Source of the DNA: Myxococcaceae bacterium
GTDB taxonomy: Bacteria; Myxococcota; Myxococcia; Myxococcales; Myxococcaceae
Length of the DNA stretch: 39,778 nucleotides
Direction of reading: 5' to 3'
NCBI GenBank assembly: GCA_019686135.1
Contig: JADGHL010000039.1
Coordinates: 1-39,778 of the forward strand
In this document: positions 1 to 39,778 of the stretch, in pieces
How the letters are laid out: every line of letters starts with the position of its first letter
How positions within the stretch are numbered: the stretch's first letter is position 1
The notes under the pieces: generated by a model
Told to the model about the DNA's origin: nothing
The model's input: only the letters and a program-made list of their open reading frames with translations
The model's database searches: none
Program-made: the position numbers and the translations under genes

Positions 1-1791
1 GGCGCAGGCGAAGACGGTGGTGGCGACGGTGGCGTGCCCGACTCCGGAACGCCGGACCAGCCGATCGTCGACCTGCGCGCGGACGTGAACCGGGACGGCG
101 TGGTCGACCTGTCGCCCGGCGCGGCCGATGACGTCGACGAGGACACCTGGGATGCGACCCATGGCGCCGTGTTCCTCGCCAACATCGACGACGATCAGAA
201 GCAGTGCCCGTACTCGAACCAGCTCAGCGACGTGCAGCTGGCGAAGTGCAACGACGCGGCGGACGAGGTCATCAACGGGGACGACGATCTGCTCGACCTC
301 GCCTGGCTGAAGTCGGTGCCCTGGCCCCAAGCGCCCGACACCGCCACCGCGACCGTCACGGTCACCCTGGGAACCGAACAGTACGTGCGCCTGTTCCGCG
401 AAAGCGACGGCGCGTTGTTGGACTTCGCTCCCGGGACGACGCTGGACGCGGCGGCGCTGCGGAGCGGTCTCGTGCTGGCGATCGAAGCGCGGGACATCGT
501 CCGCGACACGGCGAAGTGGGACGGCTACGTCGACGTGTCGCTGACCGTGTCCACCGCGCCGGGGACGCCGTCCAACCAGATCCTCACCGACACCGTCCGC
601 CTGCGCGTCTCGCCGGTGATGCTCTTCCACCACCTCGAGAAGGCAGAAACGGTCTTCGTCACCGACGCGAAGGGCGACCCGGACTCTCCGAAGTTCCAGG
701 CCGACATCGTCGCGGCGGCGAACGCGGCGGGGACCGCGAACCCGGTCTACAAGGTGTATCTGAACCGCGGCTATCCGGATCAGTGGACGCAGGACTTCTT
801 CGAGAACGGGTACATGGCGATGCCGGCGCCGGACGGCCAGCAGCACGTCATCCGCGTCGCGTACCGGTCCGCGAACATCTACCACAACAGCACGAGCAAC
901 CCTCTGCGCGACTATGGCCGCATCGTCTACCTGCTGCGCGGCAAGGACGTGGCCGCGGTGCAGGAGTACGACCTCAAGTCCGACCCGTCCATGGACACCC
1001 TCAACTCCTTCGGGAACACCGAGATCATCCCGCCGTACACGCTCGGGGATGAGTCCTTCCCGCTGGGGCGGCTGTTCCGCGGCAGCGTGCCCTCGTTCCA
1101 CCCGGACAAGGCGTTCTCGAAGATGCTCGAGAGCCAAAAGGTGCAGCCGCCGGTCTACGTCGACACCTCGTGGCTGCTGGTGGGGCACGTGGACGAGACG
1201 TTCACCTTCCTCAAGGTGAATTCGCCCCGCGGGTGGATCGTCCTCGTCAATGACCCGGCGCTGGCGAGGCAGATGCTGGAGGCGGAGGTCGCGAAGGGGA
1301 ACGGGGACGTGACCATGTTCAAGGGCCAGTACTGGTACGACGACAACTTCGATCCCTACCCGGCCGAGGTGTCGATCAACGACGTGCTGGCCGATGCGGA
1401 CGTCATGAACGAGAGCGCCAGCGCTGCCGTCGAGGTCGCCGCGCAGCTGGACATCGTGCGCGGCGCGACCGGCATCACCGACGCGGAGATCGTCCGCGTG
1501 CCGTACCTGCACGAGCCGTTCGACGGGTACTCGGTTGCGTACCAGCCGGGGACCGCGAACATGCTGGTCCTCTCCGACAGCGTCGTCGCCGTGCCGGATC
1601 CACACGGGCCGGAGATCGGCAATGTCGACATCTTCAAGAAGCAGATGGAGGACGCGCTCGCCCCGTACGGTTACACCATCCGGTGGGTCGACGACTGGAA
1701 CCTGTACCACGCGCTCAGCGGCGAGGTGCACTGCGGCACCAACGCGGCGCGGAGCATCCCCGAACAGCGGTGGTGGGAGAGCGGCCGATGA
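1..1791 (+). CDS. Protein-arginine deiminase (PAD) family protein, 5' end outside window
   Basis: The reading frame is open from base 1, so the start lies upstream; the visible N-terminus is a Gly/Asp-rich linker as found after a lipoprotein or secretion signal. An Asp-rich segment follows (VNRDGVVDL, NIDDDQ, GDDDLLDLA), resembling the calcium-binding middle domain of vertebrate PADs. The C-terminal half is a PAD catalytic domain with all four active-site residues: Asp (codon 793, in WTQDFFENGY), His and Asp (codons 1186 and 1192, in GHVDETF) and the nucleophile Cys (codon 1732, in GEVHCGTN). Spacings (131, 2 and 180 residues) are close to those of PAD4 Asp350/His471/Asp473/Cys645. The family converts protein arginine to citrulline, usually Ca2+-dependently. 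It overlaps the next gene by 4 bases. Family call is firm; secretion, substrate and calcium need are inferred. Confidence 0.93.
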   Translation, partial: GAGEDGGGDGGVPDSGTPDQPIVDLRADVNRDGVVDLSPGAADDVDEDTWDATHGAVFLANIDDDQKQCPYSNQLSDVQLAKCNDAADEVINGDDDLLDLAWLKSVPWPQAPDTATATVTVTLGTEQYVRLFRESDGALLDFAPGTTLDAAALRSGLVLAIEARDIVRDTAKWDGYVDVSLTVSTAPGTPSNQILTDTVRLRVSPVMLFHHLEKAETVFVTDAKGDPDSPKFQADIVAAANAAGTANPVYKVYLNRGYPDQWTQDFFENGYMAMPAPDGQQHVIRVAYRSANIYHNSTSNPLRDYGRIVYLLRGKDVAAVQEYDLKSDPSMDTLNSFGNTEIIPPYTLGDESFPLGRLFRGSVPSFHPDKAFSKMLESQKVQPPVYVDTSWLLVGHVDETFTFLKVNSPRGWIVLVNDPALARQMLEAEVAKGNGDVTMFKGQYWYDDNFDPYPAEVSINDVLADADVMNESASAAVEVAAQLDIVRGATGITDAEIVRVPYLHEPFDGYSVAYQPGTANMLVLSDSVVAVPDPHGPEIGNVDIFKKQMEDALAPYGYTIRWVDDWNLYHALSGEVHCGTNAARSIPEQRWWESGR

Positions 1792-2732
1792 GGAACAACC
1801 AGGTGATGAAGTCCCTGCTCGTTGCCGCGGTGCTGGTCTCCGGCGCGGCGTATGCCGATGGCCTGTTGCTTTCGCCGGCGGAGCTTCCGGAGGCGTCCCG
1901 CGCCGAGCTCGCCGCGCTGATCGCCCGGGCGAAGAAGTCGTCGCCGGAGTCGTTCGAGAAGGTGAAGCACTTCGTCGGCGCCGTGCCGGATTGGGATGCG
2001 CGAAAGCGCGGGCGGCTGGCGCCGGCGTCGGTGGTGTTCCGGCGGATCGGCGACGACGCGTTGTGGCCGATGGTGGAGCTGATCGCCTTCGACGCCGGGC
2101 CGAAGTCCGCCTGGTCGGAGTGGTCGGAGACCGCGCGGCGCGCGCTGGAGATCGGGTTGATCGAAGCGGCCGGCGCGAAGCGGGACGTGCGGCTCGCCCC
2201 GGTGTGGAGCGCGATCCTCGACGGGCCGGAGCAGCGGTTCGAGATCCTCCGCGCCTCGGTGGAGGCGTTGGCGAAGCTGGACACCGATGCGGCCGCGCAG
2301 AAGCTCATCGCCCTCGCCCGGTCGGACGTCGCGGTGAAGCGGGAGGCGGCGCTCGCGGCGATGGGCAACTGCCGCCGGCTGACCGTGGCGCGGGCGCTCG
2401 CGGAGGCGCTGGATGCGCACCCGGAAGCGCTGATGGCGAAGCGGATCATCCGGTCGCTCGGCGATGTGGGCAACGCGTGGGCGTGGCAGACGCCGGCGGT
2501 GAAGGCGCGCTCGGAGGAGGGCGCCATCCGGACGCTCGCGGCCGAGGCGCTGCTGCGCGCGTACCTCGCCTATGACGGCGAGGCGCGGCAGGCCGCGTCC
2601 AATGCGCTCCTGGTCGTCGACGCACCCCAGATGCCCGCGCTCATCGACCGGGCGAAGAAAGGCAGCCCCGACGAGCAGCGCGCGGCGCTCGCCGGGCTCG
2701 AACGGCGGTGGGAGCAGCACCCGCTCCGCTGA
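1788..2732 (+). CDS. Secreted HEAT-repeat-like protein
   Basis: A 314-aa protein starting at an ATG that overlaps the PAD stop (ATGA), so the two genes are probably translationally coupled. The first ~23 residues form a signal peptide (MRNNQVMKSLLVAAVLVSG, then AAYA before the likely cleavage site). The rest is Ala/Leu/Glu-rich helix, with repeated units such as SDVAVKREAALAAMGN and an ARQAASNALLVVDAP segment typical of HEAT/armadillo-like scaffolds. No catalytic motif is visible. The coupling suggests an exported partner or substrate adaptor of the deiminase, which is inference. The gene ends 12 bases before a convergent gene, leaving no room for a terminator between them. Confidence 0.8.
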   Translation: MRNNQVMKSLLVAAVLVSGAAYADGLLLSPAELPEASRAELAALIARAKKSSPESFEKVKHFVGAVPDWDARKRGRLAPASVVFRRIGDDALWPMVELIAFDAGPKSAWSEWSETARRALEIGLIEAAGAKRDVRLAPVWSAILDGPEQRFEILRASVEALAKLDTDAAAQKLIALARSDVAVKREAALAAMGNCRRLTVARALAEALDAHPEALMAKRIIRSLGDVGNAWAWQTPAVKARSEEGAIRTLAAEALLRAYLAYDGEARQAASNALLVVDAPQMPALIDRAKKGSPDEQRAALAGLERRWEQHPLR

Positions 2733-2744
2733 CGGAGCTTCAGC

Positions 2745-5700
2745 TCAGCGCTGCTCCAGCACCAGGTCGCGCGTCTGCAGCAGGTCGACCTGTCCGGCAA
2801 ATTGCGCGAAGCGCTGATAGCGCTCGGGGGGCAGGCGCATCATCCTGAGGCGGAAGTCCTCGTCGATGGTGACCGTGTCGCCCTTCTGCTGTTCGCGGCG
2901 GACGAAGGAGCCGAAGTCCTCCTTCAGCGTCGCCTCGCCGACGGCGCTCCGGAGCACCCACCCGTGCGGCAGCTTCAGCGTGACGTGGGCCACCGTCTCT
3001 TCGCTGCTGTCGACGAACAGCGGCGTGGTGCGTTCGGCCAATTGCACGTAACGCCGCCCCAGCTGCGCCGGGAGCGTGACGCTGCCCAGCACCATCTGGT
3101 TGCCCGACATGTGGGCGAACCCGGGCACGCGGAACGCGTACGTCACCACCAGGTCCTTGCCGACGTCGTCCACGAGCGTCAGCTGCAAATCGCTCATCTC
3201 CGCGCCGCCGAAGTACCGCGACAGCGCGCTCTGCAGCGCCTGTTTGCGCTGGTCGGGCGAAAGCCGCTCGAGGGACTCGGTGACCACGGCCGCGTCGAAC
3301 CCGCGGTAGCGCTCCTCGCCCTTGCCGGTGAGGGTGCCGTCCTCCGCGAGCGTCAGCTCGAGCGTGACGTGCTTGGCCAGTTCGCCCGTGACCGGCGGGG
3401 TGCGCACCTTCTCCAGCGGCCGGCCCGGCTCGGGCAACAGATACGCCTCCGCGTCCGAGGCGGCCTCGGGGAGCTGACCGAACGGGCCGTAGCGCACAAC
3501 CGTATCGAGCCACACCTTCCGGCCGTCGGGGAGCTCCGCGCGCAGCGCGAGGTAGGGGAGGAGGTCGTCGTTGGGGAAGAGGTACGGCGCGGGGTCCGCG
3601 AAGAAGGTGCGCACCGCGGCGATGCGCGTGGGTACGCCTGCCGCCTCCAGCGCCGCCTTCAACGCCCACAGCCGGCTCCCGCGACCCTGAGCGATGGAGT
3701 CCGCCGCGCCGACGCTGAGCCCCGCGTCCGGTCCGGACAGCCGGTGCATCACCGCGGCGTAGATGGCCTGCACCTTCTCCAGGCCCTCTTTGCCAGCGCA
3801 CGCCTCCTCCGCCAGCCGGTCCACCTCGGACGTCCGCCGCCCGCGGTCGAGGAACGCGTCCGCGTAGAGCGCCACCAGGCCTTCGTTGCCGCGCGCGCCG
3901 GCACCGAGCTGCACCCACGGTAGATATTCGTTCGGCGAGGGCGGCGCGTTGGGTTCGGGGATCCACGGCGGGACGTTCAGCTCCTCGTGCCGGTACACGA
4001 GTTGGTCGCCCTCGAGCTTCGGCGGCGCGCTGGTGACGTTGTGCGCGTCCACCTGCATCTGCGAGTCCTTCGGGGCGATCACGGTGTACGTGGACCACGC
4101 GTTCGGCATGCCCGCGACCTGGTAGTAGAAGATGGACGCCGCAAAGCCCGGCTGCGCCGGCCCGCGTGGCGAGTGCGCCTGGAGAAACTCGTACTCCACG
4201 TAGTCGCCCACCTGAACGCCCGGGAGGCTGATCGACTCCTTGCCGGAGATGTCCTCCGGTTCGAGCACGGTGCCATCCGGTTTGATGGTCCGGAGCGAGA
4301 GCACCGCCGCACCGGCGGGGAGATTCACTTCCGCGATGGCGGAGACCCCCTCCTGCGAGAGCGCCTTCTGGATGACGTGGATCCGATCGACCATCGAGCC
4401 ATCCGGGAACGCCTCCACCGCCGCCATGTCCAGCACCAGCGCCGAGGCCGCCTCTTCGGTGCCGTGCTTCGCCTCGTACCGGCGGATCGCCTCGGCGCCG
4501 TCGATCGCATACTCGGACAGAAGCTCCTTCCCGGTCTTCGCGCGGTGCACGCTGCGGCGCAACGCGAGGTCGCCGCCGGCCAGGCGCAGCGCCTTCTCCC
4601 GCGTGGCGAGCGCGTCCTTCGGGCGGCCGGCGAACTCCTGCACGTCGGCGAGCCTGCGCAGGAGCTCGGCGTCCCGTGGCCACAGCGCGGCGGTCTTCTG
4701 GAGCAGCGTCTCCGCGTCCGGGAAGCGGCGAGCTGCCACGTAGAGCGGGATGAGGCTCTGGATCACGCCGAGGTTGGAGGGATCGCGCGCGAGCAGGCCT
4801 TCGTACAGGGCGATCGCCTCCGGCAGGTTGCCGCGGGTGCGCGCGTGCTCGGCGAGACGGGTGCGCGATCCGGGGCAGCCCGCCTGCGCCTGCACCCACC
4901 GGTCCGCCAGCGCCACCGCGTCGCGTCGGCGCGCGAGGTCGTAACGCAGGTTGAGCGCTTCGCAGAGCCCGGGCTGGATGGACAGCGCCTCCTCCGCGCT
5001 CCGTTCCGCCTGCGCGTCGATGCCCATGGCCAGCTCCACGCGCGCGCGGAGCATCGGGACCGGGAAGCCCGCGGGCGTGTACGCCGCCTTCGCGCGCTTC
5101 ACCAGCTCGGATGCCTCCTGCTGGCGGCCGTCGTCCAGCGCGAACTGCGCCCGCATGAGAAGTGCGTCGACGTCACCTTTGTCCCTGTCCAGCGCCGCCT
5201 CGAGGTCGCGCGTGGCACGCGCCCGGGCCACCCGCGAGGGCAGCTCGCGATCCGCCATCGAGAGCCGGGCGCGCAAAGACAGGAGAGCGGGCGTGAGCGG
5301 GGCGGTCGCGGCGAGGTGCGCCATCAGCCGTTCGGCGCCGTCCGCGTCCCGCCCCATGCCGTCTTCGATCGCCACGAAGGACGCGAGCACCGTTCCCACC
5401 TCGTCCTCGAGCGTCCGCGCGTACGACGCCGCATCCGGCCAGGTGGCGGGCGCATCGAGGAGCGGCACGCTTCCGTCCCACTTCGGCGCGGGCCCGGAGG
5501 CGGGGCGGAAGCGGAGGTGCGCGGGTGACCCGTCGGCGCGCATCACCGAGACGGTGAGGCCGGCCATCGCGTCGTGGTTGGACACCTTCAGCATCAGCCG
5601 GTGCGCGCCCACATCGAGCGCGACCGCGCGGGCGCTGACGGTGGAGCGCGCGTGCTCGAAGCTCCGGCGTTCGAACAGCGGCGTGCCGTCGATCCACGCT

Positions 5701-6527
5701 TTGAGGGGCGCGTTGGTCACGCTGCGCACGACGAAGGTGCCAGGCGCCTCCACGTCGAAGTCCGTGGCGAGCACGTACATGTCCCCGTCGGAGGGTTCGC
5801 CGCCCAGGCCCACGCGCCCGTCGGGGAAGTGGAGCACCCGCGGCGGCGTCGGCCCGAAGGGGCCGTCGAACGGACCGCTCAGCGCGCCGTCGCGTTCGGG
5901 CGGCGTGACCTCGTCGAAGGCGATGAGGTGGAACGGCGAGAATGGGCCCGCCAGCGTCCACCCGGTCGGCACGCCCATCTCATCGAGGACCCGGGTCTGG
6001 GCGGCGCCGTCGACGCGTTGGCCGGCGATGGTGGCCACCGCGGAGCGCAACAGGTGTGCCGCGTCCCCGGGCGGGTGCTGCGCGAGCGCCTGCGCCACGC
6101 CGGCGAGGATGCGATCGTCCAGCGCCGTCGAGGTCCCCACCTGCCCGAGCACCTCGCGCGCCGCGGCGGCGCAGAGCGGGTGCGCGGCGGCGCGCGTGCA
6201 GAGGGTGAAGGCGGAGTCGATGACACGCTCGGGGTGCGCTGCGCGGCGCGAAAGCAAAAGCTCGCCGTAGAGCGCCCACGGCTCGGCCGGATCCTCTTTC
6301 AGCGCAGCGTCGAAGCGCGCCTTCGCCCGCTTCGCATCGCCTTCCACGAGCCACGCGTGAAACCCGCCGAGCGCGCGCGTGTGCGCGTCGGCGTGCGGGC
6401 TGTCGGCGTCGCGCGCAGCGGCTTCCAGCTTTCCGGTGGGAGAGGCGATGCGCTTCGGACAGCCGGCGAGGACGAACGCGGCGAGCACCACGGGCGCGAA
6501 GGCGCGCGACGAGCGGAGGGCGTGCAT
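2745..6527 (-). CDS. Large TPR / DUF3857 / transglutaminase-like lipoprotein
   Basis: A 1260-aa protein with a lipoprotein signal (VLAAFVLAGC, lipid-acceptor Cys23). Residues ~60-640 are tetratricopeptide-like helices (for example LRARLSMAD, AIALYEGLLARDPSNLGVI). A DUF3857-type beta domain follows at ~650-800 (VEAFPDGSMVDRIHVIQ, LPGVQVGDYVEYEFL). A transglutaminase-like fold lies at ~870-1000, with a C-terminal beta region after it. Where family members carry a catalytic Cys in a GDCKD-like motif, this protein reads GRGSRLWALKAAL, with Ser951 (codon 3675-3677) at the expected position, so it is probably catalytically dead or altered. It lies 65 bases downstream of a Ser/Thr kinase gene on the same strand, likely one transcript. 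Role unknown; a cell-envelope scaffold is the best inference. Confidence 0.85.
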   Translation of the reverse strand: MHALRSSRAFAPVVLAAFVLAGCPKRIASPTGKLEAAARDADSPHADAHTRALGGFHAWLVEGDAKRAKARFDAALKEDPAEPWALYGELLLSRRAAHPERVIDSAFTLCTRAAAHPLCAAAAREVLGQVGTSTALDDRILAGVAQALAQHPPGDAAHLLRSAVATIAGQRVDGAAQTRVLDEMGVPTGWTLAGPFSPFHLIAFDEVTPPERDGALSGPFDGPFGPTPPRVLHFPDGRVGLGGEPSDGDMYVLATDFDVEAPGTFVVRSVTNAPLKAWIDGTPLFERRSFEHARSTVSARAVALDVGAHRLMLKVSNHDAMAGLTVSVMRADGSPAHLRFRPASGPAPKWDGSVPLLDAPATWPDAASYARTLEDEVGTVLASFVAIEDGMGRDADGAERLMAHLAATAPLTPALLSLRARLSMADRELPSRVARARATRDLEAALDRDKGDVDALLMRAQFALDDGRQQEASELVKRAKAAYTPAGFPVPMLRARVELAMGIDAQAERSAEEALSIQPGLCEALNLRYDLARRRDAVALADRWVQAQAGCPGSRTRLAEHARTRGNLPEAIALYEGLLARDPSNLGVIQSLIPLYVAARRFPDAETLLQKTAALWPRDAELLRRLADVQEFAGRPKDALATREKALRLAGGDLALRRSVHRAKTGKELLSEYAIDGAEAIRRYEAKHGTEEAASALVLDMAAVEAFPDGSMVDRIHVIQKALSQEGVSAIAEVNLPAGAAVLSLRTIKPDGTVLEPEDISGKESISLPGVQVGDYVEYEFLQAHSPRGPAQPGFAASIFYYQVAGMPNAWSTYTVIAPKDSQMQVDAHNVTSAPPKLEGDQLVYRHEELNVPPWIPEPNAPPSPNEYLPWVQLGAGARGNEGLVALYADAFLDRGRRTSEVDRLAEEACAGKEGLEKVQAIYAAVMHRLSGPDAGLSVGAADSIAQGRGSRLWALKAALEAAGVPTRIAAVRTFFADPAPYLFPNDDLLPYLALRAELPDGRKVWLDTVVRYGPFGQLPEAASDAEAYLLPEPGRPLEKVRTPPVTGELAKHVTLELTLAEDGTLTGKGEERYRGFDAAVVTESLERLSPDQRKQALQSALSRYFGGAEMSDLQLTLVDDVGKDLVVTYAFRVPGFAHMSGNQMVLGSVTLPAQLGRRYVQLAERTTPLFVDSSEETVAHVTLKLPHGWVLRSAVGEATLKEDFGSFVRREQQKGDTVTIDEDFRLRMMRLPPERYQRFAQFAGQVDLLQTRDLVLEQR

Positions 6528-6592
6528 CGTCGCCGCGGCTTAGCCGATGCGTCCGGCCCCGGCTACGTGCGAGTGCACCCGCGCGGGGGCGT

Positions 6593-8434
6593 TCACCGCC
6601 GGCTGCGCTTCTTGTGCGTGGGAGGCACAGGGGTGTGCTTCTTCGGCGCCGGAGCGGGGGCACGCGTCGGCGCGCGCACTTTGGGCTGGGTGGCGGCGGG
6701 CCGCACCTGCTGCGGCGCATTCTCCGCGGCCAGCTCGGGAGTGACCGGCGCCGGTGGCGTGGTTGACACCTGGTAGCGGACCTTCTGGAAGCGGCAGGTC
6801 CCCTCGACGCAGCCGAAGGAGGGGTGCACCTCGCCGCCGAGCTCCTTGCGCCAGTCCTTCCCCAGGTTCACCGGTTCGGCGACGACGCGGCGATCCGAGC
6901 CTTCGCCCACCTCGGCGCGCGCCTGGCCGGTGTCGTCGATGGACAGGCGCAGCACCGCGGAGCCGCCGTCCGGCGTGGGTGGCCCGAGCATCACGCCGCG
7001 ACGCTCGCCCAGCGCCCACTCGAAGGTGATGGGTTCGCCGGGGCGCGCGAGCGACACCGCGAGGTAGCGGCCGGGGGTTCCCTGCAGAAGCAGCACGCCG
7101 CGCGCGCCGGCGGGTCTGCCTTTGAGCAGCCGGCGGACGAAGGGAATCACGCCCTCGTCGTCCGGCACCGCCTCCACGGAGGCCGTGACGCTCACCGTGT
7201 CGCCTTCGAGCCCCACCACGTCGGGCTGAAAGCGCGCCGCCGGGTGTCGGCGATCGGCGGCGGAGGTGAAGACGCCGTCCTTTTCCGCCAGCGGGCGCCC
7301 GAAGGTCAGCAGGGGGATCTGATCCGGGCCGCTGCCGAGGTCGAGGCGCCGCTTTGGACCTTCCTTGTCGAGGCGGCCGGAGGCGGTGAGGATGTCTTTC
7401 GCGTCGAGCTCGCCGATGGTGGGCGCCGCGGGGAACGGATCCGCCGGTTCCACCTGATGGGCGCGGTACCAGCTCACCGCGAGCACGCCGGCCGCCGCCA
7501 GCACGCACGCCGCTTCGATGGTCCGGAGGGTGGCGCGCGCGCCGCGTTTGATCCGCGCCATCAGCCGGCCGCCGGGGCCGTGCGCAGGCCCCAGGCTGGT
7601 CTTGCTCACCGGCGCGAGCGGTTCGAGATCGGCGATGAGCTCGGACACCTTTTGGTAGCGCTCGGCGGGATCCTGCTTGAGGCACCGCGCGACGATGGCG
7701 TCCACCTTCGCCGGCACGTCCGGCTTGCGCTGAGACGGCGGGTCGAAGTTGCCCATCGGCACCTCGCCCACCAGAAGCTCGTAGAGGATGACGCCCAGCG
7801 AGTAGATGTCCGCTCGGTGGTCGGCCTTGCGCGCGTCCACGCGCTGTTCGGGCGCCATGTACGCGGCCGTACCCATGGACACGTGGGTCTCGGTGACGTT
7901 GAAGCGGTCCTGGTTCTCGCCCTCGATGAACGAGGCCAGCCCGAAGTCGGTGACCTTGGGGATGCCGCCCGCCTGTTCGTCGAAGAGGATGTTCTCCGGC
8001 TTGAGGTCCCGGTGGATGACCCCGCGCGAGTGCGCGTATTCGATGCCGCGGCAGATCTCGTGGATCATCCGGAGCGCGCTGCCGGGCTCGAGCAGCGGGG
8101 AGCGCATCACCTCGCGCAGCGACGGCCCGTCGATGTACTCCATCACCAGGTACCAAGTGTTCTGGTGGTGGCCCTTGTCGACGATGTTGACCACGTTCGG
8201 GTGGGAGAGCGTGGCCAGCGCCGCCGCCTCCTTCTCGAACCGGGTGACGAAGGACGGATCCCGTGCGAGCTCGGTGGCGAGGATCTTCACCGCCACGGTG
8301 CGGTTGAGGGACAACTGGGTGGCGCGGTGGACCTCTCCCATCCCGCCGCGCCCGAGCAGCGATTCCAGCCGGTAACCCGGGATGAGATCGGGTTTGCGCG
8401 TGCGGTTGACGGCTGTCGCTTCGACTCCGGCCAT
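6593..8434 (-). CDS. Membrane-anchored Ser/Thr protein kinase
   Basis: A 613-aa Hanks-type kinase. The kinase domain spans residues ~21-270 with the Gly-rich loop GRGGMGEV, the invariant lysine in VAVKIL (Lys50), the catalytic HRDLKPEN (Asp143), DFG (Asp163) and a YMAPEQ activation segment, so it should be active. A transmembrane helix follows near residues 312-330 (CVLAAAGVLAVSWY). The remaining ~280 residues, predicted outside, look like a beta-rich domain and end in a Pro/Ala/Lys-rich basic tail (PAPAPKKHTP, THKKRSRR). The start ATG is preceded by a divergent intergenic gap of 111 bases to the ankyrin gene. The architecture fits myxobacterial receptor kinases. Ligand and substrates are unknown; the downstream lipoprotein may belong to the same pathway (inference). 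Confidence 0.93.
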   Translation of the reverse strand: MAGVEATAVNRTRKPDLIPGYRLESLLGRGGMGEVHRATQLSLNRTVAVKILATELARDPSFVTRFEKEAAALATLSHPNVVNIVDKGHHQNTWYLVMEYIDGPSLREVMRSPLLEPGSALRMIHEICRGIEYAHSRGVIHRDLKPENILFDEQAGGIPKVTDFGLASFIEGENQDRFNVTETHVSMGTAAYMAPEQRVDARKADHRADIYSLGVILYELLVGEVPMGNFDPPSQRKPDVPAKVDAIVARCLKQDPAERYQKVSELIADLEPLAPVSKTSLGPAHGPGGRLMARIKRGARATLRTIEAACVLAAAGVLAVSWYRAHQVEPADPFPAAPTIGELDAKDILTASGRLDKEGPKRRLDLGSGPDQIPLLTFGRPLAEKDGVFTSAADRRHPAARFQPDVVGLEGDTVSVTASVEAVPDDEGVIPFVRRLLKGRPAGARGVLLLQGTPGRYLAVSLARPGEPITFEWALGERRGVMLGPPTPDGGSAVLRLSIDDTGQARAEVGEGSDRRVVAEPVNLGKDWRKELGGEVHPSFGCVEGTCRFQKVRYQVSTTPPAPVTPELAAENAPQQVRPAATQPKVRAPTRAPAPAPKKHTPVPPTHKKRSRR

Positions 8435-8545
8435 GGGGGCGTGAAGGTACTACGCCTCCCGCGGACGCATCAGCTTCCTTCCGACCCGTATGCGGACCTG
8501 CGTGAACCCCGCGTGCAGACGGCCGCACGGCTGGTAGAAGGTGGC

Positions 8546-9199
8546 GTGCTCGGCCGGCTTTTGTCCCGAATCGTGTTCAGGGCAGGCAGCGCGCTCGCGC
8601 GCCGGACGGCGACGCGCACTTCCAGCGCGCTCGCGGCCGCGGCGGCGGGCGCGGTGGACGAGCTCCGCATCCATCTGCTCCGGAACCCTTCGGCGGTGAA
8701 CGAACGCGGGCCGTCCGGCGAGACGCCGCTGCACCGGGCGGTCACCCGGGGACACCTGGAGGCCATCCGCGTGCTTCTGGCGCACGGCGCGGACGTCGAC
8801 GCGCGCGCGGCGGAGGGAGAGACGCCGCTGCACCTCGCGGCGCTCGACCAGCCCGCCGCGGTGGTGCGCGCGCTGCTTTCGGCCGGCGCGGACGTGCACC
8901 CGCGCGCGAAGGGCGGGGTCACGGCGCTCCACCTCGCCGCGGTGCGCGGCGATCCGGAGATCGTCCGGCTCCTGCTCGACGCCGGTTCGGACATCGAGGC
9001 CGCGGAGGACGGCGCGAACCGCGCGCTCCATCGCGCCGCCGCGGAAGGGCACGCCGAGGTCGTGGCGTTGTTGCTCGACCGCGGCGCCGACATCGGCGCG
9101 AGGGGCCACGATGGCTTCACCGCAGAAAGCCTTGCCACGCTGAACCGGCACGCGGCCGTGGTGGCTTTGCTCAAGGCGCGGGCCGCGCGCGGAGGGTGA
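8546..9199 (+). CDS. Ankyrin-repeat protein
   Basis: The protein is 217 aa if translation begins at GTG 8546, which has AGAAGG four bases upstream; GTG 8573 is an alternative. The N-terminal ~35 residues are basic and Ala-rich (LLSRIVFRAGSALARR) and could be a weak membrane or export segment. Four to five ankyrin units of about 33 residues follow, marked by GETPLHRAVTRGH, GETPLHLAALDQP, GVTALHLAAVRGD, NRALHRAAAEGH and the hairpin motif LLDAGSDIEA. Ankyrin arrays bind proteins; no enzymatic domain is present. The gene diverges from the Ser/Thr kinase and converges on the DUF2267 gene with only 6 bases between stops. Partner unknown. Confidence 0.88.
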   Translation: MLGRLLSRIVFRAGSALARRTATRTSSALAAAAAGAVDELRIHLLRNPSAVNERGPSGETPLHRAVTRGHLEAIRVLLAHGADVDARAAEGETPLHLAALDQPAAVVRALLSAGADVHPRAKGGVTALHLAAVRGDPEIVRLLLDAGSDIEAAEDGANRALHRAAAEGHAEVVALLLDRGADIGARGHDGFTAESLATLNRHAAVVALLKARAARGG

Positions 9200-9205
9200 G
9201 CGTCC

Positions 9206-9652
9206 CTAAGCCGGCTCGCTCCACATCGGCTTGAGGTCGAGCGGGAGCTGCGACGCCACGTCCTTCGCCTCGCCCTCGCTGATGTGGGCGCGCACGGTGA
9301 GGAAGACGTTGCGGATCATCGTCTCCGCGCGCTGTTCGTCGACGCCGAGCGCCCCGGCGACCGCGGAGACGAACTCGTCGCGGTGGATCTTCGCGACGGA
9401 GCGGCCCTGCAGCGGCTTGCGCGCCTCGGAGATGATCTCCTGCAGCTTGATCGGCAGCTGGGCGTTGAGGTCGCGGGCCTCTTCGCCGGTGAGGCGCTGC
9501 TCGAGCAGGGTGAGCACCACGCCCGCCGCGCGCACGGCCTCCTCCACGCTCCCGAAGGCGCCGGTCGACACCAGGTCGCGGACGAAGAAGACGAAGGTCT
9601 GGGCGGTTCGGGACTCGTGACGTTCGGGGTTCGATGACGAGGTGTTGTCCAT
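9206..9652 (-). CDS. DUF2267 domain protein
   Basis: A 148-aa soluble helical protein. I chose the ATG at 9652 because AAGGAGGA (9661-9668) sits 8 bases upstream; a longer frame from 9685 lacks such a site. The sequence matches the DUF2267 pattern: two tandem helical units, each with a conserved stretch (AAGVVLTLLEQRLTGEEARDL near the N-terminus and TMIRNVFLTVRAHISEGEAK near the C-terminus) followed by a QLP.....L segment. DUF2267 proteins are often found in stress-related or multidomain settings; no biochemical function is established to my knowledge. The gene is monocistronic, divergent from the FabH-like gene (184 bases apart). Confidence 0.88.
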   Translation of the reverse strand: MDNTSSSNPERHESRTAQTFVFFVRDLVSTGAFGSVEEAVRAAGVVLTLLEQRLTGEEARDLNAQLPIKLQEIISEARKPLQGRSVAKIHRDEFVSAVAGALGVDEQRAETMIRNVFLTVRAHISEGEAKDVASQLPLDLKPMWSEPA

Positions 9653-9836
9653 TGCGCGGCTCCTCCTTGCGTGTGAGGTGTGCATCGTGGAGCCGGTGAA
9701 CCACCGCCCTGAGTGGTGACCAGGCGGTCAGCACAATGGGCCCGCTCGTCCGCGCGCTCACCGGACCCACTGGACGCCGCGCGTCCACAAAGCGCATCCT
9801 GCGCGGCCCAAACGAACGCTTCCTGAGGAGAACACC

Positions 9837-10832
9837 ATGCCCCGCACCCGTTTCGTCTCTCTCGGCATCCACGTCCCGGATCGTGTCGTCACCAACCACG
9901 ATCTGACGAAGTGGATGGAGACGAGCGACGAGTGGATCCAGCAGCGCACCGGGATCAAGGAGCGCCACTGGGTGGAGGGGAACGTCGGCGCCAGCGATCT
10001 GGCGTTCGAGGCGGCGAAGAAGGCGCTCGCGAAGGCCGGCTGGGAGGCGAAGGACGTGGAGGCGATCGTCTACGCGACGCTGTCGCCGGACCACAACTTC
10101 CCCGGGGATGCCTGCTTCCTGCAGGCGAAGCTGGGCGTGCCGGGGATCGCCGCGCTCGACATTCGCAACCAGTGCTCCGGCTTCATCTACGGCCTCTCGG
10201 TGGCGGACGCGTGGATCCGCAGCGGACAGTTCAAGCGGGTGATGCTGGTCGGCGCGGAGGTGCACTCGACCGGGCTCGACATCAGCACCCGCGGGCGGGA
10301 TGTGTCGGTCATCTTCGGCGACGGCGCGGGCGTGGCGCTGCTCGAGGCCACCGAGGAGGAGGGCATGGGCGTGCTCTCCACGCACCTGCACGCGGACGGG
10401 CGCTACGCGAAGGACCTTTGGACCGAGGCGCCGGCCTCCTGCATGAACCCCCGCCTGACGCACCAGATGCTCGAGGAGGGGCGCCAGTACCCGAAGATGG
10501 ACGGGCAGAAGGTGTTCAAGAACGCGATCGTCCGGATGCCGGAGGTGGTCCGCGAGGCGCTCACGAAGAACAACCTCACCACGCGCGATCTGAAGGTGCT
10601 CATCCCGCACCAGGCGAACCTGCGAATCACCGAGATGGTGCAGCGCTCGCTGGAGCTGACCGACGAGCAGGTCTTCAACAACATCCAGAAGTACGGGAAC
10701 ACCACCGCGGCGTCGATCCCCATCTGCCTCGCCGAAGCGATCGAGGCGCGCAACGTCCAGCGCGGCGATCTCGTCGCCCTCGCGGCGTTCGGCGCGGGCT
10801 TCACGTGGGCGAGCGCCCTGATTCGCTGGTAG
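9837..10832 (+). CDS. Beta-ketoacyl-ACP synthase III (FabH-like)
   Basis: A 331-aa thiolase-fold condensing enzyme. The catalytic triad is complete: Cys113 (NQCSGF), His258 (LIPHQANLRI) and Asn288 (YGNTTAASIPI), in the order and approximate spacing of E. coli FabH (112/244/274). N-terminal features such as TSDEWIQQRTGIKERHW are also FabH-like. The family condenses an acyl-CoA or acyl-thioester with malonyl-ACP to start fatty acid or related synthesis. The ATG is preceded by GAGGAG at 9825-9830. No other fatty-acid gene is nearby, so this is probably an accessory paralogue rather than the housekeeping enzyme; substrate unknown. A uracil-DNA glycosylase gene follows after 2 bases, apparently co-transcribed. 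Confidence 0.92.
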   Translation: MPRTRFVSLGIHVPDRVVTNHDLTKWMETSDEWIQQRTGIKERHWVEGNVGASDLAFEAAKKALAKAGWEAKDVEAIVYATLSPDHNFPGDACFLQAKLGVPGIAALDIRNQCSGFIYGLSVADAWIRSGQFKRVMLVGAEVHSTGLDISTRGRDVSVIFGDGAGVALLEATEEEGMGVLSTHLHADGRYAKDLWTEAPASCMNPRLTHQMLEEGRQYPKMDGQKVFKNAIVRMPEVVREALTKNNLTTRDLKVLIPHQANLRITEMVQRSLELTDEQVFNNIQKYGNTTAASIPICLAEAIEARNVQRGDLVALAAFGAGFTWASALIRW

Positions 10833-10834
10833 GC

Positions 10835-11461
10835 GTGGGCTCGGTGGAGGGGCGGCTCCGGGAGGTCCATGCGGCGCTCGATGCGTGCCGGGCCTGTCCC
10901 GACATGATCGGCCCGGTGGTGCATGGACCGCCGGTGGTCAGCTCCATCTTCCTCGTCGGTCAAGCGCCGGGTCCACGCGAAGGGAGCTTCGGCCGGCCGT
11001 TCGCGTGGACCGCGGGCAAGACGTTGTTCCGCTGGTTCGAGAGCGCGTTCGGCGCCGACGAGGAGACGGTTCGCGCCCGCATCTACATGGCCGCGGTCGC
11101 GCGGTGCTTTCCGGGCAAGGCGAAGGGCGGCGGCGATCGGAAGCCGGATCCGGAGGAGATCGACCGCTGCCGCGCCTTCCTCGAGCGTGAGGTGCAGATC
11201 CTCCGCCCGAAGCTGCTGTTGCCGGTGGGCACGCTCGCCATCACTCAGGTCATGGGCGAAGCGACACCGCTCGCGGAGATCGTCGGACGGCAGCTCCGGC
11301 TGCGCTACCACGGCGTGGAGATGGACATGATCGCGCTCCCGCACCCGAGCGGCGCCTCCACGTGGCACCGCACGGAGCCGGGCCGGTCTCTGCTGGAGAA
11401 GGCGCTCCGCCTCATCGCGCGTCACCCGGAGATCCGGGCCACTTTCGGGACGGGCCGCTGA
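10835..11461 (+). CDS. Uracil-DNA glycosylase superfamily protein, family-4-like with Fe-S cysteines
   Basis: A 208-aa protein in which motif 1 reads GQAPGPREGSFGRPF and the C-terminal DNA-binding motif reads LPHPSGAS. Four cysteines at 18, 21, 91 and 112 match the [4Fe-4S] ligand pattern of family 4 (Cys-X2-Cys near the N-terminus plus two more about 70 and 90 residues on). The family removes uracil from DNA to begin base-excision repair. Family 4 usually has GEAPG in motif 1; here Gln replaces Glu, which could alter activity or specificity. The GTG start lies 2 bases after the FabH-like stop, so expression is probably coupled; GTG 10844 is a less likely alternative. Confidence 0.87.
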   Translation: MGSVEGRLREVHAALDACRACPDMIGPVVHGPPVVSSIFLVGQAPGPREGSFGRPFAWTAGKTLFRWFESAFGADEETVRARIYMAAVARCFPGKAKGGGDRKPDPEEIDRCRAFLEREVQILRPKLLLPVGTLAITQVMGEATPLAEIVGRQLRLRYHGVEMDMIALPHPSGASTWHRTEPGRSLLEKALRLIARHPEIRATFGTGR

Positions 11462-11481
11462 GCGCGGGTACAATCGCCCGC

Positions 11482-12367
11482 ATGCGCGCGCCGGTGTGCT
11501 TCGCCGCAGGGCTGTTCCTTGTCTCGTCCTCCGCGTTCGCGGTGGACGCGGAGCGCGCCCGCGAGGAACTGGAGCGCGAGCTCCGCGAGCTGGTCTCCAT
11601 CCCGGCGCCCCGCGTGGTGATGGAGTTCGAGGCGCTCGACGAGCCGAACCTCCGGCTGGAGTCGGCCGACTTCCTCCTCGACGGCCGCCCGATCGCGCCA
11701 CCCGGTGTCGACGTCCTCCATCAGCCCGCCGCCCCCTCCGAAGCCGAAGCTGGTCGCCGACGCCGCGCCCACGACTTCCGCCTTGGCCCCGCCGAAACCG
11801 GCCGAGCAGGAGCTTTCACACGTCGCCAGGCGGCGCTCACGCCACCACGACGCGACGGAAACCAAAAAGCCCACGCGTTCGTCCCGCTCGCGCCGCCCAT
11901 CGGTGTCCGCCTCGACGTCGTCTGCTTCCTCGAAGTCACCCGGCTCGGTGAAGCTCGCCCTGGCCGGCGGCGCGGACGATGAGCCGAAGGGGAGCGACGT
12001 GGACTCGACGTCCAAATCGGCTCCGGCGCAGAGCTCCATGATGCTCGCTCCCGCCGAAACCGCAGCCGATAGGTCGACGGTCGCCGCCGCGGCCGGTTCG
12101 GCGACGGAGTCGGAGACGGTTGCCGCCGCGTTCGTCGCTGGCCCTGCGCCGTCCGATGCGGAACGCGCGGCGCAGGCTGAACCGGGGACGCACGCGGTCG
12201 CCCCGAACGACCCTGGGACTCCGGCCGCCCGGGATGGCGACGCTGAGGCGGACGGCGCCGGTGCGATCGGTCAGCACTTCCTGTTCGCCGGCGGTGGGCT
12301 GGTGGTGCTGGCGCTCATCGTCGTGGTCGTGCGACGGCGTCGTCCGCTCTCGGTGCCTCACGACTGA
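11482..12367 (+). pseudogene. Signal-peptide / Pro-rich / C-terminal TM protein, interrupted by an apparent +1 frameshift
   Basis: The ATG at 11482 begins a signal peptide (MRAPVCFAAGLFLVSSSAFA) and a charged helix-to-strand domain up to ALDEPNLRLESADFLLDGRP. That frame then degrades into Arg-rich nonsense. A second frame, open to 12367, supplies a natural-looking Pro-rich stretch (PPPPPKPKLVADAAP), a long Ser/Ala/Thr-rich linker and a C-terminal TM anchor (LFAGGGLVVLALIVVVV, then RRRR). Removing one base from the C run at 11732-11736 joins both parts into one ~294-aa protein; the 886-base span is one base more than a multiple of three. The cause may be a real mutation, an assembly error or, less likely, programmed slippage. 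Function unknown; likely an envelope protein with one anchor. Confidence 0.7.
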
Positions 12368-12375
12368 GCGCGGCG

Positions 12376-12789
12376 TCAGACGCCAATGACCGTCACCGTC
12401 ACCCGCCGGCGATGGGGTTGGTGCCGGTGCTCCCAGACGTAGATCCCCTGCCAGGTGCCGAGCGCCAGCCGGCCCTCCCGCACCGGCACGTTCAGCGAGC
12501 TCGTCGTCAGGATGGTCCGTACGTGCGCGGACATGTCGTCCGGCCCCTCCGCGTCGTGCACGAACATCGGCGCGCCGTCCGGCACCAGCCGCGAGAAGAA
12601 CGTCTCCAGATCGCGCCGCACGTCGGGGTCTGCGTTCTCGCAGAGGATCAACGACGCGCTGGTGTGGTGCAGAAAGACGTTGCACAGGCCATCGGCCACT
12701 CCGCTCTCGGTGACGGCGCGCTGCACCTCGGCGGTGACGTCGGTGGTCCCGCGGCCCTGCGTCTGGACCTCGAACGTACCCTTCCCCAT
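12376..12789 (-). CDS. YjbQ-family protein (UPF0047 / secondary thiamine-phosphate synthase-like)
   Basis: A 137-aa protein with the full YjbQ signature: FLHHTSASLILCENAD, the DDMSAHVRTIL segment, and LGTWQGIYVWEHR followed by PHRRRVTVTVIG at the C-terminus. The family forms small trimeric beta proteins with conserved His/Glu residues; E. coli YjbQ has weak thiamine-phosphate synthase activity and its true role is unsettled. I chose ATG 12789 because it matches the family's usual length and AGGA lies 7 bases upstream; the frame runs further upstream without family similarity. It converges with the frameshifted gene (8 bases between stops) and diverges from the histidine kinase. Confidence 0.93.
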   Translation of the reverse strand: MGKGTFEVQTQGRGTTDVTAEVQRAVTESGVADGLCNVFLHHTSASLILCENADPDVRRDLETFFSRLVPDGAPMFVHDAEGPDDMSAHVRTILTTSSLNVPVREGRLALGTWQGIYVWEHRHQPHRRRVTVTVIGV

Positions 12790-12935
12790 GCCCTCATCCT
12801 GAAGCCTCTGGTCCCCTGACGGGAGGACGATCTCCCTCCCCGCCGATCGATGCGCATTGTCCAGGCAGGAGGCGTGCGACGGCTGACACCCGCTACCTGC
12901 GATCGAGGAGGTTCTGGACCCGCTCGGTTGGAGCC

Positions 12936-14918
12936 GTGGTCTTTGTCCTCGTCTACGTTCTGCTCGGCGATCTGGGCTATCGCGTGTCGTACACACCGAC
13001 CGGTGTGCTCGCGGCGTGGTGGGCACCCAGCGGGCTTGCGCTCGCGGCCTTTCTGCGCACCCACCGCACGACCTGGCCGTGGATCATCGTCTCGGTGCTC
13101 GTCGCTGCGACCGTGGTCGACCTGCAGCAGGCGATCTCGCCGGTCCAGGTGGTCTACCGGACGGTCGCCGACTGCGTCGAGCCGCTGGTCGCCGCGTCCC
13201 TCCTCCGCAGCCGCTACGCCCGCATCCGGACGTTCAGCACGGTCCGTGAGGTCCTCGGCTTCTCGGTGATTGGCGGCCTGATGGGCCCCTTCGCGGGGAC
13301 CTGCATCGCCGCGGCCGGCCGCCTGCTCACGATGCACGAGCCGCTCGGCAGGGTAGGCGCCTTCGCCGTGGTGTGGTTCGGGAGCGCCAGCCTCGGGGTG
13401 ATGCTGTTTGCGCCCGCGTTGCTCACGCTTCGCATCCGCCGCGCCCGCATCACGCCGCTCCGGTACGGGGAGATCGCGCTCCTCGGCGCGGCGACGGTGC
13501 TGCTGTCGCTTCTGGCGCGCATGACTGGAACCTCCGGCGGGATCGCGCTGGTGCTGGGGTTTGCGGCCTTCCCGGCGCTCACCTGGGCCGCGGTCCGCTT
13601 CGGCGTCTCCGGCGCGGCGCGGACCTCCGCGGCGCTCTCGCTGTTGTCGGTGTGGGCGATGCTGGCTGCGGGCACCCAGGCCGGGCCGTGGCGGCTGGTG
13701 GCGATCCAGAGCACCTACGCGCTGGCGGCGTTCACCGCGCTCACCCTCGCCGCGCTCACCTCGGAGACGAGGAGGCTGCGCGCGCAGGCCGAGGCCCAGG
13801 CGCTCCGCGCGGAGGAGACGCTCGCGCTCCTGGACGGGGCGATCCGCAGCGCGCCGTTCGCGTTCGCCTTCTTCGACCGCGGGCTGCGCCTCACCCGGTT
13901 CAACGATGTCTTCGCCTCGCTTGCGAAGGGCCCCGGCGCGGTGGTGATCGGCGGGCCGATTGAGGCCGTGTCGGCGGGGGCGGGACGGCAGCTCGAACCG
14001 TTATTGCGCTCGGCGCTCACCGCCGGCGAGCCGATGGTGAGCCAGGACATCGAGCTGACCGAGGGCGCGCGCCGCCACTGGCTCTGTTCGGCGTTCCCGG
14101 TGCGCGTCTCGGGCCGCGAGCCGGCCGGCGTGGGCCTGTTGATGGTGGACATCTCCGAACGCATCGCCGCCGAGCGCGAACGGGTGGTGCTCTACCAGCA
14201 GGCGGAGGAGGCGATCCGCGCGCGGGACAGCCTTTTGTCCATCGCCTCGCACGAGCTAAAGACGCCGCTCACGCCGCTCGCGGCGCGGCTGTACATGATC
14301 CGCAAGAAGATCGTCGAAGGGCAGCCGGTGTCGCCGGAGGCGATCGACAAGACGCTCAAGAGCGTCCGCCAGCTCACCGACCTCATCAACGATCTGCTCG
14401 ACGCGTCGCGGATCGCCCACGGCGGGCTCACCATCCGCGGCGAGCCGCTTCTGCTCAACGACCTGGTCCGCGCGTCGGTGGACGCCTACCGCGACGCGAG
14501 CCCGGCACACTTCCTCGAGCTGGAGGTGCCGGACGTGCCCATCTGGGTGAAGGGCGACGCGCAGCGGCTGACCCAGGTCTTCACCAACCTGCTCGACAAC
14601 GCCATCAAGTACAGCCCGGACGGCGGCACGGTCCGGGTGCGGGTGAAGATCCTCGGCAAGGAGGCGGAGATCACCGTCACCGATGAGGGCATCGGCATCC
14701 CCGAGGCGTACCGGCGCCGGCTGTTCGAACGCTTCTTCCGCGCGCCCAACGCCACGCTCTCCTACGGCGGGCTGGGCCTGGGCCTGTACATCACCCGCGA
14801 CATCATCGACCGCCACGGGGGACGCATCTGGGCGGGGAGCGGACCCGGAAGAGGGACGACCTTCCACGTCATTCTTCCGCTGCTCGCGCCCGCCGAGATG
14901 GTGGAGGCGCTGCACTGA
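12936..14918 (+). CDS. MASE1-PAS sensor histidine kinase
   Basis: About 660 aa. Residues ~1-270 form an integral-membrane MASE1-type sensor (TPTGVLAAWWAPSGLALAAFL, then several hydrophobic helices). A PAS-like domain follows at ~285-395 (LLDGAIRSAPFAFAFFDRGLR). The HisKA domain contains SHELKTPLTPL with phospho-acceptor His439, and the HATPase has NLLDNAIKYSPDGG, DEGIGIPE and GGLGLGLYIT. It should therefore be an active autokinase. MASE1 usually senses an unknown small signal in the membrane. No response regulator gene is adjacent, so it is an orphan kinase. The start is uncertain: GTG 12936 is the first usable codon in this frame, but its ribosome-binding site is poor and GAGGAGG at 12905-12911 is too distant. 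Confidence 0.88.
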   Translation: MVFVLVYVLLGDLGYRVSYTPTGVLAAWWAPSGLALAAFLRTHRTTWPWIIVSVLVAATVVDLQQAISPVQVVYRTVADCVEPLVAASLLRSRYARIRTFSTVREVLGFSVIGGLMGPFAGTCIAAAGRLLTMHEPLGRVGAFAVVWFGSASLGVMLFAPALLTLRIRRARITPLRYGEIALLGAATVLLSLLARMTGTSGGIALVLGFAAFPALTWAAVRFGVSGAARTSAALSLLSVWAMLAAGTQAGPWRLVAIQSTYALAAFTALTLAALTSETRRLRAQAEAQALRAEETLALLDGAIRSAPFAFAFFDRGLRLTRFNDVFASLAKGPGAVVIGGPIEAVSAGAGRQLEPLLRSALTAGEPMVSQDIELTEGARRHWLCSAFPVRVSGREPAGVGLLMVDISERIAAERERVVLYQQAEEAIRARDSLLSIASHELKTPLTPLAARLYMIRKKIVEGQPVSPEAIDKTLKSVRQLTDLINDLLDASRIAHGGLTIRGEPLLLNDLVRASVDAYRDASPAHFLELEVPDVPIWVKGDAQRLTQVFTNLLDNAIKYSPDGGTVRVRVKILGKEAEITVTDEGIGIPEAYRRRLFERFFRAPNATLSYGGLGLGLYITRDIIDRHGGRIWAGSGPGRGTTFHVILPLLAPAEMVEALH

Positions 14919-14966
14919 CCGCTTTGGACGTGGGGGAGGGAACGCCGGAACGGGGACACCACACGA

Positions 14967-14993
14967 CGCCGCGGGACCGGCCTTCCCGCGGCG
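14967..14993. terminator. Perfect 10-bp inverted repeat between convergent genes
   Basis: The arms CGCCGCGGGA (14967-14976) and TCCCGCGGCG (14984-14993) pair perfectly around a 7-base loop. It sits in the gap between the histidine kinase stop (14918) and the convergent Cys-rich gene stop (15014). No T tract follows on either strand, so it may act as a bidirectional, Rho-assisted or weak terminator or as an RNA 3' stabilizer. Confidence 0.6.
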
Positions 14994-15013
14994 CCCTCAA
15001 CCGTCGCCGGGGG

Positions 15014-15241
15014 CTACACCCAGTCTTCGCGGATGCGACGGTGCGCGAACTTCTCGGCGGTGGGCTTCTGGCTCTGCTCCGTGGCCAGCAGCGGGCAACG
15101 CGCGCACGTCCAGCTCCGCCAGTTCTTCTTCACCGCCACGTCGAGGCAGGTCTCGTAGCAGGCGCAGAAGACGTTCCGCACTTCTTCAACGGGCTGACCG
15201 CGGTCGTTGAGCTTCGACTCCGATGGAACCGGCAGCATCAT
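15014..15241 (-). CDS. Small Cys-rich protein, probable metal-binding
   Basis: A 75-aa hypothetical protein. Cysteines cluster as FCACYETC (Cys26, 28, 32) and WTCARCPLL (Cys46, 49), which suggests a zinc or iron-sulfur site. No export signal is visible. The start is well placed: ATGATG, with GGAGAAGG about 9 bases upstream. I do not recognise a named family. It stands alone, convergent with the histidine kinase and divergent from the quinone oxidoreductase. The aromatic, Lys-rich stretch VAVKKNWRSW argues that this is a real protein rather than a GC-driven open frame. Confidence 0.75.
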   Translation of the reverse strand: MMLPVPSESKLNDRGQPVEEVRNVFCACYETCLDVAVKKNWRSWTCARCPLLATEQSQKPTAEKFAHRRIREDWV

Positions 15242-15462
15242 ACGGTGGCACCTTCTCCAGTCATTCCCCCCCGCGAGCTATCTCAACAGCAGGCAGATTG
15301 GGTCAATTCCGAGCATTCGGTCGACAGCAGGCCTACATCTGTTCGCTCTAATTGGAGCCATCACCGCACACTGTCGCCTTCCGGACGCGCGCCGGCATTG
15401 CGCCGGACACTCATGCATCCGAACGATTGCCCGCTCGACGGGCCTGTTTCAGGAGTTCCCGG

Positions 15463-16434
15463 ATGACGCACGCGATCCGAATCCATCAAATCGGCGGCCC
15501 CGAGGTGATGCGCTGGGAGCCGATCGACGTCGGGCCTCCGGGCCCGGGCCAGGCGCGCATCCGCCACCACGCCGTGGGGGTGAACTTCGTCGACATCTAC
15601 CAGCGCTCCGGGCTGTACCCGCTGGAGCTGCCCACGGTGCTCGGGCAGGAGGGCGCGGGCGAGGTGGTTGCGGTCGGGCCGGGGGTGACGGAGGTCCAGC
15701 CCGGCGATCGCGTCGCCTACGCGGGGCCCACCGGCGCCTACGCACAGGAGCGGCTGATCCAGGCGGACCGTCTGGTGAAGCTGCCGGACGACATCTCCTA
15801 CGAGACCGCCGCGGCGATGATGCTCAAGGGGATGACGGCGAGCTATCTGCTGCGCCACACCCACCGCGTCCAGCCGGGCGAGACCATCGTCTTCCACGCC
15901 GCGGCCGGAGGTGTGGGGTTGATCGCCGTGCAGTGGGCCAAAGCGCTCGGGGCGGTGGTGATCGGCACGGTGGGCTCGCGCGAGAAGGCGGAGCTGGCCC
16001 GGCGCGCAGGCGCGGACCACGTGGTCATCACCCGCGAGGAGAAGCTCTCCGAACGGGTGAAGGACATCACCTCCGGACGCGGGGTGCCGGTGGTCTACGA
16101 CTCGGTGGGCGCCGCCACCTTCGACGAGTCGCTGGCGTCGCTGGAGGCGCGCGGCCTTCTGGTCAGCTTCGGGCAGGCGTCCGGGAAGGTGCCGCCGTTC
16201 GACATCACCGTCCTCGGCGGAGCGCGGTCGCTGTACCTGACGCGTCCCTCGCTTCACGCGTACACGCGGACCCGCGCGGAGCTGGAGGACAACGCCCGGG
16301 CGCTGTTCGACGTCGTGCGGAGCGGGAAGGTGAAGATCGAAATCCACCAGCGCTACAGGCTCGAGGACGCGGCCCAGGCCCACCGCGATCTGGCGGCCCG
16401 GAAGACCACCGGTTCGACGGTGCTCACGGTGTGA
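15463..16434 (+). CDS. NADPH:quinone oxidoreductase (zinc-independent MDR family)
   Basis: A 323-aa medium-chain dehydrogenase/reductase. The N-terminal GroES-like domain has VNFVDIYQRSGLYPLELP and LGQEGAGEV. The Rossmann domain has AAAGGVGLIAVQWAKALGA, as in quinone oxidoreductases (QorA type). The zinc-ligand cysteines of alcohol dehydrogenases are absent. The family reduces quinones or enones with NADPH in the cytosol. The ATG has AGGAG (15451-15455) 7 bases upstream. It converges on the next gene with 4 bases between stops. Exact substrate cannot be told from sequence. Confidence 0.93.
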   Translation: MTHAIRIHQIGGPEVMRWEPIDVGPPGPGQARIRHHAVGVNFVDIYQRSGLYPLELPTVLGQEGAGEVVAVGPGVTEVQPGDRVAYAGPTGAYAQERLIQADRLVKLPDDISYETAAAMMLKGMTASYLLRHTHRVQPGETIVFHAAAGGVGLIAVQWAKALGAVVIGTVGSREKAELARRAGADHVVITREEKLSERVKDITSGRGVPVVYDSVGAATFDESLASLEARGLLVSFGQASGKVPPFDITVLGGARSLYLTRPSLHAYTRTRAELEDNARALFDVVRSGKVKIEIHQRYRLEDAAQAHRDLAARKTTGSTVLTV

Positions 16435-16438
16435 GCGC

Positions 16439-16768
16439 CTACGCCGAACGGAGCTGGAGCTGCGGCTCCTGGCGCAACAGGCGGAAGGCGATCGCGTTCT
16501 CCTCCACCATCTCCGCGTCCACACGGATCGTCGGCGGCAGGCAGCAGGTGATCGCCCCGAGCGTGCTGGAGGCGTCCATCCCCTTCTCTAGCGTCACCAC
16601 CACCTTCTCCTGGGCGTCCAGCTCCAGGGTCAGCCGCGCCGGGCGATCGCGGTTGCCGGCCGCGTTGCCGCGGATCACCAGACGGTCTCCCCAGCGCCAG
16701 ATCTTCTGACCGCGATCGCTGGAGCGCGCGACGACCTTCACCTTGTTCGTGAGAGCTGAGGTTTCCAT
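16439..16768 (-). CDS. Unrecognised 109-aa protein divergent from the AdoMetDC operon
   Basis: The ATG at 16768 begins METSALTNKVKVVARSSDRG and the protein ends in QPQLQLRSA. It is soluble, mixed alpha/beta in appearance, with no signal peptide and a Cys pair (AITCCLPP). Phrases such as RLTLELDAQEKVVVTLEKG look like genuine beta strands. I do not recognise a family. It shares a 157-base divergent intergenic region with the AdoMetDC gene, so it may be co-regulated with or regulate that operon, but nothing in it resembles a DNA-binding domain. The frame runs further upstream without a better start. Confidence 0.65.
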   Translation of the reverse strand: METSALTNKVKVVARSSDRGQKIWRWGDRLVIRGNAAGNRDRPARLTLELDAQEKVVVTLEKGMDASSTLGAITCCLPPTIRVDAEMVEENAIAFRLLRQEPQLQLRSA

Positions 16769-16822
16769 GGCTCCCACACAGGAGCACCTTTCGAGCCAGC
16801 GCGAAGTCCGCGAAACAACTTG

Positions 16823-16842
16823 ACCGGATGGTGAAATCCGGT
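16823..16842. promoter_or_regulatory. 7-bp inverted repeat, candidate operator in divergent promoter region
   Basis: The arms ACCGGAT (16823-16829) and ATCCGGT (16836-16842) are perfect inverted repeats separated by 6 bases. They lie between the divergent 109-aa gene and the AdoMetDC operon. The spacing would suit a dimeric regulator or a small RNA hairpin. A TTGACC at 16820-16825 overlaps the left arm, but I see no good -10 element at the right distance. Confidence 0.35.
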
Positions 16843-16925
16843 GAGCACCCGAGGAGACACTGACACCGCGCAGAGACGCGCCGTGGTAGAACGTCCGCCA
16901 CCCAACGGAGCGGAGGACCGCGGCG

Positions 16926-17282
16926 CTGACCACCGGGCAGGAATGGCTGATCGACGCGACCGGATGCGATCCCGCCCGGCTGCGTGACGAGCATGCGCTC
17001 CGGGCGCTGTTCGAGGTGTTGATCGCTCGCCTGGAGCTCAGGGTGGTGGGTTCGCCGCAGTGGCACCGCTTCCCGGGGCCGGGCGGCGTGACCGGGCTGG
17101 CGCTGCTCTCCGAATCGCACCTGACCATCCACACCTTCCCCGAGCTCGGGTTCGCGGCGCTCAACCTCTATACCTGCCGCGACCGCGCGCAGCCGGACTG
17201 GGAGTCGCTGGTGAAGGAGCTCCTCGGGGCCAAGGAGATCTCCATCCGCGAGCTCCGCCGTGGCACGGGAGGCTCGAAGTGA
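16926..17282 (+). CDS. speD: S-adenosylmethionine decarboxylase proenzyme, probable CTG start
   Basis: The enzyme self-cleaves to give a pyruvoyl group and decarboxylates AdoMet, producing the aminopropyl donor for polyamine synthesis. The core motif SESHLTIHTFPELGF is present, with LYTC downstream. No ATG, GTG or TTG lies in frame upstream of the domain; the stop at 16887 closes the frame, and the first later GTG (17016) would delete the N-terminal strand. CTG 16926, with GGAGG at 16912-16916, gives 118 aa and places the key residues at Ser64, His69 and Cys84, each one more than Ser63/His68/Cys83 of Thermotoga maritima AdoMetDC. This strongly supports a start at or near here. Its stop overlaps the next gene (GTGA). 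It heads a six-gene operon. Confidence 0.88.
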   Translation: MTTGQEWLIDATGCDPARLRDEHALRALFEVLIARLELRVVGSPQWHRFPGPGGVTGLALLSESHLTIHTFPELGFAALNLYTCRDRAQPDWESLVKELLGAKEISIRELRRGTGGSK

Positions 17283-19207
17283 CCGAGGGTCGCTGCCCGT
17301 CGTGCGGCGCGCCGATCGCCTTCAAGGCCGGATCGGCGCTGGTGCAGGTCTGTCCGTACTGCAGCACGGTGGTGGCGCGCACAGGCCCGGCGCTGGAGGC
17401 CCGCGGGAAGATCGGCGCGCTCGTCGACACGGACTCGCCGCTCCAGCTGCACGCGCACGGGCGCTACCAGGACCAGGGCTTCACCATCGTCGGCCATCTG
17501 CAGAAGGACTACGGCCGGGGCCCGTGGGACGAGTGGTACGTCGAGTTCGACGACGGCCGCACCGGGTGGATCTCCGAGTCGGAGGGCTCGTTCCACGTCC
17601 TCTTCCCCGCGCCGGGCTCGCCGCTGTCGTTCGCCCTCCTGGAGCCGGGCAGTCAGATCGAGATCGACGACGGCCAGGGCGGGTCGGTGGAGCTGGTGGT
17701 GGAGGAGAAGGGCACCGCGCGCACGGTGTCCGCGGCCGGCGAGCTCCCGAGCGACGTGGAGGCGGACGCCGTCTCCCACTACGTCGACGCCAGCGCCGCG
17801 GACGGCCGGCTGTGCACGCTCGACTTCGGCGCCGGCGACAAGGGCGCGGAGGTGTTCCTCGGCGCGCGCGTGCCGCTGGAGGAGCTGGGGATCGCCGAAG
17901 GCGAGCTGCGGCCGCGGACGAAAAAGGCCGCGCTCGTCGCCGCCCGCTGCACGTCCTGCAACGCGCCGCTCGAACTGCGCGCGCCGGACCGGACGAAGCG
18001 CGTCGCGTGCCCGAACTGCGCCGCGTTGCTCGACGCCAGCAGCGGGAAGCTTTCGCTCCTGCAGCACCTCGAACCCCCGAGCCACCAGCCGGTCATCCCG
18101 CTGGGGAAGACGGGGACGCTCAAGGGCGTGGAGTGGACGTGCATCGGTTTTCTGGTGCGCAGCTGCGAGGTGGACGGGGTCCGGTACCCGTGGGACGAGT
18201 ACCTCCTCTTCCACCGCACGCGCGGGTTCACCTGGCTGATGCTCTCCAACGGGCACTGGGTCTTCCTGGAGCCCATTCCCGCCGGCGCCGTCAGCTGCGT
18301 GCCGCTGGTGAACGCGCGCTACCAGAAGCGCAACTACCGCCCGTTCCAGTCGGTGACCGCGCGGACCGACTACGTGCTCGGCGAGTTCTACTGGGAGGTG
18401 GAGGCCGGCGAAACCGCCGAGGCGACCGAGTACATCGCGCCGCCGTACTCGCTCAACGAGGACCACACGGAGAACGAGACCACCTGGACCCACGGCGAGT
18501 ACCTCGCGCCCGAGGTGGTGAAGGCGGCCTTCGGACTGAGCGAGGTGCCGGTGCCCGAGGGCGTGGCGCCGTCCCAGCCGAACCCCTCCCAGGCGAAGAT
18601 CAACGCCGCTTTCAAGTGGGCGTTGATCTGGGGCGGCGCGCTGGTGGCGCTCTTCATCTTCTTCCTGCTGTGGATGCCGCAGGCGGTGGTGTTCGACAAG
18701 ATGATCGACCTGCCGCTCGGCCACGTCGAAAGCGGCGCGCCCAGCGCGATGTACTTCTCCGAGCCCTTCGAGATCCCGAGGACCGGGAACGTGCTCGTGG
18801 AGGTGTCCGCAACCCCGCTGTCGAACTCCTGGGTGGGGATCGAAGGCGACCTGGTGAACACGGACACCGGAGAGGTGACATCGTTCTATCAGGAGCTCAG
18901 CTACTACTCGGGCGTCGACGCCGATGGCGCCTGGTCCGAGGGTTCGACCGACGCGAGCGACTACCTCTCGCACGTCGAAGCGGGCCGCTACACGCTCAGG
19001 CTGGTGCCGACGTGGGACCATCAGCCGTCGCACTATCGGGTACGGCTGACCTCGGGCGTGCCGCGGCTGCTCTGGGTGGCGCTGGGCGTCGGAGGACTGT
19101 TCGCGATGGCGCTCGCGATGTCGGTGTCGGCGGCCGGCTTCGAGGCGAAGCGCTGGAGCGAGTCCAACCTCGGCGGGGAAGACGACATCGAGTGGGGAGA
19201 CGACTGA
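17279..19207 (+). CDS. DUF4178 membrane protein with two zinc ribbons
   Basis: A 642-aa protein starting at GTG 17279, overlapping the AdoMetDC stop. Two CxxC...CxxC ribbons are visible: Cys6/9/25/28 and Cys224/227/244/247. Each precedes a DUF4178-like beta domain, the first with WDEWYVEFDDGRTGWISE and the second with YPWDEYLLFHRTRGFTWLM, so the N-terminal half is an internal duplication. A TM helix lies near 447-466 (WGGALVALFIFFLLWM). An extracytoplasmic beta domain follows (VEVSATPLSNSWVGIEGDL). A second TM helix is near 594-616, and the tail is acidic (GGEDDIEWGDD). DUF4178 proteins are typically found with DUF350 and polyamine genes, as here. Biochemical function is not established; a membrane scaffold or lipid/polyamine-binding role is inference. 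Confidence 0.9.
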   Translation: MTEGRCPSCGAPIAFKAGSALVQVCPYCSTVVARTGPALEARGKIGALVDTDSPLQLHAHGRYQDQGFTIVGHLQKDYGRGPWDEWYVEFDDGRTGWISESEGSFHVLFPAPGSPLSFALLEPGSQIEIDDGQGGSVELVVEEKGTARTVSAAGELPSDVEADAVSHYVDASAADGRLCTLDFGAGDKGAEVFLGARVPLEELGIAEGELRPRTKKAALVAARCTSCNAPLELRAPDRTKRVACPNCAALLDASSGKLSLLQHLEPPSHQPVIPLGKTGTLKGVEWTCIGFLVRSCEVDGVRYPWDEYLLFHRTRGFTWLMLSNGHWVFLEPIPAGAVSCVPLVNARYQKRNYRPFQSVTARTDYVLGEFYWEVEAGETAEATEYIAPPYSLNEDHTENETTWTHGEYLAPEVVKAAFGLSEVPVPEGVAPSQPNPSQAKINAAFKWALIWGGALVALFIFFLLWMPQAVVFDKMIDLPLGHVESGAPSAMYFSEPFEIPRTGNVLVEVSATPLSNSWVGIEGDLVNTDTGEVTSFYQELSYYSGVDADGAWSEGSTDASDYLSHVEAGRYTLRLVPTWDHQPSHYRVRLTSGVPRLLWVALGVGGLFAMALAMSVSAAGFEAKRWSESNLGGEDDIEWGDD

Positions 19208-19208
19208 G

Positions 19209-19373
19209 ATGGTGAAGTACGTCGGCGGGGCGATCGTCCTGCTCTACGCGGCGATGAACCTGTGGGGATACGAGCCCTTCGCTTCCAGCGAGCGCGGCCG
19301 GGTCCCGGCGGACGCGCGGCGCGGGCCGGGCGGCGTCCTCATCTGGCACAGCGGCTTTCTCGGAGGGAAGTGA
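19209..19373 (+). CDS. 54-aa small membrane-associated protein in the AdoMetDC operon
   Basis: ATG 19209, one base after the DUF4178 stop codon, to a TGA sharing its last base with the next ATG (TGATG). The N-terminus is hydrophobic (YVGGAIVLLYAAMNLWGY), likely one membrane helix. The C-terminus reads GGVLIWHSGFLGGK after an Arg-rich linker. The tight overlap on both sides shows that it is a real gene of the operon despite its size. I cannot assign a family. Its conserved-looking WHSGF end may contact the DUF350 or synthase partner (inference). Confidence 0.75.
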   Translation: MVKYVGGAIVLLYAAMNLWGYEPFASSERGRVPADARRGPGGVLIWHSGFLGGK

Positions 19374-19591
19374 TGGGCAACGAGCTGCTCCTGAAGGGAA
19401 TCGTCAACTCGCTGGTGTATTCGGCGATCGGCCTCGTCGTGTTCGTGGCCGGCTTCTACGTGCTGCGGTTGATCCTTCCGTATGACGTCCACAAGGAGAT
19501 CGAGGCGGACCAAAACACCGCGCTGGGCCTGGTGATCGGCGCCTTCATCCTCGGGCTCGCCATCATCATCGCGGCGGCGATCCACGGCTGA
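19373..19591 (+). CDS. DUF350 small membrane protein
   Basis: A 72-aa protein with two transmembrane helices: LVYSAIGLVVFVAGFYVLRL and LGLVIGAFILGLAIIIAAAI. The loop between them (DVHKEIEADQNTALG) and overall pattern match DUF350/YjfL-type proteins, a short version with a single two-helix unit. The family's function is unknown; it recurs beside DUF4178, SpeD and spermidine-synthase-like genes. It overlaps the upstream stop by one base, and the next gene starts 21 bases downstream. Confidence 0.88.
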   Translation: MGNELLLKGIVNSLVYSAIGLVVFVAGFYVLRLILPYDVHKEIEADQNTALGLVIGAFILGLAIIIAAAIHG

Positions 19592-19612
19592 TCGCCCGCG
19601 CCCGGGCCTTTG

Positions 19613-21109
19613 ATGAACCGCAGCCTGCTCTTCCTCACCGTCCTCGTCATCGCCACCTGCGGGCTGGTGTACGAGCTCATCGCCGGGACGCTGGCGAGCT
19701 ACCTCATCGGCGACTCGGTGACGCAGTTCTCCACCGCCATCGGCGTGTACCTCTCCGCGCTGGGCCTGGGCGCGTACCTGTCCCGGTTCATCGAGCGCGC
19801 GGTGGCGCGGCGCTTCGTGGAGATCGAGCTGGCGGTGGCGTTCGTGGGCGGCATCTCCGCGCCGCTGTTGTTCCTCTGCTTCAGCTTTACCGGCGGCTTC
19901 CGGGTGGCGCTGTACCTGGTGGTCATCGCCATCGGAACACTGGTCGGGCTGGAGATCCCGCTTCTGTTGCGGATCCTCAAGGACCTGGTCCGCTTCAAGG
20001 ATCTCGTCTCGCAGGTCCTCACCTTCGACTACGCGGGCGCGCTGGTGGCGTCCCTGCTCTTTCCGCTGATCCTCGTGCCGAAGCTGGGGCTGGTACGCAC
20101 CTCGCTTCTGTTCGGGCTGGTCAACGGCGCGGTCGGGCTGTGGAGCACGTGGCTTCTGCGCCCGGCGCTGGGCGAGGTGCAAAGGCTCCGGCTCAAGGCG
20201 GTGGGCGTGTGCGCGCTCCTCTTCGTGGGCTTCGTGATGGGTGAGCGGCTCACCTGGTTCTATGAGGACCAGCTGTACGCCGACGACGTGGTGATGGCGA
20301 AGTCCTCGCCGTACCAGCGGATCGTCGTCACGCGCGGGCGGCGCGGCTTCTCGCTCTTCCTCAATGGGCACCTGCAGTTCGCCAGCGTGGACGAGTACCG
20401 CTACCACGAGGCGCTGGTGCACCCGGCGATGGTGTACGCGCCGTCACACCGGCACGTGCTGATCCTCGGCGGCGGAGACGGGCTCGCCGCGCGGGAGGTG
20501 CTCCGCTACCCGGACGTGGAGACCATCACCCTCGTCGACCTCGACGACGCGGTGACCACGCTCGGCACCACCTGGGACGAGCTCGCCGAGCAGAACGGGC
20601 ACTCGCTCACCAACCGGAAGCTGAAGATCGTCAACACCGATGCGATGCAGTTCCTCGCCGAGGGCGACGGGAAGTACGACGTGGTGGTGGTGGACTTCCC
20701 GGACCCGAACAACTTCTCGCTCGGGAAGCTGTACACCACGCGCTTCTACCGCCTGCTCAAACGGCGGCTGGCGCCCGGCGGGACGGTGGTGATCCAGAGC
20801 ACCTCGCCCCTTTTTGCGCGCCAGACCTACTGGTGCGTGGTGCAGACGCTGGAGGCCGCCGGCTTCTGGACTCGGCCCTACCATGCGCTCGTGCCCAGCT
20901 TCGGCGAGTGGGGTTACGTGCTCGCCGCGCCCGAGCCGCGCTCGCGCGTCCACCCGCTCCCGCCCGGCCTCAGGTTCCTCGACGACGAGACGCTGGAGGG
21001 GATGACGAAGTTCCCGCCCGACATGTCACGCGTCCCCGCGGAGGTGAACCGCCTCAACAACCAGGTGCTGGTCCACTATTTCGAGGAGGAGTGGCGGAAG
21101 TGGGATTGA
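19613..21109 (+). CDS. Membrane-embedded spermidine synthase-like aminopropyltransferase
   Basis: 498 aa from ATG 19613 (a TTG lies directly before it). Residues ~1-225 hold about seven TM helices (LFLTVLVIATCGLVYELIAG, ALYLVVIAIGTLVGLEIPLL). Residues ~240-480 are a SpeE-like Rossmann domain with the AdoMet-binding ILGGGDG (Gly286-Gly290), TLVDLD, and a catalytic-type DFPDPNN matching the DxxDP motif of aminopropyltransferases. The known reaction transfers an aminopropyl group from decarboxylated AdoMet, which the first operon gene supplies. Fusion to a polytopic membrane domain suggests a membrane or exported acceptor rather than free putrescine; that is inference. The end overlaps the FAD oxidoreductase gene by 10 bases. 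Confidence 0.92.
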   Translation: MNRSLLFLTVLVIATCGLVYELIAGTLASYLIGDSVTQFSTAIGVYLSALGLGAYLSRFIERAVARRFVEIELAVAFVGGISAPLLFLCFSFTGGFRVALYLVVIAIGTLVGLEIPLLLRILKDLVRFKDLVSQVLTFDYAGALVASLLFPLILVPKLGLVRTSLLFGLVNGAVGLWSTWLLRPALGEVQRLRLKAVGVCALLFVGFVMGERLTWFYEDQLYADDVVMAKSSPYQRIVVTRGRRGFSLFLNGHLQFASVDEYRYHEALVHPAMVYAPSHRHVLILGGGDGLAAREVLRYPDVETITLVDLDDAVTTLGTTWDELAEQNGHSLTNRKLKIVNTDAMQFLAEGDGKYDVVVVDFPDPNNFSLGKLYTTRFYRLLKRRLAPGGTVVIQSTSPLFARQTYWCVVQTLEAAGFWTRPYHALVPSFGEWGYVLAAPEPRSRVHPLPPGLRFLDDETLEGMTKFPPDMSRVPAEVNRLNNQVLVHYFEEEWRKWD

Positions 21110-22758
21110 CCGGGGGCCTGACCCGGCGCGAGCTGGTGGCGGCGTTCCTCGGCGCGGCGGTGGCGAACGCCTCCTGCCGGAAGGAACGGCCGCGCGCACA
21201 GGTGCCGGGCGCGCTGGTCGATCGCGCGGTGGAGACCGGGCATCGGCTCCGGCCCGGATCGGGCACCGCGCCGCTCCCGCGCGCGAAGGAGATCCAAAAC
21301 GTCGAGGTGTTGATCGCCGGCGGCGGCGTGGCCGGGCTCTCCGCGGCGTGGCGCCTCCGGGGCGCGGGGGTGAAGGACCTCCTCCTCTTGGAGCTGGACG
21401 AGGCGCTGGGCGGCACCGCGCGTTCGGGGAAGAACGCCGTCTCCGCGTTCCCCTGGGGCGCGCACTACCTGCCGGCGCCGCTTCAGGATCGCGGCCCGGC
21501 GGCGAAGCTGCTCCACGAGATGGGCGCCATCACCGGCACGCGCGACGACGGCACGCCAGAGATCGCCGAACAGCTCCTCGTGTGCGAGCCGGACGAGCGC
21601 CTCTTCTACCGGGGCGCGTGGTACCCGGGCCTGTACCTGCGCGCCGGCGCGTCGGCGGACGACCTCGCGCAGCTGCACCGCTTCGAACGGCGGATGGTGG
21701 CGCTCTCCGCGCTCCGCGACGGCCGTGGCCGCAAGGTGTTCGCGGTGCCGCTGGAGGAGGGGAGCGACGATGCGGAGTGGACCGCGCTGGACCGGATCTC
21801 AATGGCCGAGTGGCTCGAGCGCGAGGGCTTCACCTCCCCGCGGCTGCGCTGGTACGTCGACTACGCCTGCCGCGACGACTACGGCGCGCCGGCCGAGCGG
21901 ATCTCCGCCTGGGCCGGGCTCTGGTACTTCTGCGCACGGCGCGACGGAGAGAAGGAGAACGCGGGCTTTCTCACCTGGCCCGAAGGCAACGGGCGTCTGG
22001 TGCGGCAGCTGTCGTCGTCGCTGTTGCCGAAGCAGCACCGCACCAACGTGCTGGTGCACACGCTCGAGCCCAAAGACGGCGGCTGGCTCGCGCACGCGTG
22101 GGATGCGCAGAAGAAGGCGCCGCTCGGGTTCTTCGCGCGTCAGGTCGTCTTCGCCGGGCCGCGCTTCGTCGCCGGTTACGTGGTGGCGCCCTGGCGGACC
22201 GCGCGGCCCGGGTTTCTCGACGCCTTCGTGTACGGGCCGTGGGCGGTGGCCAACGTCACGTTGAACCAGCTCCCGCTGGGCCGCGGCTACCCCATCTGCT
22301 GGGACAACGTCTTCTACGAGAGCCGAAGCCTCGGCTACGTCGTCGCCACGCACCAGCGCGAGGTCGCCACCGACGTCGGGCCGACGGTGCTGACCTGGTA
22401 CTACCCGCTCGACGGCGCGGACGTGCGTGCCGAGCGCCAGCGGCTCCTTCAGGCGGACTACAACGCGTGGGAGGCGCTGGTGATGGCGGACCTGCGCGCC
22501 GCGCACCCCGGCGTGGACGACCTCGTCACCCGCATCGAGGTGATGCGCTGGGGCCACGCGATGATCCGCCCGGTGCCCGGCTTCGTTTGGGGCGGCGCGC
22601 GGACGAAGGCGCAGGCGAGCATCGGCGGAAGTCTGCACTTCGCGCACAGCGACCTCGGCGGGCTGGCGCTCTTCGAGGAGGCGAACTGGCACGGCGTCCG
22701 CGCCGCCGAGCAGGTGCTCGCCGCGCTGGGCCGCAGCGTCTCCAGCTGGCTCGGATAG
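21100..22758 (+). CDS. Tat-exported FAD-dependent amine-oxidase-like protein
   Basis: 552 aa from GTG 21100, with AGGAGG (21084-21089) 10 bases upstream inside the preceding gene; GTG 21091 would leave too little spacing. The N-terminus has a twin-arginine motif and lipobox-like end (TRRELVAAFLGAAVANASC), so it is probably a Tat-exported, possibly lipidated protein. The FAD-binding motif is VLIAGGGVAGLSAAWRLRG, followed by ELDEALGGTARSG and, near the end, a GGSLHFAHSDLGGLALFEEA flavin-contact segment. The fold is that of the flavin amine oxidase/protoporphyrinogen oxidase family. In this operon it could oxidise a polyamine or aminopropylated product outside the cytoplasm (inference). Confidence 0.9.
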   Translation: MGLTGGLTRRELVAAFLGAAVANASCRKERPRAQVPGALVDRAVETGHRLRPGSGTAPLPRAKEIQNVEVLIAGGGVAGLSAAWRLRGAGVKDLLLLELDEALGGTARSGKNAVSAFPWGAHYLPAPLQDRGPAAKLLHEMGAITGTRDDGTPEIAEQLLVCEPDERLFYRGAWYPGLYLRAGASADDLAQLHRFERRMVALSALRDGRGRKVFAVPLEEGSDDAEWTALDRISMAEWLEREGFTSPRLRWYVDYACRDDYGAPAERISAWAGLWYFCARRDGEKENAGFLTWPEGNGRLVRQLSSSLLPKQHRTNVLVHTLEPKDGGWLAHAWDAQKKAPLGFFARQVVFAGPRFVAGYVVAPWRTARPGFLDAFVYGPWAVANVTLNQLPLGRGYPICWDNVFYESRSLGYVVATHQREVATDVGPTVLTWYYPLDGADVRAERQRLLQADYNAWEALVMADLRAAHPGVDDLVTRIEVMRWGHAMIRPVPGFVWGGARTKAQASIGGSLHFAHSDLGGLALFEEANWHGVRAAEQVLAALGRSVSSWLG

Positions 22759-22869
22759 CGAGCAGGTGTCCTCCGTGCAGCGGGCGGGCACGCAGGCGGC
22801 GGGCCGTCCCGAGGTGCGGACCGGACCCCTCCGTCCCCAACCTACCCGGAGGAACGAACGGAGGCTGCC

Positions 22870-23256
22870 GTGTTCGCAAGACTCATCACCATGGGATTGG
22901 CGACCTGGATTCTGGTCTCCGCAGCGGCGTTCGGCCCGCCCCGGGGAATCTTCGTGCTGATGCTGGTGGTCGCGTTCGGGACGTTCGCGTCCGAGGTGGC
23001 CGCCTTCTACCGGGACCGGTACCGCTTTTGGACCAGCGCGCTCGCCGTGCTGCTGATTCTGAGCGGCTTCTTCCTGACGAGGGACCTGTTCCTCATGTGG
23101 AACAACATCCTCTGCGGCCTGGCCATCTTCGGGCTCTCGATGGTGCGGGCGAAGGTGCTGCGCGACGGGACGTGGGTGCCGTGGTCGCGCAACCCGGCGT
23201 CGGAGGAGAACTACGAGGACATCGCCCGGCGCAACCGCGCGGACGTGCACCCGTAG
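22870..23256 (+). CDS. Small four-helix membrane protein
   Basis: 128 aa from GTG 22870, with GGAGG (22860-22864) 5 bases upstream. Four hydrophobic segments are visible ([66 protein letters not shown]), then a soluble tail ending in [16 protein letters not shown]. The layout resembles small SPW-repeat or YidG-like proteins, but I cannot assign a family. It lies 111 bases after the FAD oxidoreductase and may have its own promoter. Confidence 0.75.
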
Positions 23257-23269
23257 AAGTTGTCCTAGG

Positions 23270-24028
23270 ATGGCGCGGGTGGCCACACTCCTCCGCGCGA
23301 TCCTGTGTTCGATGCTGGCGTCGTGCCTCGTCGTCGGCTGTGCCGAGCGGGGCGATCCCGGCCCCATGGGCCCGCCGGGTCCGCCGGGGGCGCCCGGAGC
23401 ACCTGGAGCACCTGGCGCGCCGGGAGCGCCCGGGCCGAAGGGCGAGAAGGGAGACAAGGGCGATCCGGGCACCGCCACCGTGCTGCTCGTCGACGGCGGC
23501 ACCGTCTTCGTCGAAGGCGGCGTGACCGTGGTGCAGGGACCGCCCGGACCTGTGGGCCCCACTGGGCCGATGGGACCGCCGGGCACCACCGGCCAGGGCA
23601 TCTACGAGGTCTACGGCACAGGCCAGGTGGTCGTCTCCGCCGCGACGACCAGCCCCGTTCCCATCCCCGGGCTGTCCGAGACGGTGAACGTGCCTCCCGG
23701 CGCCACGGTGTACGTGCAGAGCAACGGCGGCATCCAGAGCACCGGCGCCACCGGCAGCACCTGGTCGGTCGTGGACGTGGTGCTGGTGGTGGACGGCGTC
23801 ATCAGCACCACCGCCGGACAGCGCCGGGTGGCGATCGCCAACACCTCCTCCCTGGCGCAGCTCATCGGCAATTGGTCGTTCGGCCGCAGCTACTCGCTCG
23901 CGCCCGGTAATCACACGTTCGAGGTGTATGCGATCGGCGGTATCCCCGGGTCGGCGCCCGCCAACGTCAGCAGCGGGGGCTCGCCGCAGTTGCAGGGCGT
24001 GCTGACGGTGATGGTGCTTCAACAGTAG
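23270..24028 (+). CDS. Collagen-like lipoprotein
   Basis: 252 aa with a lipoprotein signal (LASCLVVGC, Cys24). Two Gly-X-Y runs follow: residues ~28-69 (about 14 triplets, many GAP, then GEK-GDK-GDP) and ~90-110 (7 triplets: GPP, GPV, GPT and so on), separated by a short non-collagen segment. The remaining ~140 residues are beta-rich ([33 protein letters not shown]) and could be a trimeric globular head. Bacterial collagen-like proteins form triple-helical stalks at the surface. Start ATG 23270 follows AGAAG by about 10 bases. Surface display and trimerisation are inferred. Confidence 0.88.
23351..23476 (+). repeat. Collagen Gly-X-Y triplet repeat, first run
   Basis: In-frame 9-base periodic units encode Gly-X-Pro/Gly-Pro-X triplets, with near-identical copies of GGAGCACCTGGA-type units in the middle. 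Such tracts can expand or contract by slippage and so vary stalk length between strains. Confidence 0.85.
23537..23599 (+). repeat. Collagen Gly-X-Y triplet repeat, second run
   Basis: Seven consecutive triplets ([21 protein letters not shown]) in the same protein, separated from the first run by about 20 residues of non-collagen sequence. Confidence 0.8.
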
Positions 24029-24037
24029 AGGTGACTC

Positions 24038-25195
24038 CTGCGCGCGTCTGACGCCCCGGTCGCATCATCCGAGACGGCGTGGCTTTTCTCCGCGCCGGTC
24101 GATCTCGCCGTGTTCGCCGGCAGCGCCGCCATCTCCGCGCTCTTCGTCGCGTTGGGGCCCGTCCTCGGCGTGCGGGACGACTTCCCGCTGTGGGCGTTCG
24201 TGCTGTTCGTCGTCTGCGTGGACGTGGCGCACGTCTGGTCGACCCTGTGGCGCGTGTACTTCGACGCCGCCGAGCTCCGCCGTCGGCTCGCGCTCTATCT
24301 GGGCGTGCCGATCGCCGTGTACGCGCTGGGGTTCGCGGCCTTTCAACAGTCCGCGCTCACCTTCTGGCGGCTGTTCGCGTACGCGGCGCTCTTCCACTTC
24401 ATCCGCCAGCAGTATGGCTGGATGGCGCTCTACGGCCGCAAAGCGCGCACACCCGCGTTCGACCGTCGGCTCGACGCCGCGGTCATCTACGCCTGCACGC
24501 TCGGCCCGGCGCTGTGGTGGCACGCGAACCTGCCGCGGCCGTTCTGGTGGTTCGTCACCGGCGACTTCGTCGGCCTGCCGCACTGGGTGGGGACGGTCGC
24601 GCTCGCGCTGCACTGGGCGATCCTCGGCGCGTGGCTTCTGCGTCAGGGACAGCAGGCCGTGCGAAGACAAGGCGTCGTCCCCGGCAAGCTCCTCCTGGTT
24701 GCGGCCACGTGGGTCGCCTGGTACGGCGGGATCGTCCTGACACGGAGCGACTACGCGTTCACCGTGATGAACGTCGTCCTCCACGGCGTGCCGTACTTCG
24801 CGCTGTTGTACCGCTACGCGCGCGGCCGCCACGCGGAAAGTGACGGTGGTTACCGTGCGTTCGGCGTGCTGCTGCGCTTCGGTGTGCCCGGCTTCCTCGC
24901 CGTCCTGTTCGCGTTCGCCTTCGCCGAGGAGCTGCTCTGGGATCGCCTGGTGTGGCACGAGCACGCGCAGCTCTTCGGCGCCTCGTCGTTCGCGCTGGAG
25001 CCGGTGCTGCTCGGCTTCGTGGTTCCGCTGCTGGCCGTGCCGCAGGCGACGCACTACGTGCTGGATGCCTTCATCTGGAAGGCGGGGCGCGATCGCGCGC
25101 TGCGGACGAGACTGGGTTGGGCAACCGCGCGGGCTAAAGAACAGCCGCCCGAGGTCGCCGTGGACAATCCCGAGGGCGTTTCGTTAATGCCCTAG
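24038..25195 (+). CDS. Polytopic membrane protein of unknown function, probable CTG start
   Basis: About 385 aa with eight to ten predicted TM helices (LWAFVLFVVCVDVAHVWSTL, GVLLRFGVPGFLAVLFAFAF, LLGFVVPLLAVPQATHYVLD). Conserved-looking polar residues lie in helices (LFHFIRQQYGWMALYGRK, ATHYVLDAFIWK), suggesting an enzyme or transporter with buried His residues. No GTG or ATG in frame precedes 24110, yet the protein-like sequence extends upstream (ETAWLFSAPVDLAVF). CTG 24038 follows a seven-base ideal Shine-Dalgarno (GAGGTGA, 24028-24034), which argues for a CTG start. It begins 9 bases after the collagen-like gene and ends 2 bases before the trehalose gene, so it may belong to either transcript. 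Function not recognised. Confidence 0.8.
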   Translation: MRASDAPVASSETAWLFSAPVDLAVFAGSAAISALFVALGPVLGVRDDFPLWAFVLFVVCVDVAHVWSTLWRVYFDAAELRRRLALYLGVPIAVYALGFAAFQQSALTFWRLFAYAALFHFIRQQYGWMALYGRKARTPAFDRRLDAAVIYACTLGPALWWHANLPRPFWWFVTGDFVGLPHWVGTVALALHWAILGAWLLRQGQQAVRRQGVVPGKLLLVAATWVAWYGGIVLTRSDYAFTVMNVVLHGVPYFALLYRYARGRHAESDGGYRAFGVLLRFGVPGFLAVLFAFAFAEELLWDRLVWHEHAQLFGASSFALEPVLLGFVVPLLAVPQATHYVLDAFIWKAGRDRALRTRLGWATARAKEQPPEVAVDNPEGVSLMP

Positions 25196-25197
25196 GA

Positions 25198-27387
25198 ATG
25201 TCACGGCTTCTCCTGGTTTCGAATCGGTTGCCTGTCACGGTGAAGCTCGATGGCGAGAAGGTCGCGGTGACGCCCTCGACGGGCGGGCTGGCCACCGGGC
25301 TCAAGGGTCCACATCAGCAGTCCGGCGGCCTGTGGATCGGCTGGCCCGGGGAGGTGTCGCGCTTCACCGAGAGCCAGCGGCGCGACGTCGACGCGCAGCT
25401 GGCCAACCTCCGCTGCGCGCCGGTCTACCTCACGGCGCAGGAGGTGAACCGGTACTACGAAGGGTTCTCCAATCGTGTCCTCTGGCCGCTGTTCCATTAC
25501 CTGCTCGATCGCATCCCGCTGCACTCGCGCGACTGGGAGACGTACCGGCAGGTAAACGAGAAGTTCGCCGATGCGGTCGTGCAGCGGTACGAGAAGGGCG
25601 ACGTCATCTGGGTGCACGACTACCAGCTGCTTCTGGTGCCGGGGATGATCCGCCAGAAGCTGCCCGAGGCGCGGATCGGCTTCTTTCTCCACATCCCGTT
25701 CCCGTCTTCGGAGATCTTCCGCATCCTTCCCTGGCGGCAGGAGCTCCTCGAGGGGGTGATGGGCGCGGACCTGGTGGGCTTCCACACGCTCACCTATGCG
25801 CGCCACTTCGGGACTTCGCTGCTGAGGATCCTCGGCGTGCAGATCGCCGTGGACCGCGTCAAGTACCGCGGCCGCGACATCCGCGTGGGCGCCTTCCCCA
25901 TGGGCATCGACGCGAAGGCGTTTGCCAGCTGCGGCGAGCTCGATGAAGTGAAGGAACAGGTGGCGCGGATCCGCCAGCAGGCGGCGGGGGCGAAGATCCT
26001 CCTCGGCGTCGATCGGCTGGACTACACGAAGGGCATCCCGCGGCGGCTGCTCGCGGTGGAGCGCGTGCTGGAACGCAACCCCTCGCTGCGCGGGAAGCTC
26101 CGGCTGATCCAGGTCGCGGTGCCGTCCCGCACCCGCGTCGACCAGTACGAGCAGTTCCGTCAGCAGGTCGACGAGCTCGTGGGGCGGATCAATGGCGCCT
26201 TCGGCACCATCGACTCCACGCCGATCCACTACCTCTACCAGTCCTTCAATCAGAAGGAGCTGTGCGCGATGTACCGGGCCGCCGATGTGCTTCTGGTCAC
26301 CGCGCTGCGCGACGGGATGAACCTGGTGGCCAAGGAGTTCGTCGCCACGCGCACCGACGACGATGGGGTCCTCGTGCTGAGCGAGTTCGCCGGCGCCGCC
26401 GACGAGCTTGGCGAGGCGGTGCTGGTCAACCCATACGACGTGGACACCATCGCCCGCGCCATCGTCCAGGCGCTGGAGATGCCGGAGGAGGAGCGCAAGG
26501 TCCGGATGCACGCGCTCCGCCAGCGAGTGAACGACTTCGACGTGCACCACTGGGCGAAGACCTTCATCGAGACGCTGGAGCAGACGAAGATCGCCCCGAA
26601 GCCGAGGGCGCTGCGCATCTCCAGCGAGGACGAGCTCTCCGAGGTCGTGTCGGTCATCGCCGAGGCGCCGAAGCTGGCGCTCCTGCTCGACTACGACGGC
26701 ACGCTCGTCTCGTTCGTGGGACTGCCGGAACTCGCCGCGCCCGGCGAGGCGTTGCGTTCGCTGCTCACGCGGTTGAGCGGGCTGCCCAACACCCAGGTGC
26801 ACCTCGTGAGCGGCCGCAAGCGCGAACAGCTCGACCGGTGGCTTGGCGATCTCCCGCTCGGGCTGCACGCGGAACACGGGCTGTGGTCCAAGGACGGCCG
26901 CGGCCAGGACTGGCGGCTGGTGCGGGAGGTGCCGCGTGACTGGAAGGAGAAGGTGCGGCCGATCCTCAATCAGTTCGCCACGCTGGTGCCGGGCTCGTTG
27001 GTGGAGGAGAAGACCGCCTCGCTGGCGTGGCACTACCGGATGGCGGAGGCCGAGTACAGCGCGCACCAGGCCAACGAGCTTTACCTCCACCTCACCGAGG
27101 TGTTCGCCAACCTCCCGGTGGAGGTGATGTCGGGCGACAAGGTGGTGGAGGTCCGCCCCCACGGCATCTCCAAGGCGCTGAGCGCGCAGCGCGTGCACGA
27201 GATGGCGCCGGACGCGCTTCTGGTGGCGCTGGGCGACGACCGCACCGACGAGGACATGTTCGCCGCGCTCCCCCAAGGGAGCATCGCCATCCACGTCGGC
27301 CCGAAGCCGTCGATGGCGCGGTTCCGCGTGGCGGACGTGGCCAGCGTGCACCGCATCCTGGAGGAGATCATCCGCCGCCGCGGGTGA
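25198..27387 (+). CDS. Bifunctional trehalose-6-phosphate synthase/phosphatase (OtsA-OtsB fusion)
   Basis: 729 aa. Residues 1 to ~465 are a GT20 glycosyltransferase (SRLLLVSNRLPVTV; VHDYQLLLVPGMIR; FFLHIPFPSSEIFR; GVDRLDYTKGIPRR; LRDGMNLVAKEF), which makes trehalose-6-phosphate from UDP-glucose and glucose-6-phosphate. Residues ~490-729 are a HAD phosphatase: LLLDYDGTLVSF carries the nucleophile Asp498 and acid Asp500, and GDDRTDEDMF the metal site near the C-terminus. Both active sites look intact, so one polypeptide should make trehalose. Such fusions are common in some bacteria and in yeast/plant TPS proteins. Trehalose protects against desiccation and osmotic stress. It starts 2 bases after the membrane protein stop. 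Confidence 0.95.
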   Translation: MSRLLLVSNRLPVTVKLDGEKVAVTPSTGGLATGLKGPHQQSGGLWIGWPGEVSRFTESQRRDVDAQLANLRCAPVYLTAQEVNRYYEGFSNRVLWPLFHYLLDRIPLHSRDWETYRQVNEKFADAVVQRYEKGDVIWVHDYQLLLVPGMIRQKLPEARIGFFLHIPFPSSEIFRILPWRQELLEGVMGADLVGFHTLTYARHFGTSLLRILGVQIAVDRVKYRGRDIRVGAFPMGIDAKAFASCGELDEVKEQVARIRQQAAGAKILLGVDRLDYTKGIPRRLLAVERVLERNPSLRGKLRLIQVAVPSRTRVDQYEQFRQQVDELVGRINGAFGTIDSTPIHYLYQSFNQKELCAMYRAADVLLVTALRDGMNLVAKEFVATRTDDDGVLVLSEFAGAADELGEAVLVNPYDVDTIARAIVQALEMPEEERKVRMHALRQRVNDFDVHHWAKTFIETLEQTKIAPKPRALRISSEDELSEVVSVIAEAPKLALLLDYDGTLVSFVGLPELAAPGEALRSLLTRLSGLPNTQVHLVSGRKREQLDRWLGDLPLGLHAEHGLWSKDGRGQDWRLVREVPRDWKEKVRPILNQFATLVPGSLVEEKTASLAWHYRMAEAEYSAHQANELYLHLTEVFANLPVEVMSGDKVVEVRPHGISKALSAQRVHEMAPDALLVALGDDRTDEDMFAALPQGSIAIHVGPKPSMARFRVADVASVHRILEEIIRRRG

Positions 27388-27426
27388 GCCGAACGGTGCG
27401 GGGTGTTCAGAATCGGGCAGGGTGGC

Positions 27427-27456
27427 TTGACCTGTGGGCTACCCGACCGCTAGGCC
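27427..27456 (+). promoter_or_regulatory. Candidate sigma70-type promoter for the NTF2-like gene
   Basis: TTGACC (27427-27432) is a good -35 element and TAGGCC (27451-27456) a weak -10 at 18-base spacing. They lie in the 98-base gap after the trehalose gene and 30 bases before the next start codon. The -10 is poor, so the call is tentative. Confidence 0.3.
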
Positions 27457-27485
27457 CACGCGCGACCTTCCGGAGGGTTTGCGAC

Positions 27486-28034
27486 ATGAAGAAGCTGATC
27501 GCGCTGGCAGTGGTGTGCTGTTCGACCTTCGCCTTCGCTCAGGCCGCGCAAGAGGGCGTGGACATGACGAAGGTGGGCCCGGCGGCGCGCAAGCCGAAGA
27601 ACGAGGCGGCCATCAAGAAGGAGATCATGGCCTTCTTCAAGAAGGCCGACGAGGCGAAGGACTTCGACTCGATGGTCGCCCTGCACGACTTCCCGGTGTT
27701 CATGATCACCGACGACGCCAACGGCAACGTCGAGGCGAAGCTGTTCACCCGCGACGAGTACGTCGAGATGATGAAGCCGATGATGGAGCACATGCCGAAG
27801 GACATGAAGGTGACGCACAAGCCCACCATCACCGTGCTCTCCGACAACATGGCGAACGTGACCGACGCGTACACCATGACCATCGGCAAGCAGAAGGTGA
27901 GCGGGAAGAACTCAGGCTTCCTGGTGAAGAAGAACGGCCAGTGGCTCTGGAAGACGATGGAGGAGGCCGGCTGGGGCGGCATGGGGCACGGCGATAGCGC
28001 CGCCACGGGCGGTGCCGGCGCGGAGACGAAGTAG
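27486..28034 (+). CDS. Secreted NTF2-like (SnoaL/DUF4440-type) protein
   Basis: 182 aa from ATG 27486, with GGAGGG (27472-27477) 8 bases upstream. A signal peptide (KKLIALAVVCCSTFAFA) is followed by a helix-rich start (AAIKKEIMAFFKKADEAKDF) and a curved-sheet pattern typical of the NTF2-like fold (VTDAYTMTIGKQKVSG, GFLVKKNGQWLWKTMEEAG). The Gly/Ala-rich C-terminal tail looks unstructured. The fold hosts both enzymes and binding proteins, so no reaction can be named. A clear intrinsic terminator follows its stop. Confidence 0.82.
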   Translation: MKKLIALAVVCCSTFAFAQAAQEGVDMTKVGPAARKPKNEAAIKKEIMAFFKKADEAKDFDSMVALHDFPVFMITDDANGNVEAKLFTRDEYVEMMKPMMEHMPKDMKVTHKPTITVLSDNMANVTDAYTMTIGKQKVSGKNSGFLVKKNGQWLWKTMEEAGWGGMGHGDSAATGGAGAETK

Positions 28035-28063
28035 CCGCCGCATCAGAAGACGCCGCTTCCGAC

Positions 28064-28104
28064 GACCCCCTCCCGCATCCCGCGGCGAGGGGGTCTTCGT
28101 TTTC
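28064..28104 (+). terminator. Intrinsic terminator after the NTF2-like gene
   Basis: Perfect 9-bp stem GACCCCCTC (28064-28072) / GAGGGGGTC (28087-28095) with a 14-base GC-rich loop, followed by TTCGTTTTC. It begins 30 bases past the stop codon and separates this gene from the Fur-box cassette. Confidence 0.85.
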
Positions 28105-28147
28105 AGGACCTCTTGATCTCCCTGGGCGCCTCAACTAAAGAGGCTCT

Positions 28148-28166
28148 GAAAATGAGAATCGTTTTC
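28148..28166. promoter_or_regulatory. Fur box overlapping the di-haem oxidoreductase start
   Basis: GAAAATGAGAATCGTTTTC matches the 19-bp consensus GATAATGATAATCATTATC at 15 positions and has TGAAAA/TTTTCA symmetry around its centre. It is strikingly AT-rich in a GC-rich genome. It overlaps the presumed ATG start (28152), so bound Fur would block transcription near or downstream of the start site. It predicts iron-repressed expression of the cassette at 28.15-31.74 kb. Confidence 0.82.
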
Positions 28167-29366
28167 AAAATGGCACTCGCCGCCGCGCTCTTCCTCGGGT
28201 GTGGTCCGATGCCGGACGACGGCCGGAAGCTCGTGACGGACGAGGCGTTGGACACGCCGCTCCGGGGCGTTACCGAGGCCGAGCGTGCCGCCTTCTTCGC
28301 GGGCGACGCCACCTTCGACGCGATGTACCGGCCGGTGGACGGGCTCGGGCCGCTGTACATCCGGGGCTCGTGCGCCTCCTGCCACGAGGAGGCGACCAAC
28401 GGTCCGGGCGTGGTGGAGAAGATGGCCGCGGTCTACGACGACGGCATCACGCCGAAGCCGGTGGACTTCCCGTATGGGCGGTCGGTGCGGCCGTACGTGA
28501 CGGCCGGTGCCACCACGCCGGTGGAGCCCGGTCCGGACCTGAAGGTCACCCAACGCGTGGGGCTGCCGATTCTCGGGCGCGGGTACCTCGAGGCGATCCG
28601 CGACGACGAGATTGAACGCGTGGAGGCGCTGCAGTCCGAACGCGCCCGGCGCGGCGAGTCGCAGGTGACCGGGCGCATCAACCGCGTCACGCGCCACTCG
28701 CAGGCCAACCCGGACGATCCGACCCACCATCTCCAGTTCGGGGACAGCGGGCTCGTCGGCCGCTTCGGCGCCAAGGCGCGCGTCGCCACTCTGGACGACT
28801 TCGCCGCGGACGCGCTGCAGGGCGACATGGGGATGACCTCGCCGCTTCGGCCCGAGGAGCTTCCCAACCCGGACGGGCTCACCGACGATCTCCACCCCGG
28901 CATCGACGTCGATCTCGACACGGTGAACGCGCTCGCCACCTACGTGCGCCTGGTGGAGATCCCCCAGCGCCAGGAACCGGATCCCGCCGCGGTGCAGCTC
29001 TTCTCCGACATCGGCTGCGCCGAGTGCCACGTACCGTCGCTGCACACGCGCGCGGACTATCCGATCGGCGCGCTCGCGGACATCGACGCGCCCGTCTACA
29101 CCGACCTGTTGCTGCACGAGATGGGCACCGCGCTGTCGGATGGGCTGGAGGACGAGGACGCGCGCTCGACCGAGTGGCGCACCGCCCCGCTGATCGGCCT
29201 ACGCTTTTTGCGCGCGTACATGCACGACAGCCGCGCGCAGACGATCGACGAGGCCATCCGCGCACACCAATCCGAAGGCTCCGAGGCCAACGCCTCGGTG
29301 GACCGCTACCTCTCGCTCTCGGCCGAAGAGCGCCAACGCCTGACCGACTTCGTCGGCAGCCTCTGA
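28152..29366 (+). CDS. Di-haem c-type oxidoreductase lipoprotein (DHOR / putative thiol oxidoreductase)
   Basis: 404 aa from ATG 28152, which has AGAGG 8 bases upstream; ATG 28170 is possible. A lipoprotein signal (ALAAALFLGC) is followed by two c-haem motifs: CASCH at 74-78 and CAECH at 289-293. Sequences such as GRINRVTRHSQ, GRFGAKARVATLDDFAADA and LLLHEMGTALSDGLED with WRTAPLIGL near the end are diagnostic of the DHOR family, related to MauG-type di-haem proteins. DHOR genes are commonly paired with imelysin-type iron genes, as here. A periplasmic redox role in iron acquisition is inferred. It is first in the Fur-box cassette and ends 19 bases before the imelysin gene. Confidence 0.92.
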   Translation: MRIVFKMALAAALFLGCGPMPDDGRKLVTDEALDTPLRGVTEAERAAFFAGDATFDAMYRPVDGLGPLYIRGSCASCHEEATNGPGVVEKMAAVYDDGITPKPVDFPYGRSVRPYVTAGATTPVEPGPDLKVTQRVGLPILGRGYLEAIRDDEIERVEALQSERARRGESQVTGRINRVTRHSQANPDDPTHHLQFGDSGLVGRFGAKARVATLDDFAADALQGDMGMTSPLRPEELPNPDGLTDDLHPGIDVDLDTVNALATYVRLVEIPQRQEPDPAAVQLFSDIGCAECHVPSLHTRADYPIGALADIDAPVYTDLLLHEMGTALSDGLEDEDARSTEWRTAPLIGLRFLRAYMHDSRAQTIDEAIRAHQSEGSEANASVDRYLSLSAEERQRLTDFVGSL

Positions 29367-29385
29367 CCCTGAAAGGAACACCACC

Positions 29386-30411
29386 GTGAAGAAGCTCTCG
29401 ATCCTCTCTGCCCTCGGACTGGGCGCCCTCCTCACCACCGGCTGCGGGCCCGACCCGAAGGAGCAGGCCCTCAACGACGTGAAGACGTACGTGCAGACCA
29501 ACCTCGACGCGCTCCACCAGGCGGCGGTCGATCTGCGCAACGACGCGCCCGCGCCCGACGCGGACGGCTGGAACGCCACCGACGACGCTGCCGCGGTGGC
29601 GAAGATGAAGGAGGACTGGAAGAAGGCCCGCGTCGCCTACGAGCGCATCGAAGGTGCGATCGCCGTGCTCTTCCCCGAGCTCGATGTCTCCACCGACGAG
29701 CGCTACGACGGCTTCATCGCCGAGGCCCCGGACGACAACCTCTTCGACGGCGAGGGCGTGATCGGCATCCACGCGGTGGAGCGGATCCTCTGGTCGGATT
29801 CGATTCCAGCGTCGGTGCGGGAGTTCGAGGAGGGCCTGCCTAACTACCGCCCGGCGGCGTTCCCCGCCACCCAGGAGGAGGCGGCCGCGTTCAAGGACGG
29901 GCTGCTCGCGCGGCTGGAGGCGGACACGAAGCAGATGAGGGACGACTTCGCGCCGCTGGAGCTGGACCCTGCCGCGGCGTTCCGCGGGGTGATCGGCTCC
30001 ATCGAGGAGCAGGTGGAGAAGGTGAACCTCGCCGCCACCGGCGAAGAGGAGTCCCGCTACGCCCAGCACACGCTCGCGGACATGCGCGCCAACGTCGAGG
30101 GCGGGCGGGAGATCTTCAAGGCGTTCTCGCCGTGGCTTCTGGGGACTGAGCACGGCAAGGAGCTGGATGACGGCGTGAAGGGCGGCTTCGACCGGCTCGA
30201 TGCCGCGTACGCCGCGGTGGAGGGCGACGCGCTCCCGCCGGTGCCACAGACCTGGAGCTCCCAGAACCCGAGCGAGGCGGACCTGGCCACCCCGTTCGGC
30301 AAGCTGTGGAAGGTGGTGCGCGACGAGGCGGACCCTGGGCTCGAAGGGTCGACGGCCCACGAGATGAACCACGCCGCCGAGGCGCTGGGCATCCCCGAGC
30401 TGCCGGAATAG
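29386..30411 (+). CDS. EfeO/EfeM-type imelysin lipoprotein
   Basis: 341 aa from GTG 29386, with AAAGGA about 10 bases upstream. A lipoprotein signal (LGLGALLTTGC) is followed by a helical imelysin domain. Its signatures are the early ARVAYERIEGAIAVLFPELD stretch and GIHAVERILW, which holds the family HxxE motif (His129, Glu132). The EfeO/EfeM group binds iron (and possibly haem) in the periplasm or on the envelope. No EfeU permease or EfeB peroxidase gene is in the cassette, so the iron path must use other partners, perhaps the barrel-like protein downstream. The next gene starts 3 bases after the stop. Confidence 0.92.
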   Translation: MKKLSILSALGLGALLTTGCGPDPKEQALNDVKTYVQTNLDALHQAAVDLRNDAPAPDADGWNATDDAAAVAKMKEDWKKARVAYERIEGAIAVLFPELDVSTDERYDGFIAEAPDDNLFDGEGVIGIHAVERILWSDSIPASVREFEEGLPNYRPAAFPATQEEAAAFKDGLLARLEADTKQMRDDFAPLELDPAAAFRGVIGSIEEQVEKVNLAATGEEESRYAQHTLADMRANVEGGREIFKAFSPWLLGTEHGKELDDGVKGGFDRLDAAYAAVEGDALPPVPQTWSSQNPSEADLATPFGKLWKVVRDEADPGLEGSTAHEMNHAAEALGIPELPE

Positions 30412-30414
30412 CGG

Positions 30415-30951
30415 ATGGGCGTCGTTCGGAACCTTCTCATCGCCGCCGCGCTCGTCGTGGGCGCGTGCGGCCCTGCCGAAGAACCCGGCGGGCAGCGCAC
30501 CACGTTCATCGCCCTGGCGAAGGACTTCCAGGGGTTCGAGGACTGGGAGCCGTTCCCGCTGCCGGCCAACGCGGTGGATCCGGCGGATCCACACTCCGGC
30601 GGGCCGCGCACCATCTACCTCAATCGGCGCCCGCCGGGCGGGAGCACTGCGTTCCCGGTGGGGACGATGATCGTGAAGGCGCCCACCGGCGAGGGCGCCG
30701 AAGAGCGCCAAACGTTCGCGATGGTCAAGCGCGGAGGGACCTACAACCAGGCCGGCGCCACCGGCTGGGAGTGGTTCGAGCTGGCCACGGCGACCGACGG
30801 CAGCGTGGCGATCGTCTGGCGCGGTCTGGGGCCGCCGGTCGGCGAGAGCTACGGCAACGCCGGCACCACCTGCAATGACTGTCACAAAAGCGCCGCGGCC
30901 AACGACTTCGTCAAGGCCCCGGCGCTGCAGCTGAAGGACCTCTCACCATGA
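30415..30951 (+). CDS. Cytochrome P460-like c-haem lipoprotein
   Basis: 178 aa with a lipoprotein signal (LLIAAALVVGAC). A beta-rich middle section (GTMIVKAPTGEG, MVKRGGTYNQAGATGWEWFE) precedes a single C-terminal haem-binding CNDCH (Cys153-His157) followed by ANDFV. This order, a beta sheet with a terminal CxxCH, matches the cytochrome P460/c'-beta family. The usual haem-crosslinking Lys cannot be assigned by eye. It could pass electrons to or from the di-haem protein in the same cassette. Its stop overlaps the next start (ATGATG). Confidence 0.85.
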   Translation: MGVVRNLLIAAALVVGACGPAEEPGGQRTTFIALAKDFQGFEDWEPFPLPANAVDPADPHSGGPRTIYLNRRPPGGSTAFPVGTMIVKAPTGEGAEERQTFAMVKRGGTYNQAGATGWEWFELATATDGSVAIVWRGLGPPVGESYGNAGTTCNDCHKSAAANDFVKAPALQLKDLSP

Positions 30952-31736
30952 TGCTTCGTACTTTCGTGTTGTCCGGATGCCTGTTCGCGGGCGTGGCGGC
31001 GGCGAACCCGCGCGCGCTCCCGTTCACCTATCCCACCGAGAGCCTCCCGGAGGGGGAGATCGAGTTCGAGCAGTTCGTCGATCTCACTCCCGTGCCGGGG
31101 CTGAACCTGGAGGGCGAGCGCAGCCTGCAGCCGCTGGCGGTGCTCACCACCGAGCTCGAGTATGGCATCACCGACGCGCTCGAGCTGGGGCTGTACCTGC
31201 AGCTCTCGAGCGATCCCTCACTCGGGACCGGCGTGACGCCGGTGTTCCTGGACGGCGTGAAGCAGCGCCTGCGCTACCGACTGGCGGATCCGGGTGAGTG
31301 GCCGGTGGACGTGGCGTTCTACGGCGAGGTCGCGGAGCTGCACGACGAGCTGGAGCTGGAAGGGAAGGTGCTGCTGCAGCGCCGGTTCGGGCCGTTCCGG
31401 GTGGCGACCAACCTCGTGCTCGAGCACGAGCTCTATTACTCGGGCGAACGCGAGTGGGTGTTCGCGCCGACCCTGGGCGTGACGTGGTCGCCGCGCGCGT
31501 CGTTCTCGCTCGGGCTCGAGGGATTTTTACACATGGAGTTCGGGAACCCCGAGGCCGAAGGGTCGTTCAACGCCGCGCCGCACCTCTTCGTGGGCCCGGC
31601 GGTGATGTACCAGTGGAAGCGGCTGTGGCTGTCCGCGGGCGCCTACGTGCGCACGGACTCGTGGAACCGTCCCGCGCAGGACGGCGATGCGTTCGGCCGC
31701 GTGTGGACGCGGGCGATCGTCGGTCTGTCGATCTGA
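30948..31736 (+). CDS. Probable outer-membrane beta-barrel protein
   Basis: 262 aa with a signal peptide (MLRTFVLSGCLFAGVAAA). After an N-terminal plug-like region (LPEGEIEFEQFVDLTPVPGL), the sequence alternates hydrophobic and polar residues in many short strands with aromatic ends (ALELGLYLQLSS, FRVATNLVLEHELYYSG, SFSLGLEGFLHMEFG, LWLSAGAYVRTDSW) and ends in IVGLSI. This is the pattern of a 10- to 12-strand outer-membrane barrel. No TonB box is seen, and at this size it is not a TonB-dependent receptor. As the last gene of the Fur-box cassette it may be the outer-membrane partner of the iron lipoproteins (inference). Confidence 0.82.
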   Translation: MMLRTFVLSGCLFAGVAAANPRALPFTYPTESLPEGEIEFEQFVDLTPVPGLNLEGERSLQPLAVLTTELEYGITDALELGLYLQLSSDPSLGTGVTPVFLDGVKQRLRYRLADPGEWPVDVAFYGEVAELHDELELEGKVLLQRRFGPFRVATNLVLEHELYYSGEREWVFAPTLGVTWSPRASFSLGLEGFLHMEFGNPEAEGSFNAAPHLFVGPAVMYQWKRLWLSAGAYVRTDSWNRPAQDGDAFGRVWTRAIVGLSI

Positions 31737-31745
31737 TCCGTCCGG

Positions 31746-32726
31746 CTAGCGGAACGCGGGCTGCGCCCAGTCGACGTCGACGCCGTGGAGGGGGAACGGC
31801 AAGAGCCGTCGGCACTTCGTCTCGCAGGCGGGCGCGAAGGTCCCCGGTGTCCTCCCGGTGGAGGCGGTGGGCGCGCCCCACCAGAACTCGGCGATCGCCA
31901 CGGGGCGAAGGCGCGCGCGGTTGGCGAAGGCCAGGAGCTTCGCCGCCGCGCAATCGCCGGTGCCCGACGAAGGGACCTCGGGGGCGAACAGCTCGCGCAG
32001 TGTGGCCGTGCGTCCGGTCGCGTCGACGAACTGGTAGAGCTCGTACAGACGCCACGACACCTTCTGGGAGAGCGCCACGCGCTCGGCCTTGAGCGTTCGG
32101 AGCGCGGACGCGAAGGCCGCGAGTTTCGCTTCGAGCGGCGCGCGCTCCGCACGGAAGGCGGCCTTCATCCGGCGGAGCGCCACGTCCTCGTCCCAGCTTT
32201 CGGCGGAGAGCTGCGCGAGGCGGTCGGAGTCGGCGTCCGTTGCCGCGCGCCGGCGAGCCCGCGCTTCGCGTGCGCGCTGGTGCTGCGCTTTCAGCTCCGC
32301 GAGCGCGCGCTGATGACGGGCCCGCAGCGCCTCGAGCTCGGCGCGTGCAGAGGCCCACGCGGGGTCGTTCTCGAGCGCCTCGATGCGCGCCGTGCACGCG
32401 GCGATCTGCGCTTCGCCGGGAGCAATCTCCCGGAGTCGCCTCGCCTCATCGACCACGGGTGGGACGAAGCCCGGCACCTCCCATCGGCCGCCGAGCTGGC
32501 CGGAGAAGGCGCGCAACGTCTGAACGGCGCCGCCGGCCGCTTCGACGACGAGCACGCCGAACATCTTCCCGCGCGCCAGATCCGCAGCGCCGATCGGCAC
32601 GCGCCCGGCGCGAAGGTCGCGCACCAACGCCTCGGCGGCTTCGCGCGCCAACGGCGGCGGCGGCGCGCGGAAGGGATCGTTCAAGGCGGGAGGAAGGCTT
32701 GCGCCGGGTTCCAGTGCAGCGGACAC
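31746..32726 (-). CDS. Stand-alone RluA-type N-terminal domain protein without catalytic domain
   Basis: 326 aa. It matches the long N-terminal extension found before the catalytic domain of one RluA pseudouridine synthase subgroup (for example in Vibrio): RGKMFGVLVVEAAGG, LRAFSGQLGG, VPGFVPPVVDEARR, a central Arg/Glu-rich coiled coil (~105-235), then SGTGDCAAAKLLAFANR, AIAEFWWGAPT and FAPACETKC. In those enzymes the synthase domain, with its HRLD catalytic Asp motif, follows. Here the protein stops shortly after GVDVDWAQPAFR, and the neighbouring downstream gene is on the other strand with 9 bases between stops. It is therefore either a truncated enzyme or a dedicated stand-alone RNA-binding or adaptor module. 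No catalytic motif is present. Confidence 0.8.
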   Translation of the reverse strand: MSAALEPGASLPPALNDPFRAPPPPLAREAAEALVRDLRAGRVPIGAADLARGKMFGVLVVEAAGGAVQTLRAFSGQLGGRWEVPGFVPPVVDEARRLREIAPGEAQIAACTARIEALENDPAWASARAELEALRARHQRALAELKAQHQRAREARARRRAATDADSDRLAQLSAESWDEDVALRRMKAAFRAERAPLEAKLAAFASALRTLKAERVALSQKVSWRLYELYQFVDATGRTATLRELFAPEVPSSGTGDCAAAKLLAFANRARLRPVAIAEFWWGAPTASTGRTPGTFAPACETKCRRLLPFPLHGVDVDWAQPAFR

Positions 32727-32788
32727 GGTGGACGCGGCGCAGCGTAGCGGTCTGCTGTGTACGGTCTACGGTCTGCCGTCTGCAGAAA

Positions 32789-32826
32789 GGCCGCTCCCGG
32801 CGAAACGCTGCGCGCCGGGAGCGGCC
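32789..32826 (-). terminator. Strong hairpin terminator after the Gly-rich gene
   Basis: Perfect 14-bp stem: GGCCGCTCCCGGCG (32789-32802) pairs with 32813-32826 around a 10-base loop. On the minus strand it lies 22 bases past the Gly-rich gene stop and is followed by a short CTTTCT tract. Confidence 0.75.
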
Positions 32827-32848
32827 GTGATGCCGAACGTCGGAGGTG

Positions 32849-33028
32849 CTACTTGCGTGGTCCGTTGGTGCGGTCAGGGCCGGACGGGTTTCCGGTGGTG
32901 TTCGGGTAGCCGGTGCCCTTACCGCCGGACTGCCCGCCGCCGCCGGGTCTGCTACCACTCTGGCCGCCCTGGCCGCCCTTGCTGCCGCCCTGGTTCCCGC
33001 CCGGGATATTTCCGCTGTTCTGACCCAT
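32849..33028 (-). CDS. Gly-rich low-complexity small protein
   Basis: 59 aa, about half Gly/Ser/Asn/Gln (GGSKGGQGGQSGSRPGGGG), ending in NPSGPDRTNGPRK. No Cys, signal or TM. It is a real gene: AGGAG with GAGG sits just upstream of ATG 33028, and a strong terminator follows. Such short Gly-rich proteins occur as stress-induced or KGG-like proteins; I do not assign one. It may be intrinsically disordered. Confidence 0.7.
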   Translation of the reverse strand: MGQNSGNIPGGNQGGSKGGQGGQSGSRPGGGGQSGGKGTGYPNTTGNPSGPDRTNGPRK

Positions 33029-33147
33029 GACCTCTCCTCGTGAGTGACCCCTGACCTGGGGCCGCGCGGAGGCTGAACCCTCCACCCGAACGGCGGAATC
33101 CGTCCCGGGTCTCGTTCCTCCCGCAGGTCTGTGGGAGGTGGTCGCCG

Positions 33148-33273
33148 CTACATCGACTCAACCTTCATGTACCGCACCAGGTCGGGCATCGATTGAACGA
33201 CGAACATGGCGCCCAGCAACGCCACGGGAATCCAAAGGAGCCGCGACAACGACGGCGAACGTCTGTGCTTCAT
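33148..33273 (-). CDS. 41-aa single-helix membrane peptide
   Basis: ATG 33273 with a strong GGAGG 7 bases upstream. The basic start MKHRRSPSLSR is followed by one hydrophobic helix (LLWIPVALLGAMFVV) and then SMPDLVRYMKVESM. The basic-inside, single-helix shape with a short DLVRY-like tail resembles the very short DUF6893-type peptides known mainly from Actinobacteria; I am not sure of that match. It lies 119 bases upstream of the Gly-rich gene on the same strand, possibly in one transcript. Function unknown. Confidence 0.65.
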   Translation of the reverse strand: MKHRRSPSLSRLLWIPVALLGAMFVVQSMPDLVRYMKVESM

Positions 33274-33729
33274 GGTCTTCCCTCCCTCGCGGAAGGATCT
33301 GCACGACCCGCCCGGAAAAGCATGGCAGCGCGACGGCCCCGGTCCGTCCGACCGTCGAGCAGGCGACCGTCGAGGTGCAGCCCAACAAAACCGCGACCGC
33401 TACTCACCCCCACCAGTCACGACTCACTGGTTGTTCGACTTGAGCGGGCACAGCCCTGCGGCACGAGCGATTCGCACGTTAGGAAACACCATGGCATCAG
33501 CACGACCGCCGAAGGAGCCCCCGGGGCTTCGTTTTCGCGATCCGTCCGGGGGTGCCGATCGTCGGCGCTGGGTACGGCGTGTACGCGCTCGTGGTCTCGC
33601 TCCGCGGGCTCGACGCGACAGGCACCCACTCGAGCGAGCTGAGCATGCGCGTCCGGCAGAATTTGCGGGCAGAGCGCGCGACCCGGGACTACTCACCACT
33701 CACCCGTCACTCCTCACGGGTTCCGCGAG
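33274..33729. other. 456-base intergenic stretch without a confident gene
   Basis: This holds the promoter side of the 41-aa peptide gene and the region beyond the maturation protease stop. I see no convincing coding region, RNA gene or terminator. A short open frame on the plus strand from GTG 33552 (PIVGAGYGVYALVVSLRGLD) has no ribosome site. The 13-base AGTCACGACTCAC occurs at 33415-33427 and 33728-33740, flanking about 300 bases, along with several related CTACTCAC-like pieces. These may be a degenerate intergenic repeat. Confidence 0.5.
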
Positions 33730-34197
33730 TCACGACTCACGGTGCGCCTCCACGAGGCGGCGCACGAGAGACTCCGCCTGAGGGACGACGGCGGCGACTT
33801 CCTCCCCCAGTCCCATTCGTTCGTCGACCGAGGCGGGTTCGCAGCCGACGATCCGGATGCGCGGGAGCGTTCCGCCCAGCTGGCGCACCAGCGCGAACAC
33901 CGCCGGGAGGTTCATCCCGTGTCCCTCCGCTGCGATCGGCGGAAGCGCGTCGACTTCCCCGGGTTCGAGCACGTACAGCGTCCCGGGCGGCTGCCCTCGT
34001 GGCATTGCGTCCACGGCGATCAACAGGTCGCATCCTTCGAGCAGCGCGTACGCGAGGTGCAGCCCGCGGATGCCGTAGTCGACCACCTGCGCGCCGGGCG
34101 GTGGATCGCACAACAGTCGCCGGGCGACCTCCACGCCGAAGCCGTCGTCGCCGAGGAAGACGTTGCCCACCCCGGCCACCAGGATGCGCGCGGTCAC
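33730..34197 (-). CDS. [NiFe] hydrogenase maturation protease
   Basis: 155 aa from GTG 34197, which overlaps the preceding stop (GTGA). Signatures are ILVAGVGNVFLGDDGFGVEV at the N-terminus, VDYGIRGLHLAYALLEGCD, LLIAVDAMPRG and EGHGMNLPAVFAL, holding the acidic and His residues that bind nickel in HybD/HupD enzymes. It should cleave the C-terminal peptide of the large subunit once nickel is inserted. It is the last gene of the leftward accessory operon, divergent from the structural genes. The target C-terminus lies outside the window. Confidence 0.93.
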   Translation of the reverse strand: MTARILVAGVGNVFLGDDGFGVEVARRLLCDPPPGAQVVDYGIRGLHLAYALLEGCDLLIAVDAMPRGQPPGTLYVLEPGEVDALPPIAAEGHGMNLPAVFALVRQLGGTLPRIRIVGCEPASVDERMGLGEEVAAVVPQAESLVRRLVEAHRES

Positions 34198-35474
34198 CGG
34201 GGGGGCGCCTCCAGCGGCTCGAGTTCGTCGAGGTAGTAGTAGAAGTACCGGCCGTACCACCGGTGCAGGTCCGCCGCCGGATCCGCGTCCAGCGTCACTG
34301 CCGCGTACTGGCGATCCTGATCGTCCGTGAGCAGCGCCTCCACCGTGGCCGTGAAGCCCTCGAAGAGGAGGTCCTGCGCGTCAGTGCGGCGGGCGGGGTT
34401 GGGCTTGAGGCGGACCCGCTTCCCCGGGGCGGCGAAGTGGTCGGGCGGCGGATCGCGGCGGGGGATCATCTCACCGCGGTGGACGTCGCGCAGCGCGCCG
34501 TGGAGCCGTTCGCGCTGCTCCGGGGTCATCCGCTCCACGCGGTCGATCAACTCGGCCGCGCGCGGATCGGTCGCGCGGGCCTCGCGCTTCTCTTCGGGCG
34601 TGAGCGTGGCGGTGCGCAACGTGAGCAGCTCGTCGATCTCCGTGGCGTCGAAGAAGTCGCCAGGGCTCTCGGGCGCGAGCTTCGCGTGGTCGTAGAGGAT
34701 GATCGGCGCGGAGAGGACGAGGTCGTCCCGGCCCTCCTCGCCCACCAGCACCGGGAAGGTGCGGACGCTCCTTGTCTGCGCCGCCGCTGCCTTCGCCGCC
34801 TCGGGCGGATCGATCAACGACACGAACCCGGCGTCCGCCGCGCGCATCAACAGGTGCGTGGCGATGCAGGCGAACGGGAGCATCTGCTCGCGGTGGGCGC
34901 CGGGCGCGGGCGTACCGGCCACGTTCTCCACCCGAACGCTCACGCGGTGCAGCCCGTCCCCGCACGGCTCCGAGCGGATGGCGATCGTCCCCTCCAGCGG
35001 GCTGCGCTCACGCACCACGCGGCCGCGCAGCTCGCCGCTGGCATCGCGGAGCTCTTCGACGAGCCGCCCGCCCTCGATGTGCCAGCGCTGCGTCGTCGGC
35101 GCGCCGCCCAGCGCGTGCGCGAACGACAGCTCCTGGATCACGCCCTCCTCCCAGGGCAGGTGCAGCTTCCCGTCGACCTCGAGCGTCTCCACCGGAGCGA
35201 AGCCGCCGCCCTGTTGCTGCTCGATGCGGCGGGTCTGCTGCTGGATGAAGCGCAGCCGTCCGTCGATCCGCGGCATGGCGCCGCGCGGTCGGACCAGGCA
35301 CTGCGACTCCAGCCACCACGGTTCGGATCCATCCGCCTCGCTCCAGGCGCGCGGCGCGAGGATCCCGAACGCCCAGCGGAAACGGTTTTTGGTGGAGGAC
35401 GCGCGGTACGGGTAGAGGACGTAACCCTCCAGCAGCACGGCATCCGCGAGCGCGCGCGCGCGATCGAACGACAT
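34194..35474 (-). CDS. Hydrogenase-associated 426-aa protein of unknown function
   Basis: 426 aa starting MSFDRARALADAVLLEGYVL. It has alternating charged and hydrophobic stretches without TM helices or Cys clusters (YRASSTKNRFRWAFGILAPR, RWYGRYFYYYLDELEPLE at the end). Proteins with this start (YVLYPYRASS...KNR...FG) occur beside group 1h-type hydrogenases; the function is not known. It starts within the stop of the DUF5947 gene (TGATG) and its own stop overlaps the protease start, so translation is coupled. A soluble assembly or accessory factor is the best inference. Confidence 0.8.
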   Translation of the reverse strand: MSFDRARALADAVLLEGYVLYPYRASSTKNRFRWAFGILAPRAWSEADGSEPWWLESQCLVRPRGAMPRIDGRLRFIQQQTRRIEQQQGGGFAPVETLEVDGKLHLPWEEGVIQELSFAHALGGAPTTQRWHIEGGRLVEELRDASGELRGRVVRERSPLEGTIAIRSEPCGDGLHRVSVRVENVAGTPAPGAHREQMLPFACIATHLLMRAADAGFVSLIDPPEAAKAAAAQTRSVRTFPVLVGEEGRDDLVLSAPIILYDHAKLAPESPGDFFDATEIDELLTLRTATLTPEEKREARATDPRAAELIDRVERMTPEQRERLHGALRDVHRGEMIPRRDPPPDHFAAPGKRVRLKPNPARRTDAQDLLFEGFTATVEALLTDDQDRQYAAVTLDADPAADLHRWYGRYFYYYLDELEPLEAPPR

Positions 35475-36121
35475 CAGGCACCTCCGGGAGAGTCCGCGCG
35501 AAGCGGCCGGCTTCGTCGATCCACCGAGGCGAAGAACGCCTCCAGCTGCGCCTTCGCCTCGCTGCCGCCGTCGAAGCCTCGCCAGTGCGTGCGCAGCAGG
35601 CCCACCAGCTCGTAGCAGGCGTCGATCGGCACTAGGAACCAGCGGCCACGCGCCGCACCGCGCGGCGTGTGGACCAGCACCGCCTCCACGTCCGGCGCAG
35701 CGGCGGACAAGAGCGGGTTCACCTTCGCCAGCGCCTCCCACGCCTCCAGCGGCAGCTCGGACGCAATCGGTCCGGCCGGGCCTGGGTAGTGCGCCACCCA
35801 GCGGCCGAGGCGGGAGTTGAAGAAGAAGAACGCCAGCCCCACCGGAAGCTGCAGTCGCGCGAGCACCGCCTCTTCTTCCGCGGACGGCTCCCAGCGGTGG
35901 AAGCGGGTGGGGACCGTGCGCCAGCGTCCCTTTGCCGCGCCGGGCGTCTCGAAGAGCAGCGCGCACGGGCGGCACGCGCAGCAGATGGCCCGCGCCTCGA
36001 GGTCGACGACGTGGGAATGAGGTTCGCCGATGGGCTGGCTGCACAGCTCGCAGACCGTGCCCGTGCTCTGCCGGTGGCCGGCGTCCCGGGTGAAGCGCCC
36101 CAGCGCACGCACCACGCTCAT
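35474..36121 (-). CDS. DUF5947 hydrogenase-associated protein
   Basis: 215 aa. The N-terminal third has a Cys/His-rich site: Cys24 and 27 (VCELCSQP), His35 and 37 (EPHSH), then Cys47, 48, 50 and 53 (CCACRPC), likely a zinc or Fe-S site. The remainder is an alpha/beta domain (RFHRWEPSAEEEAVLARLQL, LAFFFFNSRLGRWVAHYPGP). DUF5947 genes accompany group 1h-type hydrogenases. The start overlaps the upstream stop (ATGA). A role in cluster delivery or electron transfer is possible but unproven. Confidence 0.88.
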   Translation of the reverse strand: MSVVRALGRFTRDAGHRQSTGTVCELCSQPIGEPHSHVVDLEARAICCACRPCALLFETPGAAKGRWRTVPTRFHRWEPSAEEEAVLARLQLPVGLAFFFFNSRLGRWVAHYPGPAGPIASELPLEAWEALAKVNPLLSAAAPDVEAVLVHTPRGAARGRWFLVPIDACYELVGLLRTHWRGFDGGSEAKAQLEAFFASVDRRSRPLRADSPGGA

Positions 36122-36960
36122 CGCGCCGCTCCCGGCAGAGAAATCCGCACGCCGTCCGGATCGCGCAGCACCGGGAACGGCTGCAGATGCGGACCCGGCG
36201 CATCGACCGCACGGCCGGCGTGGACCACGTCGAAGCGGCGCCCACAGCCTGCGCACACCAGCTCGGCCGCGGCGAGCGTGGCGCCATCCAACCGCGTGCC
36301 GCAGCCGGGACAAACGTTGCGGTAGGCGAGCACATTGTTCGCCCCGCCGAGCAGGAGCACCGGGACGCCCTCGACCTCCAGCGCGCACCGCTCGCCGCTC
36401 GACAGCGCGGGAATGCCTGGAAGCTGCGTCCAGCGCGCGGTGGCGCGTGCGGAAGGAGCGGACTGTTCTGCGCCAGCGACACCCTCCACGTCGATCGCCG
36501 TGAGCTCGGGCGCGGCGTCCTCCACGGCACGTCGCAGCATCCCCTCCACCGTCTGGCGCGACGACGGACAGCCGCGGCAGGTGCCGAGGAGCCGCAGCGT
36601 CGCGCGGCCCGCTTCATCCACCGAGAGCAGCTCCACGTCGCCGGCGTGGGAGCCGAGGTACGGCCGGACCTGTTCGAGCGCCCGGCGGATACGCTCTTCG
36701 ATCGGAAGCGGGTGGAGGCCGTGCAGGACCAAAAGCGCATGGAGTGCGCGATCCTCCGCCGCCGCGCACAGCCGTTCGGAGGAGATCTCCGCACGGTCGA
36801 TCAACGTCCGTAGCCCGTCGCCGTATAGCGCGGTGAGGTCCTGGACCAGCGCTTCGACCTTCCGCCACACCGCCGGACCGGCGCTCGCCTGAAGATCGTC
36901 GAGCAGCTGCTGGATGCGTTCACCGGGATCCTGCGCCGCGCGGGCTCGCGCCTGGTTCAT
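36118..36960 (-). CDS. NifU C-terminal / Rieske-like fusion protein
   Basis: 280 aa. An N-terminal helical region (~1-85) is followed by a NifU C-terminal-type domain at ~86-160, with the cluster-binding pair Cys128/Cys131 (TCRGCPSS). A Rieske-like domain lies at ~173-278, with YRNVCPGCGTRLDG and LVCAGCGRRFDV. A normal Rieske uses CxH and CxxH; here the four ligands read as Cys217, 220, 236 and 239, so this site may hold a rubredoxin-like iron, zinc or a plant-ferredoxin-like centre. It heads the leftward accessory operon, 179 bases from the divergent small-subunit gene. It probably delivers or receives Fe-S clusters or electrons for the hydrogenase. Confidence 0.9.
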   Translation of the reverse strand: MNQARARAAQDPGERIQQLLDDLQASAGPAVWRKVEALVQDLTALYGDGLRTLIDRAEISSERLCAAAEDRALHALLVLHGLHPLPIEERIRRALEQVRPYLGSHAGDVELLSVDEAGRATLRLLGTCRGCPSSRQTVEGMLRRAVEDAAPELTAIDVEGVAGAEQSAPSARATARWTQLPGIPALSSGERCALEVEGVPVLLLGGANNVLAYRNVCPGCGTRLDGATLAAAELVCAGCGRRFDVVHAGRAVDAPGPHLQPFPVLRDPDGVRISLPGAAR

Positions 36961-37139
36961 GCGTTCGAGCCTCGGCTTCGAACGGATCCGCGCTCAATTG
37001 GCTCCGTGGTCTACCGAAGTGTCGGCGCAGGACGATTGACCGAAGCCCGTGTCCGAATTCCACCGGACCGTCGCGCGGACGGGGCGCTGGCCACGAGCCG
37101 CCGTGATGAACACCGTGCCAACTCCGCCGGGGGCACGCC

Positions 37140-38195
37140 ATGTCCAAATCGAAGGTCGCCGCCACGCCGAGGGTCGGGGTCAAGGAGGTCCACATCCTGT
37201 GGACCTCGGAGGGGATGAGCTGTGACGGCGACAGCGTCTCGGTCACCGCCGGGATGAACCCGCTGCTCGAGGACGTGGTCAACGGGATCATCCCCGGGTT
37301 GCCGCGGGTGCACCTGCACAACAAGGTGCTCGCGTACGAGACCGGCCGCGAGTTCATGGAGCCGTTCTTCGCAGCGGCGGAGGGGAAGCTCGATCCCTTC
37401 ATCCTGGTGGTGGAAGGCTCCATTCCCAACGAGCACGTCAACGTCGAAGGCTACTGGTCGGCGATGGGCACCGACCCGAACACCGGTGAGCCGATCAAGT
37501 TCACCACCTGGTTGGATCGCCTCGCGCCGAAGGCGTGGGCAGTGGTGGCGGTGGGCACCTGCGCGACGTACGGCGGCATTCACGCCATGGCCGGCAATCC
37601 CACCGGCTCGATGGGATTGGCGGACTACCTCGGCTGGGACTACCGCTCCACCGCCGGTCTGCCGATCGTGAACGTCCCGGGCTGTCCGGTGCAGCCGGAC
37701 AACTTCATGGAGACGCTGGTCTGGATGCTCCGGTACGCCGCCGGGCAGGCGCCGCTCATCCCGCTGGACGCGATGCTCCGGCCCACGTGGCTGTTCGGGA
37801 AGACGGTGCACGAGGGCTGCGATCGCGCCGGCTACTACGAGCAGTCCGACTTCGCCTCCGACTACAACTCGCCCAAGTGCCAGGTGAAGGTCGGCTGCTG
37901 GGGACCGGTGGTGAACTGCAACGTCCCCAAGCGCGGCTGGATGAACGGCGTCGGCGGCTGCCCCAACGTCGGCGGCATCTGCATCGGCTGCACGATGCCG
38001 GGGTTCCCCGACAAGTTCATGCCGTTCATGGACGAACCGCCCGGCGGCATCGTCTCCTCCAGCCTCAACAAGGGTTACGGAACGCTGGTCCGCAGACTGC
38101 GCGGCCTCACCAACCGGGCGGTCAACAAGGAGCCGAAGTGGCGTCACAACGGCTCTGCGCTCACCACCGGCTACGACCCCCGCTACACCCCCTGA
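37140..38195 (+). CDS. [NiFe] hydrogenase small subunit, group 1h-like
   Basis: 351 aa carrying the Fe-S clusters that take electrons from the [NiFe] site. The N-terminal motif EGMSCDGDSVS has Cys28 and Asp31 where most uptake hydrogenases have CxxC. In the Ralstonia actinobacterial-type enzyme an Asp likewise serves as a proximal-cluster ligand, which marks group 1h. Other cluster segments are VGTCATYGG, VNVPGCPVQPDN, KCQVKVGCWGPVVNC and GGCPNVGGICIGCTMPGFPD. There is no Tat signal, as expected for this group. These enzymes commonly oxidise atmospheric H2 with high affinity and oxygen tolerance. The large subunit follows after 30 bases. Confidence 0.95.
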   Translation: MSKSKVAATPRVGVKEVHILWTSEGMSCDGDSVSVTAGMNPLLEDVVNGIIPGLPRVHLHNKVLAYETGREFMEPFFAAAEGKLDPFILVVEGSIPNEHVNVEGYWSAMGTDPNTGEPIKFTTWLDRLAPKAWAVVAVGTCATYGGIHAMAGNPTGSMGLADYLGWDYRSTAGLPIVNVPGCPVQPDNFMETLVWMLRYAAGQAPLIPLDAMLRPTWLFGKTVHEGCDRAGYYEQSDFASDYNSPKCQVKVGCWGPVVNCNVPKRGWMNGVGGCPNVGGICIGCTMPGFPDKFMPFMDEPPGGIVSSSLNKGYGTLVRRLRGLTNRAVNKEPKWRHNGSALTTGYDPRYTP

Positions 38196-38225
38196 AGTGC
38201 CCCTTCACCCTCCAAGAGGTCGAAC

Positions 38226-39778
38226 ATGGCCAACGCGTCCCTGGCGGGATCCCAACGCAAGCTGGTGGAGATGGCGTGGGATCCGGTGACCCGCATTATC
38301 GGCAACCTCGGCATCTACACGAAGATCGACTTCGAGAACCGGGAGGTCGCCGAGTGCCGGAGCACCTCGTCGATGTTCCGCGGCTACAGCGTGTTCATGA
38401 AGGGCAAGGACCCGCGCGACGCGCACTTCATCACCAGCCGGATCTGCGGGATCTGCGGCGACAACCACTCCACCTGTTCCGTCTACGCGCAGAACATGGC
38501 GTACGGGATCAAGAACCCGCCGCTGGCGGAGTGGATCTACAACCTCGGCGAAGCCGCCGAGTACATGTTCGACCACTCGATCTTCCAGGATAACCTGGTG
38601 TTCGTGGACTTCTGCGAGCGGATGGTGAAGGAGACCAACCCCTCGCTCTTGACCCGGGCCGAGAACACGCGCGCGCCGCACGCGGACATCCACGGGCACA
38701 GGACGATCGCGGACATCATGCGGTCGTTCAACCCGTTCACCGGGTCGACGTACCTCGAGGCGCTGCAGATGAGCCGCCTCACCCGCGAGATGTTCTGCCT
38801 GATGGAGGGCCGGCACGTGCACCCCTCCACGCCGTACCCGGGAGGAATCGGCACCGTGGCCACGCCGCAGGTGTTCACCGACTACCTCTCGCGGCTGGTG
38901 AAGTTCGCCGACTTCGTGAAGCGGCTGGTCCCGCTCAACGACGATCTGTTCGACTTCTTCTACGAGGCGCTCCCCGGCTACGAGCAGGTGGGCAACCGGC
39001 GGATCATGCTGGGCTGCTGGGGCGCGTTCCAGAACCCGGACGTCTGCGACTACCGGTACCGGACGATGACCCGGTGGGGGCGCGCGATGTACGTGACGCC
39101 CGGGATCGTCCTCGACGGCGAGCTCATCACCACGGACCTGGTGGAGATCAACCTCGGGATCCGGATCCTGCTCGGCAACTCGTTCTACGACGACTGGGAG
39201 AACGAGGAGGTCTTCGTCAAGAAGGACCCGCTGGGGAACCCGGTGGACCGCCGGCACCCGTGGAACCAGACGACCATTCCCAGGCCGCAGAAGCGCGATC
39301 TCGAGCACGGGCCGTACAGCTGGGTGATGAGCCCGCGCTGGTACTACGAGAAGACCGGCGAGCACCTCGCGCTGGACACCGGCGGCGGGCCGTTGGCGCG
39401 ACTGTGGGTCACCGCGCTGGCGCGGCTCGTGGACACCCCGTACGTCAAGTCCACAGGGCGCAGCGTGAAGATGGTGCTGCCGAAGACGGCCAACTTCCCC
39501 GAGCGCGAGTTCGAGTGGAAGGTGCCGAAGTGGGCCAACACCATCGAGCGCGATCGCGCGCGTGTGTACTTCATCGCCTACGCCGCGGCGATGGCGTTCT
39601 ACTTCGTGGAGCGCGCGATGGAGCGCATCGACCAAGGCGACGTGAAAGTCTTCGAGGACTTCGACGTGCCGGACGAGGCGATCGGCTGCGGCTTCCACGA
39701 GGCGGTGCGCGGCGTGCTCTCGCACCACGTGGTGATCCGGAACAAGAAGATCGCCAACTACCACCCGTACCCGCCCAC
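38226..39778 (+). CDS. [NiFe] hydrogenase large subunit, group 1h-like, 3' end outside window
   Basis: ATG 38226 with AAGAGG (38214-38219) 6 bases upstream; 517 complete codons are visible with no stop. The L1 motif RICGICGDNHSTC supplies Cys74 and Cys77 for the Ni-Fe centre, with His81. Other family features are EMAWDPVTRIIGNLGIY, the GRHVHPSTPYPGGIGTV segment and DTGGGPLARLWVTAL. The C-terminal motif DPCxxC and the cleaved extension lie beyond the window. The subunit splits H2; with the adjacent small subunit and leftward accessory genes it forms a full hydrogenase locus. hyp genes for cofactor synthesis are not in view. Confidence 0.95.
   Translation, partial: MANASLAGSQRKLVEMAWDPVTRIIGNLGIYTKIDFENREVAECRSTSSMFRGYSVFMKGKDPRDAHFITSRICGICGDNHSTCSVYAQNMAYGIKNPPLAEWIYNLGEAAEYMFDHSIFQDNLVFVDFCERMVKETNPSLLTRAENTRAPHADIHGHRTIADIMRSFNPFTGSTYLEALQMSRLTREMFCLMEGRHVHPSTPYPGGIGTVATPQVFTDYLSRLVKFADFVKRLVPLNDDLFDFFYEALPGYEQVGNRRIMLGCWGAFQNPDVCDYRYRTMTRWGRAMYVTPGIVLDGELITTDLVEINLGIRILLGNSFYDDWENEEVFVKKDPLGNPVDRRHPWNQTTIPRPQKRDLEHGPYSWVMSPRWYYEKTGEHLALDTGGGPLARLWVTALARLVDTPYVKSTGRSVKMVLPKTANFPEREFEWKVPKWANTIERDRARVYFIAYAAAMAFYFVERAMERIDQGDVKVFEDFDVPDEAIGCGFHEAVRGVLSHHVVIRNKKIANYHPYPP

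Follow-up and report, generated by a model that had tools for sequence, protein, structure and literature searches.

A protein-arginine deiminase gene and its HEAT-repeat neighbour

The window analysed here, a stretch of 39,778 nucleotides, is an entire contig of the 5.5-Mb, 245-contig genome of a Myxococcaceae bacterium (contig JADGHL010000039.1, assembly GCA_019686135.1), and it opens within a gene for a protein-arginine deiminase (PAD). The gene is a single open frame of 596 codons plus a stop, open at its 5' end, and since base 1 is the end of the contig it is not the start of the gene; about 50 first residues of the protein are missing beyond it. The missing 5' end was searched for in the other contigs of the same assembly and none recovered it, nor was a second PAD found in this genome. 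Features of the locus are listed in Table 1.

Table 1. Features of the PAD gene and its neighbour; positions are those of the window
Feature	Position	Strand	Basis
Protein-arginine deiminase gene, 5' truncated by the contig end	1..1791	+	Pfam, phmmer, AlphaFold model
Tail end of a low-complexity linker, which in relatives comes after the lipoprotein signal peptide	1..63	+	Relatives; pLDDT <50 at residues 1-16
PAD_M-like middle domain with putative Asp-rich Ca sites	64..579	+	PAD4 alignment, ligand mapping
PAD_C catalytic domain	580..1779	+	Pfam 194-593, PAD4 alignment, invariance in 59 relatives
Catalytic codons	D265 793-795; H396 1186-1188; D398 1192-1194; C578 1732-1734	+	
Putative calcium switch Asp, D316	946-948	+	PAD4 alignment
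Exported HEAT-repeat partner, 314 aa	1788..2732	+	HEAT_2 in orthologues; AlphaFold solenoid
Probable Sec signal peptide of the HEAT partner, MRNNQVMKSLLVAAVLVSGAAYA followed by DG	1788..1856	+	Read from sequence
Arg-rich loop conserved in the HEAT partner (R74 in 95%)	2001..2024	+	Between helices 53-71 and 80-87
W-A-W motif of the HEAT partner (W231 98%, W233 83%)	2478..2486	+	Conservation; model loop 228-243

Residues 194-593 matched the Pfam PAD family (PF03068), covering positions 2-395 of the 395 in the profile (E=1.8e-84; 284.5 bits against a cut-off of 25), and human PADs were the closest solved structures, with a phmmer match to human PAD1 in the PDB at E=1.9e-44. A profile made from 28 relatives aligned with human PAD4 from around residue 113 through to its C-terminus (E=5e-93). 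A structure prediction, which an earlier note on this DNA had proposed, gave an AlphaFold2 model of the window PAD, built on 28 sequences, with a mean pLDDT of 86.8 and a pTM of 0.86, and the model had the PAD_M+PAD_C fold, with a Z score of 39.3 and 2.4 Å over 518 residues against hPAD4 residues 112-663. Bases 1-1791 thus encode the greater part of a genuine protein-arginine deiminase. The same note had seen in it a three-domain-type enzyme, a reading now rejected: the PAD4 match begins at about residue 113, which is the start of the middle domain, and PAD_N gave no match in the complete relatives scanned, by the closest of which the window PAD was judged, its own N-terminus being missing. 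PAD_M (PF08527) scored sub-threshold on the window protein (E=0.0029). We conclude that this is a two-domain PAD of the bacterial type, PAD_M plus PAD_C without PAD_N, as described by Cummings et al. 2021 (PMC8826395), who reported the two-domain architecture for fungi and for bacteria except late-branching cyanobacteria.

Complete relatives start with a signal peptide and a lipobox Cys, followed typically by a linker of 20-60 residues before PAD_M. A simple lipobox rule was passed by 44 of the 53 complete relatives and the remaining 9 had N-termini that were lipoprotein-like by eye, while some relatives carried unrelated extracellular-type N-terminal modules instead, either somatomedin B repeats (E=3.6e-17) or a bacterial SH3 domain (SH3_3, E=2.7e-6). 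The export suspected earlier is thus supported by homology, but the N-terminus of the window copy itself lies beyond the contig end; judging from its relatives, the window PAD is predicted to be an exported lipoprotein.

The ATG of the downstream gene overlaps the PAD stop codon by 4 bases (ATGA). Its product begins with a hydrophobic segment, and similar N-termini were found in its orthologues. HEAT_2 scored 18.9 bits on the window protein, below the cut-off, and up to 46.8 bits on the orthologues (E down to 3.7e-12). The AlphaFold model (pLDDT 93.2) was an all-helical solenoid of 15 helices whose nearest PDB folds were designed HEAT-like alphaReps (Z up to 15.8) and peptide-binding armadillo proteins. 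As helical repeats match one another non-specifically, these matches to the predicted structure indicate a solenoid only. Besides the two conserved elements in Table 1, a C195-R196-R197 motif was conserved among the orthologues.

Catalytic residues and calcium ligands

In the alignment with PAD4, D265, H396, D398 and C578 corresponded to the catalytic D350, H471, D473 and C645, and all four were invariant in 59/59 distinct relatives, which bears out the complete Asp/His/Asp/Cys active site read earlier from the sequence. The substrate contacts R372/R374 and R639 of PAD4 were not conserved, their places being taken by N292, Y294 and L572, which points either to a different handling of the substrate or to a shift of the alignment at these positions.

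Calcium sites were assigned through the alignment with PAD4 and not from geometry. In PAD4, the Ca3 and Ca4 ions are bound by N153, D155, D157, D165, D176, D179 and D388, and mutants have shown that full activity needs the Ca3/Ca4 ligands, Ca5 being dispensable (PMC3559651). The first six of these positions were occupied by N61, D63, D65, D85, D96 and D99, each of them in 59/59 relatives, and the calcium switch, PAD4 D388, by D316, with Asp in 49 and Asn in 10 of the 59. The Ca1 ligand positions of PAD4 have Q264, E268, F337, T340 and E341 as equivalents here; among the side-chain ligands, Q264 was kept in 59/59 relatives, E268 as Glu in 53/59 and E341 as Glu or Asp in 59/59. Ca5 was partial (D88 kept, V90 in place of PAD4 E170) and Ca2 was lost, F266, R289 and I293 replacing PAD4 E351, D369 and N373, with S290 at S370. 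By sequence, the calcium-activation apparatus thus appears to be mostly retained, minus Ca2. The proposal that the Asp-rich region confers calcium control would accordingly stand as regards the Ca1, Ca3 and Ca4 ligands, which are present in the alignment, but not as regards Ca2, and for Ca5 in part. A C69-C83 pair in the inserted Ca-loop, shared by the 23 rows of alignment A1 that belong to the main clade, would fit an oxidising environment.

The switch Asp (D389 in PAD2) has been stated to be exclusive to animal and late cyanobacterial PADs, and fungal and actinobacterial two-domain PADs have been reported with Gly at this position (Cummings et al., PMC8826395). In the Myxococcota PAD clade, by contrast, Asp appears to be the rule, with a clear G-x-D motif (RGKD, RGPD) within an aligned region that is gappy. 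One of the two Streptomyces PADs aligned also has Asp, and Gly at the switch therefore does not define the two-domain group. These data call into question the exclusivity of the calcium-switch Asp to animal and cyanobacterial PADs; its retention outside these two groups was not found in the literature searched.

Compared with the vertebrate enzymes (PAD1-4; PDB 5n0m, 2dw5, 4n2b), the window PAD shares the PAD_M and PAD_C folds, the Asp/His/Asp/Cys residues, the side-chain ligands of Ca1, Ca3 and Ca4 and the switch Asp, and differs in the absence of PAD_N, the loss of Ca2, the HEAT partner, an identity of 24% and a predicted location as an extracytoplasmic lipoprotein, vertebrate PADs being cytosolic or nuclear. 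A secreted bacterial citrullinating enzyme, as the window PAD is predicted to be, is also known in Porphyromonas gingivalis PPAD, which belongs to another branch, Ca2+-independent and akin to the agmatine deiminases. With the two-domain PADs of Actinobacteria and fungi (PMC8826395), the window PAD has in common the PAD_M+PAD_C architecture, Asn at the D125-equivalent Ca6 ligand, an extra loop between Ca3 ligands and an HH motif at the domain joint. A precedent for activity is the PAD of Cyanothece sp. 8801, which is active and Ca2+-dependent (PMC8826395) and has the switch Asp in common with the window enzyme; compared by its published description, it differs in its three domains and in the reported retention of Ca2/Ca4.

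Pairing of the two genes and the role of the partner

The 4-base overlap between the PAD and HEAT genes was present in 53 of the 59 distinct Myxococcota pairs; four further pairs had gaps of -1, +2, 76 and 223, and in the other two the gene order was swapped with adjacency kept. Searching 193 genomes with a profile of the HEAT partner gave 43 matches at E<=1e-15, all 43 adjoining a PAD gene on the same strand, and no strong match away from a PAD among these genomes with 11 candidates scored per genome, a depth at which distant homologues elsewhere could be missed because HEAT-like candidates are plentiful in these genomes. Coupling of the PAD to an exported HEAT-like protein, to which the earlier note had drawn attention, is thereby supported, and far more strongly than the sequence alone allowed. 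Deeper-branching Myxococcota PADs also had a weaker-scoring HEAT-type gene directly downstream, recognised with the profile in L084, L086-L088, L090, L091, L094 and L099 and by reading the downstream frame in L082, L085 and L089, and in genomes with two such PADs each can own a partner (G001, G005 and G019). The distance matrices of the PAD and HEAT proteins correlated with r=0.91, a value also expected from shared descent alone, which agrees with pairing and does not discriminate. That the genes stay so tightly paired even where they are duplicated or their order is reversed is difficult to account for other than by a functional, probably physical, link. A few Myxococcota PADs had no HEAT partner (L096, L097, L098, L083, L092/L093 and L095) and none was found beside the Streptomyces plasmid PAD genes, indicating that the partner is not indispensable to the enzyme.

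Convergent with the HEAT gene of the window lies a gene for a probable lipoprotein of 1260 aa with TPR repeats and a DUF3857 region (2745-6527, minus strand). No counterpart of it turned up next to other PADs, and matches to kinases were scattered; the more distant neighbours were therefore not counted as part of the module.

We consider the chances about even that a secreted, Ca2+-activated citrullinating lipoprotein PAD and a dedicated binding partner, probably a regulator, form a two-component module of Myxococcota, and we infer PAD activity, Ca2+ dependence, coupled translation and physical binding between PAD and HEAT protein. The PAD would be exported, anchored via its predicted lipidated Cys, and would turn arginines of envelope or extracellular proteins into citrulline by the standard PAD mechanism, with C578 as the nucleophile, D265 and D398 holding the guanidinium and H396 as the general acid. 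Ca2+, which should be more plentiful outside the cytoplasm, would activate the enzyme by binding at Ca3/Ca4 of the middle domain and at Ca1 of the catalytic domain. The HEAT protein would share a transcript with the PAD, its translation coupled to that of the enzyme; it would be exported across the membrane as the PAD is, and there bind the PAD, which it would most likely regulate, either by holding it inactive or by limiting what is modified. We narrowly favour a regulator over an adaptor, a substrate or an immunity protein, mainly because, unrestrained, a PAD released where Ca2+ is present would modify envelope proteins of the cell that made it.

Unlikely, yet foremost among the other readings, is a HEAT protein that serves as a substrate adaptor or scaffold, joining the PAD with its envelope or extracellular targets without restraining the enzyme. 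HEAT solenoids are general protein-binding scaffolds, the nearest folds are designed protein-binding alphaReps and peptide-binding armadillo proteins, and the R74 loop, W231-W233 and C195-R196-R197 place conserved residues in two or more places on the partner; nothing, however, separates an adaptor from a regulator, and helical solenoids match non-specifically. It seems improbable to us that the HEAT protein is the main substrate of the PAD, with citrullination of its conserved arginines switching an envelope function. Several of these arginines are highly conserved, including R74 in a predicted loop, but conserved arginines of repeat proteins are often structural, and PADs usually modify many proteins.

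Ranked after the substrate reading, and likewise improbable, is a toxin-immunity pair, in which the PAD would be a contact or predation toxin acting on envelope proteins of other cells and the periplasmic HEAT protein would protect the producer. The gene overlap and the exported helical-repeat partner resemble effector-immunity pairs, and HEAT-repeat immunity proteins are known: the Imm-HEAT proteins of polymorphic toxin systems (PMC3482391) are likewise encoded next to an effector-like enzyme. The partner enzymes differ; neither PAD nor arginine deiminase is named in the text examined of that paper. Moreover, polymorphic toxins swap their tips, whereas the PAD-HEAT pair has persisted throughout the phylum, its two members diverging smoothly together, and its HEAT protein was not found without a PAD; nor did the 193 genomes, with 11 candidates scored in each, show any orphan immunity gene of the sort that such systems commonly have. 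Very improbable is a retained PAD fold acting on free or peptide arginine for nutrition, with the HEAT neighbour as an unrelated operon passenger, for although deiminases of free arginine and of agmatine belong to the PAD superfamily and the substrate-contact arginines of PAD4 are not conserved, its middle domain and its Ca sites are; moreover, a passenger would neither remain next to the PAD gene when the order is swapped nor be missing everywhere else in 193 genomes, searched with 11 candidates scored in each.

The preferred reading, a PAD under the control of its HEAT partner, bears on the role of bacterial PADs: the function of the partner should show the purpose and control of bacterial citrullination, and a natural protein regulator of PAD, if true, would interest those seeking PAD inhibitors. 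We found no paper on PAD or citrullination in myxobacteria, and none on the PAD-HEAT pair, in the open-access literature. The PAD family itself is already known (Cummings 2021, PMC8826395); for its HEAT-coupled lipoprotein form, no description was found in the literature searched.

Distribution, tree and divergent PADs

A PAD was carried by 54 of the 195 Myxococcota genomes sampled, in most cases together with the exported HEAT partner; PADs have been reported in <1% of bacterial species and in 0.43% of Proteobacteria (PMC8826395). In searches outside Myxococcota, plasmids gave PADs of Actinobacteria only and phages gave none. In a midpoint-rooted tree of PAD4, two Streptomyces PADs and the Myxococcota PADs, the Streptomyces sequences fell among or near the HEAT-linked Myxococcota clade (100/99, 28-row group), which suggests that actinobacterial PADs may derive from Myxococcota, and the cytoplasmic-looking PADs of one genus (L092/L093) grouped with PAD4. 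A more tentative and wider proposal, one that we lean against as a whole, is that extracytoplasmic citrullination is ancient and widespread in Myxococcota, where a Ca2+-activated lipoprotein PAD would be under obligate control by a co-translated HEAT protein, and that the two-domain PADs of actinobacteria, and by a published argument also those of fungi, are descendants of this lineage that arose after partner loss.

The Streptomyces PAD genes lie on megaplasmids (L075 5947-7854 and L076 2821-4806), encode proteins 35-38% identical to the window PAD, and one of them adjoins two-component system genes. The PADs L092 (2449-4710) and L093, from genomes G046 and G131, apparently have no signal peptide and carry a Pfam-recognisable PAD_M (1e-8), a Gly/Pro/Met-rich insert and an extra N-terminal region of about 80 residues, which gave no sequence match to PAD_N; they have no HEAT partner. 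L098 (2538-4610, minus strand; G182:C8:313055-314200) is apparently a pseudo-PAD, in which the catalytic positions align with N/G/G/D and the calcium-site residues of the middle domain are kept, with a sulfatase-like frame downstream. A short C-terminal PAD remnant (L101, G048:C1:9252049-9252225) suggests loss of the PAD gene in that genome. One genome of the window's family harbours a second, divergent PAD (L095 1647-4442; G151:C1:421959-423275), with no HEAT partner seen, to whose C-terminal side a cysteine protease domain of the Ulp1 type (C48; E=9e-6) is fused; it is possibly an effector on eukaryotic-type targets.
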